Positions 1-64,000 of a stretch of DNA of 64,000 nucleotides are shown here, in pieces; positions within the stretch are counted from its first letter, which is position 1, and every line of letters begins with the position of its first letter. A program made the translations under genes and the position numbers. The DNA comes from Cyclobacteriaceae bacterium (lineage in GTDB: Bacteria > Bacteroidota > Bacteroidia > Cytophagales > Cyclobacteriaceae). Under the pieces are notes generated by a model. It was not told where the DNA came from and ran no database searches. It was given only the letters and a program-made list of their open reading frames with translations. Location: assembly GCA_019694875.1 (NCBI GenBank), contig JAIBBC010000001.1, positions 1,116,001 to 1,180,000 of the forward strand. The letters run 5' to 3'.

Positions 1-1
1 C

Positions 2-1615
2 AATCGAAGTCGTACTGAGTTATGGTCGTGGGAGGGCCGGGTACTTGTTCGCGATGAAGTTCGATGGATAGAAGCCCGTTCAAACTTTGAAAAGAACGGT
101 TCAAATACTGTTCGCAGGGGAATAATTCTCGACATTACCGACCGCAAGCACCGTGAGCAGGAGAGTGAAATCCGATATCAGCTTTTGGTGGAACACTTGC
201 CACTTGGCGTGGGCGTGCACGTAAACGGAAAATTTGTTTTTGCCAATCAATACGCTCATAAGATACTCGCAGCTAGGGGTAATGAACTGGTAGGAAAGAG
301 CATAATCGAATTGGTGCATCCCGATTTTCGTGCGCTAGTTCTGGAACGAATGCAAAAAATTGTGCAGGGCGAATCGTTGCCGATGCTTGAGGAGAAATAT
401 GTGCGGCTTGATGGCACCGTTATCGATGTGGAAACCGTTGGGATACCGTTTATTTACAAAGGCGAAGCGGCCAATCAGGTAATTATCCGCGATATCACGG
501 ACAGGAAGAAGGCTGAGGCTGCGAGCAAAAAGAATGAAACGTTATTCACCCAGCTTTTCAACAGCACACCTATGGGATTGGTAATGCTTGACGAACAAGG
601 AAAGGTTGAGCAGGTTAATAATGGTTTCCAGTTGATGTTTGGTTATCGCCCGCAGGAGTTAAAAGGTAAAAACCTGAATGATTTTATCGTTCCGGAAACA
701 TTAACCAACGAGGGCATTGACCTGAACAATATTATTGCAGCCAATGAAATTGTGAGCGTAGTTACAAAGCGCCAGCACCGCGATGGACATTTAGTGGATG
801 TATTGATTTACGGAGTACCGGTATTATTGGACAACAGAACGATCAGTATCTATGGCGTTTATGTTGATATTACCGAGCGTAAAAAGGTTGAGGAGGAACT
901 AAAAGTTCGTAATACAGAGCTGGACAATTTTGTTTACAAGGTTTCACACGATTTGCGTGCTCCACTGTCGTCCATTCTCGGTCTTGTCAACCTGGCCAAG
1001 CTTCCGGGTAATGACGACAACCCGATGGATTACATTAACATCATCGGAAGGAAAGTTGAAGACCTTGATCACTTTATCAGTGATGTACTCAGCCATTCCA
1101 AGAACTTGAAACTGGATGTAAGCATTTCAAAAGTTGACTTCAACGGGATCATTTCCAAAACTTTTATGGATTTGAATTACCTGGAAGGAGCTTCTGATGT
1201 ACTGGTGTACCGGAGGGTTGAAGGAAAGGAATTCTATGGCGACCGCTGGCGGATATCGGAAATTTTCCGAAACCTTGTTTCAAATGCGATTAAGTATCGC
1301 CAGATAGGCGGCACCAAGCCTGAGATTCGCATTGAGATAATCACCACCCCGGACGAGACGACCATCATTTTCTCTGACAACGGTATAGGGATCGAGAAAA
1401 ACGACCTTGCCAAAATCTTCGAAATGTTCTACCGGGCAACGGTGCAGTCAGACGGCTCCGGGATAGGCCTGTACATCGTGAAAAATGCGGTTGAAAAACT
1501 GGGCGGAAGCATCTCCGTGACCAGTAAAGTTGGGTTTGGTACCACTTTTACTATTAAATTGCCGAATCGGACTGAAGAAAACGCATCGGGTAACACCGTT
1601 CAGTACGCGATGTAA
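2..1615 (+). CDS. PAS-domain sensor histidine kinase, 5'-truncated by window edge
   Basis: The frame is open from base 2, so the gene starts before the window; a TTG at 185 is only an internal codon. About 537 residues are visible. They show the end of a PAS/PAC module (DITDRK), then two more PAS modules each ending in a D-I-T-[DE]-R-K motif. A HisKA domain follows with the phospho-acceptor His at about visible residue 316 (codon at 947, motif SHDLRAPLSS). The HATPase domain has an N box (NLVSNAIKY), a G1 box (DNGIGIE) and a G2 box (GSGIGLYIVK). No receiver domain or response regulator is adjacent, so the partner is unknown. No membrane segment lies in the visible part. It closely resembles the kinase at 43152-44852 in its H-box and G2 region. 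Confidence 0.93.
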   Translation, partial: NRSRTELWSWEGRVLVRDEVRWIEARSNFEKNGSNTVRRGIILDITDRKHREQESEIRYQLLVEHLPLGVGVHVNGKFVFANQYAHKILAARGNELVGKSIIELVHPDFRALVLERMQKIVQGESLPMLEEKYVRLDGTVIDVETVGIPFIYKGEAANQVIIRDITDRKKAEAASKKNETLFTQLFNSTPMGLVMLDEQGKVEQVNNGFQLMFGYRPQELKGKNLNDFIVPETLTNEGIDLNNIIAANEIVSVVTKRQHRDGHLVDVLIYGVPVLLDNRTISIYGVYVDITERKKVEEELKVRNTELDNFVYKVSHDLRAPLSSILGLVNLAKLPGNDDNPMDYINIIGRKVEDLDHFISDVLSHSKNLKLDVSISKVDFNGIISKTFMDLNYLEGASDVLVYRRVEGKEFYGDRWRISEIFRNLVSNAIKYRQIGGTKPEIRIEIITTPDETTIIFSDNGIGIEKNDLAKIFEMFYRATVQSDGSGIGLYIVKNAVEKLGGSISVTSKVGFGTTFTIKLPNRTEENASGNTVQYAM

Positions 1616-1619
1616 AACT

Positions 1620-2789
1620 ATGAGAGCCATCGAGGTAAAGACATCCCGGGACATTCGAGAATTTTTAATGCTTCCGGTGAGGCTTTATAAAAATCATCCC
1701 CACTGGATTCAGCCCCTGAACAAAGACATTGAGTGGGTTTTTGACCCCAAAAAGAATAAGTTTTTTTCACACGGTGAATGTATCCGTTGGATACTCCAAA
1801 ATGATGCAGGCGAGACCATCGGCCGCGTAGCTGCATTTATTGATAACAAGTTACTGAATAAGGGTAACGATCAGCCGACAGGCGGTATGGGATTCTTTGA
1901 ATGCATACACGATCAAAAAGCTGCCTTCATGCTTTTCGATTTATGTAAAGAATGGCTGCAGGCGAGGAACGTGGAGGCCATGGATGGACCGATTAATTTC
2001 GGGCCGCGCGATCGCTGGTGGGGTTTGCTTATTGAGGGTTATAACCTGGAACCAAACTACCAGTGTAACTACAATTTCCAGTACTATAAAGATTTCTTTG
2101 AAGCATACGGCTTCCAGGTTTATTTCTATCAGCTTACGTACGGACGGAAAATGATGGAACCGTTGTCAGATAAACTCTGGCATAAATTTGAAGTTGTAGC
2201 TGAAGATCCTGACTATACCTTTGACTATTACCGCAGCGGCAATCTCGACAAGCTGGCCGATGACATCCGTTCAGTTTATAATCGTGCATGGGCTAAGCGT
2301 GGAGAAACACCTGAATTGTCGCAGATGCAGGCCCGCAACATGGTTAAGCAAATGAAACCGGTTATGGACAAGCATCTGGTTTGGTTCGGATACTACAAAG
2401 GCGAACCGATTTCATTTTTTATCTCGATTCCCGAGCTTAACCAGATCTTCAAACACCTGGGTGGCAAACTGAACTTCTGGGGCAAGCTGAAGTTTGTGTG
2501 GCATCAATGGCGTAAGACAAGCAAGAAAGCTTTTGGAATTTTATTCGGAATTGTTCCCGAGCATCACGGCAAAGGAGTTGATGGCGGAATGATTTTAGGG
2601 TTCCGAAAGTTGATGCAGGAAGAATATCTGCGCTACGAAGATTACGAGTTCGGCTGGATTGGTGATTTTAACCCGAAGATGATGCGTGTTTCGGAGCAGG
2701 TTCAAACCCGCATTGTGAAACGGCATGCTACCTACCGCAAACTTTTTGACGAGACCAAGCCGTTCAAACGGATGCCGATAATCGGCTAA
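1620..2789 (+). CDS. GNAT-like conserved protein of Bacteroidota
   Basis: A 389-residue protein. The ATG at 1620 is chosen because the upstream in-frame extension lies inside the kinase gene; the gap to the kinase stop is 4 nt, so the two are probably co-transcribed. The N-terminus (R-L-Y-K-N-H-P-H-W-I-Q-P) and the C-terminal part (GIVPEHHGKGVDGGM, which resembles an acetyl-CoA pyrophosphate loop) resemble uncharacterised YghO-like GNAT-fold proteins. Substrate and reaction are unknown. No signal peptide or membrane segment is seen, so it is probably cytoplasmic. The family call is from memory of these conserved blocks and an enzymatic role is inferred. Confidence 0.85.
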   Translation: MRAIEVKTSRDIREFLMLPVRLYKNHPHWIQPLNKDIEWVFDPKKNKFFSHGECIRWILQNDAGETIGRVAAFIDNKLLNKGNDQPTGGMGFFECIHDQKAAFMLFDLCKEWLQARNVEAMDGPINFGPRDRWWGLLIEGYNLEPNYQCNYNFQYYKDFFEAYGFQVYFYQLTYGRKMMEPLSDKLWHKFEVVAEDPDYTFDYYRSGNLDKLADDIRSVYNRAWAKRGETPELSQMQARNMVKQMKPVMDKHLVWFGYYKGEPISFFISIPELNQIFKHLGGKLNFWGKLKFVWHQWRKTSKKAFGILFGIVPEHHGKGVDGGMILGFRKLMQEEYLRYEDYEFGWIGDFNPKMMRVSEQVQTRIVKRHATYRKLFDETKPFKRMPIIG

Positions 2790-2837
2790 CACTGATCAAA
2801 TTTTTAAAACTATCAATCGGTATCATCCCTTTAACAC

Positions 2838-4085
2838 ATGCCGGTTACTGATCCATACGCAGCATTACGAATACCGGAATACCGGAGGTTCATCACTGCA
2901 CGCGTTTTTATCACTATTGCAATACAAATTCAGGCCGTTGTAGTCGGGTGGCAGGTTTATGAGCTTACCAAAGATCCGCTGTCGTTAGGGTTGATAGGTC
3001 TGGCGGAAGCCGTCCCCTCCATAGCAGTTTCATTACTGGGAGCAGGACATGTGGCGGATTTTGTCCATCGCAAGAAAATCATCGTAATCACTGTTTTTGC
3101 ATTACTGGCTTGCTCAGCGGCACTTTTGATTTTTACTACTGACCCCGGAGCGTTTGTTTTTCAGTGGGGAGTGTTGCCGATCTATTCCGTGATTTTCATC
3201 AGTGGTATTGCGCGCGGGTTTTTATCGCCAGCGGTGTTTTCATTCATGCCCCAGCTTGTTCCGCGCGAGCTTTATCAAAACGCAATCACCTGGAACAGTA
3301 CGTTGTGGGAAGCGGCATCAATCACAGGTCCCGCGATTGGAGGCTTGGTGTATGGATTCTTTGGAATAACCGCAGCGTATACATTGGATGCAACACTTGT
3401 GCTCGCTGGGTTAACGTTGATCTTCTTCATTCAAAAGAAACCATTACCACCCGCCACTAATGAAGATACGGGTGTAATCAACAAACTTACTGCCGGCTTC
3501 CGGTTTGTTTTTCAAAACAAACTAATCCTGAGTGCGATCACGCTCGATTTGTTTGCTGTATTCTTTGGCGGAGCAGTGGCGTTGTTGCCATTCTTCGCAG
3601 ATGAGATTTTGCACGTAGGTGCCGTTGGGCTGGGCTTTTTACGTTGCGCTCCTTCCATCGGTGCGGTGATTATGGCATTTTATATCACCCATTTTCCGAT
3701 ACGGAGAAATATGGGAAAGACGTTGCTTTGGGCAGTAGCAGGCTTCGGGGCCTGTATGATTTGCTTCGCGATATCGGAAAACTTCTGGCTTTCGCTTGGG
3801 CTGCTGATCCTGAGCGGAGTATTCGATTGCGTTAGCGTGATCATCCGCGGAAGCCTCATGCAAACACTTACTCCTGAAAGTATGAAAGGGCGCGTGTCGG
3901 CCGTGAACTATATTTTTATAGGCTCCTCGAATGAGCTCGGCATGGTTGAATCGGGGTTTGCCGCCAAACTTTTTGGGTTAATTCCTTCCGTGATCTTCGG
4001 AGGGCTTATGACAATTGGGGTTGTTGCAGCAACCGCGTGGCTTAGCAAATCACTGCGAAAACTTCAAAACCTGGATGATCATTAA
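2838..4085 (+). CDS. MFS transporter, EntS-like exporter
   Basis: A 415-residue protein with about 12 hydrophobic segments. The loop between segments 2 and 3 has GHVADFVHRKK, the usual MFS motif A position. The closest type by memory is the enterobactin-exporter-like MFS group (EntS/MFS_3), found in Bacteroidota as an uncharacterised inner-membrane exporter. The substrate cannot be told from the sequence. It starts at an ATG 48 nt after the GNAT-like gene, on the same strand. Its stop overlaps the convergent aminotransferase gene by 4 nt, which leaves no room for a separate terminator. Confidence 0.9.
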   Translation: MPVTDPYAALRIPEYRRFITARVFITIAIQIQAVVVGWQVYELTKDPLSLGLIGLAEAVPSIAVSLLGAGHVADFVHRKKIIVITVFALLACSAALLIFTTDPGAFVFQWGVLPIYSVIFISGIARGFLSPAVFSFMPQLVPRELYQNAITWNSTLWEAASITGPAIGGLVYGFFGITAAYTLDATLVLAGLTLIFFIQKKPLPPATNEDTGVINKLTAGFRFVFQNKLILSAITLDLFAVFFGGAVALLPFFADEILHVGAVGLGFLRCAPSIGAVIMAFYITHFPIRRNMGKTLLWAVAGFGACMICFAISENFWLSLGLLILSGVFDCVSVIIRGSLMQTLTPESMKGRVSAVNYIFIGSSNELGMVESGFAAKLFGLIPSVIFGGLMTIGVVAATAWLSKSLRKLQNLDDH

Positions 4086-5371
4086 GATGCAGCAATCTTA
4101 AGCACCGCCTCCACAAATCGATCAAGATCTTTTGTGGTAGTATAAACATGTGGTGTTACCCGAACACCGTTGATATTCTCCCATTTCACCGTTGTGGTGT
4201 GGATTTGAAACTCGTTCATCAAACGGCTTCCAACCTCGCCCGGATCAATTCCTTCGATGTAAAAATTACCCAGGGCGCATGAAAACTCAGGCTTCAGCGA
4301 AATATTGAGTTTCACCCGTGAGTTCTTCGTAACCTTTTCCGCCCAATAGTTTTTCAGGTAGCGAAGGCGTTCTTCTTTACGCTTTGTACCGATGGCATTT
4401 TGAAAATCAATTGCCTGGCCGATGGCTTGTTCCGGTGCGAAAGAACGTGTGCCCAGTGTTTCAAACTTTCGGATGTCGGCAATTTGCGGTTTGTCGTTTG
4501 GGAACAAAGGCCAGAGTCCGCCAATGTTTTCTTTTTTAACCCGCAGCATTCCGGTTCCGAACGGAGCGCATAACCATTTGTGCAAGCTTGTTCCGAAGTA
4601 ATCGGGATCGAAGTCTGAAATTTTATAATCGAGGTGTGCAAAGGTATGTGCGCCATCAACTAATGAAATGATATTGCGCTTGCGAGCTTCTTCACATAAT
4701 CTTTTTACCGGGAACAATTGACCGGTCCAATTGATCATGTGCGTGATATGCCAGATTTTTGTTTTCGGAGTTGTGGCGTTGATGAACTCGTTAACAATTT
4801 GGTCTTCACTTTCCATCGGCAATTGGAAGTTCAACCACTTGATCTTGATACCATCACGCATTTCCTTTTGCTTCCATGCCTGGATCATGTTTGGATAATC
4901 CTGCTTGGTCATGATGATCTCGTCACCTTTTGCAAGTGTTAAGCCCCACGTAACCGTTGCCATGGCTTCTGTGGTGTTGCGGTTGATGGCGACTTCATCG
5001 GGCGAGCAGCCCGCGAGATCAGCAAGCTTCCTCCGCACCGCTTCACGCCCTTTGTCGAGAATCTGCCACATGTAATACGAAGGAGCTTCATTGCTCAATT
5101 GATAATACCGGTTAACGGCATCCTGTACAACTTTCGGCTGTGGACTTACTCCGCCATTGTTCAGGTTTAAAATGTTTGACGACACCGTGTACGACTGAGC
5201 CATTCTTGCCCATAATTCTTCATCGGTGGCAGCATCCAGTGGTGAAAGTTTATTGAGTGAAAGCATTGCATCCGACACATCTTCGGCAAGCGCGGTTTGC
5301 ACAAACGGAGTTAGGGTAAGAAACCCAGCAGCACCTAATGTTTTCTGAAAGAATGATCTGCGTGAAGTCAT
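4082..5371 (-). CDS. Exported class V aminotransferase, isopenicillin-N-epimerase-like
   Basis: A 429-residue PLP enzyme. The N-terminus MTSRRSFFQK followed by a hydrophobic stretch ending near ALAE is a twin-arginine (Tat) signal, so the folded enzyme should be sent to the periplasm. The class V aminotransferase core shows the PLP-binding Asp in SLVDGAHTFAH and the Schiff-base Lys in TSLHKW. The fold class includes isopenicillin N epimerases, cysteine desulfurases and serine-pyruvate aminotransferases; the exact reaction is not deducible. A Tat-exported member with no biosynthetic neighbours is typical of Bacteroidota. It stands alone between a convergent MFS gene and a same-strand NadR-like gene. 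Confidence 0.9.
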   Translation of the reverse strand: MTSRRSFFQKTLGAAGFLTLTPFVQTALAEDVSDAMLSLNKLSPLDAATDEELWARMAQSYTVSSNILNLNNGGVSPQPKVVQDAVNRYYQLSNEAPSYYMWQILDKGREAVRRKLADLAGCSPDEVAINRNTTEAMATVTWGLTLAKGDEIIMTKQDYPNMIQAWKQKEMRDGIKIKWLNFQLPMESEDQIVNEFINATTPKTKIWHITHMINWTGQLFPVKRLCEEARKRNIISLVDGAHTFAHLDYKISDFDPDYFGTSLHKWLCAPFGTGMLRVKKENIGGLWPLFPNDKPQIADIRKFETLGTRSFAPEQAIGQAIDFQNAIGTKRKEERLRYLKNYWAEKVTKNSRVKLNISLKPEFSCALGNFYIEGIDPGEVGSRLMNEFQIHTTTVKWENINGVRVTPHVYTTTKDLDRFVEAVLKIAAS

Positions 5372-5418
5372 ACGGGAAAAGATTAGGCAAGTAAGATAAG
5401 ATTTTTGAAGGTAAAACC

Positions 5419-5952
5419 TTAGCGAATTTCCTCCACCGCTTTTACTGCTGCGGCATTGCGCGAAGCAGAATGACCACGAATAATTCGATACCTGACATGG
5501 GAGTTTTTCAATTCTTTTTCATACAGATCAAAAAGCTCCTGACGTTTATGCGGATGCTCTCGCAACGGATCGTCTTGCCACGGTAAGTCGATATCGGTTA
5601 GCAGATGAAGATCATATTTCTGCTGATGCATGAGGTTAATGATTTCCGGATCGCATGAGCCATACTTGAATTCACTCCATATTTTAATAACCACCAGGTT
5701 GGTATCACAAAACACAAAACGGTTAGCCTGTTGTGCGATAACATTTTCCATTTCAAGCTGACCGTGAGCGATTGTTGTAAGATCGGATTTCTGATAAGGT
5801 CTGCTAAGGTTCTCTAAATATTCACGTGCAAACTCAGGCACCCACTGTGTTTGATAATGACTTGCCAGGAAGCGGGCCAGTTCTGTTTTACCCGTGCATT
5901 CCGGCCCCACAATGGCGATCCTTCTTACCTCCCGGCTGATTTCTGTATCCAT
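5419..5952 (-). CDS. NadR-like P-loop kinase (AAA_28 type)
   Basis: A 177-residue ATPase with a Walker A motif GPECTGKTELA at about residues 15-25. The conserved block around EFAREYLE resembles the ribosylnicotinamide-kinase domain of NadR (AAA_28/Ttd14 family). Only the kinase domain is present: the nicotinamide-nucleotide adenylyltransferase and HTH parts of enterobacterial NadR are missing. No PnuC transporter gene is next to it, although such pairing is common in the phylum. A role in salvage of nicotinamide riboside or a related small substrate is inferred. It lies 47 nt upstream of the aminotransferase on the same strand. Confidence 0.85.
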   Translation of the reverse strand: MDTEISREVRRIAIVGPECTGKTELARFLASHYQTQWVPEFAREYLENLSRPYQKSDLTTIAHGQLEMENVIAQQANRFVFCDTNLVVIKIWSEFKYGSCDPEIINLMHQQKYDLHLLTDIDLPWQDDPLREHPHKRQELFDLYEKELKNSHVRYRIIRGHSASRNAAAVKAVEEIR

Positions 5953-5995
5953 AGGGCGAAAATGATCTATATTTCTTTAAAAGTATAACGATCAT

Positions 5996-6003
5996 TATCT
6001 TTC
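5996..6003 (+). promoter_or_regulatory. Bacteroidota -7 box upstream of the amine oxidase
   Basis: TATCTTTC matches the TAnnTTTG consensus in seven of eight positions. It lies 25 nt before the GTG start at 6029 and serves as the likely promoter -7 element. No clear -33 TTTG was assigned. Confidence 0.4.
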
Positions 6004-6028
6004 TGAAATCTTCACTAAAAGAACCTAC

Positions 6029-7567
6029 GTGAAAAGAAGAGAAGCGTTAAAAAACCTTGGTATGGGCGTTACTGCAGGTCTTGTATTGCCTGCCTGGTTA
6101 ACCGCATGTTCGGATGATGCATCCGGTCCGGAGGTAAAATATGATGGAGTGGTTGGTATTGTGGGTGCAGGTGCGGCGGGATTGGCTGTAGCCGATTATC
6201 TGATTTCAAAAGGTATTCGGGTAAAGATATTTGAAGCGTCCGGCCGGATAGGAGGCAGGATCAAGGCAATCAAACCATCCGACCCTATCTTTAATGAACT
6301 CGCGGCCGACTTCCACGTTGAGCTTGGTGCAGACAGAATATTCGGTACCAATTCAGAGTTTGGGAATCTTATTAAGCTGTTGAAAGTACCCACTGTTAAG
6401 TTTCGTGAGGAGCCAACCAGTGCGCAGGACTATTACATCATCAATGGCGAATACTTTTCGCAGGCTGAGGCCGAAGCACGTGTTGACTTTCAGGCACTGA
6501 AAGCGTTTAAAGAAACTGGCCTCGCAACTTATACAGGCGGTGGGTCTGTTCAGAATGCAGCAGGCGCAAGTACCGACATGCAAGGCATACTGAATTCATG
6601 GCTTGGAAATGCGTATGGATCGTCATCCGATCGAATCGGAGCGAATGCGTTAGGGGAAGCACTCGCGATGATCGAACATGACAAAAAAGAGTTCATGCTG
6701 GTAACAAATCCGATCAGCGATGTACTCACATCAAAATATGCAAAAGCACTTAAGCGGGTAACACTCAATACTGCAGTTAAAGCTGTTAATTATTCTGACG
6801 CAGGCATTGTCAGATTAACGCTTCTCGATACGGTTGCCAATACCGAAAGCACGGTTGAAGTTACCAAGCTGGTAGTAACATCGCCTGTCAATGTTCTTAA
6901 AGACTCATCGCTCATTAGCTTTTCTCCTGCGTTGCCCGCATCAAAGACGAATGCGTTAAGCCACATCGGTATGGATGCTTCCATCCGGATTATTCTGGAG
7001 TTCACACGCAATAACTTTTTCAAGAAGCCTGACGGCACAGGTCCGGCTCCGGCCTTTATCTATGGGGGGGAAGTGTGTCCGTCCTACTTCTTTCCGGGGG
7101 TGGGCAGGAGTGATAAAAACCTGACTGTAAGCGTAACGATCAACGGTCCTAAGGCGCAGGAATATTCAGATTTACTGGGCCCTGAACCTGATGCAACAAC
7201 AGGGGAACCGTATCCTGAGTTAGTAGTCAATGCTATACTGGATGAAATACTTTCTGAGATGGATGTTGTGTTTGACGGGAAGGCTTCTTTGAATATTCGC
7301 AAACGCTTTGAAGATGGGACAATCATTTCTGTCATTAAAGACTGGACCAAAGTGCCCTACATATTGGGGGGTCAATCGTATCCGCTTGTAGGCGGAACAA
7401 ATGAAGATCGCGTTGCACTGGCAGAGCCGATTGATAATAAGATATTCTTTGCAGGTGAGGCCACCGATTTCACCGGTGAATTCGGAACAATCAGTGGCGC
7501 GTTAAAATCCGGTGAGCGTGCAGCAGAAGAAGTTGTTGCCGCTATCCTCGCGGAAAACGAATCATAG
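6029..7567 (+). CDS. Exported flavin amine oxidase
   Basis: A 512-residue FAD enzyme with a GTG start that directly precedes the export signal. The N-terminus KRREALKNLG plus a hydrophobic run and LTAC combines a Tat-like motif with a possible lipobox, so the protein may be a periplasmic or membrane-anchored flavoenzyme. The Rossmann motif GIVGAGAAGLAVADYL lies near residues 42-57, with the second FAD contact EASGRIGGRI. The C-terminal FAD motif is FFAGEATDFTGEFGTISGA. This layout is that of monoamine/polyamine oxidases and related NAD(P)-binding-like flavin oxidases; the substrate is unknown. The stop overlaps the convergent TSUP gene by 6 nt. Confidence 0.92.
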   Translation: MKRREALKNLGMGVTAGLVLPAWLTACSDDASGPEVKYDGVVGIVGAGAAGLAVADYLISKGIRVKIFEASGRIGGRIKAIKPSDPIFNELAADFHVELGADRIFGTNSEFGNLIKLLKVPTVKFREEPTSAQDYYIINGEYFSQAEAEARVDFQALKAFKETGLATYTGGGSVQNAAGASTDMQGILNSWLGNAYGSSSDRIGANALGEALAMIEHDKKEFMLVTNPISDVLTSKYAKALKRVTLNTAVKAVNYSDAGIVRLTLLDTVANTESTVEVTKLVVTSPVNVLKDSSLISFSPALPASKTNALSHIGMDASIRIILEFTRNNFFKKPDGTGPAPAFIYGGEVCPSYFFPGVGRSDKNLTVSVTINGPKAQEYSDLLGPEPDATTGEPYPELVVNAILDEILSEMDVVFDGKASLNIRKRFEDGTIISVIKDWTKVPYILGGQSYPLVGGTNEDRVALAEPIDNKIFFAGEATDFTGEFGTISGALKSGERAAEEVVAAILAENES

Positions 7568-8344
7568 TTCACGGAACAAAATCCAGCAACCCATAATCAA
7601 TACAAACCACCCGAAACTCTTGCGCAGGATTTCGGCTGATATTTTTTTGGAGAGCCGGTCGCCAATGAGAATGCCGATGACTGATAAAGCAGTGATCGAT
7701 AATAGAAATTTCCAGTCCATCGAATAATTCAACACATCGCCCAGGAAGCCGATCAGTGAATTGATGGCGATGATGAACAGTGAAGTTCCTACTGCTGTTT
7801 TAAACGGCAGTCCGGTTAACAAGACCAGCGCGGGTATGATAAGAAACCCGCCACCGGCACCAACGAATCCTGTTAGAAATCCGATGATAATCCCTTCAAT
7901 GATTACCAGCACCACGCGGAATCGATGGTTGTCGTTCGAAATCTCTTTCCGGCCCCGGATCATCGAGATCGAAGCGAGGATCATCAGCACGGCAAATATG
8001 CCAAGGATCAGCACTCTTTTTGAAAGCGTGAATGAATCACCCTGGTAGACGATTTCAGGTATTCCCGGAACAATCCATTTGCGCGTGCAAAAGATTGTGA
8101 CGATGGAAGGCAGTCCAAAGAAGAAGCCTGTGCGAAGATTGACGAGGTGCTTTTTGTATTTGGGAATGGCTCCGACAAACGATGTTGTACCCACAATAAA
8201 CAGTGAATACGCTGACGCCATCACAACGTCTACATTCAGCAGGTAAACTAAAATCGGAATGGAGAGAATCGAGCCTCCGCCTCCGAGAATGCCCAGAATA
8301 ACCCCGATAAGAATACACGCAGCATACCCGATAATCTCCATCAT
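7562..8344 (-). CDS. TSUP (TauE/SafE) family permease
   Basis: A 260-residue membrane protein with about eight hydrophobic helices in two similar halves. Each half has a Gly-rich TSUP motif, GGGGSILSIPILVYL near the N-terminus and GAGGGFLIIPALVLL in the middle. The family exports or imports sulfur-containing or organic anions such as sulfite, taurine derivatives or sulfoacetate; the actual substrate cannot be predicted here. The next gene upstream on the same strand, rlpA, ends only 15 nt before it, so they may be co-transcribed, although the functions are unrelated. Confidence 0.92.
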   Translation of the reverse strand: MMEIIGYAACILIGVILGILGGGGSILSIPILVYLLNVDVVMASAYSLFIVGTTSFVGAIPKYKKHLVNLRTGFFFGLPSIVTIFCTRKWIVPGIPEIVYQGDSFTLSKRVLILGIFAVLMILASISMIRGRKEISNDNHRFRVVLVIIEGIIIGFLTGFVGAGGGFLIIPALVLLTGLPFKTAVGTSLFIIAINSLIGFLGDVLNYSMDWKFLLSITALSVIGILIGDRLSKKISAEILRKSFGWFVLIMGCWILFREL

Positions 8345-8359
8345 GATTGCGCTGCGGGA

Positions 8360-9058
8360 TTAGAGTTTTTCGTAGTCAACAATAAATGCGTCCGGAAATT
8401 TTTTGCGGATTTCGTCACGGAAGGATTCTGCTTTTTCGCGGTTCGAGAATTGCCCGAGAATAAGGCTGTAGTATTTTATTCCGTTCAGAATCTTAACCTG
8501 CACAACAACTTTTTTCTGATAGGAACTTTTCAGGTTTTCAGCAAGGCGCATCAGGTTAACAAGTTCCTGGTAAGTCCCGATCTGCAAACCAAAGCCTTTT
8601 GGATTACGCCTGTCGACTTTGAATTCGTAAAATTCTTTTTCATCCACTACCACGTGCTCAATCGCGCGTGCCGGATCGCTTACTTTTCCGGTTCCAGCAT
8701 CGATTACTTCTATCTTGACATCGGCCAAACCAATGTTAACAAACTCAAGTTTTTCAGCGGCTGATTTCGACAGGTCAACTACGCGACCTTCCACGTATGG
8801 TCCCCGGTCATTTACTGTTACATCAACCGACAGGTTGTTTTTAAGATTTGTAACTCGAATAACAGTTCCGAAAGGAAGAGATTTGTGTGCCGCTGTAAGC
8901 TTGCTGTGCTTGTATTTTTCACCGCTGGCGGTTGGCTTGCCTTCAAATTTGTCGGCATAAAAGGAAGCTTTGCCGGTTTGCGTTTGCGCGAAGCAAAAAG
9001 TGGCAAAAAGAAAAAGTACAGTTGAAAAAATGAGTCTCATAGAGTTGAGGATTTGCAT
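8360..9058 (-). CDS. rlpA: RlpA septal lytic transglycosylase with SPOR domain
   Basis: A 232-residue secreted protein. The signal peptide runs to about FCFAQ; the real start may be the second Met, 6 codons in (9040). A double-psi beta-barrel domain (about residues 25-120) carries the RlpA block G-K-A-S-F-Y-A-x-x-F-E-G, ASGEKYKHSKLTAAHKSLPFG and the catalytic-site motif VNDRGP. The C-terminal 70 residues form a SPOR domain (LQIGTY start, paired helices, Q-F-x-x-R-E-x-A motif) that binds denuded septal glycan. RlpA cleaves naked glycan strands during daughter-cell separation. It has no Cys lipobox, so it is periplasmic rather than a lipoprotein. Confidence 0.93.
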   Translation of the reverse strand: MQILNSMRLIFSTVLFLFATFCFAQTQTGKASFYADKFEGKPTASGEKYKHSKLTAAHKSLPFGTVIRVTNLKNNLSVDVTVNDRGPYVEGRVVDLSKSAAEKLEFVNIGLADVKIEVIDAGTGKVSDPARAIEHVVVDEKEFYEFKVDRRNPKGFGLQIGTYQELVNLMRLAENLKSSYQKKVVVQVKILNGIKYYSLILGQFSNREKAESFRDEIRKKFPDAFIVDYEKL

Positions 9059-9113
9059 CCAAATTTAAAAGGAGTTGTTGAATTTATAATTAGCGAATTC
9101 GCCACTCAACACT

Positions 9114-9121
9114 TATCTTTG
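9114..9121 (+). promoter_or_regulatory. Promoter -7 box of guaB
   Basis: TATCTTTG fits the TAnnTTTG consensus of the primary sigma factor in Bacteroidota exactly. It ends 29 nt before the guaB ATG. No matching -33 TTTG was found at the usual spacing. Confidence 0.6.
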
Positions 9122-9150
9122 CCCGGCAAATAACAGATCGTTTATTTGCC

Positions 9151-10623
9151 ATGGCCTTAGATTCATCAAAATTCCTGTTTGAAGCGCTTACGTACGATGA
9201 TGTTCTGCTCGTACCCGCGTATTCCGAAGTCCTCCCCCGCGAAACCAGCACCGCAAGCCGGCTGACTTCCAAAATTACCCTCAACATTCCGATTGTATCC
9301 GCAGCGATGGATACCGTTACCGAAGCTGACCTGGCGATTGCCATGGCGCTTGAAGGAGGGTTGGGTTTTATTCACAAAAACATGCGAATCGACCAGCAGG
9401 CCGAGCAGGTGCGCAAGGTGAAACGTTCGCAAAGCGGGTTGATTCTGGACCCGGTAACGCTTTCGGTGAATTCAACCGTTCAGGATGCCGAAAACATCAT
9501 GCGTGAGTTTAAGATTGGCGGTATTCCGGTAATTGATGGCAACGGGAAGCTGTTAGGTATTATAACAAACCGCGACCTGCGTTTTCAAAAGGATATGAAA
9601 GTAGCCGTGGAGAAGATTATGACGAAAGACAATCTGATCACAGCACCGGAAAACATCACACTCGATAAAGCTGAAACAATTTTGCAGCAGTACAAAATTG
9701 AGAAACTGCCAATCGTGAACAAGAAGGGAAAACTCACCGGGTTGGTAACATTCAAAGACATTCAGAAAAAGAAAAATAAGCCAAACGCCTGTCAGGATTC
9801 TTACGGAAGATTACGGGTAGGTGCTGCGGTGGGTGTAACACCGGATATTCTTGAGCGCATTGAAGCACTAAAAAATGCAGGCGTAGATGTGATCAGCATT
9901 GATACGGCCCACGGCCATTCAAAAGGTGTAATGGATGCTGCCAAACGTGTTAAGAAAAAATATCCTTCTCTGGAAATCATTGTCGGTAACATCGCTACAG
10001 GCGAAGCAGCAAAAGCGTTGGCAAAAGTTGGTGCCGATGCTGTGAAAGTTGGTGTTGGCCCGGGATCAATTTGTACAACCCGCGTTGTAGCGGGTGTCGG
10101 CTTGCCGCAACTCTCGGCAGTTTATGAAGCTTCAAAAGCGCTGAAAGGTTCAGGAGTTCCGGTAATTGCCGATGGCGGTATCCGGTTCTCAGGTGATATC
10201 GTTAAAGCGTTAGCGGCAGGTGCAGACAGCGTAATGATCGGATCACTTCTTGCCGGAACGGATGAAGCTCCGGGCGAAATGATCATCTACGAAGGAAGAA
10301 AGTTCAAGTCATATCGCGGAATGGGTTCGCTCGAAGCGATGGAAGTCGGGTCGAAGGACCGGTATTTCCAGGATGTTGAAGATGACATCAAGAAACTTGT
10401 ACCCGAAGGGATTTCCGGACGGGTTCCTTTCAAAGGCCTCGTGTCGGAAGTTCTTTATCAAATGGTAGGCGGCCTGCGTGCCGGCATGGGATACTGCGGA
10501 GCGAAGAACATTGAAGCCCTTAAAAAAGCCAAGTTTGTAAAAATCACCTCAGCGGGGGTAACCGAAAGCCACCCGCACGATGTAGCCATTACACGCGAGG
10601 CTCCAAACTACAGCCGGAAGTAA
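9151..10623 (+). CDS. guaB: IMP dehydrogenase
   Basis: A 490-residue enzyme of full family length that oxidises IMP to XMP with NAD, the first committed step of GMP synthesis. The N-terminal barrel part ([12 protein letters not shown]) is split by two CBS domains at about residues 95-210. The catalytic loop [13 protein letters not shown] holds the nucleophilic Cys. The IMP-phosphate loop ([11 protein letters not shown]), the GMGSLEAM segment and the C-terminal [10 protein letters not shown] motif are all intact. It is transcribed alone, from a good -7 box, and is followed by a strong terminator at 10679-10706. Confidence 0.98.
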
Positions 10624-10678
10624 ATATGCTTTAATCAGGCTTTTAGGCCCATAAATCAGCGTAATTTCATATACTTGC

Positions 10679-10706
10679 AAGCCAATCCTGCCAGATTGGC
10701 TTTTTT
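10679..10706 (+). terminator. Rho-independent terminator after guaB
   Basis: A perfect 7-bp stem GCCAATC/GATTGGC with a 6-nt loop is followed directly by six T residues. It lies 56 nt after the guaB stop and before the SpoIIE-type gene. Confidence 0.88.
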
Positions 10707-10735
10707 CATGCCGGCAGGGTTGATCCTTCGAAATT

Positions 10736-12793
10736 ATGCGCGCAAAGGCTCTATCCAGAATGTTATTCGTGATCGGTGTGATCACCTGGATTGCCTTGCT
10801 TTTTACTGACCTGTCAGTCGTATTCAGCGCGAAGAATAACCTGCCCCAGGAAGTACCTACGTGGTTGCCAGGCATTATTCTGAACCTGTATCTGATCACA
10901 CTTTATTATTACTACAAGTTTAAAATTGATCGTGATGAGCAATTAAACTTTGTCGATTTACTGTGGCGGGTTTTTGCCACCGGATTAATCGCAACCGTGC
11001 TTTCCCTGTTGCTTCGGTTAGTGGAAGGATTGCTTAAATCCACCGCGCTTACCAACAATGTTGTTTACGTTGAAGTAATTTATCTCATTAACCTCGGGTT
11101 GATGGCCGCATTCCTGCTGGCTTCTTTTGCTGCATGGAAACGACTAATCCTTTACCAAAAATCGAAATGGTTATTGAGAGGGTGGTCGGTGTTTGAATAT
11201 GCATTGTTGATTGGTTTGCTGTACACCTGCTTCGACCGTACACCGAACGAAACCCTTTACATGGTGTTGCTGGGCATCTTTGTAGTGATGGGCTTAGTAT
11301 TGTCGGCAAACATGAAGTGGGTTGCCTTCCTGAACTTCCGTCAGAAATGGACGTGCCTGTTGCTCCTGCTGTTAACTATCTTTTACTTTGGGTACCTGAG
11401 CTTTACCAGCAGCTCGCTGGCTGAAACCGTTAAGCTTGGCTTCACCGATCATCGCGCGCATTTGTTCATACAATCAGTGATGATCTTTGTGATCGTGTAC
11501 AGCGTGTTCTCATTTCTTGTTATCCTCTTCAACTTACCAACAACGTCTGTATTTGAGCAGAAACTGGAAGAGGTGGTGAACTTTCAACGCATCAGTCAGT
11601 CGATTCAAACGGAACAGAGTGAAGAAAGCGTTTATAACATCTTGCTGGAAACATCGGTCAGCAGCGTGTTTGCCGATGCTGCGTGGCTTGAAACAAAAGA
11701 TAATTCAACACATCGCGTTTTCACGTATCGCATTACCGAAAAGGAAGCGTACGACATTATCAATCACCTGAAAACCCAAAACGTTACCGGTATTCTCGAT
11801 CAGGGGCAGGATAAAACAAAAAACCTGTCGAAACACCTCGGGGCACTAAAGGGCTCGCGCTTTCGTTCCATACTTGCTTTCCCGATTTATGTAAAAGGCG
11901 AAAACATCGGTACGCTGGCCTTGCTGAAAGAACTGCCCGATGGATTCAATAAAGAGATGACCAAAATCGTCTCTACGTTTGCGAACCAGGCAGGAATTTC
12001 CATCGAAAATTTCCGGTTACTGGAAGAGGCACTTCAGGGCGAACGTTATAAGGAGGAACTAAAAATTGCGAAAACGGTTCAGAAGAGCTTGTTACCGCAA
12101 GTTTTGGAGCAGGATGCTCAATTTGAAATCGCTGCGTTTTCAGAATCTGCCGATGAGGTGGGTGGCGATTATTACGACACGCTCCGAATCAATCAACACG
12201 AAACATCGCTGATCATTGCAGACGTTTCGGGAAAGGGAACTACTGCGGCTTTTCATATGTCGCAGATGAAAGGAATTTTTCACAGCCTTGCGCAGGATTG
12301 CATTGAGCCGGATGAATTCATGGCTCGCGCCAACAAGGCGTTGGTATACTGTTTGGAGCGCGGCTCGTTTATCTCGGCTATCTTTTTCCTGATCAATACC
12401 GGGAACAAAACAGTACGATATGCGCGGGCAGGGCATTGCCCGGTGTTGTATTACTCAGCAGCAACCGGCAAGGCCGAATATTTCAAAGATAAGGGAGTGG
12501 CATTAGGGATGGTGCGGAACAACAGTTACAAGAATTTTATTGAAGCAAAAGAATTTGCGTATCAGCCGGGCGACATTATGGTGTTGTACACGGATGGTAT
12601 AACCGAAGCAAAGAGTGCAAAAGGAGAAGAATTCGGTTACGACCGGCTGGCTTCGGTTTTAATGGATGTAAAAGAGCAGTCATCCAGAGAAATTCAGGAA
12701 TACCTGATCAAAAAACTGTACGAATTTTCGGGAACCGACAATATTAATGACGATTACACAACGATGATCGTCAAGTTTAACAACCGAACATAA
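10736..12793 (+). CDS. Membrane PP2C/SpoIIE phosphatase with GAF domain (RsbU-like)
   Basis: A 685-residue protein. About seven or eight hydrophobic helices fill residues 1-265, a linker and a GAF-type domain follow to about 430, and a SpoIIE/PP2C serine phosphatase domain takes the rest. Phosphatase motifs seen are ADEVGGDYYD, IIADVSGKGTTAA, ARAGHCPVLYY, VLYTDGITEA and a final DDYTTMIVKF, with the metal-binding Asp residues present. Such enzymes dephosphorylate a STAS anti-sigma-antagonist. The STAS and RsbW-like genes follow immediately (24-nt gap), so this is the input phosphatase of a partner-switching switch that senses a membrane or ligand signal. The downstream output factor is not encoded nearby. 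Confidence 0.94.
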   Translation: MRAKALSRMLFVIGVITWIALLFTDLSVVFSAKNNLPQEVPTWLPGIILNLYLITLYYYYKFKIDRDEQLNFVDLLWRVFATGLIATVLSLLLRLVEGLLKSTALTNNVVYVEVIYLINLGLMAAFLLASFAAWKRLILYQKSKWLLRGWSVFEYALLIGLLYTCFDRTPNETLYMVLLGIFVVMGLVLSANMKWVAFLNFRQKWTCLLLLLLTIFYFGYLSFTSSSLAETVKLGFTDHRAHLFIQSVMIFVIVYSVFSFLVILFNLPTTSVFEQKLEEVVNFQRISQSIQTEQSEESVYNILLETSVSSVFADAAWLETKDNSTHRVFTYRITEKEAYDIINHLKTQNVTGILDQGQDKTKNLSKHLGALKGSRFRSILAFPIYVKGENIGTLALLKELPDGFNKEMTKIVSTFANQAGISIENFRLLEEALQGERYKEELKIAKTVQKSLLPQVLEQDAQFEIAAFSESADEVGGDYYDTLRINQHETSLIIADVSGKGTTAAFHMSQMKGIFHSLAQDCIEPDEFMARANKALVYCLERGSFISAIFFLINTGNKTVRYARAGHCPVLYYSAATGKAEYFKDKGVALGMVRNNSYKNFIEAKEFAYQPGDIMVLYTDGITEAKSAKGEEFGYDRLASVLMDVKEQSSREIQEYLIKKLYEFSGTDNINDDYTTMIVKFNNRT

Positions 12794-12817
12794 ACCAATT
12801 TAAACCGTTAATAATAC

Positions 12818-13162
12818 ATGGTCCACATAAAACGACTGCAGGAAGACGGAATCGACATAATCGCGCCCATTGGCGAGATTGATGCAAGCTCTTCCATTGA
12901 ACTGGACTTGACCATCGCAAAAAGCGTGGGCGAAGGGTTTTCGAAAATCCTGGTGGATTGCGGGGCGCTGGAATACATTTCCTCAGCCGGTTTAGGGGTT
13001 TTCATGTCATACATCGATGAGTTCAAAGACAAAAATGTGAGCATGGTGCTGTACGGGATGAGCGAGAAAGTGGCTAACACCTTTGAAATTTTAGGACTGT
13101 ACGATCTGCTGACCATTGCACCGGATAAAGCAGAGGCTAAGAAGAAAGTGAATGAAGTATAA
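12818..13162 (+). CDS. STAS anti-anti-sigma factor-like protein (RsbV-like)
   Basis: A 114-residue single STAS domain. The segment VDCGALEYISSAGLGVF matches the phosphorylation-site motif of SpoIIAA/RsbV (D-x-S-x-x-x-x-x-D-S-S-G-L-G), with the Ser in ISSAG as the likely phospho-site. When unphosphorylated it would bind the RsbW-like kinase encoded next, whose start codon overlaps this gene by 11 nt, which implies translational coupling. It is regulated by the SpoIIE phosphatase encoded upstream. Confidence 0.93.
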   Translation: MVHIKRLQEDGIDIIAPIGEIDASSSIELDLTIAKSVGEGFSKILVDCGALEYISSAGLGVFMSYIDEFKDKNVSMVLYGMSEKVANTFEILGLYDLLTIAPDKAEAKKKVNEV

Positions 13163-13571
13163 ATATAAAGTTGGATGCAGCCTTGAGAACCTTCAGGGAA
13201 TCCGGGATTTTATCCGGACTTCACTGAAAAATCATGGCATATCTGAGCTCGAAATCAGCGAGATGGTTTTGGCATTGGATGAAATGTGTTCCAACCTGAT
13301 GATTCACGCCCACGACTGCAACCCGAACGAGTTGTTTGACCTTGAAATTGCCATCGACAAGAACAAGCCTGTGGTATTTGAAATCATCGATGATGGAAGT
13401 GTTTTCGATATCAACCAGTTCAATGAACCGAGCATGGACAATCTCATCCATGAAAAACGCAAAGGCGGGTTGGGCATCCGGTTGGTAAAATCAATTATGG
13501 ACTCGGTAGAATACGGCAAATCAGGAAATAAAAACATCTGCCGGCTCGTTAAGAGAGTTCAGGCAAATTAA
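13152..13571 (+). CDS. RsbW-like anti-sigma kinase / ATP-binding protein
   Basis: A 139-residue HATPase_c_2 protein. It shows an N box (LALDEMCSNLMIHAH), a G1 box (IDDGSVFDINQF) and a G2-like loop (KGGLGIRLVKSIMD). It would phosphorylate the STAS protein and sequester a target regulator in the manner of RsbW/SpoIIAB. No sigma-B-type sigma factor lies beside it, so the final target may be elsewhere or may not be a sigma factor. The 11-nt overlap with the STAS gene and the close SpoIIE gene define a three-gene operon. The PpiC gene starts 10 nt downstream and may belong to the same transcript. Confidence 0.92.
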   Translation: MKYKYKVGCSLENLQGIRDFIRTSLKNHGISELEISEMVLALDEMCSNLMIHAHDCNPNELFDLEIAIDKNKPVVFEIIDDGSVFDINQFNEPSMDNLIHEKRKGGLGIRLVKSIMDSVEYGKSGNKNICRLVKRVQAN

Positions 13572-13581
13572 TCCTTACTAA

Positions 13582-15522
13582 ATGACACGAATTTTATTGG
13601 CTGCAGCATTTTTTATGGTGTGCGCTGCAGGCTTCGCGCAAAAGAAAGTGAAACCCGCTGTTCTCTTTACGGTAGGAAAAGAAAAGGTTTCCGCTGATGA
13701 ATTTATCTACCTCTATAAAAAGAATCATCCTGCAAAAGAAGACCTGACGGAACAGAAGATTAATGAGTATCTCGATCTGTACATCAACTTCAAGCTTAAA
13801 GTGACAGAAGCCCGTGCTCGCGGCATAGACAAAACACCCGAATTCACAAAAGAATATACATCCTATAAAGATGAATTGAGAAAGCCCTTCCTGCCGGAAA
13901 GTAAAATCCTCGACAGTTTAGTGGTGCTAACGTATAACAGACTTCAAAAGGAAGTGAGTGCCTCACACATACTGATTGAAGTAAAACAAGATGCTACTCC
14001 TGAAGATACCTTACAGGCTTATAACACAGCTGTTTCTTTAAAGAAGCAGATTCTTGCGGGTGAAGATTTAGGTGCGAAGGCAGCTCTATACTCCGATGAC
14101 ACGTATACCAAAACCCGCGGAGGCGATCTTGGATATTTTACCACGCTGCAGATGGTTTCTCCGTTTGAGGAAGCTGTGTATGGCGGAAAGCCAGGTGATG
14201 TTGTTGGGCCGGTTCGCACAAGTTTCGGTTATCACATAATTAAAGTGGGTGAAACACGGCCGGCACGGGGTGAGGTCGAGGTTTCGCACATCATGCTTCG
14301 GACGGGCAACCGCGATGAAGCCAAGAATAAAGCATTGATTTTTGAAATTCGCGAAAAGCTGAATAAGGGAATAACGTGGGAAGACCTTGTCAAACAATAT
14401 TCGGAAGATCCGGGTTCGAAAGACATTGGCGGTAAGCTCCGCCCATTCGGTGTGGGTGCACTGGCTAAGATTCCTGAGTTCGATGCTGTTGCATTTTCGC
14501 TGAGGAGCCCGGGTGAGTTGTCTGAACCTTTTCAAACCGCGTTCGGCTGGCACATTGTTCGCCTTGAAAGAAAAATCCCGCTTCCTACCCTTGAAGAATC
14601 TGCACCTGCATTAAAAAACAGATTGGCCCGCGATCCGCGCGTACAGCTTTCAAAACAAGCATTGACGCAAAAGTTAAAACGCGACTATGCGTTTACGGAG
14701 AATGCGGCTGCCAAAGCGAAAGTGCTGCCCCTTGCCGACTCTACACTCTCAAAAGGTAAATGGAAAATCCCCGGATCGTTTGCGTCCGGTAAGGATGTGC
14801 TGATTACACTCCAGGGAAAGAAAACAACCGCGCACGATTTTCTGGTTTACGTGCAGCAAAATCAGCGGATGAATTCCATGGCCGCTGACAAATACATGGA
14901 ACTTCTTTACAACACCTATGCAGAGTCGATGTTAAGTGAAGCATTTGAAGCCAAATTGATTGCAACCAATCCGGAGTTTGAAATGCTGTTGAAGGAGTAC
15001 TACGAAGGCATTTTGCTGTTCGACATCATGGAGAAGGAAGTTTGGAAAAAGGCCAGCGATGATTCGGTCGGGCAGCGTGGTTTTTTTGATGGGCATCCTG
15101 AACTTTACAAAGCTGGTGAACGCGTTCGTGCAACAATCTATTATTCCGACTCAAAAGATATTATCGACCAGTTGAGCAAACAGATTCTGGCGAACGATTC
15201 GGCTAGCGTGCAGGAAATCCTGAAAAGCAAAAATGTGTACTCCGAGGCCGGGACGTTTCAGCGTGAAGATCGCCCTGCCCTGCGGGATATTGAATGGAAG
15301 CCCGGTCAGTACCGTTCACAAAATGCAAATACGTATCAACTCGTAGTTGTGTCAAACATGGTAGCGCCCGGATCACTCTCATTCGATGACGCGCGCGCCT
15401 CAGTTATTTCGGAATATCAAAACGAACTGGAGAAAAACTGGCTCGCGTCTCTGAAGAAAAAGTACCCGGTTAAAGTAAATGACAAAACCAAAAAGTATGT
15501 CGTTGAAAAAATTAAGTCTTAG
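13582..15522 (+). CDS. Periplasmic peptidyl-prolyl isomerase with two PpiC domains
   Basis: A 646-residue protein with a signal peptide (hydrophobic run ending AAGFAQ). Two parvulin (PpiC) domains lie at about residues 130-225 and 230-330, each with the G-G-D-L-G or G-G-K-L-R loop and a final F-G-[YW]-H-I block. A SurA_N-like helical part precedes them and a long C-terminal region follows. The likely role is as a periplasmic chaperone/isomerase for outer-membrane proteins. It starts a block of three overlapping parvulin/SurA-type genes. The overlap with the next gene is 26-44 nt, depending on the start used. Confidence 0.93.
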   Translation: MTRILLAAAFFMVCAAGFAQKKVKPAVLFTVGKEKVSADEFIYLYKKNHPAKEDLTEQKINEYLDLYINFKLKVTEARARGIDKTPEFTKEYTSYKDELRKPFLPESKILDSLVVLTYNRLQKEVSASHILIEVKQDATPEDTLQAYNTAVSLKKQILAGEDLGAKAALYSDDTYTKTRGGDLGYFTTLQMVSPFEEAVYGGKPGDVVGPVRTSFGYHIIKVGETRPARGEVEVSHIMLRTGNRDEAKNKALIFEIREKLNKGITWEDLVKQYSEDPGSKDIGGKLRPFGVGALAKIPEFDAVAFSLRSPGELSEPFQTAFGWHIVRLERKIPLPTLEESAPALKNRLARDPRVQLSKQALTQKLKRDYAFTENAAAKAKVLPLADSTLSKGKWKIPGSFASGKDVLITLQGKKTTAHDFLVYVQQNQRMNSMAADKYMELLYNTYAESMLSEAFEAKLIATNPEFEMLLKEYYEGILLFDIMEKEVWKKASDDSVGQRGFFDGHPELYKAGERVRATIYYSDSKDIIDQLSKQILANDSASVQEILKSKNVYSEAGTFQREDRPALRDIEWKPGQYRSQNANTYQLVVVSNMVAPGSLSFDDARASVISEYQNELEKNWLASLKKKYPVKVNDKTKKYVVEKIKS

Positions 15523-16375
15523 TCTGCTCGCGGTAACGTGCCTGGCCGGATGCGAGTTCATTAAAATGAAAAATGAACAGGGGGGTGATTCGGGTAACCG
15601 GGTTGCGATTGCGCGGGTTAACACAACGTACTTGTATAAAGATGAGTTGGACGACATTCTCACACCGGCCACAAGCAAGCAAGACAGCATTGAGCGGGCC
15701 GAGACATACATCAACAGCTGGGTTCGCAAACAACTCCTGATCCAGGAAGCCGGCAAAAAAATTAATATCAACGAGGCCGAAGTAGAGCGCAAAATTCTGG
15801 ATTATCGCTTCAGCCTGATTGCCTATGAGTACCAGTCATACTATATCAAGCAGCACCTCGACACCGGCATCTCGGCAACGGAAATAGAAAATTATTATAC
15901 CGGCAACATCGACAACTTTGTGCTTAAGCAAAACATCGTACAGGCAGTGTTTATCAAAGTACCGAAAACAGCGCCCCGTACTAACCGAGTTAAAGAATTG
16001 ATGTTTTCTGGCCGCGAAAAGGATCAAAACGAGCTGAAATCGTATTGTTTGAGCTTCTCCACAGCCTATCACCTGAGCGATTCGGCCTGGATGGTTTTTG
16101 ACGAACTGGTTAAGAATTCGCCCCTGGCTGAAATCCCAAATAAAATTCAGTTTTTAAAGGCAAACCGGTATTATGAAACATCTGATGATGGTTATCTTTA
16201 CTTTTTAAAAGTGGCCAAATACCGCATTTCTGACAATATTTCGCCACTTGAGTTCGTAAAAGACGATATCCGCAACATCATATTGAATAAACGCAAGGTT
16301 GAACTTGCCAAAAAACTGGAAGATGAAGTTTATAACAAGGCCGTTCGTGAAAAGGAATTTGAAGTTTTTCAGTAA
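15497..16375 (+). CDS. SurA-associated lipoprotein, parvulin-less chaperone-like
   Basis: A 292-residue protein. The start at 15497 gives a compact lipoprotein signal, MSLKKLSLSLLAVTCLAGC, with the lipidated Cys about 20 residues in; an ATG 18 nt upstream (15479) is possible. After the lipobox, residues 40-130 resemble the helical SurA N-terminal region. No parvulin G-G-D-x-G loop is visible, so isomerase activity is doubtful. It sits between two parvulin genes and overlaps both, which suggests a membrane-anchored chaperone working with them in outer-membrane protein delivery. That function is inferred from position and architecture. Confidence 0.85.
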   Translation: MSLKKLSLSLLAVTCLAGCEFIKMKNEQGGDSGNRVAIARVNTTYLYKDELDDILTPATSKQDSIERAETYINSWVRKQLLIQEAGKKININEAEVERKILDYRFSLIAYEYQSYYIKQHLDTGISATEIENYYTGNIDNFVLKQNIVQAVFIKVPKTAPRTNRVKELMFSGREKDQNELKSYCLSFSTAYHLSDSAWMVFDELVKNSPLAEIPNKIQFLKANRYYETSDDGYLYFLKVAKYRISDNISPLEFVKDDIRNIILNKRKVELAKKLEDEVYNKAVREKEFEVFQ

Positions 16376-17723
16376 CCTGATCCTCACTGCAGGAGCATGT
16401 CTCATGTTCATCCTGGCAGCCGTTGGCGCGCAGGCACAGGATGGAGAAGAATCGCAGGGATTTGTAGTCGACAAGATTGTCGCCAAGGTGGACAACTACA
16501 TCGTGCTGAAATCGGAGGTTGACAAAGCCTATCTCGATTATGTTACCAACCAGGGCGGACGTGGAAATCCTGACGAAATCAAATGTCAGTTTCTGGCTAT
16601 CCTCATTCGCAACAAACTTATGCTGGCCAAGGCAGAGATCGACTCAGTGGTTGTTACCGATGATGAAGTAGACGCCAATACCGAACGAAGAATTGGCATT
16701 ATCACATCGCAGTATGGAGATGTAAAAGAACTTGAGAAGGCATTTGGAAAAACCATGGAGCAGATCAAAGGGGATGTTCGCGATATGGTTCGAGAGCAAA
16801 TGATTGTGAGCGAAATGGAACGCACCATCACGAAAGACCTTACGGTTACTCCAGCCGAGATTAAAAAATTCTATAATAAGATTCCGAAAGACAGTTTGCC
16901 GTTTCTTGATGCCGAAGCTGAGGTTGCGCAAATCGTGCGGGTAGCCAAAATCAGTCAGCAACAAAAAGAACAAACCAAAGGGGAGTTGCTGGCCATCCGT
17001 GATGAATTGTTGCGCGGTGCTGACTTTGCAACACTCGCCAAAAAATACTCAGCTGACCCTTCGGTAGCGACCAACGGTGGCGACATGGGCTGGTCGGGCC
17101 GCGGCCGGATGGTGCCGGAATTTGAAGCCATGGCCTTTAAGCTGAAACCCGGAGAAATTTCAATGCCATTCGAAACGGATTTTGGAATTCACATCATGCA
17201 GCTCATGGAGCGAAGAGGTAACGAATATCATTCGCGCCACATCCTGATGTCGCCCTCACCTTCTTCGGAAGATTTGAAGGTTGCCGAAAAATACCTCGAT
17301 AGTTTGCGCGCCGTGATCAAGAATGGTAAAATCAAATTCCAGGAAGCTGCCAAAGAATACTCAGACGATATGGCAACGAAGGGTAATGGTGGCTTCTTCG
17401 CAGACGAAAACGGTGGTACTAAAATTCCGTACAAGGACTTAGACCCAGTGGTTTACTTTGCCATCGACTCGATGAAGACAGGTAACGTTTCGAAACCACT
17501 CGTGTATCGTACCGAGGATCAAAAGGAAGCCGTCCGAATCCTGTTCTATAAATCCAAAACAGCTGCGCACGAACTTTCACTGAAAGATGACTGGAATAAA
17601 CTGCAAACGGCTACGCTGAACGAAAAGAAGAATGGAATTTTGAACCGTTGGTTTAACAAAGTTCGTCAGGATGTTTTCATCAGCATTGATCCGTCCTACA
17701 ATTTTTGCGGTATTTTAGATTAG
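16323..17723 (+). CDS. surA: SurA-like periplasmic peptidyl-prolyl isomerase
   Basis: The protein is 466 residues from the ATG at 16323. A GTG at 16347 would give a neater signal peptide (n-region KRNLKFF, cleavage after GAQA), and the ATG at 16299 would overlap the previous gene by 77 nt, so 16323 or 16347 is preferred. A SurA N-terminal chaperone domain covers about residues 45-190. Parvulin domain 1 follows (GGDMGWSGRGRMVPEFE, then FGIHIMQL) with a second, weaker one (GNGGFFADENGG). It is the third gene of the block and the closest to classical SurA, which escorts outer-membrane beta-barrels across the periplasm. Confidence 0.9.
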   Translation: MKFITRPFVKRNLKFFSNLILTAGACLMFILAAVGAQAQDGEESQGFVVDKIVAKVDNYIVLKSEVDKAYLDYVTNQGGRGNPDEIKCQFLAILIRNKLMLAKAEIDSVVVTDDEVDANTERRIGIITSQYGDVKELEKAFGKTMEQIKGDVRDMVREQMIVSEMERTITKDLTVTPAEIKKFYNKIPKDSLPFLDAEAEVAQIVRVAKISQQQKEQTKGELLAIRDELLRGADFATLAKKYSADPSVATNGGDMGWSGRGRMVPEFEAMAFKLKPGEISMPFETDFGIHIMQLMERRGNEYHSRHILMSPSPSSEDLKVAEKYLDSLRAVIKNGKIKFQEAAKEYSDDMATKGNGGFFADENGGTKIPYKDLDPVVYFAIDSMKTGNVSKPLVYRTEDQKEAVRILFYKSKTAAHELSLKDDWNKLQTATLNEKKNGILNRWFNKVRQDVFISIDPSYNFCGILD

Positions 17724-17798
17724 CAGCGGTTGCCGCACGTGTAAAAGCTTGTTGCCGGAACCGTGCCTACGCTATTTTCGTACAAACAAGTTAGTGCA

Positions 17799-18764
17799 AT
17801 GAGCAAATATTCATCTGATGTAGAGGCGGCCGATGCGCTGGCGGGCACCTATAAAAATCTTGCAAAGGAAATTTCGAAAGTGATTGTCGGCCAGGACGAA
17901 GTGGTGAGGCTGGTACTCACCGCTATCTTTTGCCAGGGTCATTCATTGCTGATTGGTGTACCGGGCCTCGCCAAAACACTGCTTGTTCAAACGATCTCAC
18001 GTGCGCTTGATCTTCAGTTCAAACGTATTCAGTTTACGCCCGACCTGATGCCGTCCGACATCATTGGTGCAGAAACGATGGATAAGGAGCGCAACTTCAA
18101 GTTTATCAAAGGGCCGGTGTTTGCAAACATCGTATTGGCCGATGAAATAAACCGTACGCCTCCTAAAACTCAGGCCGCATTGCTCGAATCGATGCAGGAA
18201 TATGCCGTAACCATTGCGGGTCAGCGCTACGAGTTGCCGAAACCGTTTTTTGTGCTGGCTACACAAAACCCGATTGAGCAGGAAGGAACGTACCCGTTGC
18301 CGGAGGCGCAACTCGACCGCTTTATGTTCAACATCCTGTTAACCTATCCTTCTTTCGCTGAGGAGGTGAACGTGGTTAAGAACACCACGAACGATGAGCC
18401 TAAAACACTGAATACGATTTTAACTTCTGAAGATATTATCGCGTATCAGCACCTCGTGCGTAAAGTTCCTGTGCCCGATAACGTAATTGAATACGCGGTT
18501 AACCTTGCTGGGAAAACCAGGCCGCAAACAACTGGCGCATCGCAGGTTGCCAACGATTACCTCGAATGGGGTGCGGGGCCACGCGCGTCTCAGTTTTTGG
18601 TACTCGGTGCAAAGTGCAACGCATTGTTAAACGGAAAATATTCACCCGACATCGAAGACGTTCAGGCAATTGCAAAGCCCGTGTTACGCCACCGCATCGT
18701 TCGAAACTTCAAAGCCGAAGCGGAAGGTATCAGCGTAGATGAGGTGATCAGCCGATTGGTGTAG
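17799..18764 (+). CDS. MoxR-family AAA+ ATPase
   Basis: A 321-residue protein. The ATG at 17799 is preferred over an upstream GTG. Walker A is GVPGLAKT and Walker B is LADEINRTPPKTQAALLESM. The sensor block ATQNPIEQEGTYPLPEAQLDRF is a MoxR hallmark. MoxR ATPases act as chaperones for von Willebrand factor A proteins, but the usual DUF58/VWA/BatA-E genes are not next to it here. It lies 75 nt after the SurA-like gene. Its 3' end overlaps the convergent small gene by 17 nt. Confidence 0.95.
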   Translation: MSKYSSDVEAADALAGTYKNLAKEISKVIVGQDEVVRLVLTAIFCQGHSLLIGVPGLAKTLLVQTISRALDLQFKRIQFTPDLMPSDIIGAETMDKERNFKFIKGPVFANIVLADEINRTPPKTQAALLESMQEYAVTIAGQRYELPKPFFVLATQNPIEQEGTYPLPEAQLDRFMFNILLTYPSFAEEVNVVKNTTNDEPKTLNTILTSEDIIAYQHLVRKVPVPDNVIEYAVNLAGKTRPQTTGASQVANDYLEWGAGPRASQFLVLGAKCNALLNGKYSPDIEDVQAIAKPVLRHRIVRNFKAEAEGISVDEVISRLV

Positions 18765-18975
18765 GGTTAACTACTTCGTACTTCTCGGGGTTCATCGGAA
18801 ATTTATTCTTGTAGCCATCGGGCCACTGCAGGCAAAACATCCCCCACTCCGCAACGTAAATTATTTTACAAATCACGAACTCACCTTTGTGATAGAGCTT
18901 AACCGAATCCCCTTCATGCATCGGTTTCCCGTTCATATCGGTCATGCCGATAAACTGACCTTCAAATAATTTCAT
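18748..18975 (-). CDS. Small YopX-like beta-barrel protein
   Basis: A 75-residue protein. The segment M-N-G-K-P-M-H-E-G-D-S-V-K-L followed by G-E-F-V and G-M-F recalls the phage YopX domain pattern (D-x-x-G-K-x-[IM]-x-E-G-D-x-V). That pattern is otherwise seen in phage and some chromosomal proteins. The function is unknown. It is probably co-transcribed with the HD-domain gene, which ends 11 nt upstream, and it overlaps moxR convergently. The family call rests on a short motif only. Confidence 0.7.
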   Translation of the reverse strand: MKLFEGQFIGMTDMNGKPMHEGDSVKLYHKGEFVICKIIYVAEWGMFCLQWPDGYKNKFPMNPEKYEVVNPTPIG

Positions 18976-18986
18976 TTACAAGCGAT

Positions 18987-19514
18987 CTATTTACGAAACA
19001 TAGGCAACGGCCTCAGCGGATGTTTTAAAAAATTCTGAACTGTTTTTCTGATTAAGAACCTGTGAAATCCTTTCGTTGCGAAACGCTGTATCAACTCCCG
19101 GAATCGCTTTCGCGAAAGCCCAAAGTTCAGAGTACCGAAACTCAGGTCAATCCAATCCGCTTTACGGAAAACCTCAACCGTTTTCGCAAACTCACCTGTG
19201 TATTGACTCACCTTATGATGCATGTCGATCATTAACGAGATTTCTGCAGACAACTCATCTTTTTCATGTTGAGCGAGCCATTCTTTTGCAAGGGAAATCG
19301 ATGGTTCCAGATAATCGAATGTGTTGTTCACCCAGATGCCGAGGTCGTGAAACGCAGCTGCTATCGCAAACTTCTCGTGATCCTGTTTTTTTCCGTGCAG
19401 CAAGGCACAGAGCGAGTAGACACGGCAGGCGTGATTCCGATACTTCAAAAAATCACTGCCAAGCTGAATCTTGTAGGTGTCGAGGATTTGATCGATCAGG
19501 ATGGGTTCTTCCAC
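18987..19514 (-). CDS. HD-domain protein, putative phosphohydrolase
   Basis: A 175-residue protein with a metal-binding HD pattern: a first His in NHACRVY, the HD pair in AAAFHDLGIW and a later His in MIDMHHKV. HD proteins hydrolyse phosphate esters of nucleotides or small metabolites; the substrate is unknown. The C-terminal tail is basic. It has no signal peptide, so it is cytoplasmic. It lies 16 nt downstream of the Gfo/Idh/MocA gene and just upstream of the YopX-like gene, all on the minus strand. Confidence 0.85.
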   Translation of the reverse strand: MEEPILIDQILDTYKIQLGSDFLKYRNHACRVYSLCALLHGKKQDHEKFAIAAAFHDLGIWVNNTFDYLEPSISLAKEWLAQHEKDELSAEISLMIDMHHKVSQYTGEFAKTVEVFRKADWIDLSFGTLNFGLSRKRFRELIQRFATKGFHRFLIRKTVQNFLKHPLRPLPMFRK

Positions 19515-19530
19515 AAGCCCGAGCTTGAAA

Positions 19531-20901
19531 TTACATCCGGATATCCATCACCTTTTTGTTTTTGCGGCTTTCCTCTGCCATAAAGCCCATCACATGACTT
19601 TCGATGGATTGATCGATGGTCGATGTTAACAGCGCAGGATTACGTTGTGCCACGGCCTGCACCCAGTTTTCAGCCAGCCTCCAGTCGCCACCGCCATGCC
19701 CATCGGTTGCTTCTTTCCACTCTTCCTTCTTGCCACTTCTGAAGTTAGTAATCGTGAACGAATTCATATCACCAACGATGTCACCATGACTGCCCATCAC
19801 GCGTGTTCTCCGGCCTCCGTACGATGTAAGCGCTTCCATGCTGAAGCTGGCGGTAACGTTATCGTCAAATAAAATATTGGTAACGTAATGATCGGGTTGA
19901 TCATTATCCATCCGGTAAACGCAACGCCCGTAGTTGGTTGTCTTGAGTTGCTCCAGCACGTATGCGCTCTGCTTGTCTTTGTCTTCCGGCAAATCAAAAA
20001 CGTAATTCCATTCGCGCCTGCGATAATAAACTTCAAGCGCTGAATACGGACAAGTACCCTCTACCGCGCACCCATCGGTGCAGCGCTCGGTACTTCCGGC
20101 AGGTGCGTTCTTCTTTGTAAACCACGACAAGTCGCCAAACGCATGAATGCTTTTGCTCGGTTTGCCAATCATCCAGCGAAGAATGTCAAGATCGTGGCAG
20201 GACTTGGCAAGAATGATGGGTGTAGTCTGCCTGCTGTTGTGCCAGTTGCCGCGAACGTACGAATGGCTCATGTGGAAGTGTTCAATCGGCTCCATGTGCT
20301 GGATGCTGATCACTTCACCGATTGCTTTGCTTTGAATGAGTTCACGAAGTTTCACAAAATATGGTGCGTACCGGAGCACGTGGCATACGGCTACGATACG
20401 ATCGTTTTTCTTGGCTAACGCCAGGATGTCGCGGCATTCTTTTTCACTTGGCGAAATTGGTTTTTCGAGCAACACATCGTAACCCATTTCGAGGGCTTTC
20501 ATGCATGGTCCGTAATGCAGGTTATCCGGTGTAGAGATGATGATGGCATCGGCAAATTTCGGCCGTTTGAAAACATCCTCCCACGTAACAAAACGGTTTT
20601 CATCTTTGATGGCATGTTTTTTCGCATACCGTTCGTTGCGGATAGCGATGGGCTCAGCAACGCCTATGATGTCCAGGTTGTCGGGATAGGCAAGCGAATA
20701 GCCACCATACACATTACCCCGGTTTCCGGCACCACATACAATGGCGGTTACGGGCTTATCAAGTTTTTTATACGTTTTGTTTTCCGGAAGCAGGATGGGC
20801 TGGCCGAATTCGTTGCGTGCTTCGAGTGCAGTGGGTAAGGCGGTTGCTGCAGCCGAGAGGCCCAACAACCGTAGCGCATCGCGCCTGGAGAATTTTGACA
20901 T
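19531..20901 (-). CDS. Exported Gfo/Idh/MocA-family oxidoreductase
   Basis: A 456-residue protein. The N-terminus FSRRDALRLLG plus an Ala/Leu-rich stretch is a Tat signal, common in Bacteroidota members of this family. The Rossmann motif CGAGNRGNVYGGY lies near residues 56-68 and the catalytic block is EKPISPSEKEC. A Cys-containing segment (ERCTDGCAVEGTCPYSA) near the middle is shared with glycosidase-like or GH109-type relatives. These NAD(P)-dependent enzymes act on sugars or inositols; no carbohydrate genes are nearby to suggest the substrate. Confidence 0.92.
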   Translation of the reverse strand: MSKFSRRDALRLLGLSAAATALPTALEARNEFGQPILLPENKTYKKLDKPVTAIVCGAGNRGNVYGGYSLAYPDNLDIIGVAEPIAIRNERYAKKHAIKDENRFVTWEDVFKRPKFADAIIISTPDNLHYGPCMKALEMGYDVLLEKPISPSEKECRDILALAKKNDRIVAVCHVLRYAPYFVKLRELIQSKAIGEVISIQHMEPIEHFHMSHSYVRGNWHNSRQTTPIILAKSCHDLDILRWMIGKPSKSIHAFGDLSWFTKKNAPAGSTERCTDGCAVEGTCPYSALEVYYRRREWNYVFDLPEDKDKQSAYVLEQLKTTNYGRCVYRMDNDQPDHYVTNILFDDNVTASFSMEALTSYGGRRTRVMGSHGDIVGDMNSFTITNFRSGKKEEWKEATDGHGGGDWRLAENWVQAVAQRNPALLTSTIDQSIESHVMGFMAEESRKNKKVMDIRM

Positions 20902-21018
20902 AGGAGAGCGGGTTAAGTTCAGCTAACGGGAGAGACTTGTGTCACTTCACGTTAATCAGAATCCAAGCTACGAATAAGAAAAAGCGTTTACAAGAAATGG
21001 GAAGGCAAGTCGAGAATA

Positions 21019-21034
21019 TTGATCAGTTGATCAA
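21019..21034. promoter_or_regulatory. 16-bp palindrome at the left edge of the accessory region
   Basis: TTGATCA-GT-TGATCAA has perfect 7-bp arms. It lies about 120 nt upstream of the Gfo/Idh/MocA start and next to the terminator-like repeat at 21059. It could be an operator; no regulator gene is close. Confidence 0.35.
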
Positions 21035-21058
21035 ATGTGATTTAGCGTAACAATAAGT

Positions 21059-21103
21059 TTCGGCAGATTTATGGCACAGCAAAGTCCCATAAAATCTGCC
21101 GAA
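21059..21103. terminator. Long inverted repeat with T-run (terminator-like)
   Basis: TTCGGCAGATTTATGG pairs with CCATAAAATCTGCCGAA across a 12-nt loop. It lies directly after the stop of the minus-strand lipoprotein gene. The T-run (TTTTTT) follows the stem on the plus strand, so it is best read as a terminator or barrier that can act on either strand at the edge of the accessory region. Confidence 0.6.
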
Positions 21104-21109
21104 TTTTTT

Positions 21110-22783
21110 CTAGAAGTGGCTAATTAACAAGTCTATCTGTTCGTCCGTTACTCCGGCTGGTTTGTTGTCCTTAAGAAGTTGTGCAAGAGAAGATAGGCCA
21201 TAGATATGTTTTAACATTTTTACTTCGATTTCAGGCAACGTGAAGCCAGTCACTCGGTCATCCACACCTCCAAACCCACGTTCAGGATAAGAAACACCTA
21301 ATTGATTAACATTATCAACAATATCAATGTAGATCGAAGTGTATTTTTCCGAATGCTTCTTAGTCCAATATTGGTAGGCATATGAATTTGGCTTTACAGG
21401 AGGCAAAACTGGAAAATAGTCTTCCCTACCATAATTGACTATCCCTCGTTCGCTATACTCTATATTTGTCAAATACCACTCAATGGCCGTTGCCCAACTT
21501 TCCTGTAACTCAGGGGAGACTTGCCAGTATTGAAGTACCGTATTCATTCTTATAACATGGCTTGTATGCCCAGTCTCGTGCGATGTGGTCGAGAACACTT
21601 CGTCTGACATGTATTCAGTGTTACTGTCGCGGTATCTCCAGATCTTAAGAATAGGTACGATGATCCAGTTAGTACCACTTGAACTTCCGGTATTATCCAC
21701 CGCTACGTACACGGTTCGTTTTCTAGTGAATAAGGGACCAGCAGCCCAACGCAATGGCCTTTGTAAGCCCCTAATATCTTTGTAATTATATCTATATCCA
21801 GCTCGGAATACATGCCCCGCAAATCTCTGATAGCCATTGTTTAAGTCATAGTTCCAATCGCCTGAGAGTTTAGGGCCGTTCACCCAGAATGTTGTGTTTA
21901 CTATATTATGTCTTACTGCAAACCTGGTTTGGGCGAACCAAATAGAATAATTACATACCTTACTTACAGAATGATTCATACGGAAATTGCCGTTGAAATC
22001 GGTATTGGCTTGCAATACTGTGAACCATCTTCTTGCTTGTACTCTCACCCCCTCCATTCCAATCCATTGCTGGAGCCTTGTATCAAACACCCTGATACGT
22101 CCACCCGGCCTGAATCTTCTGGCTGTTGTACCGCTTAAACATTCACTTTCTTCAATAATATCATCTGTATTTCCGGTTTGGAGATAGGCCTGATTTAGAA
22201 GCTTGAGCACGAAGCAATCGTCTGTTCCACCATTTCCGTAGTTAAATACAGCATCTTCTTCGGGTATATAGAGTTTGTCCAGAATTTCATATTCAATCTC
22301 TTTGGGAAAAGTATAGTCAGCTTTCACTGCCGTATATTGATACGTGGGTACACTATCTGGCAAGCTCGGGTCATGATAATAGTCTCCGTTTAGAATCACC
22401 GTGCTTTCGATTGGAAAATCTGAGAATGACAGGGTTGAATCTGCATGCAAAACTTCATACTCATCGGAATTTTTCGGCTTAAATTTTATGTAAAGGTGTG
22501 TTGTACGAATAGATGCTGGCGCGTTAGGTCTCAACCCGGTTTTAAGCAGGTATTGCCAAGCTGTTGTCATGTTCTGTACCGTGTAAGGATTTCGTTTGTT
22601 TTCCCCCAATATGATGCTCGCCCCCTCCTTGTATGGAGGGTCGCTTGCTGTTCGCGCTACCAAGTTTTGATTTTTCAAACTTTGATTGGGCTTTTTAATT
22701 AGCTCGTCATCCTGACAACTAAAAAAAACCAGAGCGAACACCAGTAAAACTAATGCCCGCGATTTCAAAATGATATTTTTCAT
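21110..22783 (-). CDS. Lipoprotein with HEXXH zincin motif
   Basis: A 557-residue protein. The lipoprotein signal ends in VFFSC (Cys at about residue 23). The middle (about residues 225-290) looks like a carboxypeptidase-regulatory or Ig-like beta fold (GGRIRVFDTRLQQW, then TDFNGNF). The motif HETGH at about residues 402-406, followed by Glu residues in PELQESWATAIEW about 25 residues later, has the form of a zincin metallopeptidase active site with a downstream Glu. The substrate is unknown. It is divergent from the lipoprotein at 23102 across a 318-nt spacer. It is AT-richer than the flanking core genes, in line with transfer. Surface or periplasmic location is inferred. Confidence 0.8.
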   Translation of the reverse strand: MKNIILKSRALVLLVFALVFFSCQDDELIKKPNQSLKNQNLVARTASDPPYKEGASIILGENKRNPYTVQNMTTAWQYLLKTGLRPNAPASIRTTHLYIKFKPKNSDEYEVLHADSTLSFSDFPIESTVILNGDYYHDPSLPDSVPTYQYTAVKADYTFPKEIEYEILDKLYIPEEDAVFNYGNGGTDDCFVLKLLNQAYLQTGNTDDIIEESECLSGTTARRFRPGGRIRVFDTRLQQWIGMEGVRVQARRWFTVLQANTDFNGNFRMNHSVSKVCNYSIWFAQTRFAVRHNIVNTTFWVNGPKLSGDWNYDLNNGYQRFAGHVFRAGYRYNYKDIRGLQRPLRWAAGPLFTRKRTVYVAVDNTGSSSGTNWIIVPILKIWRYRDSNTEYMSDEVFSTTSHETGHTSHVIRMNTVLQYWQVSPELQESWATAIEWYLTNIEYSERGIVNYGREDYFPVLPPVKPNSYAYQYWTKKHSEKYTSIYIDIVDNVNQLGVSYPERGFGGVDDRVTGFTLPEIEVKMLKHIYGLSSLAQLLKDNKPAGVTDEQIDLLISHF

Positions 22784-23101
22784 AAAGTTTTGTGTTTTAT
22801 GAATCTATCAAACTTTTCTAGTCTTTGAGGGTTTGCTCGCCAATGAGGGTATATCGAGATGTAAGATTAAACATGGTTTTTGGCGATCGACCAACGGCAA
22901 CCACGTGTATTAGTTAATGCAGTCAACAAGAGTGATGGAAATTTTTTAAAGTTTTTCCTGCGCTAATATCTGCGTGATGATATTAACTGGTGCTAATTAG
23001 TGCCAATTATACATCAAACTGTGCGAGTCACGCATCAGTAGATTTTCTTAAATGAGACATCTACCGTATTTGAATTTTTGTAAATATGCGGGGCTCAAAT
23101 T
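22784..23101. promoter_or_regulatory. Divergent intergenic region between two accessory lipoproteins
   Basis: A 318-nt spacer with no ORF. It contains AATATC-N8-GATATT (22965-22984) and an 18-nt near-palindrome with core CTAATTAG (22988-23005). It also has GTCACGCAT at 23027, which differs by one base from the GTCACGCTT box of the ubiquitin-like locus. These could be operator or promoter elements for the two divergent genes. Confidence 0.4.
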
Positions 23102-24556
23102 TTGAACATGAACTCCAGAAATTTTTTATCCAACGCTTTTGTTTGTCTAGTTGCAGTGTCATGCACTGATCAGGTCGATGTTAGCCCGACTCAAAAGTCT
23201 TCAGCTGCGGTTGAGGCGACCTCATTAAAAAAGGAACCTGAATTGGAGCACGTGCTTGATCTCGCGGGATTTACCCAGCCTATCGGAGGAGCTACCGCTC
23301 GCCTCAATGGGGAAGGCGCTGGGATAGATGTTGACAGAATTCTGAAAATTGTTCAGGAAGACAGCGTACACCACACGTACACATTTAAGATTCAGGATGA
23401 CGAACCTAGGCGTTTTTCTAACCTTGTGATAGAAGAAACATCACGCGCTTCTTACCTAGTGTTTATTTTAACATATGAATTCGAAGGTAAGTTTACCGAC
23501 ATGAATCATTTTTCAGGCAAAGTCAGCCGATTCGATTTATATGGTAATCCTTTGAGAGAACTTGATTTTTTGGACGGAGAGTTAATTCTGGAAACGAACC
23601 ACGCGCGTGCGAAAGGGAGTATGACTACAGACTGCCTTACCGGGGTTGACAAACGCGAAGAATGTCTTGAATGGAGAAAATCAAATGCTCTGGGAGATCA
23701 GGAAACTTGTGCAAAGAAGGTATTAATTCTGACAATGAAGTACGGAGATTGTTCATCATACGATCCGGGGACCCCATCGGACGGAACAAATAATCAGCCT
23801 TATGGCGGGGGAACAACGATAAGCGGCCCAGGCACATCTTCGTCAAGTCCTTCTCCGGCAGAAAATGTTGATGGGTCCAATCCGGTAAAACCAATTCCAG
23901 GCTACAAACCAAAAAAGTCTGTTGCGGTTATCCCGGACGAGTGGCCAGGGAGCGATGAAGGCCTTCCTTACCAGTGGTGGCTGGATGACCAATGGCTCGA
24001 TGAGAATTTCTCACTTAGCCCGGATGATGAGGACTATAACAAACTTACGGCAGAGGAAAGGAGATTGATAAACCAATACCCTATACAGGCTTATGCGATT
24101 TCGAAGAATGCTTTGAAGGCATCAGCAGAGACGAAAGCAAGATTTGGTAACGATGGATTAAACGATAAATCAGACGCTTTCAGACATTGTTTTTTCAACG
24201 CTATGAATCAGCGTGACTGTGGCAAAGATCCTAATCTTAACAGTATTGCAAAGAAATTTGGAGATGCGCATGAATCGGAGACTCCCGCTGCTTTAGACTT
24301 GGAGAGACAAATGGATTTGTATAACAATGCTATAGGGCACATAATAGGAGATGTTATGTTCCCGGCCTTCACATCAGATAAATCTCTAGCGGAAGAGGCC
24401 ATGACAAGAGTTACAAACGGAGGCTTGAGATATTTGAGCCCACTGGATCACGTTGCCTCCAAAAGGTATGACAGCAATCGTGATGGTATCCAGGACTGTC
24501 CGACTTGTCGAAATGGAATCACCTCGGCTACTCAATTGACGCCTACGAATCAGTAA
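23102..24556 (+). CDS. Lipoprotein with toxin-like C-terminal domain (DUF6973-like)
   Basis: A 484-residue protein with an ATG start giving a signal that ends VAVSC (Cys 21). The N-terminal half (to about residue 215) is a beta-rich domain of unknown type. A low-complexity Gly/Ser/Pro linker covers about 215-275. The C-terminal part (about 320-460) has the block KSDAFRHCFFNAMN, then AKKFGDAHE and MDLYNNAIGHIIG. That pattern is shared, from memory, with a domain at the C-termini of polymorphic-toxin and wall-associated proteins (DUF6973 type). No immunity-like gene is obvious, but the small membrane gene downstream is convergent. The function is unknown; an effector or hydrolase role is only a guess. 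Confidence 0.78.
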   Translation: MNMNSRNFLSNAFVCLVAVSCTDQVDVSPTQKSSAAVEATSLKKEPELEHVLDLAGFTQPIGGATARLNGEGAGIDVDRILKIVQEDSVHHTYTFKIQDDEPRRFSNLVIEETSRASYLVFILTYEFEGKFTDMNHFSGKVSRFDLYGNPLRELDFLDGELILETNHARAKGSMTTDCLTGVDKREECLEWRKSNALGDQETCAKKVLILTMKYGDCSSYDPGTPSDGTNNQPYGGGTTISGPGTSSSSPSPAENVDGSNPVKPIPGYKPKKSVAVIPDEWPGSDEGLPYQWWLDDQWLDENFSLSPDDEDYNKLTAEERRLINQYPIQAYAISKNALKASAETKARFGNDGLNDKSDAFRHCFFNAMNQRDCGKDPNLNSIAKKFGDAHESETPAALDLERQMDLYNNAIGHIIGDVMFPAFTSDKSLAEEAMTRVTNGGLRYLSPLDHVASKRYDSNRDGIQDCPTCRNGITSATQLTPTNQ

Positions 24557-24634
24557 TTACACCATGTGTAGTATAATGACGCGGTGCTATGCCTAATGTC
24601 GGGAATAAAGTTCACGGATAGGTAATCTGTAGCA

Positions 24635-25108
24635 TCAGTCCACAATTTCTGTTTTTTCTACTTTCGTCACGCGGTCGTTGTCAAACGTTATTATTAGGTT
24701 ATTGAACTGCCAACCGAATCCAGCCTCCGAAGTACCAAGGTCATAGTCCCAAACGTTCACAGAGTCAGCTCTTGCGTCAGGAGGTCCCAGAATACCCAAA
24801 ATTTCTTCCTTGGTTTTATTTTTTAGGAGTTCGCTTTCAACGAGATTATCCCGCATCTCATACCTTTTAGATTTGTCCGCAAACCATTTCTCTTTACTAA
24901 AATCTCTAGTCGGTTCATAGAACATTGCAGCGATCATAACAACTATTAATCCGGTATAGATTATTGGAGTTAGAACAATTGTACCGATACAGGTTAATAT
25001 AATTCTCAGAACCCGGTTGGTCGTGATAAATTTCTTAAGAATCCACCGTAAAATTAAAAAGGTGAGTATTCCAATGACAAAATTGATTACATAAACTTCA
25101 ACGCCCAT
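24635..25108 (-). CDS. Membrane protein with BamE/SmpA-like C-terminal domain
   Basis: A 157-residue protein with two hydrophobic helices at about residues 3-22 and 35-62. The soluble tail includes K-T-K-E-E-I-L-G-I-L-G-P-P-D and then W-D-Y-D-L-G and F-D-N-D-R-V-T-K-V. This is the usual pattern of a small SmpA/OmlA/BamE-like fold (helix, G-x-P, then strands). The function is unknown. It lies convergent to the toxin-like lipoprotein, with a 78-nt gap, in the accessory region. Confidence 0.7.
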   Translation of the reverse strand: MGVEVYVINFVIGILTFLILRWILKKFITTNRVLRIILTCIGTIVLTPIIYTGLIVVMIAAMFYEPTRDFSKEKWFADKSKRYEMRDNLVESELLKNKTKEEILGILGPPDARADSVNVWDYDLGTSEAGFGWQFNNLIITFDNDRVTKVEKTEIVD

Positions 25109-25372
25109 TTGTCAAATTGTTCTAAGTAGTGGTTCGCAAGGTGCATTCAATTAAAAATAATTATCGTTAGGTGATATTTTCAAACTTATATATTAGCCTT
25201 TCTATTTCCAAAAATTACTTTTCATTTTGACTCAAGAGGTAACACTTTAGAATGATTTGCGCAAACGGTCGGCTGCGCGTGTGAGCCTAATGAAGATGAT
25301 TTCTAACTCTTAAACGTAGTGAGTAAAATTTCATAAAACTTTTCGCTGTTAATTATTGTAAAGTAGTGTAAA

Positions 25373-25555
25373 TTGATATTGGCTAGTAGTTTCAAAACAA
25401 ACCTTATTAATGCACCCCTGCTCTTAGCGATTATTGCAATGATGTTTTTATTGACTGCAGTTGATAGCCTGTTAGTAAAAGCGTTGAAAAAAAATAAGGA
25501 GTGGTATTTAAAGTCTCCGGTTTTGTTGTCATTATTCCGGAAAAAGAAGGCGTGA
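25373..25555 (+). CDS. Possible small membrane protein (60 residues)
   Basis: An open frame with a TTG start and no ATG before residue 23. It encodes one strong hydrophobic helix (about residues 13-35) and a Lys/Arg-rich tail (F-R-K-K-K-A). It may be a genuine small membrane protein or the remnant of a larger one. No promoter or Shine-Dalgarno site is evident. It is listed only because its composition is protein-like. Confidence 0.3.
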   Translation: MILASSFKTNLINAPLLLAIIAMMFLLTAVDSLLVKALKKNKEWYLKSPVLLSLFRKKKA

Positions 25556-26175
25556 ATTGTGAATTAAGCAGTAACATATTGCCTCCATGGACTAAAAAGC
25601 AATGCCGCTGCCGTTGTTGGTTTAAATAATGGTTTGTTGCATGGGACGTAAGCCAGATCTTTTTTAAAACTGCCCCAGGCTTTCAACGCTTATGTTTTCA
25701 AACTATGCTTGTCTGGCGACACATCACCCGGTGATGTTGGAACTATTTGCAACACATAAGGCAATATCGGAAAGCGAATCGCTGCTTTTTGCTCTGCGGT
25801 TGAAAATATCAGCAAGCGTCTTCAAACAATCAGCAATAAAGTAGTTAAAAACTGCAACGAATGTGTAATTACCCGCAATGACTTCGTTAAAACCTGCAAC
25901 GAATATGAAAAAATCTGCAATGATTTCGTTAAAATCTGCAACGAATGTGTAATTATCTGCAATGGGGTAGGGACAAATTGCGCTCCGGGAGTGTTTTTTG
26001 GCCTACTTGCACGCGTGGGCGCCAAGCCGTGAGGGGAAAGTAAGGACTGAACAATTAACTAAAGCCGAGCTTGCCTCTGCCGGAAGGCAGGTGTTGAGCC
26101 CGACTTGATTTGAATATAAACTACAAGTTAACGGGCGTGGCATATGCATTTTGTTGCCCTGTGCCAGGCCTGAAC
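25556..26175. other. Non-coding stretch with tandem repeat
   Basis: 620 nt with no gene I can support. It contains the 21-bp tandem repeat at 25790-25957 and a short hairpin CTGCC-GGAA-GGCAG at 26077-26090. The rest shows nothing recognisable. Confidence 0.5.
25790..25957. repeat. 21-bp tandem repeat, about eight units
   Basis: Consecutive 21-nt units starting with TGCAA or AGCAA and ending in (A)ATC or ACC. Five clear units run from 25853 to 25957, with two more diverged ones at 25811 and 25832 and a doubtful one at 25790. Adjacent units alternate between a CGAATGTGTAATTA form and a TGAtTTCGTTAAAA form. A 21-bp period keeps the codon frame on both strands, and both strands are open, but neither has a convincing start. 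It may be a slippage-born repeat or a remnant of a coding repeat. Confidence 0.75.
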
Positions 26176-26448
26176 TTAAAATCGTCTGTCGTGTGTTTTG
26201 CAATACCAATTCGGGTCGCAGGTAGTCACAAGGCATCCACCTGGTTCAACTTCATGACTCTCCACTTTTTTCAGGAATTCTTTGTCTGCGATAATGAGTC
26301 CGTATATTATTGGAACAATATTGTCTTTGTGAGTGCCTTCCGGACAAACCCCAGTTGATTTAGCTTTTTCGTACGGACAGACTTTTGGTGGATAATTTAT
26401 GTTAGATCCAGAATGACAGGTTCTTAAGCTGTGGATGGCTATAAGAAA
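26176..26448 (-). pseudogene. Remnant of a small Cys-rich protein gene
   Basis: On the minus strand the frame ending with TAA at 26176 reads like real protein. It has a V-C-P-Y-E-K block, T-G-V-C-P-E-G, I-V-P-I-I-Y-G-L, V-E-P-G-G-C, C-D-P-N-W-Y-C-K and a final D-R-R-F. This pattern recalls small zinc-ribbon-like proteins with a G-G-C...D-P-x-W-x-C end. The frame is closed by a stop just upstream of 26448, and no ATG, GTG or TTG precedes the conserved part. The 5' end therefore appears lost or frame-shifted. It lies immediately downstream of the ubiquitin-like operon. Confidence 0.45.
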
Positions 26449-26488
26449 TTATTCGGTATTGATCTCCGTAATACTAATGATGATAGTT

Positions 26489-26833
26489 CTATAAATCTTT
26501 TAATCTACTCCATATAACTTTGCCCTTTTTAATATAAAAATGACTGCCACAACCCACCTTTCTCCAAATAGAAGGGTAGATGTTAATCCTGCTCCAACGA
26601 GTAAAAAATCGCCATCGTGGCCTTACTTTTTTTAGTAGATTTAAAGATATAGTTTCATTACAGCCACACGGACACTGAAAGGCAAGCATCCAATAGTTGG
26701 ATTTTTCTCCAACTATGTAAACAGTTCGATCATCAAGTTCTTTAGGTAGGTCTTCAGCAAACCTATACTTATAAGTGATTTTATTACTTGAATCTACTGA
26801 CTTGCTGTAAATAGCTTTTAACCAATTTTTCAT
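26489..26833 (-). CDS. DUF6527-like zinc-binding protein of the ubiquitin-like operon
   Basis: A 114-residue protein with a CPCGC cluster (Cys54, Cys56, Cys58) and a second pair in GCGSHF (Cys95, His98). It also has the family-like W-R-F and N-I-Y-P-S-I-W blocks. The spacing suits a treble-clef or ribbon zinc site. The pattern matches, from memory, the DUF6527 family that recurs beside bacterial multiubiquitin/E2-E genes. It starts 3 nt after the JAMM-E1 stop, so it is the third gene of that operon. An adaptor or E3-like role is an inference from the zinc motif and the position; no RING is visible. Confidence 0.82.
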   Translation of the reverse strand: MKNWLKAIYSKSVDSSNKITYKYRFAEDLPKELDDRTVYIVGEKSNYWMLAFQCPCGCNETISLNLLKKVRPRWRFFTRWSRINIYPSIWRKVGCGSHFYIKKGKVIWSRLKDL

Positions 26834-26836
26834 AAA

Positions 26837-28228
26837 CTACGCTTGTATGTCCATTGAATCCAAAAAGAGTTTGCGATCCCCAAGTCCCACTTTAGTAGCT
26901 AGGTAAGAATCTGTATTCAGTTGGTCTTCATGAGTATGAATAAAACAACCTTCTGTAATATCAATTGTTGTTCGGGCAAAATTTCCCGGATCGTCACTTT
27001 TATACGGGTGAAGCCTGTTCAGCATTTCGTTTACAGCATAACTGGCAATCATCATATTCACACTGATTACCGCTGGCCTGTTAACAGATATATTTTTGAT
27101 ATAAGAGTTCTTAACAAAATGAGCAAATTGCTCTGGATACTTCCTCAACAATCCGGCAGCCTTGAGATCCTCCAGATCGTACATTCCGCGAGATTTCAAT
27201 GAAGAAAGACCTGGTTGCAAATAATGCACAGTTCCGACTATTTTCGATATGCCTCCATTTCCATCAGCTTCAAGTTTAATCCCTAGGTCAAAGTATGGTA
27301 CGATGTAATATGTAGACAATAGGTTGACTAAATCTCTACCATCTACTGAATCTACACATCCAACGAGAATATCGGAACTAGCCAAGTCCCTTAAAACAGT
27401 TACATCTTCATACAAATTCACAGGGTATGAAGTTACTTCTGTGCCTAAATCAAAGTCTGAAATGGCATTCTTTAATACATGTACCTTGTGTTCGTCCTCT
27501 TCAGCATGCTTGCGTTTAGAATTGAGTATTCTATTGAGGTTTTTTAATTCAATCTTATCTGGATCCACTAATACCAACTTCCCAACCCCTAACCGGGTGA
27601 GTTGTTCAATTACAGGGCTTCCAGTTCCAGAGCATCCTATAACCGCCACCTTCATATTATTAAGTAGATTAAATGTGCCTTCGCCAAACGCTTGTATTGA
27701 GCGCTTGTTAACTTCGGCACTTGAACTCGTTTGTTTTTCGAAATTCCAAATCTTGATCACATCACCAGCAACAACGACTTTAGACAACTTAGAAAAGCTT
27801 AAGTCTGGATTAAAGATTCTTCCAAAAATTTCGCCATCTGGAAGCATTACTGCACTGGCGTGAGGTGCATCTGAATCCGTCCAACCATAGACAGATGAGA
27901 ACAGTGCTGCATCTGATTTATCATCTACTGATGAAAATTGATTATAGCCACCCGGATGGCTATGAATTTTAAGAATTGCAAAGTTTGAACTGGAGACCTT
28001 TTGGAGGAATGGAAGTAATCTTTCAGTCGGCCACGAAATTAGATCAACTGACCGCTGACACTCATCATGCGGGATCAGAACTAAGTCATGAACCAGTAGT
28101 TTATGCAGATCATTAGAAGAGTACCGCCCGCAAAGAGCGACTGCAACAGCCTCTAAGCCATCTCCCGGGAACAAGTGTTCTTTAATGGCATTGTAATGAT
28201 GACCCGATATGTTAAGCTGGAACTGCAT
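26837..28228 (-). CDS. JAMM protease-E1 (ThiF) fusion
   Basis: A 463-residue protein. The ATG at 28228 is chosen because it fits the JAB fold start and overlaps the previous stop by only 17 nt; a longer frame to 28477 runs inside the E2 gene. The JAB/MPN domain (about residues 15-165) has all JAMM ligands: Glu26, His89, His91 (HSHP), Ser99 and Asp102. The ThiF/E1 domain (about 180-430) has the nucleotide loop I-G-C-S-G-T-G, Asp222/Asp224, Arg233, Lys248 and Asp293 (CVDSVDGR). No CxxC zinc pairs are present; Cys291 and Cys428 are candidates for a thioester Cys. The protein could both process and activate the ubiquitin-like domain of the gene upstream. Confidence 0.9.
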   Translation of the reverse strand: MQFQLNISGHHYNAIKEHLFPGDGLEAVAVALCGRYSSNDLHKLLVHDLVLIPHDECQRSVDLISWPTERLLPFLQKVSSSNFAILKIHSHPGGYNQFSSVDDKSDAALFSSVYGWTDSDAPHASAVMLPDGEIFGRIFNPDLSFSKLSKVVVAGDVIKIWNFEKQTSSSAEVNKRSIQAFGEGTFNLLNNMKVAVIGCSGTGSPVIEQLTRLGVGKLVLVDPDKIELKNLNRILNSKRKHAEEDEHKVHVLKNAISDFDLGTEVTSYPVNLYEDVTVLRDLASSDILVGCVDSVDGRDLVNLLSTYYIVPYFDLGIKLEADGNGGISKIVGTVHYLQPGLSSLKSRGMYDLEDLKAAGLLRKYPEQFAHFVKNSYIKNISVNRPAVISVNMMIASYAVNEMLNRLHPYKSDDPGNFARTTIDITEGCFIHTHEDQLNTDSYLATKVGLGDRKLFLDSMDIQA

Positions 28229-28925
28229 TTGGCTTTTTTTCAAATTCCTGTTTAAACCAGTAACCGATAAGGCTAATATGCGTGCCCAAATTGTCAATTC
28301 CTTCACGCCACGGATTAGTGGCAGTGCGATGACGTGACCATCTTTGAAATTGTTTCCCATCGATTGGTTGGGGTGATGTCGCGCCAATAGGTTGCCCATC
28401 CTGCCGTTGTAAGGGTGGATAGAAGTAAGCCATATCAAGCTGTGTTCTAGGGTAACCTGGTTCAATCTTGATGGCAACCGCTACTTTTTCAACGTTATAA
28501 CCTACACATACAGGGAAATTATAGATTATGACCCACATGCCAACAGAATCAGAAAGGGTCTCCCAAGGGAGACCCAGACTGTTTAAAAATTCTTGATCTT
28601 CTTCGTGAAGTTCAAATTGTTTCCGGTTAGGTGCTCCCTCCGTTTGATCGAGCGGCAAAGTCATAAACTTCTCGACACCCGGCTTTGTAAAGCAGACTTT
28701 CTCGTTCAGTCCAATCACCTCGACCTTTCCACCCTTCAACTTCATATTCAATTGAAATTTTTCAGGTGGTCTTTTTCCTGCTAATTCCAACAGTTCACGA
28801 CCGGTCATGCATTCCTTTTCAACAACATACAATTCACGGTCGATCTTAATGCGGTACTTCTTTCCTTTCGGCACCGGTTTGCCCTCTTTTGTAAAGGCTT
28901 CCAAATCAATAATTTCAGTTTCCAT
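28212..28925 (-). CDS. Ubiquitin-like / E2-E family fusion protein
   Basis: A 237-residue protein. The ATG at 28925 is preferred over a GTG at 28952. Residues 20-92 match the bacterial multiubiquitin Ubl pattern (Y-R-I-K-I-D...T-G-R-E-L-L-E-L-A-G-K...L-K-G-G-K-V-E...K-P-G-V-E-K-F), in a single copy. Residues 100-232 match the prokaryotic E2 family E pattern (W-E-T...G-Y-N...I-E-P-G-Y-P...D-M-A-Y-F-Y-P-P...F-Q-R-W-S-R-H-R...N-P-W-R). Cys occurs only at 39, 78 and 140, none after the FYPP strand where a classical E2 has its active-site Cys. There is no C-terminal Gly-Gly; the Ubl ends in T-E-G at 97, then the E2 begins. It is the first gene of the operon, with a GTCACGCTT box 27 nt upstream. 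Confidence 0.9.
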   Translation of the reverse strand: METEIIDLEAFTKEGKPVPKGKKYRIKIDRELYVVEKECMTGRELLELAGKRPPEKFQLNMKLKGGKVEVIGLNEKVCFTKPGVEKFMTLPLDQTEGAPNRKQFELHEEDQEFLNSLGLPWETLSDSVGMWVIIYNFPVCVGYNVEKVAVAIKIEPGYPRTQLDMAYFYPPLQRQDGQPIGATSPQPIDGKQFQRWSRHRTATNPWREGIDNLGTHISLIGYWFKQEFEKKPNAVPA

Positions 28926-28952
28926 TGTTTTACTTTTTATCCCTAAATTCAC

Positions 28953-29001
28953 AAGCGTGACGATTCAGAAGGACGCAATCGATAGCTTTTATGTCACGCT
29001 T
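28953..29001. promoter_or_regulatory. Symmetrical divergent promoter/operator of the ubiquitin-like locus
   Basis: AAGCGTGAC (28953-28961) and GTCACGCTT (28993-29001) form a perfect 9-bp inverted repeat around a 31-nt spacer. Read on each coding strand, GTCACGCTT lies exactly 27 nt before both start codons (29029 plus, 28925 minus). In both, 4 nt further on, ATTTAGG follows. The identical layout upstream of two divergent operons points to one regulator for both: a dimeric repressor/activator, or the sigma factor encoded here. Confidence 0.7.
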
Positions 29002-29028
29002 AGTTATTTAGGAGAAAGGTCGGTTTTA

Positions 29029-29829
29029 ATGGAAATTCCTGATCAAAAGCGAGCTATAGATAAAACAGGGGTATTATTACCTCTCGTTAGATATTTATCT
29101 ACCTGTGCTACCGATCGCGAAGGTAATAGACTGAAAACAGCGTTTTATGATCTAATTGCACCAATCTTTTACGACAGATTAAAAAAAGTCGCCTCTAAAC
29201 TCTATCGAGGTATACCAGATTGGGAAGCTAGAACAGACGAAGTATTTAACGATACCTTTGAAATAGCCTTCGATGAGTTAAGAAATTTTGAAACTGGCTC
29301 TGGGTGGGATGATAGAGAATGTGAAAAGGTTATCCTTCACTGGATGGGCAAAATAGCTAACAATCTTCTGCTTCAGCTGACAAGAAAAGCTAAAGCACAG
29401 AAAGGTTTATTAAAAGCATACAAGGAAGTACAGAGATTTGATCTTGTTTCGGGAAGTGAACAACCCAGAAAACACGCGAGATTAACTTATGACAAGGAAA
29501 AGCTTGATAAATTTTGGGCTAAACTAAATCCAATGTCAAAGGAAATTCTTCTTGCATGCTCAGAACTTGGTACAATACGAGATGAGTCTGGAGAATTTCT
29601 TTCTGATGAAGAATTAGAACTGTTGAAACTAAGGAACTACCTTGGCTCCAGTGCAATTCCGAAAGAACTGAAGAAGTTTATAGACAAAGGGAACTTTGAA
29701 CAAAGCAACTCAGAACACTTGCCAGATGAAGTACAAGAATATTTAATGAAGAAGTACGATGTCGGGCAGGCAGCCATTCGCAAAGCGAAGCAGAGAGCGC
29801 TAGAAGGTTTAAGAAATTGTAAACTCTAA
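29029..29829 (+). CDS. Sigma-70-family (ECF-like) factor with an insert in region 4
   Basis: A 266-residue protein. The ATG at 29029 is preferred: the longer frame back to 28807 lies inside the divergent Ubl gene, and AGGAGAAAGG precedes 29029. Residues 35-125 look like sigma region 2 (F-Y-D-L-I-A-P-I-F-Y-D-R, N-D-T-F-E-I-A-F). Residues 162-262 look like region 4, starting L-N-P-M-S-K-E-I-L-L-A and ending in a helix-turn-helix (VQEYLMKKYDVGQAAIRKAK). About 50 residues (182-232) appear inserted between those parts. It is the first gene of the divergent operon, 3 nt before the next gene. Control of both operons from the shared box is inferred. Confidence 0.82.
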   Translation: MEIPDQKRAIDKTGVLLPLVRYLSTCATDREGNRLKTAFYDLIAPIFYDRLKKVASKLYRGIPDWEARTDEVFNDTFEIAFDELRNFETGSGWDDRECEKVILHWMGKIANNLLLQLTRKAKAQKGLLKAYKEVQRFDLVSGSEQPRKHARLTYDKEKLDKFWAKLNPMSKEILLACSELGTIRDESGEFLSDEELELLKLRNYLGSSAIPKELKKFIDKGNFEQSNSEHLPDEVQEYLMKKYDVGQAAIRKAKQRALEGLRNCKL

Positions 29830-29832
29830 CTC

Positions 29833-30666
29833 ATGGCAAAAGCTAATAGCAAAGCCGAAAAGGGATTAACCCCAAAAGAGAAAATTGATCTTCAATCCGA
29901 CATGAAAAAGTTCGGTTATTTACTGCCAACAAATGAAGAAGAGGAAGAAGAATTTAATAAGCTGTTTGGAAAGACTAAAGTTATTTTTCCTGAACACTTA
30001 AAGAGGCCTAAATTTTTGACGGATTCTACTTCTGAAAATTTTATCGAAGAGTCACGTTCGGTTGTTGTAAATAATTTGAGCGTTGAGGAAAGAAAGCCAC
30101 TTAAGGGGAAAAATGACTATTTCAAAAAATTAGTCTTAGCGGCAGAAATTGCAGATCAACTACATGGAGAGCCTACTTTTGGACACGTAAAGTTTGTAAA
30201 GGTCTACATGCTTTGTGACAAGGTTTGTAACATGGGCTTGTCCTCTCAATACAGAAAATTTGCTGCTGGTCCACTTGACCCCAAGCAGATGTACATGTTC
30301 GATGCCGAATTCAAGAAAAAGAAATGGTTTAAGGTAAGCCAACGATCAGGAGGTGGTTATCAATATAGTCCTGATGAAAACCTAGATGAATACCGTGTTT
30401 GGTATCAGCGTTATTTTAAGAATCAAACTGAGGCTATTGCCTTGGTAATTGAGTTGTTTAGAAAAAAAACATCTGATTTTTGCGAGATAGTAGCTACGGT
30501 TTTTTTTGTTTGGGCGGAGCACTTGTCTCAACGTAAGATACTTAGTGATTCATCTCTTATTCTAGATTTCTATGAGTGGGATGAGCGGAAAAAGAGATTT
30601 AAAGAAGAAGAAATTAAGAATGCAATTCGATGGATGGAGGAGAATCGTATATATCCGATAATTTAG
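29833..30666 (+). CDS. AAGP-motif protein related to type I R-M subunit C-termini
   Basis: A 277-residue protein that starts 3 nt after the sigma-factor gene. The N-terminal 95 residues are charged and low-complexity (a run of six Glu at 35-40). Residues 95-277 hold F-G-H-V-K-F-V-K-V-Y-M-L-C-D, then AAGPLD at 144-149. The end has E-W-D-E-R-K-K-R-F...A-I-R-W-M-E-E-N-R-I-Y-P. That closing pattern, from memory, is the one found at the C-termini of type I restriction-modification S and M subunits (W-x-P-x-K-x-R-F...A-L-x-W-M...G-L-x-P). Here it stands alone. The function is unknown; in this locus it may be a sensor or target-recognition partner. No catalytic motif is visible. Confidence 0.8.
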   Translation: MAKANSKAEKGLTPKEKIDLQSDMKKFGYLLPTNEEEEEEFNKLFGKTKVIFPEHLKRPKFLTDSTSENFIEESRSVVVNNLSVEERKPLKGKNDYFKKLVLAAEIADQLHGEPTFGHVKFVKVYMLCDKVCNMGLSSQYRKFAAGPLDPKQMYMFDAEFKKKKWFKVSQRSGGGYQYSPDENLDEYRVWYQRYFKNQTEAIALVIELFRKKTSDFCEIVATVFFVWAEHLSQRKILSDSSLILDFYEWDERKKRFKEEEIKNAIRWMEENRIYPII

Positions 30667-30797
30667 CAGTCGTCCTATTAGATACAGCTTCTTCGACTTT
30701 TTGCTCTTCTATATCACGTCCCTTGAGACGAAATCTATTTTTTCAATTACCATCTCGCGCTTAGCGACATTAGTCTGATTTTACATCTCCATAATAG

Positions 30798-31526
30798 TTA
30801 GCCCAACCTTTTTGCCACCTCATCCCAGTTCACAACATTCCACCAGTTGGTGATGTACTCGTTGCGTTTGTTCTGATACTTTAAATAATAAGCATGCTCC
30901 CAAACATCCAACCCTAAAAGCGGAGTACCTTTTACTTCTGCAGTGTCCATTAAAGGATTGTCCTGGTTAGGAGTCGAAGTAATCAGAAGTTTTCCGCTGG
31001 CATCCTTTACCAGCCACGCCCAACCTGAACCGAAGCGGCCCATGGCGGCAGCATTAAATTGTTCCATGAACTTGGGCACGGAACCGAACGACCCGTCAAG
31101 TGCGGCAACTATTTTACCATACGGTGTTCCGCTCGCGCCCGGCTTCATTACCTGCCAGAAGAAATTGTGATTCCACGCACCGCCTGCATTGTTGCGAACC
31201 TTGGAGGAGAGCTTTGATGCGTTATCGAAAAATTCCTGTTCTGAAGAGTAGGTAAGTTTTTCTGCAACGATGGCTTCGTTTACGTTTTTGATGTAAGCCG
31301 CATGATGTTTACTGTAGTGAATATCCATCGTCATTGCATCGATGCTCGGTTCGAGCGCATTTTTCTCGTACGGTAATGGTATCTGCCTGAATTCAAATGC
31401 GGTGTTGCCATTCAGCGACCCCGATGGCTGAGCAAAAGCCTTGTCAAAAATAAGTGACGAGCCAACGGCTGCTCCAACAGTTGCTTTGAGCGAATCGCTC
31501 ATAAATTTTCTGCGTGATGTTTTCAT
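30798..31526 (-). CDS. Exported Fe/Mn superoxide dismutase
   Basis: A 242-residue protein with a Tat-type signal (K-T-S-R-R-K-F-M, hydrophobic run, AFAQ). The SOD core has metal ligands in H-Y-S-K-H-H-A-A-Y, N-H-N-F-F-W and D-V-W-E-H-A-Y-Y. The blocks GSGWAWLV and Q-D-N-P-L are intact. The metal (Fe or Mn) cannot be decided from the sequence alone. The Tat route would deliver a metal-loaded folded enzyme to the periplasm, where it removes superoxide. It marks the return to core-like sequence on the right of the accessory region. Confidence 0.95.
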   Translation of the reverse strand: MKTSRRKFMSDSLKATVGAAVGSSLIFDKAFAQPSGSLNGNTAFEFRQIPLPYEKNALEPSIDAMTMDIHYSKHHAAYIKNVNEAIVAEKLTYSSEQEFFDNASKLSSKVRNNAGGAWNHNFFWQVMKPGASGTPYGKIVAALDGSFGSVPKFMEQFNAAAMGRFGSGWAWLVKDASGKLLITSTPNQDNPLMDTAEVKGTPLLGLDVWEHAYYLKYQNKRNEYITNWWNVVNWDEVAKRLG

Positions 31527-31640
31527 AACGATGGTTTTAAGTATTATCCGAACTGATTTTTCGGAGCGAGGCTTCTCACAGGTATGGCATTAAATTTAGG
31601 TAAAAAATTTTTAGCTTGCAGTAACCAACCGATGAACGGT

Positions 31641-32615
31641 ATGAGCGACATTCTATACAACGAAATCCCCTCGCTTGATCTGAAAGACTTTTATGACGGT
31701 GATCCCGTAAAGAAGCAAAAATTCGTTGCTGATTTGGGTGCAGCATACAATACGATCGGATTTGTAGCGATCCGGAATCACTATCTCACAGACGAACTTT
31801 CCGATAAGCTGTATGCAGCGGTGAAGAAGTTCTATGCCCTGCCCGAAGAGATTAAGAAGAAATATGAAATTCCGGGATTGGCTGGTCAGCGAGGATACAT
31901 CGGAAAAGGAAAGGAGCATGCCAAAGGCCGCAATACAGGCGATTTGAAAGAATTCTATCACGTTGGGCAAGAGATAACCGATAACGATCCAATCAAAAAA
32001 GAATATCCGGACAACGTTTGGCCCAATGAAGTACCTGAACTTAAAGAAATCGCGCTGGATGTGTACCGCAGGCTTGAGAAAACAGGCGTGCATATGCTTC
32101 GCGCGATAGCGTTGTATCTGAATCTTCCGGAAAATTATTTCGATGCGAAAGTCAGACATGGCAACAGCATTCTTCGACCGATTCATTACTACCCGATTGA
32201 AGACCCGGATTCTGTTCCGGCCGATGCGGTTCGGGCAGCAGAGCATGGCGATATCAATCTCATAACGCTTTTAATGGGTGCCAGCGCGGATGGCTTACAA
32301 GTGCTTCGCAGGGATGGCAAATGGATTCCGATTACTGCATTGCCCGATCAGCTTGTGGTAAACGTTGGCGACATGCTGGAACGCCACACGAACAAAAAAC
32401 TAAAATCAACAATACATCGCGTAGTAAATCCACCGCGCGAAAAAATGAATACACCCCGTTACTCGATACCGTTTTTCATGCATCCGCGATCGGAGATGGA
32501 TCTAACCTGCCTGCCGAGCTGCATTGACGCGCAACATCCCAAGTTGTTCGAAGATATTACGGCAGGAGCGTTCCTCGATCAACGCCTCGCTGAAATCGGG
32601 TTAAAGAAGAAATAA
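31641..32615 (+). CDS. 2-oxoglutarate/Fe(II) oxygenase, isopenicillin-N-synthase-like
   Basis: A 324-residue protein. The ATG at 31641 (M-S-D-I-L) is preferred; in-frame ATGs at 31584 and 31632 are possible. The N-terminal DIOX_N part is I-P-S-L-D-L...G-F-V-A-I-R-N-H. The Fe(II) triad is in H-G-D-I-N (HxD) and the later H-R-V-V-N-P. R-Y-S-I-P-F-F supplies the 2-oxoglutarate-binding Arg and Ser. It is cytoplasmic with an unknown substrate. The chromate transporter gene starts 15 nt later in the same frame and is probably co-transcribed. Confidence 0.92.
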   Translation: MSDILYNEIPSLDLKDFYDGDPVKKQKFVADLGAAYNTIGFVAIRNHYLTDELSDKLYAAVKKFYALPEEIKKKYEIPGLAGQRGYIGKGKEHAKGRNTGDLKEFYHVGQEITDNDPIKKEYPDNVWPNEVPELKEIALDVYRRLEKTGVHMLRAIALYLNLPENYFDAKVRHGNSILRPIHYYPIEDPDSVPADAVRAAEHGDINLITLLMGASADGLQVLRRDGKWIPITALPDQLVVNVGDMLERHTNKKLKSTIHRVVNPPREKMNTPRYSIPFFMHPRSEMDLTCLPSCIDAQHPKLFEDITAGAFLDQRLAEIGLKKK

Positions 32616-32630
32616 CCATTCTCGCTCAGC

Positions 32631-33863
32631 TTGTATCAGCAAGTCCGATATGGTGTTTTCCTGCGTGATGTGCTCATGCTTGCGGTCACTTCGTTTGGCG
32701 GCCCACAGGCCCATCTCGCACACTTTCAAAAGGTACTTGTTACCAAGCGCAACTATTTATCGGAAGCAGACTTAATGGAGCTGAACTCGCTCTGTCAGAT
32801 TTTGCCGGGACCGAGTTCTACGCAAACGCTGGTAGCCGTGGGTTTTAAAATTGGCGGAGCAAGCCTCGCGTACTTAACGCTGTTGGTATGGACGTTGCCT
32901 TCGGTGATCTTCATGACCATTATGGCGATTTCGCTTTTTGATATCGAACAGAAGAACTGGTCGCTCGAATTCACGCGTTTCATTCAGCCAATGGCCGTTG
33001 GGTTTATCAGTTATGCAGCCTATTCCATCAGCGTGAAAACAATCAACACGAAAACCGGCATCAGCCTGATGATTATGGCTGCGGTGACTTCGTATTTCAT
33101 CCAAACACCGTTTGTGTTCCCGGCTATTCTTTTTGTTGCCGGATTGATCAGCGCACTGAAGTACAGGGCGCAACCGAAGGAGGAAAAAAAGAAAATCAGC
33201 GTTCGCTGGACGAGCTTAATGTTATGGCTTGGTGTTTTGGTGTTCGCAGCTTTACTGGGATGGGCAACGAAGAAAGTTCCGGAAGTAACGCGTCCGATCC
33301 GGTTGTTCGAAAACTTTTATCGAAACGGAAGTTTAGTATTTGGAGGCGGACAAGTGCTTGCTCCGATGTTGTACACGGAGTTTGTAAAGAAAGACTCAGC
33401 GGAAGAACATGTGCGGCCGGTTGAGTTCAGCAAAAAGCCATACTTAAATCACGATGAGTTCCTGACCGGCTACGCGATTGTTCAAACGCTTCCCGGCCCT
33501 GTGTTTGCATTCAGCGCATTCATTGGATCATTATCCATGCGAGAGTATGGAACGTTTGGTGAAATCATGGGTGCGTTCATGTCGGCCCTGGGGATTTTCC
33601 TTCCGGGAACATTCCTGATATTTTTTGTGATCAGGTTTTGGGACAGCTTAAAAAAATACCGGGCCATCCGGGCATCACTGGAAGGAATAACGGCTGCGAG
33701 TGCAGGGTTGATTGCAGCATCGGCTGTGATTTTATTTCAGCCTCTTGACAATACGGTGATGAACTTTGCTTTTACGATCGGCACATTTTGCGCGCTTGCG
33801 TTCACGCGGCTGCCAGCTCCTTATATAATTCTCGGAGGTCTTGTGCTCGGCTTGCTGCTGTAA
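32631..33863 (+). CDS. chrA: Chromate transporter, two-domain ChrA
   Basis: A 410-residue membrane protein with two homologous CHR halves. The first half has TSFGGPQAH and ILPGPSSTQ; the second has FGGGQVLAPM and TLPGPVFAF. The start must be a TTG (32631) or another rare codon, because there is no ATG before the conserved N-terminal helix and the preceding in-frame stop is only 15 nt back. Long ChrA proteins export chromate, probably by proton antiport; the physiological substrate here may differ. The stop abuts the convergent outer-membrane-like gene. Confidence 0.92.
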   Translation: MYQQVRYGVFLRDVLMLAVTSFGGPQAHLAHFQKVLVTKRNYLSEADLMELNSLCQILPGPSSTQTLVAVGFKIGGASLAYLTLLVWTLPSVIFMTIMAISLFDIEQKNWSLEFTRFIQPMAVGFISYAAYSISVKTINTKTGISLMIMAAVTSYFIQTPFVFPAILFVAGLISALKYRAQPKEEKKKISVRWTSLMLWLGVLVFAALLGWATKKVPEVTRPIRLFENFYRNGSLVFGGGQVLAPMLYTEFVKKDSAEEHVRPVEFSKKPYLNHDEFLTGYAIVQTLPGPVFAFSAFIGSLSMREYGTFGEIMGAFMSALGIFLPGTFLIFFVIRFWDSLKKYRAIRASLEGITAASAGLIAASAVILFQPLDNTVMNFAFTIGTFCALAFTRLPAPYIILGGLVLGLLL

Positions 33864-34580
33864 TTACTTACGATTTCCAAAAAACAACGTAAGGAAAAGC
33901 GTTGGGTAAACGGAATAGTTTTTTGCCCGCGCCATCATATCGATCTTGCGTGTATACGAGTCGACCAGCACACCGGCCTCAAAACCGGTAACCTGGCTTT
34001 TAAAAATTCCCAACTCAAAGTTAAGTGCCGCTTTTACATTAAGACCGGGAACGATTTTCGATTCGCCAACGCCCTGAAACAATCGGCCCGGACCGAGAAT
34101 GTTTTCTTTTGCCATGTTTGCGTTGTATTGCTTGCGAAACGTGATATCACCCTCCAGGTATTCAACGTAATACGGTGCTTCAACGCCAATGCTTGGTCCG
34201 GCAGCGAAGACTGCTTTTATCTCAACGCCTTGCTGCGGAGCTTTCTTGAACAAGATAAAGTCGCGACCATATTGAAGACGAAATGTGTAGAGGTAGTTTT
34301 TTTTGCCAAACGTAAAGAAGTTTCCATAAGCCGAATTGAATCTTACTTCCTGCGGATGGCGCACGTTCATGATTTCGAGTCCGAAAGTCTGTAATTGACG
34401 ATCGCTCATTTTAAACGACTTTTTGAAAACGAAGCCGCCAATCAATCCACCTGAGGTGTTCTTATTAATACCCCAGATAAATTCCGTTTGGTATTCGTAT
34501 CCATCCTGAACCTGCGCTACCACAGGCCCGGCAAATGCTAATAAAGTGAGGGAAATCGCTAAAATTCTAATCAACCGCAT
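33864..34580 (-). CDS. Putative outer-membrane beta-barrel protein
   Basis: A 238-residue protein with a clear signal peptide ending VVAQ. The body has alternating aromatic strands (Y-E-Y-Q-T-E-F, Y-T-F-R-L-Q-Y-G) and ends in F-L-T-L-F-F-G-N-R-K, which is consistent with an OMP-type barrel. The family is not recognised. It stands alone, divergent from OsmC. Confidence 0.78.
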   Translation of the reverse strand: MRLIRILAISLTLLAFAGPVVAQVQDGYEYQTEFIWGINKNTSGGLIGGFVFKKSFKMSDRQLQTFGLEIMNVRHPQEVRFNSAYGNFFTFGKKNYLYTFRLQYGRDFILFKKAPQQGVEIKAVFAAGPSIGVEAPYYVEYLEGDITFRKQYNANMAKENILGPGRLFQGVGESKIVPGLNVKAALNFELGIFKSQVTGFEAGVLVDSYTRKIDMMARAKNYSVYPTLFLTLFFGNRK

Positions 34581-34651
34581 GATCCTTCCGGTAACTTTCT
34601 GATAAATTTAGAGGCTTTTAAGGTAACGCAAAAAATTAACTTACGGTATTT

Positions 34652-35056
34652 ATGACCACCCTTACTTCTGTTTATAAAGGCTTTTTACGCACGGAAAACA
34701 CGCATACCCGCTCTGGCCAGGTGGTAATTACCGATGCCCCGGTGGATAATAAAGGAAAAGGAGAGGCTTTTAGCCCTACCGATCTGGTGTGTACCGCGCT
34801 CAGCAGTTGCATGCTCACCACCATGGCTATTGTAGCCGATCGGGAGCAGGTAGACATGACGGGCATGACTACAGAAGTGGTGAAGATTATGGGCTCTAAC
34901 CCAAGAAAAATTGCTGAGATACAGGTTATTCTTTCCCATCCCGGATTAAAAGCGACACCCGAACAAATTGACAAGCTGAAACATGCCGCGCACACATGCC
35001 CGGTTGCATTAAGCCTTCACGAATCTGTAAAGCAAACCATCACATTTAACTTTTAG
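34652..35056 (+). CDS. OsmC-family peroxiredoxin-like protein
   Basis: A 134-residue protein. Two redox Cys lie in the typical places: one in A-L-S-S-C-M-L-T-T-M, the other in H-T-C-P-V-A-L-S-L. OsmC/Ohr proteins reduce organic hydroperoxides with low-molecular-weight or lipoyl thiols. In this genome bacillithiol may be the thiol, since bshC and ytxJ are also in the window. It is transcribed alone. Confidence 0.93.
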   Translation: MTTLTSVYKGFLRTENTHTRSGQVVITDAPVDNKGKGEAFSPTDLVCTALSSCMLTTMAIVADREQVDMTGMTTEVVKIMGSNPRKIAEIQVILSHPGLKATPEQIDKLKHAAHTCPVALSLHESVKQTITFNF

Positions 35057-35145
35057 CGATTTTACCTCCGGCCTGACAAATCCGGACATTTTTGATTGTG
35101 TGCAACACCCGTGTATGGGTTGTCGTCTTCTCTGAAATTGTTATT

Positions 35146-35598
35146 ATGAAACAGAGATTGATGGTAATCGCAGCGGGTGTGTTGCTGATTTGTTATGCCC
35201 CTCATGTTGGCGCACAAATCTCAGCGGATTTGGAGCTAGTAGATCTTTCCCAAAAGGAAATCCGGATCTTCAATCAAACGAAAAAGCTTAACGCACATCT
35301 GGCTAATCGTTTAATGATTGATTCACTTTTTCTGCCGCATGAAAAATTCTGGACTAATTACGTTGGTGGCGAAAAGGATTTTCTGAAATGGGTCCGCGAA
35401 AGCGTTTACCCGAATTTGAAAGAAATGAACCGGGTGAACAAACGCATTAACCGCGAGGCGATGCTAACACGAATTTCAAAAAACTCAACGCAAACAAAAG
35501 TGTATGTTGTGCTCGGCCCGGGTTGCACTGACATTGGAAAATTCACCGATGGAACGAGCGTGATCGACCTGATGCACAAGTCTTCGTTAACCGATTAG
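35146..35598 (+). CDS. Small exported protein of unknown function
   Basis: A 150-residue protein from the ATG at 35146, which gives a clean signal peptide (M-K-Q-R-L-M-V-I...V-G-A-Q); the longer frame to 35092 is unlikely. The mature part is charged and helical (K-R-I-N-R-E-A-M) and ends C-T-D-I-G-K-F-T-D. The family is not recognised. Its stop overlaps the convergent ytxJ by 4 nt. Confidence 0.75.
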   Translation: MKQRLMVIAAGVLLICYAPHVGAQISADLELVDLSQKEIRIFNQTKKLNAHLANRLMIDSLFLPHEKFWTNYVGGEKDFLKWVRESVYPNLKEMNRVNKRINREAMLTRISKNSTQTKVYVVLGPGCTDIGKFTDGTSVIDLMHKSSLTD

Positions 35599-35936
35599 TT
35601 TTTTACCTTCTCGCGAATCTCGCTGAAGTCGATGCCGTAATGTGAATTGTCGTATACCACTTCCCCGTTACGGATAATGAGCACTTGTGGTGATTGATGT
35701 TCAACCTGGAATTGTTCGGCAATGGTGTTTGAAATGTTCCGGTACGATAATAAATCCAGGAAGTAAGGCTTCACATTCGGCACGTCAGCATCTTTCCAGT
35801 TACGCTCAAGCCGGTCGAGTGCCGAGCGGCTGATGTTGCAGCGTGTGCTGTGTTTGAAAATCAGAATATTGTTGTCAGCCGATTCGTTGATGATTTCTTT
35901 CAGCTGTTCAGGACGTTCGAGATAGTTCCAGTTCAT
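35595..35936 (-). CDS. ytxJ: Bacillithiol system redox protein YtxJ (BrxC)
   Basis: A 113-residue thioredoxin-fold protein with a single-Cys active site, T-R-C-N-I-S at about residues 31-36, and the cis-Pro turn S-P-Q-V-L. This matches YtxJ/BrxC, a monothiol bacilliredoxin-like protein. It would remove bacillithiol from proteins or act as a disulfide relay. The presence of bshC at 58 kb supports a bacillithiol-using cell. It starts 8 nt upstream of the convergent end and is followed on the same strand by the repetitive protein at 38731. Confidence 0.93.
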   Translation of the reverse strand: MNWNYLERPEQLKEIINESADNNILIFKHSTRCNISRSALDRLERNWKDADVPNVKPYFLDLLSYRNISNTIAEQFQVEHQSPQVLIIRNGEVVYDNSHYGIDFSEIREKVKN

Positions 35937-35944
35937 AGCATGCC

Positions 35945-38731
35945 TTAATCATACCACAAGCCCTGCTCGCCTTTGTCGTAGCGCGGCTTTTTCACCTTTT
36001 CTTTCAGGTGATCGGGTTGATTTTCGTTTTTCTTGAATAAACGCGCCCACCATAGTCTAAAGTTCGTGAGCAGGCTTCTTTCTTCATCCGTATTGTTTTT
36101 GTTTGTTTTTACAAACCTCGAATCCGGATACAGGTCTTTCTTCCTGAAAAAATCAAAACGCTTCATTTTGATGTTTCCCTGGTACTTCGTTGCGTCAAGA
36201 AACGCTTTACCGGGTTCACGTACTCTCAATGCAGCCCGTGCGCTGCTTGGGTTGCGCTTGTAATCCCAGTTCCTACGGATAACCCGTGAATACTCGCTTG
36301 CGCGAATCGAGTTTTTGCCGGGAGCAATTCCGGGCATTGACCCATCAGCCGCATGCGGACGTTTTTTATAGTCTTTTTCTTTAACCTTTACCTGTAAACC
36401 ATTCACCAGGTAGGTGGTTTTATCCGGGCGGTTTTTCTTCAGCGCTTCATCGGCCTGGTTAGGGTTTTTAATAAAGTTTCGCTTGAAGCGTGCGAGCTTG
36501 ATGTTTCCGGTATATTCCTCGCCCTGATCGCGCATGGATGGCTGAAAATCAAACTGCCGTTTTTTCTGCGGGAAGTAATCAACATCAGGTTTATCTTTCT
36601 TCTTCGCTTTGATGTTGCCCTGAAACGATGCCATTCCGGTGCTCCGGTTGTCTTTTACGGTAGTAGGCTGTTCATTATTGTTCCAGTGTTTTCCACTGAC
36701 ACTGCCACCACCTTTTTCTTTTGGTTTGAATTTTAGGTTCCCCTGGTAGTATGAAACATTCTTATCGCCCCCGGGATATCGTCCTGCAATTGCACGACCA
36801 TTATTATTCCAGCTTCCGCTGATGCTTCCACCGCCTTTTTCTTTCCGTTGATACTTAACATTGCCCTGATACCGCGAAACAGTTGGGTCACCACCCGCAT
36901 TTCTTCCCGCAATAGCGCGGCCATTGTTATTCCAGCTTCCGCTGATGCTTCCACCGCCTTTAGCTTTTCGTTGAAACTTTACATTGCCCTGATACCGCGA
37001 AACAGTTGGGTCACCACCTGTATTTCTTCCGGCAATAGCGCGGCCATTATTATTCCAGCTTCCGCTGATGCTTCCACCGCCTTTGGCTCTTCGTTGAAAT
37101 TTAACATTACCCTGATACCGCGAAACAGTTGGGTCGCCACCCGCATTTCTTCCCGCGATAGCGCGGCCATTGTTATTCCATGAACCGGTTATGCTTCCGC
37201 CACCTTTCTCACGCTTTCGTGCTTTAATGTTGCCGGTATACGTTTCGCCTTGCGGGGAATATCCTCTGCGCGGGCGCACATTTCCCGAATAAAACCCAAG
37301 ATTTCCATTAGCACCTGCATGCTTGCCGGCAATCGCGCGACCGTTGTTGTTCCATGCACCGCTAATGCTTCCGCCACCGGTTACCCGTTTGCGTGCTTTA
37401 ATATTTCCGGTATACGTTTCGCCTTGCGGAGAATAACCTCTTCGCGGCCTCACATTGCCTGAATAAAATCCAAGGTTTCCGTTTGCACCAGCATTTTTGC
37501 CTGCCACCGCGCGACCATTGTTGTTCCATGCTCCGCTGATGCTTCCGCCACCTTTAATTCGTTTACGAGCTTTAAGATTGCCGGTGTAGGTTTCGCCTTG
37601 CGGATTATAACCTCTGCGCGATTTAATATTGCCTGAATAAAATCCAAGGTTTCCGTTTGCTCCGGCATTTCTTCCGCTAATCGCTCGTCCTTTATTGTTC
37701 CAGCTTCCGCGACCCAGTGATCTTACTGGATTGGCTGATCCGCCATTGCTTATTTTTCCGGAAACCGATCGATAACCGCCTCCGGGCAACGAAGCCGAGC
37801 GGCCACGGTTTCGCCCGCTGATGGATGTTGGTGGCGGGAAAATTCGTTTACCACCCGGAGCCGGCCGCTTGGTTGAATAGTTTCTGCCCTTAATCTTTCT
37901 GCCGGCAATATCACCTTTCCAGGGTTGTCCTGATTTTGTTGCAGATACATATCCACCGCGAATTGGTCCGCTGTACGGACGGTCGCTCCGCGATGGCCTT
38001 ACCCGATAGGGGTTCGCAGTCGGGTTAACGATAACAGGTTTGCGTGTTTCAAAATTTTTGGTGCGCAGCGGCCTGCCTGCCAGATCGCCTTTTGTGTATG
38101 GTTTTTCTCCTTTGGGTTTTTGATTCCAAAATCCTGCGAAAGGTGTTGTGCTTTTGCGTGAAATGAACGGACGGGAAACAGTTCGGGGTGCAGCTGTGCC
38201 TTTAACGCGTGGCGGATTTTGTTTTGTACCGAAACGCTTCGCGCGTGCAACCTGACTTCGGTTTGAGTAAATCCTGTAGCGTTGCGATCGTTGTGATGTA
38301 GACCGGTTGTTGACGAACCGGTTTCGCTGTGAAAAGAAATTTCTGGTTCGCCCGGAAGCTGACCCCAACGAAATTCTTCCACCAGACCGTGTGTTCTGTC
38401 GCGATAGTTTTGCGCTTACGGACTTATTATTGGAGTATACGTTTCGGCTATAAAAATTACGATTGGATTTTGTGGGCTGTGACAATCGTGCACTGCTTGC
38501 CGGTGAAAACCGTCTTGGGCGCAGGCGATTATATTTTGGTTTGGATTGATTTTTTCTCCGCTGAATTTTAAATCGATTCTCACGTTTGGCACCCGACCGC
38601 ACTTCCGGCCGGTCACCTTTTGTGTTTTGGGCGCTTGCATCAAAGGCATTGAATCCTATCAACACAATCACGAAGCCCAGGCACAGCAGGGCTTTGCGTA
38701 AAAGTTGGAGATATGGATTGACTGGAGTCAA
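35945..38731 (-). CDS. Large repetitive basic exported protein
   Basis: A 928-residue protein with a signal peptide (to about residue 35, D-A-S-A-Q). The N-terminal third is Arg/Ser/Lys-rich. Then come three 58-residue units (G-G-G-S-I-S-G-A-W-N-N-N-G-R-A...Y-T-G-N-I-K) and four 41-residue units (G-G-G-S-I-S-G-S-W-N-N-N-G-R-A-I...Y-Q-G-N-V-K), with a fifth decayed one. YxGN[ILV]K recurs through to the C-terminus. The protein is very basic and low in Cys. It is probably a structural envelope or extracellular protein. No enzymatic motif was found. Its start lies downstream of the E1 gene on the same strand. Confidence 0.85.
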   Translation of the reverse strand: MTPVNPYLQLLRKALLCLGFVIVLIGFNAFDASAQNTKGDRPEVRSGAKRENRFKIQRRKNQSKPKYNRLRPRRFSPASSARLSQPTKSNRNFYSRNVYSNNKSVSAKLSRQNTRSGGRISLGSASGRTRNFFSQRNRFVNNRSTSQRSQRYRIYSNRSQVARAKRFGTKQNPPRVKGTAAPRTVSRPFISRKSTTPFAGFWNQKPKGEKPYTKGDLAGRPLRTKNFETRKPVIVNPTANPYRVRPSRSDRPYSGPIRGGYVSATKSGQPWKGDIAGRKIKGRNYSTKRPAPGGKRIFPPPTSISGRNRGRSASLPGGGYRSVSGKISNGGSANPVRSLGRGSWNNKGRAISGRNAGANGNLGFYSGNIKSRRGYNPQGETYTGNLKARKRIKGGGSISGAWNNNGRAVAGKNAGANGNLGFYSGNVRPRRGYSPQGETYTGNIKARKRVTGGGSISGAWNNNGRAIAGKHAGANGNLGFYSGNVRPRRGYSPQGETYTGNIKARKREKGGGSITGSWNNNGRAIAGRNAGGDPTVSRYQGNVKFQRRAKGGGSISGSWNNNGRAIAGRNTGGDPTVSRYQGNVKFQRKAKGGGSISGSWNNNGRAIAGRNAGGDPTVSRYQGNVKYQRKEKGGGSISGSWNNNGRAIAGRYPGGDKNVSYYQGNLKFKPKEKGGGSVSGKHWNNNEQPTTVKDNRSTGMASFQGNIKAKKKDKPDVDYFPQKKRQFDFQPSMRDQGEEYTGNIKLARFKRNFIKNPNQADEALKKNRPDKTTYLVNGLQVKVKEKDYKKRPHAADGSMPGIAPGKNSIRASEYSRVIRRNWDYKRNPSSARAALRVREPGKAFLDATKYQGNIKMKRFDFFRKKDLYPDSRFVKTNKNNTDEERSLLTNFRLWWARLFKKNENQPDHLKEKVKKPRYDKGEQGLWYD
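36660..37720. repeat. Coding tandem repeats, 123-bp and 174-bp units
   Basis: Within the repetitive protein gene the DNA itself is highly repeated. Four 123-bp units (about 36700-37190) and three 174-bp units (about 37190-37700) differ by few bases, so copy number may vary between strains. Confidence 0.8.
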
Positions 38732-38802
38732 AAAAATAGCTGTGAAAACAGGCTAAGATAGCAATTTTCAGTCATTTCGACCCTGATGCTTCAAGCCGTG
38801 AT

Positions 38803-40782
38803 CTAAAACGCCAGCAGTTCTTCAATCTTGTTTTTCAGGCGGCCTTTCGGCAGAAAATTTTGCTCGAGTGTAGGTGCAAACGGGATGGCTGTATCAAGGC
38901 TTGCTACCCGCATTACCGGGGCGTCAAGATCTGCGAAACAATGCTCGCTGATCCAGGCAGCAATTTCACCACCTATGCCACCCGTTAACGTGTCTTCATG
39001 CAGAATCAGAACGCGATTCGTTTTTTTAACTGTTTGTTCAACGGCTTCCTTATCCCAGGGCAGCAAGGTTCGTAAATCCAGAACATCAGCCTTAACGTTT
39101 GGCATGGTTTCAAGAATTTCATTCGCCCAGTGAACGCCCATTCCATAGGTAATAATAGACAGATCGCTTCCCTCGCGCACGAGGTTTGCCTTCCCTACTT
39201 CTACCGTGTAATAATCATCCGGGATAACATCTTTAATGGAACGATATAAAAGTTTATGCTCGAAGTACAAATATGGATTTGGATCTTCGATGCTGGCACA
39301 CAGTAAACCCTTTGCATCGTACGGATTGGACGGATAAACTATTTTTAATCCGGGTGTGTGGAAGAACCATGCCTCGTTGCTTTGTGAATGGAAGGGTCCG
39401 GCTGCAGTTCCGGCTCCTGTAGGCATACGCACTACCACATCGGCCTGCTGGGCCCAACGCCAATGTGCTTTCGCGAGATTATTTACAATCTGGTTGAAGC
39501 CTTCTGTTACAAAATCTGCAAACTGCATTTCAACCATGGCTTTCATGCCTTTGATGGAAAGACCAAGCCCGGCCCCGACAATAGCCGATTCGCAAATTGG
39601 TGTGTTGCGTACACGCGGTTTCCCAAACTTTTCAACAAACCCATCGGTGATCTTGAACACTCCGCCATACTCGGCAATATCCTGGCCCATCAGCACCAGG
39701 TTATCGTAGCGTTCCATGCTCTGCCGCAAACCATCGCTGATCGCATCGATAAAACGCTTTTCAGATTTCTTCTCTTTTTTTGGCTCAACAACTGTTTGCA
39801 CAAAAGGCGCATACATGTCGGCCATTTCTGTTTCCGTGCTTGCTTCCGGATGCGTTTCTTCAAATGCCGTTGCAAGCCCGGTTTCAATTTCTTTCTTTAT
39901 TTTTTTGCGGACTGATTCCGTGTACTTCGAATCGATCACTCCTTCGTTTAATAAATACTGTTCGTAGTTTTCAACCGGATCTTTCTTAGCCCAGGTTTCC
40001 ATGAGTTCTTTGGGAACGTATTTGGTACCCGAAGCTTCCTCGTGTCCGCGCATGCGGAAGGTGATACACTCCAACAATACAGGCCGTGGATTTTTACGAA
40101 TAGATTCTGCAAGCGTCTTTACCGTGTGGTAAACTTCGAGTATGTTATTGCCATCTACCTGCACGCCTTCAATGCCATACCCGATCGCTTTATCTACAAA
40201 CGCTTTACAGCGAAATTGCTCCAGGCTGGGTGTTGACAAACCGTAACCGTTATTTTCAACTACAAAGATCACCGGCAGATCCCACACAGCAGCAACGTTA
40301 ATGGCTTCATGAAAATCGCCTTCGCTCGTTCCGCCATCGCCATTAAAAACAACGGTAACCTTTTTTTCATTCTTGAGCCTGGAGGCCAGCGCAATTCCAT
40401 CGGCCACACCATTCTGCGGACCGAGATGCGAGATCATTCCGACAATATGATGTTCATTCGTGCCAAAGTGGAATGAACGGTCCCGGCCTTTTGTGTAGCC
40501 CATCATCGTCCCCTGCCACTGTGCAAACAACCGGTCGAACGGCATGTTGCGCGAAGTGAAAACCCCGAGGTTGCGGTGCATGGGGAGGATGTATTCATCT
40601 TCTTCCGCCGCCTGGGTAATGCCAACAGCAATGGCTTCCTGACCGATACCGCTGAACCACTTGCTGATTTTGTTCTGGCGCAGCAGAATCAGCATTTTTT
40701 CCTCGATCATTCGCGGTTTTAGAATGGCTTCGAAGAGTTGTTTGAGGAGGGTATCGGGGTAGGCCTGCCGGTTGAAATTCAT
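38803..40782 (-). CDS. 2-oxoacid dehydrogenase E1, fused alpha and beta subunits
   Basis: A 659-residue protein. The alpha part (about residues 1-320) has the thiamine-diphosphate site NGDGGTSEGDF and ENNGYG. The beta part (about 335-659) has A-E-Y-G-G-V-F and the transketolase C-terminal block. In other bacteria these are two genes; the alpha-beta fusion is a known Bacteroidota form. It decarboxylates branched-chain 2-oxoacids or pyruvate and feeds E2/E3. E2 and E3 genes are not in the window, so the substrate stays open. Its start lies after a terminator for the gene upstream (40848). Confidence 0.95.
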   Translation of the reverse strand: MNFNRQAYPDTLLKQLFEAILKPRMIEEKMLILLRQNKISKWFSGIGQEAIAVGITQAAEEDEYILPMHRNLGVFTSRNMPFDRLFAQWQGTMMGYTKGRDRSFHFGTNEHHIVGMISHLGPQNGVADGIALASRLKNEKKVTVVFNGDGGTSEGDFHEAINVAAVWDLPVIFVVENNGYGLSTPSLEQFRCKAFVDKAIGYGIEGVQVDGNNILEVYHTVKTLAESIRKNPRPVLLECITFRMRGHEEASGTKYVPKELMETWAKKDPVENYEQYLLNEGVIDSKYTESVRKKIKKEIETGLATAFEETHPEASTETEMADMYAPFVQTVVEPKKEKKSEKRFIDAISDGLRQSMERYDNLVLMGQDIAEYGGVFKITDGFVEKFGKPRVRNTPICESAIVGAGLGLSIKGMKAMVEMQFADFVTEGFNQIVNNLAKAHWRWAQQADVVVRMPTGAGTAAGPFHSQSNEAWFFHTPGLKIVYPSNPYDAKGLLCASIEDPNPYLYFEHKLLYRSIKDVIPDDYYTVEVGKANLVREGSDLSIITYGMGVHWANEILETMPNVKADVLDLRTLLPWDKEAVEQTVKKTNRVLILHEDTLTGGIGGEIAAWISEHCFADLDAPVMRVASLDTAIPFAPTLEQNFLPKGRLKNKIEELLAF

Positions 40783-40847
40783 GCAATAATTTTAATGCAC
40801 GAAGGTAGATGTTTGCAGGGCATTTTTAAAGCCGCTTATAAATACAA

Positions 40848-40868
40848 AAGCCCTGATTAACAGGGCTT
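40848..40868 (-). terminator. Rho-independent terminator after the CHRD-like lipoprotein
   Basis: AAGCCCTG and CAGGGCTT form an 8-bp stem with a 5-nt loop. On the minus strand the stem is followed by a short T-rich tail. It lies 22 nt after the stop at 40891. Confidence 0.8.
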
Positions 40869-40890
40869 CTGAACTTAATTATTTGGGTGC

Positions 40891-41745
40891 TTACGGATTC
40901 GCATTCATACCGATGTTGGAAGATGCAATGTACGTAGTTGGCGACCCCATGGTGCCCACGCCCACGTGTCCGTCAAATGTATTCAATTGATCGTATGTGA
41001 CCGCTCCGCCTGCATCAAGTGTTGAAATGCTGGTGGTGCTCATCGCGGTTGAGCCCGTAGTACCGTTTACGTTTGTTAATGCAATAGCGGATGCACCGGG
41101 AGTTGTAAGGGAACTGTTATAAATAGCCACCGGATAAGTTGTTCCGGTTTCAGTCCCCTCCAGGTTGGTAGTTACCAGCGTAGTTCCATTCATGCGCTTG
41201 GCAAATGTTACGGTTCCGGAAACATCGTTGTCACCAACCGATGAAAGCGTATACGTTCTGGAAGTTGCCGTAAGTTCATTTGTACCAATATCAGATTGTG
41301 ACACAACAGTTTCCCCGCTGTTTGAAACAACAAGAGTTCCGTTCAAGCCCATCAGGTCATCGTATGTAAACGAAGTTCCGTTGTCACGTTCATCTACAAT
41401 CGTTGTGCTCATGCCGGTTTCACCGTTAACAGGTTCGAGCTGTACCACGGTAGTTCCGGTTTGATTGGCAGCATTTGTACGGATGTATACCGGATACGAT
41501 TGACCGGAAGCAGTTCCTTCCAGATTCACCGTTACTACCATTGAACCATCTGTGCGTTCACGGAATTGTGCTGCACCTGAGATATTGCTGTTACCCTCTT
41601 CCATCAGCGTGTACGTATGAGTTTCACCGGTGAACCCCGGAGCATTGTCCTTGTTATCATCATCATCGCTGCAACTGAACACAAAAGCCGATGCTACAAG
41701 GGCGAGTGCCGTCATTTTTAAAATTGATTGAATGTTTTTTTTCAT
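40891..41745 (-). CDS. Lipoprotein with two CHRD-like repeats
   Basis: A 284-residue protein. The lipobox is V-F-S-C followed by an Asp run (D-D-D-D). Two similar halves (about residues 40-150 and 160-275) share H/R-T-Y-T-L, I/V-S-G-x-x-x-F, V-T-x-N-L-E-G-T and T-T-Y/S-Y-P-V. This pattern resembles the CHRD beta-barrel domain. The function is unknown, presumably at the cell surface. Confidence 0.8.
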   Translation of the reverse strand: MKKNIQSILKMTALALVASAFVFSCSDDDDNKDNAPGFTGETHTYTLMEEGNSNISGAAQFRERTDGSMVVTVNLEGTASGQSYPVYIRTNAANQTGTTVVQLEPVNGETGMSTTIVDERDNGTSFTYDDLMGLNGTLVVSNSGETVVSQSDIGTNELTATSRTYTLSSVGDNDVSGTVTFAKRMNGTTLVTTNLEGTETGTTYPVAIYNSSLTTPGASAIALTNVNGTTGSTAMSTTSISTLDAGGAVTYDQLNTFDGHVGVGTMGSPTTYIASSNIGMNANP

Positions 41746-41920
41746 AATATTGATGTTTATGATTTGCTGTTGTTAGACCTGTGCAGGGGAAATTTTCATG
41801 CCATGAGTAAACCATTCGTTCAAACGCATGAATCAGCATACCTGACAAAAAGACGGGGCATATGTTCAACAATGATTCAACATCCTGTTGGGATGTGTAC
41901 GTAATTCAACACAACCTGAA

Positions 41921-43174
41921 ATGATTGCTTTCGAGGAATTCAACTTAACGAACGGGCTGCGCGTGATTGTGCATGAAGATCAAACCGTGCAAATCGCGGT
42001 TATGAATATTTTGTACGATGTGGGGTCGCGTGATGAGCAGGAGGATAAAACCGGATTTGCACATCTCTTCGAACACCTGATGTTCGGAGGCTCGGTGAAT
42101 ATTCCAAATTATGATGAACCGCTTCAAATTGTGGGCGGAGAAAACAATGCATTCACCAATACAGACATCACAAATTACTACCTCACTGTTCCGGCAGCGA
42201 ACATTGAAACTGCGTTCTGGCTTGAGAGCGACCGGATGCTCAGCTTATCATTTGATCCAAAAGTGCTGGAGGTTCAGCGCAAGGTTGTGGTGGAGGAATT
42301 CAAGCAGCGCTACTTCAATCAGCCGTATGGCGATGTATGGCTCAAACTCCGGCCTTTGGCGTATCAGCGTCATCCTTATAAATGGGCTACGATCGGGAAG
42401 GAGATCAGCCATATTGAAAATGCCACCGATGCGGACGTAAAAGACTTTTTCTTTAAGCATTATGTTCCAAGCAATGCCGTGCTGGTGGTGGCCGGCAATG
42501 TTATGGTTGAACAGGTAAAGGCGCTGGCGGAAAAATGGTTCGGTCCTATTCCGGCAGGAAATAAGCCGGTTAGAAATCTTGTAAAAGAGCCTGCGCAGAG
42601 CGGCAAGCGTACCGAAGAAACAAAAGCAAAAGTTCCGGCTAATGCCGTGTACAAAACGTTTCACATGGGTGGCCGATTTGAGAAGAGCTATTACGCAGCC
42701 GATTTGCTGAGCGACATTTTAAGTCGTGGCCAATCGAGCCGGCTTTACAATCGCCTCGTAAAAGAACTGGAAATTTTTACGTCCATCTCATCATTTGTTA
42801 TGGGTACGATCGATCCGGGGTTGCTGGTAGTGAGCGGACGGGTGAAAGATGGCATCCGGCTGGAAGATGCTGAACGTGAGATCAATAAGATACTGGAAGA
42901 CGTAGTAAAAAACGGTGTGACGGAAGAAGAGCTTGTGAAAGTTAAGAACCAGGCTATTGCTACTGTTGAATTTGGTGAGGTAGAAGTGATCAACCGCGCA
43001 ATGGCGCTTGCATTTGCGGCACTTTCCGGAAACACCAATCTCGTTAATACTGAAAAGAGCGAGCTGTCGGCTGTAACCGTAACGGATATTCATGAAGCGG
43101 CAAAAAACATTTTGCGGGAAGAAAACTCCAGTGTATTGTATTACCGCAGTGCTATGCAGGGATCGCAAATGTAA
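41921..43174 (+). CDS. M16-family zinc peptidase
   Basis: A 417-residue protein from the ATG at 41921 (M-I-A-F-E-E-F); a longer frame to 41888 is less likely. The inverted zinc motif H-L-F-E-H (HxxEH) is present, with downstream E-V-Q-R-K-V-V-V-E-E carrying the third ligand Glu. There is no signal peptide, so it is cytoplasmic or periplasmic by another route. M16 enzymes often work as pairs; no second M16 gene lies next to it. The stop overlaps the convergent kinase by 23 nt. Confidence 0.93.
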   Translation: MIAFEEFNLTNGLRVIVHEDQTVQIAVMNILYDVGSRDEQEDKTGFAHLFEHLMFGGSVNIPNYDEPLQIVGGENNAFTNTDITNYYLTVPAANIETAFWLESDRMLSLSFDPKVLEVQRKVVVEEFKQRYFNQPYGDVWLKLRPLAYQRHPYKWATIGKEISHIENATDADVKDFFFKHYVPSNAVLVVAGNVMVEQVKALAEKWFGPIPAGNKPVRNLVKEPAQSGKRTEETKAKVPANAVYKTFHMGGRFEKSYYAADLLSDILSRGQSSRLYNRLVKELEIFTSISSFVMGTIDPGLLVVSGRVKDGIRLEDAEREINKILEDVVKNGVTEEELVKVKNQAIATVEFGEVEVINRAMALAFAALSGNTNLVNTEKSELSAVTVTDIHEAAKNILREENSSVLYYRSAMQGSQM

Positions 43175-44852
43175 AGACAGATCCTTCTCCGGGCGTTGAT
43201 TCGATCCAGATTGTGCCGCCCATTTTTTGTAAAGTCTCTTTTACGATATAAAGACCGAGGCCCGAGCCTTCTGATTTTGTTGAAGCCCGGAAGAACATGT
43301 CAAAAATCTTTTGATGATAGTCGGGTTCGATACCGGAGCCATTGTCCGAAATTTTTATCACCACCGAACCATTACTTTTTTGTGCGCTGAACGCAATAAA
43401 TGGATCGTGCTGATCGAGCCGGTGATACTTGTATGCATTCGAGAGCAGGTTGTTAAGGATAACTTTTAACCGGCTTGGATCGGTGAGTAAAACAATCTGT
43501 TCCGTCAGGTTAATCTCTATCCGCACCTTGCCGGAAACATCGGCCAGGTTCTGTGCAACTCCTCGAATCAGTTCTCCGAGGTCGGTTTCTTCCAGCGAAA
43601 GGTCAAGGCGTGTGTTGCGTGAGTAATCCGTAACCTCCCGAATAAATCCTTCCATGGTTCTGATCCTTCCCTTCATCATCTGGAGGTAAGAATGCAGCTC
43701 ATCAATGTTGTTGGTTTTTTCGGAGATGTTGATGAGGCCGAGCAAAGAGCTCAACGGGGCACGCATATCGTGTGAGGCACTGTACACGAAGCGATCAAGC
43801 TCTTCGTTGGTCTTGGCTAGCTGGATGTTTTTGGAGAGAATTTCTTCTTCGGCCCGTTTCCGGTCTTCAATGTCAACGATTGATCCAACCAGGGTGGCCA
43901 CATTTCCATGCTGATCTGCCTTAAAACTACCGCTATCCAGAAACCATCGATAAACACCTTGCTTGGTCTTCATCCGTAATTCGTTTTGGTAGGGAGCAAG
44001 TGTTTGGGTGTGTGTTTGCATGATAACCTGCATCTTCTTCAAGTCTTCCGGATGAAGAATCTCCGCAAACTTTTCGGTTGGGATAACGTCCGGATCACTG
44101 TCGGAGTAGCCCATCAACTGTTTCCAGGTCTTGCTTACATAGGTGGTGGATTTCGCAATATTCCATTCATAAATACCGGCATTCGATCCCTGCACCGCAA
44201 GTGCAAAACGTTCGTGACTTGCTTCCAGGTCGGCAGCAATTTGAATCAGGTTCTTTTCACTTTCACGTAACGATTCTTCCGATTCCTGATTTCGGTTAAT
44301 GAGAAATGAAACTATAAAAATATTGGAGAGTATTCCGATGATAAAATTCACTACGAAGTTGATCTGAATAACAAGCGGGTCGTATGAGGGCGGGGGCATA
44401 ATACTCAAATCGCTCGTGTACGCGATGTATCCGAGAACAATTGGGAGCAGGGCAAAACCAAGCCCCATATAGCGGTTAACGTGGCCGGCTAAAATCAAGC
44501 CGGCTACCGAGCAGGTCATGAAAAAAAAGTACACCCCCCCATAGGGATGGTCGTTGGTGCAAAACACAAACACCATGGCATTCACGAACGTCAGCAAGAT
44601 GAAGCTTGAGGTGTTGTAGTAGTGTTGGCGGTTCAGCACCACAATGATGATCGCCATGGTAATCATCAGCGCGTAGGCGGGAAGGAAACTGTATACTCCA
44701 TTGACAGGATCGAGTACGCAATAAAATGCTCCAATCAGAAAAATGATGACCGCGAACTGTCCGCGAAGCAGCGCATATTTAAACCCGAGGCGGGAGGGAA
44801 TAAAATCCCGGCCCACCAATAAATCACGGAAGAATGATCTTTTTCCAGCCAT
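43152..44852 (-). CDS. Membrane PAS sensor histidine kinase
   Basis: A 566-residue protein. The ATG at 44852 (M-A-G-K-R) is preferred over 44894. Residues 1-190 hold about six hydrophobic helices. A PAS domain (about 215-335) ends in I-V-D-I-E-D-R-K. The HisKA domain has SASHDMRAPLSS and the HATPase domain has NNLLSNAYKY, DNGSGIEP and GSGLGLYIVKETL. It is similar to the truncated kinase at the window start. No response regulator is adjacent. Confidence 0.93.
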   Translation of the reverse strand: MAGKRSFFRDLLVGRDFIPSRLGFKYALLRGQFAVIIFLIGAFYCVLDPVNGVYSFLPAYALMITMAIIIVVLNRQHYYNTSSFILLTFVNAMVFVFCTNDHPYGGVYFFFMTCSVAGLILAGHVNRYMGLGFALLPIVLGYIAYTSDLSIMPPPSYDPLVIQINFVVNFIIGILSNIFIVSFLINRNQESEESLRESEKNLIQIAADLEASHERFALAVQGSNAGIYEWNIAKSTTYVSKTWKQLMGYSDSDPDVIPTEKFAEILHPEDLKKMQVIMQTHTQTLAPYQNELRMKTKQGVYRWFLDSGSFKADQHGNVATLVGSIVDIEDRKRAEEEILSKNIQLAKTNEELDRFVYSASHDMRAPLSSLLGLINISEKTNNIDELHSYLQMMKGRIRTMEGFIREVTDYSRNTRLDLSLEETDLGELIRGVAQNLADVSGKVRIEINLTEQIVLLTDPSRLKVILNNLLSNAYKYHRLDQHDPFIAFSAQKSNGSVVIKISDNGSGIEPDYHQKIFDMFFRASTKSEGSGLGLYIVKETLQKMGGTIWIESTPGEGSVFTFAIPA

Positions 44853-44935
44853 TACTATCGACAAAATAGAGACAAAAAATGATTGCCTCCACATCCTTAA
44901 TATATATTTCCGGAGGGTGGTAACGGCTGCCTGGG

Positions 44936-44943
44936 TATATTTG
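44936..44943 (+). promoter_or_regulatory. Promoter -7 box of ispF
   Basis: TATATTTG fits the TAnnTTTG consensus exactly and lies 17 nt before the ispF start, so the transcript would have a very short leader. Confidence 0.55.
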
Positions 44944-44960
44944 AGAATAAATTTTTACCA

Positions 44961-45473
44961 ATGAACCTGCGAATCGGAATGGGTTTTGACGTGCACGAGC
45001 TTGAAAAAGGCAAGGCATTTTTCCTGGGTGGAATTGAATTGAAAGGCGCTCCGCACGGGGCGGTTGGCCATTCTGACGCTGACGTTCTCATTCATGCCAT
45101 TTGTGACGCCCTGCTGGGAGCAGCAAACATGCGCGACATCGGGTTTCATTTTTCAAATAAGGATGAACGCTGGCGCGGGGCCGACAGCAAAATTTTTTTA
45201 CAAGAAGTTGTTAAAATGCTTTCGGAAAAAAACTGGTCTATCGGCAACGTAGACTGTACCATTTGCCTGGAAGCGCCCAAAGTCAATCCGCATATCCCCG
45301 ACATGCAACGCGTGCTTGCACCTTTAATGAAAATAGATGCTGATTGTTTGTCGATCAAAGCCACTACGAACGAGAAACTCGGATATGTAGGCCGCGAAGA
45401 AGGTGTTTGTGCCTACGCTGTCGCATTGATCTACAAGGCAGGCTTCCCGGTAGAGCTTAAGTTCAAAGACTAA
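44961..45473 (+). CDS. ispF: 2-C-methyl-D-erythritol 2,4-cyclodiphosphate synthase
   Basis: A 170-residue enzyme of the MEP isoprenoid pathway that forms the cyclodiphosphate with loss of CMP. The metal site is F-D-V-H and the G-H-S-D-A-D-V-L-I-H block. The C-terminal T-x-E-x-L-G-x-x-G-R-E-E-G signature is intact. It is of normal length. The mnmD start is 5 nt downstream, so the two are probably co-transcribed. Confidence 0.97.
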   Translation: MNLRIGMGFDVHELEKGKAFFLGGIELKGAPHGAVGHSDADVLIHAICDALLGAANMRDIGFHFSNKDERWRGADSKIFLQEVVKMLSEKNWSIGNVDCTICLEAPKVNPHIPDMQRVLAPLMKIDADCLSIKATTNEKLGYVGREEGVCAYAVALIYKAGFPVELKFKD

Positions 45474-45478
45474 TACGT

Positions 45479-46144
45479 GTGCTGCAGATTATTAAGACCA
45501 AAGATGGTTCTGTATCGCTTCTCAATTCTGAGCTGAACGAAACGTATCACTCTATCCATGGTGCGCGGCAGGAATCGATGCACGTGTTTATTAAAGAAGG
45601 CTTGAAATTTTTTTCGGATCAGAATAAAAAAAATCCTGTGCGAATTTTAGAAATAGGATTTGGTACGGGACTCAATGCGCTTCTTACCGCAATTTACGGG
45701 GCTGAACATCGCATCGGAATTGAGTATTCAACCCTTGAAGCGTTCCCAATAAATGAAAGCCTTTGGCAGCAATTGAACTTCGCACAATCGAGCGAAGAAG
45801 CTAAAATCTTTTTTAAGCTTCACCACGAACCCTGGGAACAGTGGACGGAAATTGTTCCGGGCTTCATGCTGAGGAAAATTAATACCACACTGCAACTTGC
45901 TTCGTTCGATCATAATTACTTCGACCTTGTTTACTTCGATGCTTTTGCACCGAACAAGCAACCCGAGATGTGGACGTTGCCCATGCTGCAAAAAACCATC
46001 GAGTCACTTACACCCAACGGTGTGTTTGTTACCTACTGCGCGAAGGGACAACTCAAACGTGATCTCGCGTCATTTGGTACAACAGTTCAAACGCTTCAGG
46101 GGCCTCCCGGCAAGCGCGAAATGATCCGCGCCATTAAACACTAA
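45479..46144 (+). CDS. mnmD: tRNA 5-methylaminomethyl-2-thiouridine methyltransferase domain (MnmD)
   Basis: A 221-residue protein with a GTG start. The SAM-binding block is I-L-E-I-G-F-G-T-G-L-N-A, followed by Y-F-D-A-F-A-P-N-K-Q-P-E-M-W, the DUF752/MnmD signature. It has only the methyltransferase half of enterobacterial MnmC (no FAD oxidase domain), as in many Bacteroidota. It adds the last methyl of the wobble uridine modification. Confidence 0.92.
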   Translation: MLQIIKTKDGSVSLLNSELNETYHSIHGARQESMHVFIKEGLKFFSDQNKKNPVRILEIGFGTGLNALLTAIYGAEHRIGIEYSTLEAFPINESLWQQLNFAQSSEEAKIFFKLHHEPWEQWTEIVPGFMLRKINTTLQLASFDHNYFDLVYFDAFAPNKQPEMWTLPMLQKTIESLTPNGVFVTYCAKGQLKRDLASFGTTVQTLQGPPGKREMIRAIKH

Positions 46145-46299
46145 CACAGTCTCCAAAAGTATCAAGCGGTGCAATCGTTTTCGGAAGTATATTCTGTATA
46201 AATAATTCTATTCGGATTAAAATTTTGTCAGAAAACGCGTTGCATAAAATATTGAACTGTTATTTTTAACTTCTCAATATTTAATTCTGTCCACTACAG

Positions 46300-49200
46300 A
46301 TGAGCAACAACCACGCTAACCGTTCCGGTAAAGGTCTTTACACACCCGAACTTGAACATGATGCCTGCGGCATCGGCTTCATAGCAAACATCAATGGATT
46401 AAAAACCAATCAGGCACTCTCGGATGCACTTACCATGCTTGAAAACATGGAGCACCGCGGAGGAAAAGGCGCAAGCCCGAAAACCGGTGACGGTGCAGGA
46501 GTACTGTTACAAATTCCCCACGATTTCTTTGTGGAAGAAGCAGCACGATTGAAGTTCACGCTTCCCCAGGCTGGTAGTTATGGTGTTGGGATGGTGTTCT
46601 TTCCGCGCAACAAAAAAGTAATGAACGCGTGTCGCGAGTTGTTGCGAAAAAATATTCAAACGTTAGGGATGGACTTGCTGGGTTGGAGATCGGTACCGGT
46701 TGATCACAGTATTCCCGGTCCTGGCGCTGCCGAGGTTGAGCCGGTAATTGAACAATTTTTTGTTAAGCCTAAAGATGAAGCGCTGGATCAGGATGCATTC
46801 GAACGCAAGCTTTTTGTACTGCGCAACTTCACCGTGCATTCCGTTACGCGTGAGATAAAAGGAAGCAACAAGGAGTTTTACATCCCGAGCCTTTCCAGTC
46901 GTACGATTATTTATAAAGGTCAGCTTCGTACCGAACAGCTTCGCGCATACTTCGATGATCTGCAGGACAAGCGACTAACAACCGCACTCGCACTGGTTCA
47001 CTCCCGTTTTTCCACCAACACCTTTCCGAACTGGAAACTTGCCCAGCCGTTCCGCTACATCGCACACAACGGGGAGATTAATACGATTCGCGGTAACGTA
47101 ACCAAGATGAAATCGAAAGAAGCGTTGTTTAAATCAACGCTCTTCACCGATGAAGAACTGAAAATGCTGTTGCCGATCACCAATCCGGAAGGATCGGATT
47201 CAGCCAACCTCGATGCCCTGGTTGAAATGCTTGTGCTATCCGGGCGAACCATTCCGCATGCGCTGATGATGCTGGTGCCGGAAGCCTGGCAGGACAACAA
47301 GCTGATGGATAAACATCGGAAGGCATTTTATAAATATCATGCATCAATGATGGAGCCGTGGGACGGACCCGCGGCACTTGTATTCACCGATGGTTGTCGC
47401 ATTGGTGCAACGCTCGACCGGAACGGGCTTCGTCCATTGCGGTATTGCATCACCCGAACGGGCCGGGTGATTGCCGCATCTGAAGCTGGCGCATTGCCCG
47501 TACATCCGAAAGAGATTCTGGAAAAAGGACGGATCACACCCGGTAAAATGCTGATGGTTGATCTCGAGAAGGGAAAGGTTCTGGGCGATGATGTGGTGAA
47601 GCGTACAGTTTACGAAGGCAAGCCTTACTTCGAATGGATTAAAGAAAACCGACTGAAGCTGCGCCTCGAACCGGAGCAGAAATCCTTCAAAAATGTTTTT
47701 GACGCTAAAACTTTATTGCAGCGGCAGAACGCATACGGATTTACCTCGGAAGATTTGAAAACAGTTCTTACCCCGATGGCGGCTACAGGCTATGAAGCAA
47801 TCGGTTCCATGGGTGACGATACTCCGCATGCGGTGCTCTCAAAAGAAAGCCGGCACATCTCGAACTATTTCCGCCAGCATTTTGCGCAGGTAAGTAACCC
47901 ACCCATTGATCCGATCCGCGAGCGGCTGGTGATGTCGTTGTTTACTCGCATTGGCGTAAGCTTGAATGTGCTGGAGGAAACTCCCAAGCACACCAACCAA
48001 ATTCACATCGGGCAACCGGTGTTGCTGAACTCCGACCTTGAGAAGCTCAAGCATCTTCCTGCACACGGATTTGAGTATGCGGTAATCAACTCGGTATTCA
48101 AAGCCGATGGAAAACCGGGTCGCCTTGAGGAGGCAATCAAAAAGATTTGTAACGAAGCCGAGAAAGCCGTTAAAGAAGGCAAGAAGATTATTGTTATCTC
48201 CGACAAAAATATCAACGCTGAGTTTGCGCCAATTCCTTCGCTGATGGCGATTGGTGCGGTTCATCATTCGTTGGTTGAGAAACGACTAAGGGCGCTGACC
48301 GGCTTGCTGGTAGAGGCGGGCGATGTGTGGGAAGTGCATCATTTCGCCACCATTATCGGGTATGGCGCGAGTGCCGTTAATCCCTACATGGCGTTCGAAA
48401 CCATTCACCACCTGAATCAACAGGGTGCGTTCAATAAAACAATTTCTGACGACTATGCCTTTGCTAATTATCAGAAAGCCATCGGCAACGGTTTACTGAA
48501 AGTGATGTCGAAGATGGGTATCAGTACACTGCAATCGTATCAATCATCACAAATCTTTGAGGCGCTGGGGATAGGAAGTGATGTTATCGAAAAATGCTTC
48601 CGCGGAACTATCAGCCGCATTGAAGGTATGTCGTTTGATGATCTGGCAAAAGAAGTGCTGGTTCGTCACAACCTGGCGTTCAACAATCCAGGAACGGAAC
48701 TTCCGGTAGGCGGAATCTACCAATGGAAACGCAGGGGCGAAAAACATTTATTCAGTCCGGAGATCATTCACCTGCTGCAGCACTCCACAAAAAGCAACAA
48801 CTTCGAACTGTATAAAAAGTACGCACAGAAAATCAACAACCTTGCGCAGGACACGATCACATTCCGCGGATTGTTTGAATTCAAGAAGCGAAATGCCGTT
48901 CCGCTGAACGAAGTAGAACCGGCCGAAGAAATTTTCAAGCGGTTTGCAACAGGCGCGATGTCATTCGGGTCGATCTCACACGAAGCCCACACAACGCTGG
49001 CGATTGCCATGAACCGGATTGGCGGCAAGAGTAACAGTGGTGAAGGCGGTGAAGATGAAATCCGCTATGAGCGAAAAGAAAATGGCGATTGGGAACGATC
49101 CGCGATCAAGCAGGTTGCTTCCGGACGGTTTGGCGTAACGAGTTACTACCTGACCAACGCAGAGGAACTTCAGATTAAAATGGCGCAGGGCGCAAAGCCG

Positions 49201-50832
49201 GGAGAAGGCGGCCAGCTTCCGGGCGACAAAGTTGACGAGTGGATCGGACGTGTGCGGCATTCAACTCCGGGCGTGGGATTGATTTCACCGCCACCGCACC
49301 ACGACATTTATTCGATCGAAGATCTCGCACAATTAATCTATGATCTTAAAAATGCTAACCGCCACGCGCGGATCAATGTAAAACTCGTATCACAGGCCGG
49401 TGTTGGAACGGTTGCAGCAGGAGTGGCAAAAGCCAAAGCCGATGCGATATTGATTTCGGGTGGCGATGGTGGAACGGGTGCTTCTCCGATAAGCTCGATT
49501 CGTCATGCCGGTTTACCGTGGGAACTTGGTCTCGCGGAAGCACATCAAACGCTTGTTAAAAACAACTTAAGAAACCGGGTCACACTTCAAACGGACGGAC
49601 AGATTCGTACCGGTCGCGATATTGCCATCGCAGCGCTGCTCGGTGCAGAGGAGTGGGGCGTTGCAACGGCAGCACTCGTGGTGGAAGGATGTATCATGAT
49701 GCGCAAGTGTCATTTGAATACCTGTCCGGTAGGCATCGCCACACAGGACTCAGAACTGCGCAAGCTCTTTACCGGTGATCCGGATCATGTGGTGAACTTC
49801 TTCACCTTCCTGGCCAACGATTTGCGTGAAGTGATGGCCAGCCTTGGCTTCCGCACGGTAAATGAAATGATCGGTCGGGCTGATGTATTGCGTGTCCGTC
49901 AGGATCTCGACCATTGGAAAATCAACAAGCTTGATCTCTCACCGATTTTGCACCGCGAATCTGCGCGTGATAATGTCGGGCTGTTCAAACAAATCGAACA
50001 GGATTTCGAGCTTGAAAAAGTACTTGACTGGAAACTGCTCGAAGCTGCGCGCACTGCGTTGGATGAAGGCGAGCCCGTGCAGGAGAAATTTTTGATCTGC
50101 AACACCGATCGCACAACAGGTGCCTTGCTTTCAAATGAGATTTCAAAAAAGTATAAAGGCAAAGGTCTGCCGGCCGATACCATTCAGTTTTCATTTAAAG
50201 GTTCAGCCGGCCAAAGTTTCGGAGCCTTTGTTGCACCTGGCGTAACGTTCCGCCTGGAAGGCGAAGCAAATGATTACTTCGGAAAGGGATTGTCGGGCGG
50301 AAAACTTATTGTGTATCCCGATAAAGAAGCATCGCTGATGGCGGAAGACAATATCATCATTGGTAACGTGGCGTTTTATGGGGCTACTTCTGGTGAAGCA
50401 TACATCCGTGGTCAGGCAGGAGAGCGCTTCTGTGTTCGTAACTCGGGCGTTAAAGCGGTGGTAGAAGGCGTTGGCGATCATGCATGCGAATACATGACCG
50501 GAGGCCGAGTAGTTGTGCTGGGAAAAACCGGAAGAAACTTTGCAGCGGGTATGAGTGGAGGCGTGGCGTACGTGTATGATCCGCAACGAAACCTGGAGCG
50601 ACTAACCAATCTCGACATGGTTGAATTGGAGCCAGTAGCAGCAGACGATGAAGCTGAGCTGCGTAATATGATTAAGCAGCACTACGAGTACACGGGCAGC
50701 GATCCGGCAGAATGGATTCTTGACAACTGGACTACCGCCATACCGCTGTTTGTGAAAGTGATGCCGAAAGATTACAAAGCTGTTCTTGTAAAACAGAAAA
50801 ATCAGGTAAAGGAAAAAGCAGTAGCTGTTTAA
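46300..50832 (+). CDS. gltB: Glutamate synthase (NADPH) large subunit
   Basis: A 1510-residue enzyme of normal length. The N-terminal propeptide is followed by Cys23 in D-A-C-G-I-G-F, the glutaminase (class II GATase) nucleophile, which implies cleavage before it. Then M-E-H-R-G-G-K-G-A and the central FMN barrel follow. The 3Fe-4S cluster motif is C-I-M-M-R-K-C-H-L-N-T-C-P. The C-terminal GXGXG beta-helix region is present (E-Y-M-T-G-G-R-V-V-V-L-G). It makes two glutamates from glutamine and 2-oxoglutarate with gltD, which starts 23 nt downstream. Confidence 0.98.
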   Translation: MSNNHANRSGKGLYTPELEHDACGIGFIANINGLKTNQALSDALTMLENMEHRGGKGASPKTGDGAGVLLQIPHDFFVEEAARLKFTLPQAGSYGVGMVFFPRNKKVMNACRELLRKNIQTLGMDLLGWRSVPVDHSIPGPGAAEVEPVIEQFFVKPKDEALDQDAFERKLFVLRNFTVHSVTREIKGSNKEFYIPSLSSRTIIYKGQLRTEQLRAYFDDLQDKRLTTALALVHSRFSTNTFPNWKLAQPFRYIAHNGEINTIRGNVTKMKSKEALFKSTLFTDEELKMLLPITNPEGSDSANLDALVEMLVLSGRTIPHALMMLVPEAWQDNKLMDKHRKAFYKYHASMMEPWDGPAALVFTDGCRIGATLDRNGLRPLRYCITRTGRVIAASEAGALPVHPKEILEKGRITPGKMLMVDLEKGKVLGDDVVKRTVYEGKPYFEWIKENRLKLRLEPEQKSFKNVFDAKTLLQRQNAYGFTSEDLKTVLTPMAATGYEAIGSMGDDTPHAVLSKESRHISNYFRQHFAQVSNPPIDPIRERLVMSLFTRIGVSLNVLEETPKHTNQIHIGQPVLLNSDLEKLKHLPAHGFEYAVINSVFKADGKPGRLEEAIKKICNEAEKAVKEGKKIIVISDKNINAEFAPIPSLMAIGAVHHSLVEKRLRALTGLLVEAGDVWEVHHFATIIGYGASAVNPYMAFETIHHLNQQGAFNKTISDDYAFANYQKAIGNGLLKVMSKMGISTLQSYQSSQIFEALGIGSDVIEKCFRGTISRIEGMSFDDLAKEVLVRHNLAFNNPGTELPVGGIYQWKRRGEKHLFSPEIIHLLQHSTKSNNFELYKKYAQKINNLAQDTITFRGLFEFKKRNAVPLNEVEPAEEIFKRFATGAMSFGSISHEAHTTLAIAMNRIGGKSNSGEGGEDEIRYERKENGDWERSAIKQVASGRFGVTSYYLTNAEELQIKMAQGAKPGEGGQLPGDKVDEWIGRVRHSTPGVGLISPPPHHDIYSIEDLAQLIYDLKNANRHARINVKLVSQAGVGTVAAGVAKAKADAILISGGDGGTGASPISSIRHAGLPWELGLAEAHQTLVKNNLRNRVTLQTDGQIRTGRDIAIAALLGAEEWGVATAALVVEGCIMMRKCHLNTCPVGIATQDSELRKLFTGDPDHVVNFFTFLANDLREVMASLGFRTVNEMIGRADVLRVRQDLDHWKINKLDLSPILHRESARDNVGLFKQIEQDFELEKVLDWKLLEAARTALDEGEPVQEKFLICNTDRTTGALLSNEISKKYKGKGLPADTIQFSFKGSAGQSFGAFVAPGVTFRLEGEANDYFGKGLSGGKLIVYPDKEASLMAEDNIIIGNVAFYGATSGEAYIRGQAGERFCVRNSGVKAVVEGVGDHACEYMTGGRVVVLGKTGRNFAAGMSGGVAYVYDPQRNLERLTNLDMVELEPVAADDEAELRNMIKQHYEYTGSDPAEWILDNWTTAIPLFVKVMPKDYKAVLVKQKNQVKEKAVAV

Positions 50833-50855
50833 TTAAGACATCAAAAACAACAGAC

Positions 50856-52325
50856 ATGGGACAAACAGACGGATTTATGAAGTTCAATCGCGAGATGCCA
50901 CAGTCGCGCGATAAAAAGGAACGTCTGAAAGATTATAACGAAGTTTATACACCACTGCCGAAGGAGAAAGTCCATCAGCAAAGTGCGCGCTGCATGGATT
51001 GTGGCGTTCCGTTCTGTCACAATGGATGTCCGCTGGGCAACAACATTCCTGACTTCAACGATGCGGTTTATCAGGGAAAGTGGGAGGATGCGATCAAAAT
51101 CCTCAGCAGTACAAACAATTTTCCCGAATTCACCGGACGAATCTGTCCGGCACCGTGCGAAGCGAGCTGCGTCCTATCGATTAACAACAAACCGGTAACG
51201 ATCGAGTACATCGAAAAGACAATTGCAGAAGTTGCGTTTGAAAAAGGATACATCAAAGCCAATCCCCCAAAAACAAGAACAGGAAAAAAAGTTGCTGTCG
51301 TTGGCTCGGGGCCTGCAGGACTTGCTGCTGCTGCTCAATTAAATAAGGCCGGTCATGAAGTAACCGTGTTTGAACGCAATGACCGCATCGGAGGGCTGTT
51401 GCGTTATGGTATACCGGATTTTAAACTCGAAAAACACGTAGTCGACAGACGGGTGAAACTGATGGAGAAGGAAGGTGTGGTGTTCAAAACAAATTCTCAC
51501 ATCGGGGTAAATGTTGATGCGCAGAAATTAGCCGATAAGTTTGACGCGGTTTTGGTGAGTGGAGGCGCTTCCGCTCCGCGTGATCTTCCGATCCCCGGAA
51601 GGAATTTAAAAGGTGTTCATTTTGCGATGGAGTTCCTGCCACAACAAAACAAACGTGTTGCTGGCGATAAGCTTTCCGATACCATTCTGGCTACCGGAAA
51701 GAATGTATTGGTGATTGGCGGAGGTGATACGGGTTCGGATTGCGTAGGTACGTCAAATCGGCACGGAGCGAAGTCGGTAACGCAAATCGAGTTGCTGGTG
51801 AAACCACCGCAAATCCGCAATGCCGATAATCCATGGCCACTGTGGCCGATGGTGTTGATGACGTCTTCATCTCATGAAGAAGGATGTGAACGTCAATGGT
51901 CTATCCTGACAAAAGAATTTGTAGGCGATGCGGAGGGGAATCTGACGGGCCTGAAAGTGGTCGAGATAAAATGGGGTTTGAATGCTCAGGGTAAAATGGG
52001 CTTCGAAGAAATCCCCGGAACCGAACGCGTACTGCCTTGCGAATTGGCGTTGCTGGCAATCGGCTTTGTGGGCGCAGAAAAGACCGGAGTTGTTGAACAA
52101 CTGCAACTCGGGCTTGACGAACGGGGCAACATCAAAACAGAGAACTTCATGACTACCCGCGAAGGTGTATTCGCGGCCGGTGATATGCGCAGAGGCCAGT
52201 CGCTGGTGGTATGGGCAATCTCGGAGGGTCGTGAAGCGGCACGTGCAATCGACACTTGGTTAATGGGCGAATCACATCTTGAAACAAAAGATGAATCGTT
52301 TGTTCATCTGGAACCGGAACGGTGA
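50856..52325 (+). CDS. gltD: Glutamate synthase small subunit
   Basis: A 489-residue protein. Two N-terminal 4Fe-4S Cys clusters are visible (C-M-D-C-G-V-P-F-C, then C-P-A-P-C-E-A-S-C). The FAD motif is V-G-S-G-P-A-G-L-A and the NADPH motif is V-I-G-G-G-D-T-G-S-D. The C-terminal F-A-A-G-D-M-R-R-G-Q-S-L-V-V-W-A block is intact. It passes NADPH electrons to GltB; same operon. Confidence 0.98.
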   Translation: MGQTDGFMKFNREMPQSRDKKERLKDYNEVYTPLPKEKVHQQSARCMDCGVPFCHNGCPLGNNIPDFNDAVYQGKWEDAIKILSSTNNFPEFTGRICPAPCEASCVLSINNKPVTIEYIEKTIAEVAFEKGYIKANPPKTRTGKKVAVVGSGPAGLAAAAQLNKAGHEVTVFERNDRIGGLLRYGIPDFKLEKHVVDRRVKLMEKEGVVFKTNSHIGVNVDAQKLADKFDAVLVSGGASAPRDLPIPGRNLKGVHFAMEFLPQQNKRVAGDKLSDTILATGKNVLVIGGGDTGSDCVGTSNRHGAKSVTQIELLVKPPQIRNADNPWPLWPMVLMTSSSHEEGCERQWSILTKEFVGDAEGNLTGLKVVEIKWGLNAQGKMGFEEIPGTERVLPCELALLAIGFVGAEKTGVVEQLQLGLDERGNIKTENFMTTREGVFAAGDMRRGQSLVVWAISEGREAARAIDTWLMGESHLETKDESFVHLEPER

Positions 52326-52357
52326 TTTTTTACTTCCCTGATCACTCGGAAATTTTG

Positions 52358-52365
52358 TATTCTTG
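52358..52365 (+). promoter_or_regulatory. Possible -7 box of the pentapeptide gene
   Basis: TATTCTTG matches the TAnnTTTG consensus at seven of eight positions and lies 24 nt before the ATG at 52390. Confidence 0.35.
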
Positions 52366-52389
52366 CCGATTACCACCCGGATCGGCCAC

Positions 52390-52962
52390 ATGGATAAACG
52401 CTACGAAGAAGGAAAAACGTTTGATCGAATTGACGCAATCAATAGTCCGCTGGAAAAAGGCGACTACGAAAACTGTTCTTTCATAAATTCCGACTTATCC
52501 AATCAGGATCTTTCCGGCTTTGTTTTCATCGACTGTCAGTTCAAGGATTGTAATTTAAGTCTGGCTAAACTCAATCAGACTTCTTTCCGGGATGTTCAGT
52601 TCATAAATTGCAAGTTACTTGGCCTGCATTTTAATACCTGCAATGCGTTGGGTGTTACGTTTTCGTTCCGCCACTGTACCTTAAACCATTCAACTTTTTT
52701 CAAAGTGAAGGTCAGGAAAACCACATTTGAAAACTGTCAGTTGCATGAAACAGATTTTACCGAAACCGATTTGACAGGTTCGGTATTTGCTTCCTGCGAC
52801 CTCAAGGATGCAGTTTTTGATAGCGCAATCCTCGAAAAAGTTGACTTCAGAACAGCAATTCACTACACGCTGGATCCTGACCGAAATAACATTAAGAAAG
52901 CAAAGTTCTCTGCTGCGGGTGTGATTGGACTGCTGAGCAAATATGACATCTCCATTGAATGA
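52390..52962 (+). CDS. Pentapeptide repeat protein
   Basis: A 190-residue protein from the ATG at 52390; a TTG frame to 52363 is unlikely. It is made of A/S/D-L/F-x-x-C/A-type pentapeptide repeats throughout (for example F-I-N-S-D-L, F-K-D-C-N-L, L-T-G-S-V-F), which form a right-handed beta-helix. Relatives include Qnr/MfpA-type gyrase mimics, but most have unknown function. The stop overlaps the next gene start by 4 nt (ATGA), so the pair is translationally coupled. Confidence 0.9.
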   Translation: MDKRYEEGKTFDRIDAINSPLEKGDYENCSFINSDLSNQDLSGFVFIDCQFKDCNLSLAKLNQTSFRDVQFINCKLLGLHFNTCNALGVTFSFRHCTLNHSTFFKVKVRKTTFENCQLHETDFTETDLTGSVFASCDLKDAVFDSAILEKVDFRTAIHYTLDPDRNNIKKAKFSAAGVIGLLSKYDISIE

Positions 52963-53435
52963 TGACTCCCCGAATTGAAACATCTAGGGAAAAAAAGCTG
53001 GTGGGGTTGAGCCTGCCGATGAGCTATGCCGCCAACACAACCGGATTACTTTGGCAAAAATTTATGCCAAGGCGTAAAGAGATTACAAACAACGTGTCCG
53101 GTGATTTAATTTCGCTGCAGATTTATCCTCCGGGATTTGATTTTGGCCCGCATAGTCAATTTGAAAAATGGGCCGCCATTGAAGTCACCGATTTAGATCA
53201 CGTCCCAGATCAAATGAGAACATTTGTTCTGCCTGCAGGCACTTACGCGGTTTTTGACTACAAAGGCTCGAGCACCGATACACGCATCTTTCAGTACATT
53301 TTCATGGAATGGTTGCCCAGTTCGGGATACGTGCTTGACAACCGTCCGCACTTTGAAGTGCTGGGTGCGAAATACAAAAATGCCAGCCCTGATTCGGAGG
53401 AGGAAATCTGGATTCCGGTTAAGCCTGTGAATTAA
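52959..53435 (+). CDS. GyrI-like small-molecule-binding domain protein
   Basis: A 158-residue protein of the GyrI/AraC-effector-binding fold (F-V-L-P-A-G-T-Y-A-V-F-D-Y-K-G; Y-I-F-M-E-W-L-P; F-E-V-L-G). There is no DNA-binding domain. The ATGA overlap with the pentapeptide gene suggests a shared role. Pairing of a gyrase-mimic-type fold and a GyrI-type fold is notable but the partners may simply share a transcript. Confidence 0.88.
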   Translation: MMTPRIETSREKKLVGLSLPMSYAANTTGLLWQKFMPRRKEITNNVSGDLISLQIYPPGFDFGPHSQFEKWAAIEVTDLDHVPDQMRTFVLPAGTYAVFDYKGSSTDTRIFQYIFMEWLPSSGYVLDNRPHFEVLGAKYKNASPDSEEEIWIPVKPVN

Positions 53436-53478
53436 TTCAATCTGCCGTTTTGAACCTTTCTGATCGTTCCAAAGTTTT

Positions 53479-53486
53479 TACCTTTG
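53479..53486 (+). promoter_or_regulatory. Promoter -7 box of aguB
   Basis: TACCTTTG matches the TAnnTTTG consensus exactly and lies 20 nt before the TTG start at 53507, which supports that start. Confidence 0.6.
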
Positions 53487-53506
53487 CAAATTCAAAACCA
53501 AGCACA

Positions 53507-54385
53507 TTGAGCAAGAAAGTTAAGATCGGAACGGTGCAGATGAGCTGCACGAAAGAACCAAAGGAAAACCTCGCGAAGGCGATTGAACGCATCCGCGATG
53601 CGGCCAAAAAAGGCGCGCAAATCGTTTGCCTGCAGGAGCTTTTCACTTCGCTGTATTTCTGCGATGTGGAAGACTACGACAACTTCAAGCTCGCGGAGGC
53701 TATTCCGGGACCATCAACCGAGTCGCTTTCAAAAGTTGCGAAGGAATTAGGCGTGGTAATCATTGCTTCGTTGTTTGAAAAGCGCACGGAAGGATTGTAC
53801 CATAACACAACTGCTGTTATTGATGCTGACGGAACATACCTCGGCAAGTACAGAAAGATGCACATCCCGGATGATCCTGCGTACTACGAAAAATTTTACT
53901 TCACACCGGGTGATTTGGGGTATAAAGTTTTCAAAACCCGTTTTGCAACCATCGGTATTTTGATTTGTTGGGATCAGTGGTATCCGGAAGCATCGCGCAT
54001 TACCGCCCTGATGGGTGCTGAGGTTCTTTTCTATCCAACCGCCATCGGCTGGGCCACATCTCAGGACGAAAAAACCAATACTGAACAGTACAATGCCTGG
54101 CAAACCATTCAGCGCAGTCATGCTGTGGCAAACGGACTGCACGTGGTAAGCGTGAACCGGGTAGGTTTTGAGCAAAATGGTGCGATGAAGTTTTGGGGCG
54201 GTTCATTTATTGCGAATCCGTTCGGAAGCGTGATCTACAAAGGTTCGCATGAAGCGGAAGAAGTACACGTGGAGGAAATTGATCTTGCATTGTCTGATCG
54301 CTACAGAACACACTGGCCATTCCTCCGCGACAGAAGAATTGATTCGTATCAGCCGATCACGAAACGGTATATTGACGAAGACTAA
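53507..54385 (+). CDS. aguB: N-carbamoylputrescine amidase
   Basis: A 292-residue carbon-nitrogen hydrolase. The TTG start at 53507 is chosen because it directly precedes the conserved K-V-K-I-G-T-V-Q-M and follows a consensus -7 box; the frame continues upstream to 53450. The catalytic triad is visible: Glu in Q-E-L-F, Lys in K-Y-R-K-M-H, Cys in L-I-C-W-D-Q-W-Y-P-E. It converts N-carbamoylputrescine to putrescine. aguA follows 68 nt downstream. Confidence 0.95.
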   Translation: MSKKVKIGTVQMSCTKEPKENLAKAIERIRDAAKKGAQIVCLQELFTSLYFCDVEDYDNFKLAEAIPGPSTESLSKVAKELGVVIIASLFEKRTEGLYHNTTAVIDADGTYLGKYRKMHIPDDPAYYEKFYFTPGDLGYKVFKTRFATIGILICWDQWYPEASRITALMGAEVLFYPTAIGWATSQDEKTNTEQYNAWQTIQRSHAVANGLHVVSVNRVGFEQNGAMKFWGGSFIANPFGSVIYKGSHEAEEVHVEEIDLALSDRYRTHWPFLRDRRIDSYQPITKRYIDED

Positions 54386-54393
54386 CCTATAAG

Positions 54394-54447
54394 CAGTAGG
54401 CAGGTGGCAATAGGCAAATCTATTGCCTGTTGCTTATTGCCTGCCTG
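54394..54447. repeat. Imperfect inverted repeat between aguB and aguA
   Basis: The arms carry repeated GGCAA/TTGCC and GGCAGG/CCTGCC motifs, left 54394-54417 and right 54423-54447. They could form a hairpin before the aguA start. Such GGCAATAGGCAA-type repeats are common between Bacteroidota genes. Confidence 0.6.
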
Positions 54448-54453
54448 TTGAAC

Positions 54454-55491
54454 ATGAAAACTCCCAAAGAACTCGGTTTCTACTTCCCTGCTGAATTCGC
54501 AAAACATTCCGCTACCTGGCTGAGCTGGCCTCACAAAGAAGCTTCCTGGCCGGGCAAGATTGCAACGATCTATCCAAGCTATGCGGAGTTCATCAAACGT
54601 GTTGCCGAAGGTGAGCGTGTAAACATTAACGTGGCGGATGATGCGATGACCCATTTAGCCACCCGTTATCTCAATGAAGCCGGTGCCGACTTACGAAACA
54701 TCCAGTTTTTTATTCACCCCACCAACGATGCGTGGTGCCGCGATCACGGGCCTGCGTTTCTCATCAACCCGAGGGAGAAAAAGAAAATGATTGTGGATTG
54801 GGGTTATAACGCCTGGGGAGGAAAATATCCTCCGTTCGATCTGGATGATGTTATTCCAACACGCATTGCCAATCACTACAACATTCCGGTTGTTGAGCCC
54901 GGCATTGTTATGGAGGGTGGCTCGGTTGAATTTAACGGCAAGGGAACGTTGCTGACAACACGGGCATGCTTATTGAATCCCAATCGGAACCCGCATTTAA
55001 ATCAGGCACAGATTGAAAAGTATTTGACTGATTATTACGGGGTCGATCACATCCTCTGGCTGGGTGATGGGATTATCGGGGATGATACGGATGGGCACAT
55101 TGATGATCTTACCCGTTTTGTAAATGAGGACACGGTTGTGACGATCATTGAAGAGAACAAGCAGGACGAGAACTACGAAATCCTCCAGGATAATTTGAAA
55201 GAATTAAAGACGCTTCGGCTGGAGAATGGCAAGCAGATGAATATTGTAGAACTGCCCATGCCTTCACCGGTGGTATATGAAGATCAGCGTCTGCCCGCTT
55301 CGTATGCGAATTTCTATATCGCTAATAAATATGTGGTGGTACCTACGTTCCGCGACAAGAACGATGACCGCGCCATCGACATTCTTCAAAAATGCTTCAA
55401 CGACCGAAAGGTTATCGGCATTGATTCCACCGATATCATCTGGGGATTGGGGTCATTCCATTGCCTGAGTCAGCAGGAGCCGGAAGTATAA
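54454..55491 (+). CDS. aguA: Agmatine deiminase
   Basis: A 345-residue protein from the ATG at 54454, rather than 54430 inside the hairpin. Catalytic parts: M-E-G-G-S-V-E-F-N, D-T-D-G-H-I-D-D and the active-site Cys in L-G-S-F-H-C-L-S-Q-Q-E. It hydrolyses agmatine to N-carbamoylputrescine, which AguB (upstream) turns into putrescine. Confidence 0.96.
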   Translation: MKTPKELGFYFPAEFAKHSATWLSWPHKEASWPGKIATIYPSYAEFIKRVAEGERVNINVADDAMTHLATRYLNEAGADLRNIQFFIHPTNDAWCRDHGPAFLINPREKKKMIVDWGYNAWGGKYPPFDLDDVIPTRIANHYNIPVVEPGIVMEGGSVEFNGKGTLLTTRACLLNPNRNPHLNQAQIEKYLTDYYGVDHILWLGDGIIGDDTDGHIDDLTRFVNEDTVVTIIEENKQDENYEILQDNLKELKTLRLENGKQMNIVELPMPSPVVYEDQRLPASYANFYIANKYVVVPTFRDKNDDRAIDILQKCFNDRKVIGIDSTDIIWGLGSFHCLSQQEPEV

Positions 55492-55586
55492 CCACTGAGC
55501 AAAGTTTTCCGGAAAACTGGCTTTTGTCATGTAATTCAGGTTTTATCAAAAGGTAAATTGCATACTGCCATTATTAACCGGATTGT

Positions 55587-56591
55587 ATGAAAGTCACCTT
55601 TTTCTCCGCGAAGCCTTACGACAAGAAGTTTTTTACAGAACTGAACGCGAAGTATCAGTTTGAGCTCGATTTTTTTGAAACCCACCTCGGCCCGCACATT
55701 GTAAATGCCGTTAAGGAAAATACATTTTGCGTTTGTGTGTTTGTGAACGACAAACTCACAAACGAGGTAATCACCGTACTTGCAGCGAAGGGAGTTAAGC
55801 TGATAGCCCTGCGGTGTGCCGGATTTAATAATGTGGATCTGGAATCTGCGAAACGAAATAACATCAAGGTGTGCCGTGTACCGGCCTATTCACCTGAAGC
55901 CGTGGCAGAGCATGCAGTAGCGATGCTGATGACCTTAAACCGGAAGACGCATAAAGCTTACAACCGCGTTCGTGAACAAAACTTTTCGTTGGATGGGCTG
56001 CTTGGTTTTAACCTGTACGGAAAGACCATTGGAGTGATCGGAACGGGTAAAATCGGCAAGGCATTTATTAAAATTATGCTCGGCTTCGGTTGCCGCGTTG
56101 TCGCCTACGACAAATTTCCGGATTCAAACCTAAAGGCTACCGGTTTTCCGTATGTTGATTTTGATGAGCTGCTTCGCGAATCAGACGTCATTTCCCTGCA
56201 CTGCCCGCTTACTCCTGAAAATCATTACATGATTAACGAAGCAGTGCTTTCGCGGATGAAGCCCGGCATCATGATCATTAACACCAGTCGGGGCGGGTTG
56301 ATCAATACCGATGACATGATTAGAGGTTTGAAATCCGGCAAGGTGTCTTACTTCGGTCTTGATGTATACGAGCAGGAGGAGAAACTTTTCTTCCGGGATC
56401 TTTCGGCAACTATTATTGAAGACGACCGCATTCAGCGACTCATGAGTTTCCCCAATGTTTTGGTTACCGGCCACCAGGCATTTTTTACAGCGGAAGCATT
56501 AACCGAAATAGCAACTGTCACGCTGAACAGCGTTGCGTTGGTAGCTGCGGGAAAAGCTGATCAGGTGGCCGATGGCGTGATGCTCGCGTAA
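55587..56591 (+). CDS. D-lactate dehydrogenase-like 2-hydroxyacid dehydrogenase
   Basis: A 334-residue D-2-hydroxyacid dehydrogenase. The NAD motif is G-V-I-G-T-G-K-I-G. The signature I-I-N-T-S-R-G-G-L-I-N follows. Catalytic Arg, Glu and His lie in L-R-C-A-G, the Y-E-Q-E-E segment and T-G-H-Q-A-F-F-T. It is most like fermentative LdhA; other hydroxyacids are possible. It is transcribed alone. Confidence 0.93.
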   Translation: MKVTFFSAKPYDKKFFTELNAKYQFELDFFETHLGPHIVNAVKENTFCVCVFVNDKLTNEVITVLAAKGVKLIALRCAGFNNVDLESAKRNNIKVCRVPAYSPEAVAEHAVAMLMTLNRKTHKAYNRVREQNFSLDGLLGFNLYGKTIGVIGTGKIGKAFIKIMLGFGCRVVAYDKFPDSNLKATGFPYVDFDELLRESDVISLHCPLTPENHYMINEAVLSRMKPGIMIINTSRGGLINTDDMIRGLKSGKVSYFGLDVYEQEEKLFFRDLSATIIEDDRIQRLMSFPNVLVTGHQAFFTAEALTEIATVTLNSVALVAAGKADQVADGVMLA

Positions 56592-56636
56592 CTGCAGATA
56601 TTTTGTCTGATTTCATATTGGAAGGTCCGCTTTCTC

Positions 56637-56644
56637 TATCTTCG
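56637..56644 (+). promoter_or_regulatory. Promoter -7 box of the RarD-like permease
   Basis: TATCTTCG, seven of eight to consensus, lies 8 nt before the ATG at 56653, so the leader is probably very short or the start slightly different. Confidence 0.4.
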
Positions 56645-56652
56645 CGGCCGCA

Positions 56653-57552
56653 ATGAACAATCGCAAACATTACGCAGCAGCGATATCCGCTTTTGTAGTC
56701 TGGGGATTTTTCTCAATTCCGCTTCGGGCGCTGAGTGATTATACAGCAGGGGAGATCTTATACTTCCGCATCACGTTTTCGCTGATCATCCTATTAACGA
56801 TCATGCTGGTGTTCAGAAAGAGTGCCATCCGCAACGATCTCTCGCTTTTTAAGTCGTTCGAAAAACCACAGCGCAGGCAATTGGTTGCATTGACCTTAGG
56901 CGGTGCGGCATTGTTAATCGTGAACTGGCTGATTTTCATTTATGTAATCAATGCCATCAACATCAAGACGGCCTCGTTCTCGTATTTTATCTGTCCGGTG
57001 CTCACGGCCGTGTTGGGTAATTTTATTTTGAAAGAGAGACTTACACCACTGCAATGGATTGCTGTATTGTTGTGTGCGGTAAGCTGCGTGTTGCTTGGAC
57101 TGAATTCCGTTCTTGAACTCGGCTACAGCTTCGCGGTGGCGATTTCGTATGCACTCTATCTTGTTTCGCAACGCATAAATCATGGATTCGACCGGCTGGT
57201 TATCCTTACCGTTCAAATAGCCTTTGCCTTTGTTGTGTTGTCTTGCGCGTATCCGCTCTTAGTGGATGCTGTGCCGGCTTCCGGTTTCTTTTACGGTATG
57301 ATTGCGATCGTAGCCGGAGTGTTTACGGTTCTGCCATTGTTTCTGAATCTGTTTGCGCTTAACCGCATTAATTCAACAACAGTCGGCATTCTATTGTACA
57401 TCAATCCGCTGATGAATTTTGTGATTGCGTTTGTAATTTTTCACGAAACCGTAACGCAACTCCAGATTGTGGGTTATGCCATTATTTTGATTGCGCTTGT
57501 TCTGTTTAATTATCCCAACCTGCAGAAGCTAAGGGCAAAGGTTATCGGCTAA
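56653..57552 (+). CDS. EamA/RarD-family permease
   Basis: A 299-residue protein with about ten hydrophobic helices and two EamA halves. The RarD-type start F-V-V-W-G-F-F-S-I-P is seen. A chloramphenicol-sensitivity or amino-acid exporter family is likely; the substrate is unknown. The stop overlaps the convergent FTHF ligase by 4 nt. Confidence 0.92.
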   Translation: MNNRKHYAAAISAFVVWGFFSIPLRALSDYTAGEILYFRITFSLIILLTIMLVFRKSAIRNDLSLFKSFEKPQRRQLVALTLGGAALLIVNWLIFIYVINAINIKTASFSYFICPVLTAVLGNFILKERLTPLQWIAVLLCAVSCVLLGLNSVLELGYSFAVAISYALYLVSQRINHGFDRLVILTVQIAFAFVVLSCAYPLLVDAVPASGFFYGMIAIVAGVFTVLPLFLNLFALNRINSTTVGILLYINPLMNFVIAFVIFHETVTQLQIVGYAIILIALVLFNYPNLQKLRAKVIG

Positions 57553-58124
57553 CTAAATCGGATTACGTCAGAGGGCGTAATGCACACATCCATTTTTATA
57601 TCAAGCTGATTTGCGTCACTGATTTTTTCTTCCGCCCCGAAAAGAGATAACCCGATCTTTTGGCAATCAGGCCGGCAGGTTGCCAGAAACTTATCGTAAA
57701 AGCCCTTTCCGTACCCCGCCCGGTTGCCGTATTTATCGTAGGCGAGTAACGGTATCAGCACAATATCAATTTTATCGGGTTCGGTAGGAATGCCCTGTTT
57801 GGGTTCCTGGATTCCCCACTCGTTTGTTGCAAGCTGATGCAGACCTTCGAAATAAAAACTATCGAACACGCCCGTCTCACCATTTACTTTCGGGATCGAA
57901 ATTCGCACATGCGGAAACTCTCTTCTGATGCGATCCAGAATCAGCCACGTATCCACTTCTTTTTTTTTGATGATGGGAAGAAACGTATGCAAAACCTTTA
58001 CAAATGAAAGGTCGACCGTACTGAAAAAATTTTGATAGAGTTGGAAATTCAACTGACCATATTGCGCTTCCGATAAAGCAGCACGTTTCTGCGTGTAGAT
58101 TTTTCGCAGCTCCTGCTTAGTCAT
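57549..58124 (-). CDS. 5-formyltetrahydrofolate cyclo-ligase
   Basis: A 191-residue protein from the ATG at 58124 (M-T-K-Q-E-L-R-K). The signature Y-D-K-Y-G-N-R-A-G-Y-G-K-G-F-Y-D is intact. It converts 5-formyl-THF to methenyl-THF with ATP. It overlaps the 3' end of bshC by 8 nt and is probably its operon partner. Confidence 0.93.
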   Translation of the reverse strand: MTKQELRKIYTQKRAALSEAQYGQLNFQLYQNFFSTVDLSFVKVLHTFLPIIKKKEVDTWLILDRIRREFPHVRISIPKVNGETGVFDSFYFEGLHQLATNEWGIQEPKQGIPTEPDKIDIVLIPLLAYDKYGNRAGYGKGFYDKFLATCRPDCQKIGLSLFGAEEKISDANQLDIKMDVCITPSDVIRFS

Positions 58125-59685
58125 GGTATTGCAGCACGTTAAACCGGAAGTCGAACGGATCGAAAGCCGCAAGGATTTTTTGAATGAACCCGGAATCCTG
58201 AAGATAGAAATTTAAAAAATTGTCGGTGCGTTCCTGCAGGCTGCCGTTGGGGAACAGGTAGTCTTTAATTGCCTCAACCTGTTTCAGCTTGTCGGACTGG
58301 AAGCGTTTTTCCGAACGCAATAACTTGCTTTCAATTTTTTCGAGGCTTTTGATGGCACGTTGTGTTTCGGCAGCTACCATCGGCCCGAGTGTTTTGTCAA
58401 ACGCTTCTGCCTGCTGGCGGATGGTTTGAAAATAATTTTGAATCGCTTCCTTCTCTCCGTTGAGCCGGATTTTGTTTCGCGAGAACTTGATGGCAAAATG
58501 ATTGAACAGGTAATTCTTTTCAAAAAATAATTCCTTCAACTCAAGCCCGGTCTTTTCGAACTTACGAACCGCTGGCGCATCCATTACCATCGCAAAATTG
58601 CGTGGCATCAGCATCGGAAACGGAATGCTGAAGTGCCTGAATACTTCTTTCAATTGAAGCCAGTATACCACTTCAGCCGGACCGCCCACATAGGCAAGAT
58701 TCGGAAGAATAACCTCCTGATACACGGGCCGTAAAATCACATTCGGGCTGAATTTCTCGGGCGAATTTTCGATCATCTCTTCAACCTGCTGTTTCGAAAA
58801 CGAAAGATCGGTGTCAACGATTCTGAATTGATCATTCTCGCGTTCAATTCGCGCCCTCAGGTTATTCTCAAGATAAAAGAAATTGATCTCCCGGCTGTGA
58901 ACCTGTGGATGGTAGCCGATCTTTTCCAGTTCAGCATTCGTACTGTCAACAAGTTTATGGGGGGTGTGAATGAAAACATCCTCGCGGATTACATCACGGA
59001 AAAGTGATTTCAATTCTTTTGAATCGGCATCTACAACAACAATTCCCTCAGATCCGAAAAGCTCGTTCACATAAAAACGAACCGCTTCGCTAAGTGTTTT
59101 ATGTTTAAGATAAGCCTGCTGAAATATCGAAAGGCCTTCGGGCAACTCTTTCAATAATGGTTCAAGTTCTTTGGGATTGAAGCGACCAACGGCACCGGTC
59201 TGTTTGCTTTCCCATGTGTACTTTTTTCCGTTGAGTTTGAAATATTTAATCTCATCGAAGTCGTGATCTTCGCTCGCCATCCAGTAAACGGGAACGAACG
59301 TGTATTCGGGATAGGCCTGCTTTAATTGTTTACAGGCATTGATAACCGTCACAATCTTGTACAGAAAGTAAAGCGGTCCGGTAAAGATGTTTAACTGATG
59401 CCCGGTTGTTACGGTGAACGTCTTCTCATAGCCTAACGAAGCAATGTTACTTTTAACAGATTCGCTGATCGTGAGATTTTTGTATTGCGATTGCAGCACA
59501 TCAACTAATACCAGACGATTCTGCTTCGGGAACGAAGCCGACTTTTCTTTTATCTGATCCCGGAAGTTACTGATCTCGGGAAAGCGTCCGTAAAATTTTT
59601 TCAGCTGATCGTTCCTGCCAATGTAGTCGAGAAAAAAACTCGTGAAGGAATTCGTTTCAGGGAAGGCGATCTTCTGAACCTGCAT
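58117..59685 (-). CDS. bshC: Bacillithiol synthase (cysteine-adding enzyme)
   Basis: A 522-residue protein of BshC length. Signature blocks are T-T-G-H-Q-L-N-I-F-T-G-P-L-Y-F and P-V-Y-W-M-A-S-E-D-H-D-F-D-E-I. It adds Cys to glucosaminyl-malate in the last step of bacillithiol synthesis. bshA and bshB are not in this window; ytxJ is. Confidence 0.95.
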   Translation of the reverse strand: MQVQKIAFPETNSFTSFFLDYIGRNDQLKKFYGRFPEISNFRDQIKEKSASFPKQNRLVLVDVLQSQYKNLTISESVKSNIASLGYEKTFTVTTGHQLNIFTGPLYFLYKIVTVINACKQLKQAYPEYTFVPVYWMASEDHDFDEIKYFKLNGKKYTWESKQTGAVGRFNPKELEPLLKELPEGLSIFQQAYLKHKTLSEAVRFYVNELFGSEGIVVVDADSKELKSLFRDVIREDVFIHTPHKLVDSTNAELEKIGYHPQVHSREINFFYLENNLRARIERENDQFRIVDTDLSFSKQQVEEMIENSPEKFSPNVILRPVYQEVILPNLAYVGGPAEVVYWLQLKEVFRHFSIPFPMLMPRNFAMVMDAPAVRKFEKTGLELKELFFEKNYLFNHFAIKFSRNKIRLNGEKEAIQNYFQTIRQQAEAFDKTLGPMVAAETQRAIKSLEKIESKLLRSEKRFQSDKLKQVEAIKDYLFPNGSLQERTDNFLNFYLQDSGFIQKILAAFDPFDFRFNVLQYHD

Positions 59686-59751
59686 ATCAGCCGGGCTATG
59701 GTTTTGCGTTGCTATACCGATAACGGCAATTACGCGATAAAGTTCCTCAAA

Positions 59752-61062
59752 TTACACAACCTCGCCTGTCAGGTCAAACTCGGTGGCGCCCGTTATGTTT
59801 ACGTTAACAAAATCACCAATCCTGAGGTAGTTTTTCTGCGCATCAAGAATCACTTCGTTGTCAACTTCCGGTGAATCGAATTCGGTACGGCCTAAAAATT
59901 CACCACCTTCTTTACGGTCGATGATTACTTTTTGTGTGCTGCCAATCTTTGCCTGGTTCAACTCGAGTGAAATTCCTTGCTGTAGTTCCATCACGGCATC
60001 AATCCGTTCCTGCTTCACATCTGCCGGAACATCATCGGCCATTGAATAAGCATGTGTATTCTCTTCGTGCGAATAACCGAATACGCCCAGACGTTCGAAG
60101 CGCATTTTTTCGATGAACGTCATCATCTCCTGGAATTCTGCTTCGGTTTCACCGGGATGCCCGGCAATCATGGTTGTGCGAATGGCAATACCGGGAACTT
60201 TCTCACGAATGGTGTGGATCAACTCTTCAGTTTTTTTACGTGTGATTCCCCTGCGCATGATCTTCAGCATGTTGGTTGAACCATGCTGCAAGGGAATATC
60301 CAGATACTTGCAAATATTCGGGCGCTCAGCCATCACATCAAGTACATCCATCGGGAAACCGGCCGGGAACGCGTAGTGCAGGCGAATCCATTCGATACCT
60401 TCAACATCCGAAAGATTTTTCATCAGCTCAGCCAGGTTTCTCTTTTTATAGAGATCAAGTCCGTAGTATGTGGAATCCTGCGCGATCAGCAACAGTTCTT
60501 TCGTTCCGCCCTTCGCGAGATTTTTTGCTTCTTTTACCAATTCCTCAATCGGCCTTGAAACATGTTTACCCCGCATCAGCGGAATGGCACAAAATGAGCA
60601 CGGACGATCGCAACCTTCCGATATCTTCAAATACGCGTAGTGACTGGGATTGGTCAGAATCCGTTCGCCAACCAGTTCATGTTTATAATCTGCGCGGAAT
60701 GTCTTTAAGATTCGGGAAAGATCGCGGGTACCGAACCAGGCATCTACATCCGGAATTTCTTTTTCCAGGTCGGTGCGATAACGTTCCGAAAGGCAACCCG
60801 TAACATAAACCTTGTCAACAATCCCTTCTTCTTTAGCGTCCACATACCGCAGAATAGTATCGATTGATTCCTGCTTGGCATTATCAATAAAGCCACAGGT
60901 GTTGATGACCACCACATTCGCATCGTCTTTTTCGGACTCATGTACCGCATCAATGCCATTGCCACGCAACTGCGTAAGCAATACTTCCGAATCCACCAGG
61001 TTTTTTGAACAACCCAGTGTTACGATATTCACCTTCGTCTTGCTGTTTCCCTTTGTTTTCAC
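59752..61062 (-). CDS. rimO: Ribosomal protein S12 methylthiotransferase
   Basis: A 436-residue radical-SAM enzyme. The N-terminal UPF0004 part is L-G-C-S-K-N-L-V-D-S-E with further Cys in N-T-C-G-F. The radical SAM cluster is C-D-R-P-C-S-F-C. A C-terminal TRAM domain follows. It methylthiolates an Asp of ribosomal protein S12. Confidence 0.96.
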   Translation of the reverse strand: MKTKGNSKTKVNIVTLGCSKNLVDSEVLLTQLRGNGIDAVHESEKDDANVVVINTCGFIDNAKQESIDTILRYVDAKEEGIVDKVYVTGCLSERYRTDLEKEIPDVDAWFGTRDLSRILKTFRADYKHELVGERILTNPSHYAYLKISEGCDRPCSFCAIPLMRGKHVSRPIEELVKEAKNLAKGGTKELLLIAQDSTYYGLDLYKKRNLAELMKNLSDVEGIEWIRLHYAFPAGFPMDVLDVMAERPNICKYLDIPLQHGSTNMLKIMRRGITRKKTEELIHTIREKVPGIAIRTTMIAGHPGETEAEFQEMMTFIEKMRFERLGVFGYSHEENTHAYSMADDVPADVKQERIDAVMELQQGISLELNQAKIGSTQKVIIDRKEGGEFLGRTEFDSPEVDNEVILDAQKNYLRIGDFVNVNITGATEFDLTGEVV

Positions 61063-61136
61063 GTCAAATCCCCGCTTCGAACCGCAAATTTACTAAAAAT
61101 AAACGGGGTACAGATTTTGCCTTGAACAGCAAAACT

Positions 61137-61144
61137 TATCTTTA
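61137..61144 (+). promoter_or_regulatory. Promoter -7 box of the DUF6452/DUF6048 pair
   Basis: TATCTTTA, seven of eight to consensus. A TTTG at 61116-61119 lies 17 nt upstream, about where a -33 box would be. The start codon at 61151 is 6 nt after it. Confidence 0.5.
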
Positions 61145-61150
61145 CGGCCG

Positions 61151-61624
61151 ATGCAAAGAGCCTGTTGGGTATTGATCATTTTTCTCCTCGTGTTGGGCGG
61201 CTCGTGTCTGGACAACGACATCTGTTTACGCGGAGCCGACAATGCGCTGGTAATCGAATTCAAAAAATTTGTGGAGGGAATTCCGGTAACTGATACCGTT
61301 ACATTTCTCAATATTGAAGCGGAAGGGACAAACGCGGTTTTCTACCTGGAAGACCCGGATGTAACGGATACGCTCAGGTCTAAGGTGGTGGTAACGATCA
61401 ACCCTTACGCCAACGAAACCCTTTTTACATTTAATGACTTCAAAGGTGTAACGAAGACGCTGCGGGTCGGCTATAAAACAGAGGTAAGGTTTGTTTCGGA
61501 AGAATGCGGAAGTGAGCGCCTGCAATACGATTTGAAAGTACTGGAAACCTCGTTCAACACAGTGAATGTAATTCGGAAGAACCTCGATAAAGGACGATCG
61601 ACAAACATTGAAATTTTTAATTAA
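61151..61624 (+). CDS. DUF6452-like lipoprotein
   Basis: A 157-residue protein. The signal ends G-G-S-C-L-D-N-D-I-C, with a lipid Cys, and the short mature beta-rich domain is typical of a Bacteroidota family of unknown function usually paired with a DUF6048 gene, which overlaps its 3' end by 17 nt. Confidence 0.85.
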   Translation: MQRACWVLIIFLLVLGGSCLDNDICLRGADNALVIEFKKFVEGIPVTDTVTFLNIEAEGTNAVFYLEDPDVTDTLRSKVVVTINPYANETLFTFNDFKGVTKTLRVGYKTEVRFVSEECGSERLQYDLKVLETSFNTVNVIRKNLDKGRSTNIEIFN

Positions 61625-62324
61625 CATAGTACTGGTGCTGTTGCCTGCTATCGCAGTCGCGCAAGACAAAAGTGATCTTGAAAAGCTTGATACGCTGATC
61701 AACAACAAGCTGCGGTTTGTTCCCACGGCTATTCGCGTGGGGATGGATATCATTCCCCCGATCCGCACCTTTACCGACAGCAAGTTCAAAGGCCTTGAAT
61801 TCAATGCCGACATGGATTTCTACCGGTATTATTTGAATGTTGAATTCGGCCGTTGGGAACGCGATCTTGAAACCAAACTCGAAGAATACACCAATCATGG
61901 TAATTATTTCAGAGTGGGGATTGATGTGAACTTTCTAAAAAAAGACCCGGATAAGAATATGTTTTTTATCGGTGCCCGCTACGGGCACGGAAAATTTTCA
62001 GAGAACTTAACGATCACATCAGAAGATGATGTGTGGGGCACAAGCACAGATTCTTATAGCAATACCGGTGTTCAGGCAAACTGGGCCGAACTTACCACGG
62101 GATTAAAAGTTCGGATGTTCGGCATCTTCTGGATGGGTTATACCGCCCGCTATAAATTCTGGCTAAGTACCGATGCGGAGAAGGGATTTATCCCGCACGA
62201 TGTGCCCGGGTATGGCAAAACGTACAATGAGCATACGTGGGGCTTTAACTATTATATTATTTTCCGGATTCCTGTCAGGAATGACAAGATCGTTTCTAAA
62301 ATCCTCAAGAAAAAAATCGAGTGA
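61608..62324 (+). CDS. DUF6048-like outer-membrane protein
   Basis: A 238-residue protein with a TTG start (M-K-F-L-I-N) inside the previous gene and a signal ending A-V-A-Q. It looks like a beta-barrel (I-R-V-G-M-D, Y-F-R-V-G-I-D-V-N-F). The family is of unknown function. The pair with DUF6452 suggests an outer-membrane lipoprotein complex. Confidence 0.85.
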   Translation: MKFLINIVLVLLPAIAVAQDKSDLEKLDTLINNKLRFVPTAIRVGMDIIPPIRTFTDSKFKGLEFNADMDFYRYYLNVEFGRWERDLETKLEEYTNHGNYFRVGIDVNFLKKDPDKNMFFIGARYGHGKFSENLTITSEDDVWGTSTDSYSNTGVQANWAELTTGLKVRMFGIFWMGYTARYKFWLSTDAEKGFIPHDVPGYGKTYNEHTWGFNYYIIFRIPVRNDKIVSKILKKKIE

Positions 62325-62530
62325 TTAATCGAATGGAAGCAATTGGCTTTCTTATTTCAGCAGCGATTTTTTTTGGCGTGTGTACAGCAATCGCCAATTG
62401 GGGCAGATCAACGGGTTTGCGATGGGGTCAGATTTGGCTGATAGGAATTGCGCTGAGCCCGCTTGTTGCAGCGGTTATTGTTTTATTCTACAGTACAACT
62501 GTAAAAATTAAATCAGCCCTTTCTAAATAG
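62321..62530 (+). CDS. Small membrane protein (69 residues)
   Basis: Two hydrophobic helices (about residues 8-25 and 38-58). The start may be the GTG at 62321, which overlaps the previous stop by 4 nt, or the ATG at 62333. The stop overlaps the convergent ftsY by 18 nt. The function is unknown. Confidence 0.6.
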   Translation: MINRMEAIGFLISAAIFFGVCTAIANWGRSTGLRWGQIWLIGIALSPLVAAVIVLFYSTTVKIKSALSK

Positions 62531-63472
62531 AGAATCGACAAATGCAGTTTTGTTGAATAGCTGCAAGTCGTTAACTTTTTCACCCACTCCGATATATTTT
62601 ACCGGAATCTTGAATTCGTCTGAGATTCCGATAACCACACCGCCTTTTGCAGTTCCGTCAAGCTTGGTGATCGCCAATGCGGTTACATCGGTTGCTTTGG
62701 TAAATTCTCGTGCCTGGATGGCGGCATTCTGACCGGTACTTCCGTCAAGCACGAGCAGCACTTCGTGCGGGGCATCGGGAATAACTTTTTGCATCACACG
62801 TTTAATTTTCGAAAGCTCTTCCATCAGGTTCACTTTCGTGTGAAGCCTCCCAGCTGTGTCGATAATAATAACATCGGCATGTTGCTCAACACCCGCTTTT
62901 ACGGCTTCGAACGCCACAGCCGAAGGATCGGTGTTCATTCCTTTATTGATCACCGGAACGCCTACACGTTCGCCCCACAGTTTGAGCTGATCTACTGCGG
63001 CTGCACGGAAGGTATCTGCGGCACCAAGCACCACGTTGTTACCCGCATTTTTGAATTGCGCAGAAAGCTTACCGATGGTTGTTGTTTTACCAACACCATT
63101 CACACCCACCACCATGATCACGTAAGGCTTCTTAACACCTGTGAGTGCAAAGTCCTTCAGTTCTACTGACTGATTTTCGGAAAGCAGTGCAGCAATCTCT
63201 TCTTTCAGAATTCTGTCAAGCTCGGCAGCGCCTAAATATTTGTCGCGGGCAACACGCGCTTGAATGCGTTCAATGATTTTCAGGGTTGTTTCAACACCCA
63301 CATCAGACGATACCAGAATCTCTTCCAGGTTATCGAGCACCTCGTCATCGACTGTTGATTTGCCCACCAGTGCCTTCCCAAGCTTGCCGAAAAAGCTCTC
63401 GCTGGTTTTTTGCAAACCCTTGTCGAGTGATTCTTTATTTTCTTTTGAGAACAATCCGCCTAAAAATGCCAT
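62513..63472 (-). CDS. ftsY: Signal recognition particle receptor FtsY
   Basis: A 319-residue GTPase with the NG domain only; the acidic A domain is very short. The P-loop is G-V-N-G-V-G-K-T-T-T, followed by A-A-D-T-F-R-A-A-A, D-T-A-G-R and T-K-L-D-G-T-A-K-G-G. It docks the SRP-ribosome complex to SecYEG. Confidence 0.97.
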   Translation of the reverse strand: MAFLGGLFSKENKESLDKGLQKTSESFFGKLGKALVGKSTVDDEVLDNLEEILVSSDVGVETTLKIIERIQARVARDKYLGAAELDRILKEEIAALLSENQSVELKDFALTGVKKPYVIMVVGVNGVGKTTTIGKLSAQFKNAGNNVVLGAADTFRAAAVDQLKLWGERVGVPVINKGMNTDPSAVAFEAVKAGVEQHADVIIIDTAGRLHTKVNLMEELSKIKRVMQKVIPDAPHEVLLVLDGSTGQNAAIQAREFTKATDVTALAITKLDGTAKGGVVIGISDEFKIPVKYIGVGEKVNDLQLFNKTAFVDSLFRKG

Positions 63473-63521
63473 GGCTACAACTTAATGAAAATTATTGATG
63501 GTCTGAATTTGCCCGCTTATT

Positions 63522-63553
63522 GGTCTGTGTCACTTGTCCTGGGTCTGTGTCAC
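63522..63553 (+). repeat. Direct repeat GGTCTGTGTCAC upstream of ftsY
   Basis: Two identical 12-nt copies at 63522-63533 and 63542-63553, with starts 20 bp apart, lie between ftsY and the ribosomal gene pair. Confidence 0.55.
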
Positions 63554-63578
63554 ACAGCCCCGTGGCATCTAAACAAAA

Positions 63579-63599
63579 AAAGTCCCGCGGAGGGACTTT
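63579..63599 (-). terminator. Rho-independent terminator after DUF4295
   Basis: AAAGTCCC/GGGACTTT forms an 8-bp stem with a 5-nt loop; the minus strand continues with T-rich sequence. It ends the rpmG-DUF4295 transcript before ftsY. Confidence 0.8.
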
Positions 63600-63622
63600 C
63601 ATAACTAAACCTTTTCTGCGGC

Positions 63623-63778
63623 TTACTTCTTCGCCAGAACCTCTTTTACAAGGTCAGCCGGAACGATTTCCTCGCGGAAGGTATAAGCGCCAGTCTTTTC
63701 AGACTTCACGGCACGGATCACTTTTGCAAAGCTCTTTCCGTCAGTTTTCTTTAACGATGCAACTACTTTCTTTGCCAT
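63623..63778 (-). CDS. DUF4295-like small basic protein (51 residues)
   Basis: On the minus strand an ATG at 63778 (M-A-K-K-V-V-A-S-L-K) is followed by 51 basic codons ending E-V-L-A-K-K. This small protein sits directly downstream of ribosomal protein L33 in many Bacteroidota (2-nt gap here) and is probably ribosome-associated. It is too short for usual ORF cut-offs. Confidence 0.85.
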   Translation of the reverse strand: MAKKVVASLKKTDGKSFAKVIRAVKSEKTGAYTFREEIVPADLVKEVLAKK

Positions 63779-63780
63779 GG

Positions 63781-63963
63781 TTATTTAATTTCTTTGTGAA
63801 CGGTCATTTTTTTCAATACCGGGTTATACTTCTTAAGCTCCAAACGCTCAGTTGTATTCTTACGGTTTTTCTTGGTGATGTAACGGCTCATGCCGGGCAG
63901 GCCGGTAGCCTTGTGCTCTGTGCACTCTAAAATCACCTGGATTCTGTTCTTACTTCTTGCCAT
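63781..63963 (-). CDS. rpmG: Ribosomal protein L33
   Basis: A 60-residue L33 protein ([32 protein letters not shown]). Only one Cys is present, so this is the zinc-free C- form. rpmB, its usual neighbour, would lie just past the window. Confidence 0.95.
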
Positions 63964-64000
63964 GATTCCTTCTGTTTATCGATTAAGCAAACATTCCTTT

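Follow-up and report, generated by a model that had tools for sequence, protein, structure and literature searches.

A Bub-type ubiquitin-like conjugation operon in Cyclobacteriaceae and a divergent sigma-like gene module proposed to control it

How costly immune operons stay silent until needed is the question raised by a locus of a Cyclobacteriaceae bacterium in which three genes for ubiquitin-like (Ubl) conjugation stand back to back with a gene related to sigma factors. For such operons, three DNA-damage controllers are counted in the accessible part of PMC13373217. The locus lies in a stretch of 64,000 nucleotides, here called the window. Its new part is the sigma module beside the conjugation genes, the operon itself being of a type already known, and the explanation that fits best overall, which we think rather likely, is that the operon serves Bub conjugation and has a sigma switch of its own on the divergent side.

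The three genes are tightly packed on the minus strand, as the initial annotation had described. The JAB-E1 frame (26837-28477, minus strand) stays open as far as a TTG at 28477, and its start is likely to be the ATG at 28228, giving 463 aa and a 17-nt overlap with the Ubl-E2 gene, while a 3-nt gap separates it from the DUF6527 gene. The fusion of a JAB protease to a ThiF/E1 domain that had been proposed for this gene stands, with ThiF over the Pfam cut-off (E 3.8e-26), Prok-JAB slightly under it (E 3.5e-5), and a match to BubCD in the PDB. In the proposed Ubl-E2 fusion, both domains exceed the Pfam cut-off, with the reservation that no cysteine is conserved in the E2-fold domain in an alignment of 38 sequences. 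The gene for a small CPCGC protein, annotated as zinc-binding, was confirmed, and its product has to be reassigned to a known Pfam family, DUF6527; 33 sequences, the window included, share a Cys3-His pattern (C54, C58, C95, H98) and an invariant Pro87-Ser88.

Table 1. Features of the Bub operon, the divergent gap and the adjoining gene pair (window coordinates).
Feature	Coordinates	Strand	Basis
DUF6527 small protein (CPCGC protein)	26489..26833	-	PF20137 E 1.6e-21
JAB (JAMM) protease-ThiF/E1 fusion (BubCD), 463 aa	26837..28228	-	Pfam; PDB BubCD; conserved motifs
Ubl-E2 fusion (BubA-BubB fusion), 237 aa	28212..28925	-	Pfam; PDB BubB match
E2-fold part, Prok-E2_E PF14462, residues 106-225	about 28251-28610	-	Pfam E 1.4e-34, above cut-off
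Ser197-Arg198-His199, candidate acceptor site of E2-fold domain	28329..28337	-	Ser 38/38, Arg 35/38, His 38/38
Codon of Gly97, where the mature Ubl is predicted to end and JAB to cut	28635..28637	-	Standalone Ubl ORF ends
Ubl part, Multi_ubiq PF14452, residues 24-90	about 28656-28856	-	Pfam E 1.5e-10, above cut-off
Outward element facing Bub operon, GTCACGCTT on minus strand	28953..28961		Invariant in 5/5 aligned loci, window included
Outward element facing sigma gene, GTCACGCTT on plus strand	28993..29001		Aligned loci; genome scan; held-out test
Putative ECF-like sigma factor, 266 aa, divergent from Bub operon	29029..29829	+	Group profile vs PDB; phmmer
Middle protein, 277 aa, candidate anti-sigma	29833..30666	+	Alignments A1, A4; PADLOC PDLC03039 E 3.5e-34

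In searches of the PDB, the E2 part of the Ubl-E2 protein matched Citrobacter BubB (E 2.5e-22), and residues 12-450 of the JAB-E1 protein matched the one-chain Citrobacter BubCD (E 5.1e-69). On an Enterobacter roggenkampii plasmid (L048), the genes for a multiubiquitin protein, which contains the E2 domain, for ThiF and for DUF6527 lie downstream of CapS WP_001567865.1. The available text of PMC13373217 names the same CapS next to the Bub operon treated there, which belongs to a different strain. Because of these PDB matches, and of the same genes standing beside CapS in L048, the window operon is almost certainly a Bub operon. The fused JAB-E1 protein is the published form of Bub, and the operon alone is an additional member of the described type. 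Thus, the initial statement that a fused form of two proteins sets this operon apart from both Bil and Bub holds for Bil, described in the part of PMC11354881 consulted as four separate proteins (BilABCD) with a tandem-Ubl BilA, but not for Bub, whose BubCD is one chain in the PDB. Assignment to Bil was rejected, the window having a single Ubl, a fused E2 and a fused JAB-E1.

With other Bub operons, that of the window shares the BubB and JAB-E1 BubCD homologues, a multiubiquitin-type Ubl, DUF6527 and a mobile, defence-rich context; it differs in its single Ubl fused to E2, and in adjoining a sigma/middle gene pair where the text seen of PMC13373217 has CapW, CapH+CapP or CapK+CapS. No gene of these types was found among the scanned window neighbours with Pfam, NCBIfam or PADLOC, the sigma-like pair being there instead. 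Bub had also been spoken of as antiphage, which does not agree with PMC13373217, where, in the part seen, its protection against phage is given as not demonstrated. That families of this kind are known from comparative genomics was rightly stated: section 14 and Table 1 (row 6e) of PMC1779556 (Iyer 2006), the portions consulted, already describe polyUbl fused to an E2-like domain, which is termed inactive for want of the cysteine. This type 6e operon has in common with the window the Ubl, the E2-like fold without Cys, the JAB-E1, a metal-binding protein and the Ubl-E2 fusion; its listing there covers Proteobacteria, Actinobacteria and Cyanobacteria but no Bacteroidota, and those portions mention no regulator.

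Conservation in the JAB-E1 and E2-fold proteins was counted over 38 sequences, window included, taken from the matches of a homologue search. The JAMM ligands and E1 nucleotide motifs, annotated as intact, proved invariant or nearly so, E26, H89 and H91 being kept in 38/38, S99 and D102 in 37/38, and the E1 residues G198, G201, G203, R233, K248, D293 and D314 in all 38. The sole well-conserved E1 cysteine, C291 (36/38), lies within a Cys-Val-Asp stretch preceding D293. Invariant residues of the E2-fold domain are Tyr158, Ser197, His199 and Trp206 (237-aa numbering; 38 sequences). Bub reportedly conjugates protein via oxyesters and includes a Ser-His protease, and a conserved Ser with no conserved Cys in the E2-fold domain would be consistent with such chemistry.

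Standalone Ubl ORFs of relatives, as found by profile search (n=14, limited to ORFs with 12 or fewer residues past the Gly97 column), all have Gly in that column; 8/14 stop exactly there and 6/14 extend 2-8 residues further. The Ubl-like ORF of L045 was missed by the Ubl profile. Since Gly97 of the window protein precedes the E2 domain and natural Ubl ORFs end at or shortly after it, it is likely to be the JAB cleavage site of the Ubl-E2 precursor. The following route can be proposed: the JAB domain would, to judge by these natural gene splits, cut the precursor after Gly97, and the E1 domain, whose nucleotide motifs are present, would adenylate this residue. The E2-fold domain would then receive the Ubl, most likely by way of Ser197 and not of a cysteine, and pass it to its target, and JAB, perhaps with DUF6527, may reverse or edit the conjugation.

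Sigma-related upstream genes were found with phmmer in 16/38 Bub-type loci, a set that is not a random sample, and they form two groups, A and B (the gene of L045 was found separately, and the L012 sequence stops short of the upstream gene). The sigma-like genes of L039 and L054 are not divergent but run on the same strand as the operon. When the group-A profile (16 genes, window gene and non-Bub loci included) was compared with the PDB, it matched sigma factors with a best E of 1.2e-6, and 20 of 21 rows were named as such; with the group-B profile (9 genes), sigma factors were the top nine rows (best E 1.5e-6). Among 21 proteins scanned singly, Pfam Sigma70_r2 was above cut-off in four (L016, L040, L055, L073). 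The window gene is linked by phmmer to L016 and L018, the former carrying this Sigma70_r2 match; the window ORF alone has no Pfam match and an NCBIfam sigma70-ECF match below cut-off (E 7e-4). Its protein model is weak (pLDDT 69.8, pTM 0.42), and Foldseek with this model ranked sigma factors first, none with E below 1e-3. As a group, the divergent genes would be ECF-like sigma factors by profile; the window gene alone is a weak match. In a check confined to ThiF operons, none of fourteen other sigma-profile matches in the window genome lies near any of its four. The sigma/middle pair lies outside 26489..28925 and does not appear in the initial annotation.

The N-terminal part of the middle protein is common to the modules (alignments A1 and A4), and its C-terminal part resembles the C-termini of type I methyltransferase, specificity and DarG profiles. 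No peptidase gene follows the middle gene in the window, the next gene lying 131 bp on and on the opposite strand, so that cleavage would need a peptidase acting in trans; a caspase-like homologue (42% identity) is encoded elsewhere in the window genome, at C4:115798-116580. The third gene of the module encodes an M78 (ImmA/IrrE) peptidase in L016, L017, L039, L040, L046 and L060, an M78 part within a UvrD-helicase protein that also matches PDDEXK in L055, and a caspase-family (C14) protein in the closest relatives tested (L013, L014, L038). For L008 there is a weak C39-like match only (E 0.055). HExxH is kept in 18/18 M78 proteins examined.

Searches with the middle protein alone matched 7/395 genomes with alignment A1 (seeds from Bub loci only), and 9/395 and 10/395 with A4 (A1 plus four new members), these overlapping sets comprising 15 genomes. 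Two are the seeds' own (G000, G049); L082 (G461), on the same contig as seed L018, was dropped, as were the spurious matches L077 (G364) and L086 (G634), which lack the trio, and ten loci are left. The order sigma-like, middle, M78 is found in 10/10, with M78 above cut-off and HExxH in every one. By ORF limits, the sigma and middle genes overlap in 8/10 and the middle and peptidase genes in 10/10, the start used for the L083 middle gene being one codon late and its stop being reached before the end of the translated stretch. Each first gene is recovered by a leave-one-out sigma profile (E 6e-37 to 2e-67). When the profile is built only from the six genes of Bub loci, L073 and L085 are all that it recovers of the ten, and the tie of the window sigma gene to those on the CBASS side is therefore indirect.

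Nine of these ten modules face an immune operon in the divergent position, of Ubl type in L073, L074, L079 and L085 and of CBASS type in L075, L076, L080, L081 and L083. Multi_ubiq and ThiF occur in L074, L079 and L085, with DUF6527 in L074 and L085; L073 has YukD and JAB matches above cut-off and a ThiF match below it. SMODS or DncV cyclases are faced in L075, L076, L080 and L081, and a PADLOC cyclase (E 4.5e-77) with an E2 in L083. The trio of L084 faces a 417-aa gene with no Pfam or PADLOC match, and no immune operon was recognised there.

The gap between operon and sigma gene reads AAGCGTGAC ... GTCACGCTT in the window, L012, L013, L014 and L038, with both arms invariant and their spacing variable (8-32 bp across seven loci). 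The exact pair with 5-35 bp spacing occurs once in the window genome, in this gap. When each locus was tested with its own group held out of training, 12/17 group-A loci had the element at 3/300 shuffles or fewer, the training sites having been marked by eye and five of the twelve being close relatives of each other; L079, where no training site had been marked, still gave 0/300. This test fails in L073, L075, L080, L084 and L085. A test for inverted repeats was not significant in L073, L076, L079, L080, L083, L084, L017, L040, L046 and L060 (93-298 of 300 shuffles as good). In group B, a simple scan of seven loci found no GTCACGCTT-type element, and L008 and L017 share another pair, AGTATG[T/C]TA, which stands out from shuffles in L008 (3/300) but not in L017 (99/300).

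Observed directly are the gene order, the divergence in most loci, the twin elements and the recurrence of the module beside immune operons. That the divergent pair controls the Bub operon is probable, and we hold this with good confidence; whether control takes the anti-sigma/protease form is, to our judgement, an even chance. Under this form, the middle protein would restrain the ECF-like sigma factor, and the module peptidase, M78 in most relatives and caspase-like in the closest, would cleave the middle protein and free the sigma factor, which would fire both outward promoters, its own and that of the Bub operon. DNA damage may be the trigger, a best guess that is made because of the analogy with CapP and of the UvrD fusion in L055.

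A worked-out logic of sigma factor, partner and protease has been described on CRISPR loci for Calp (CalpL/CalpT/CalpS) and CASP (Csx29/Csx30/CASP-sigma), in the parts of those reports available, and the middle protein may be likened to their cleavable anti-sigma partner. Common to both and to the present loci is a sigma factor, here ECF-like by group profile, with a partner protein and a protease beside an immune system; their proteases are of Lon-SAVED and CHAT types under CRISPR control, whereas here they are M78 or caspase-like and the operons are without CRISPR, no adjacent Lon-SAVED or CHAT protease and no CRISPR locus having been found. CapH+CapP is likewise a promoter-adjacent gene set with an ImmA/IrrE-type peptidase controlling immune operons, but it has a DNA-binding repressor where the present module has a sigma-like protein plus a third protein. 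The window pair was not assigned to CapH+CapP, Pfam finding neither an HTH family nor M78 in it.

It is slightly better than an even bet that these modules form a fourth family of immune-operon controllers, each made up of an ECF-like sigma factor, an anti-sigma and a peptidase that can be exchanged (M78, caspase-like, perhaps C39-like). They would stand before CBASS, Bub and further Ubl-type operons throughout Bacteroidota, a related set accompanying Bub on plasmids of proteobacterial, planctomycete and Abditibacteriota origin, and would turn these operons on by regulated proteolysis via paired outward promoter elements. If so, a sigma switch common to Ubl-type and CBASS operons would mean activation, not derepression; the module would be a marker for finding more immune operons, and CRISPR-linked sigma switches would be tied to non-CRISPR immunity. 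Among the papers listed in the literature searches, none describes by title and abstract a sigma/middle/peptidase module of immune operons, a mention in Ye 2026, Gong 2025, Chambers 2024 or Burroughs 2011 being possible.

An unlikely alternative is that the pair acts like CapH+CapP, the sigma-like protein being a sigma-derived repressor that blocks the operon until a peptidase removes it. Five other Bub loci (L049, L052, L056, L057, L061) have an annotated HTH and ImmA/IrrE pair in the same place, cleavage of the repressor CapH by CapP is the published logic in the part seen of PMC13373217, and, because arm spacing varies over 8-32 bp in seven loci, each arm may be a separate operator. Nevertheless, both groups retain their similarity to sigma factors, and every group-A module examined has a third protein, foreign to CapH+CapP. 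More improbable is that the two genes constitute a defence or toxin-antitoxin unit in their own right, which merely shares its island with Bub and further immune operons. Defence genes tend to cluster in any case, the site varies within the genus, and the C-terminal part of the middle protein does match those of type I restriction and DarG profiles; yet in 9/10 non-seed loci the immune operon is in the same divergent position, not merely nearby, and outward twin elements occupy the shared gap in many of them.

Least probable, and very much so, is that the operon serves sulphur carriage or the modification of small molecules and not protein conjugation. ThiF relatives perform sulphur chemistry, which speaks for it, but among solved structures the nearest relatives are BubB and BubCD, and Bub is said to conjugate protein via oxyesters. 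The want of a conserved cysteine in the E2-fold domain, for which the cited portions of PMC1779556 (Iyer 2006) term it inactive, would also suit this reading, but the Ser and His of Ser-Arg-His are kept in 38/38.

The AT-richer accessory block initially pointed out is supported, as is its defence-like context; GC content, taken in 2-kb steps, is 0.38-0.43 between about 21 and 32 kb against 0.44-0.50 elsewhere in the window. Some JAB-E1 match exists in 12/17 genomes of the genus, a close one (E below 1e-200) in two, the window genome and G049; the best of the others is only 1.5e-14. The conserved neighbours seen in the window (at about 21108-22807 and from 30792 onwards) enclose different genes in G398, with Bub absent, so that the Bub site is a variable one in the genus. 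Prok-E2_E is present in 9/395 genomes drawn from the phylum Bacteroidota. The Ubl-E2 protein has matches in 99 plasmid records, of which 54 are typed as conjugative; regions of 20 of the 99 were opened, and restriction-modification, Abi, CBASS-like, gamma-mobile-trio or transposon genes lie nearby in some.

Besides the Bub operon of the window, the genome of this Cyclobacteriaceae bacterium carries three more Ubl/E1 operons, L008, L009 and L010 (listed in the table below). Around the first of these, McrBC-like genes were recognised by eye, and a 585-aa gene among them gave AAA matches. The L009 set is accompanied by a caspase-like gene and by another that looks kinase-like by eye, while the genes lying 3' of the L010 set have, also by eye, a STAS-like and a PIN-like appearance.

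Ubl/E1 operons beyond that of the window, and a variant peptidase of the sigma module
Locus	Position	Content
L008	C1:1626-1634k	Close Bub paralogue and group-B sigma gene
L009	C4:111-116k	Divergent Ubl/E2/JAB-E1/DUF6527 set
L010	C3:70-75k	DUF2604/Metal_CEHH/JAB-like/E1 set
L055	1345-4782	1145-aa protein: M78 peptidase, UvrD helicase and PDDEXK match

The sigma module (ECF-like sigma gene, middle protein and peptidase) varies both in its own genes and in the operon that it faces. The composite L055 protein is the third gene of the module on an Abditibacteriota plasmid. In L079, from a genome of the same genus as the window (G186), the module lies opposite an operon encoding Multi_ubiq, a 134-aa protein, a 472-aa ThiF protein and, as its last gene, a 524-aa protein, a composition that differs from that of the window's Bub operon.

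Inspection by eye of the gap separating the sigma gene from the immune operon indicated that a small basic ORF starts there in four modules facing CBASS (L075, L076, L080 and L081) and in L084, its N-terminal start resembling MATNPPKDGSRKG, MAVNKPTGDNARKG or MAKDSSGKKFNR.

Other genes were observed around the plasmid Bub operons. Downstream, L052 and L060 carry a pair formed by an S8 peptidase and an AAA/ATP-binding gene on the opposite strand, and in L051 DUF6527 is followed by a gene annotated as a Clp protease proteolytic subunit. Upstream of the Ubl gene, in divergent position, L058 and L062 contain a gene whose annotation places it in the Fic family, together with a small partner gene; the two could possibly be another controller or a toxin pair.
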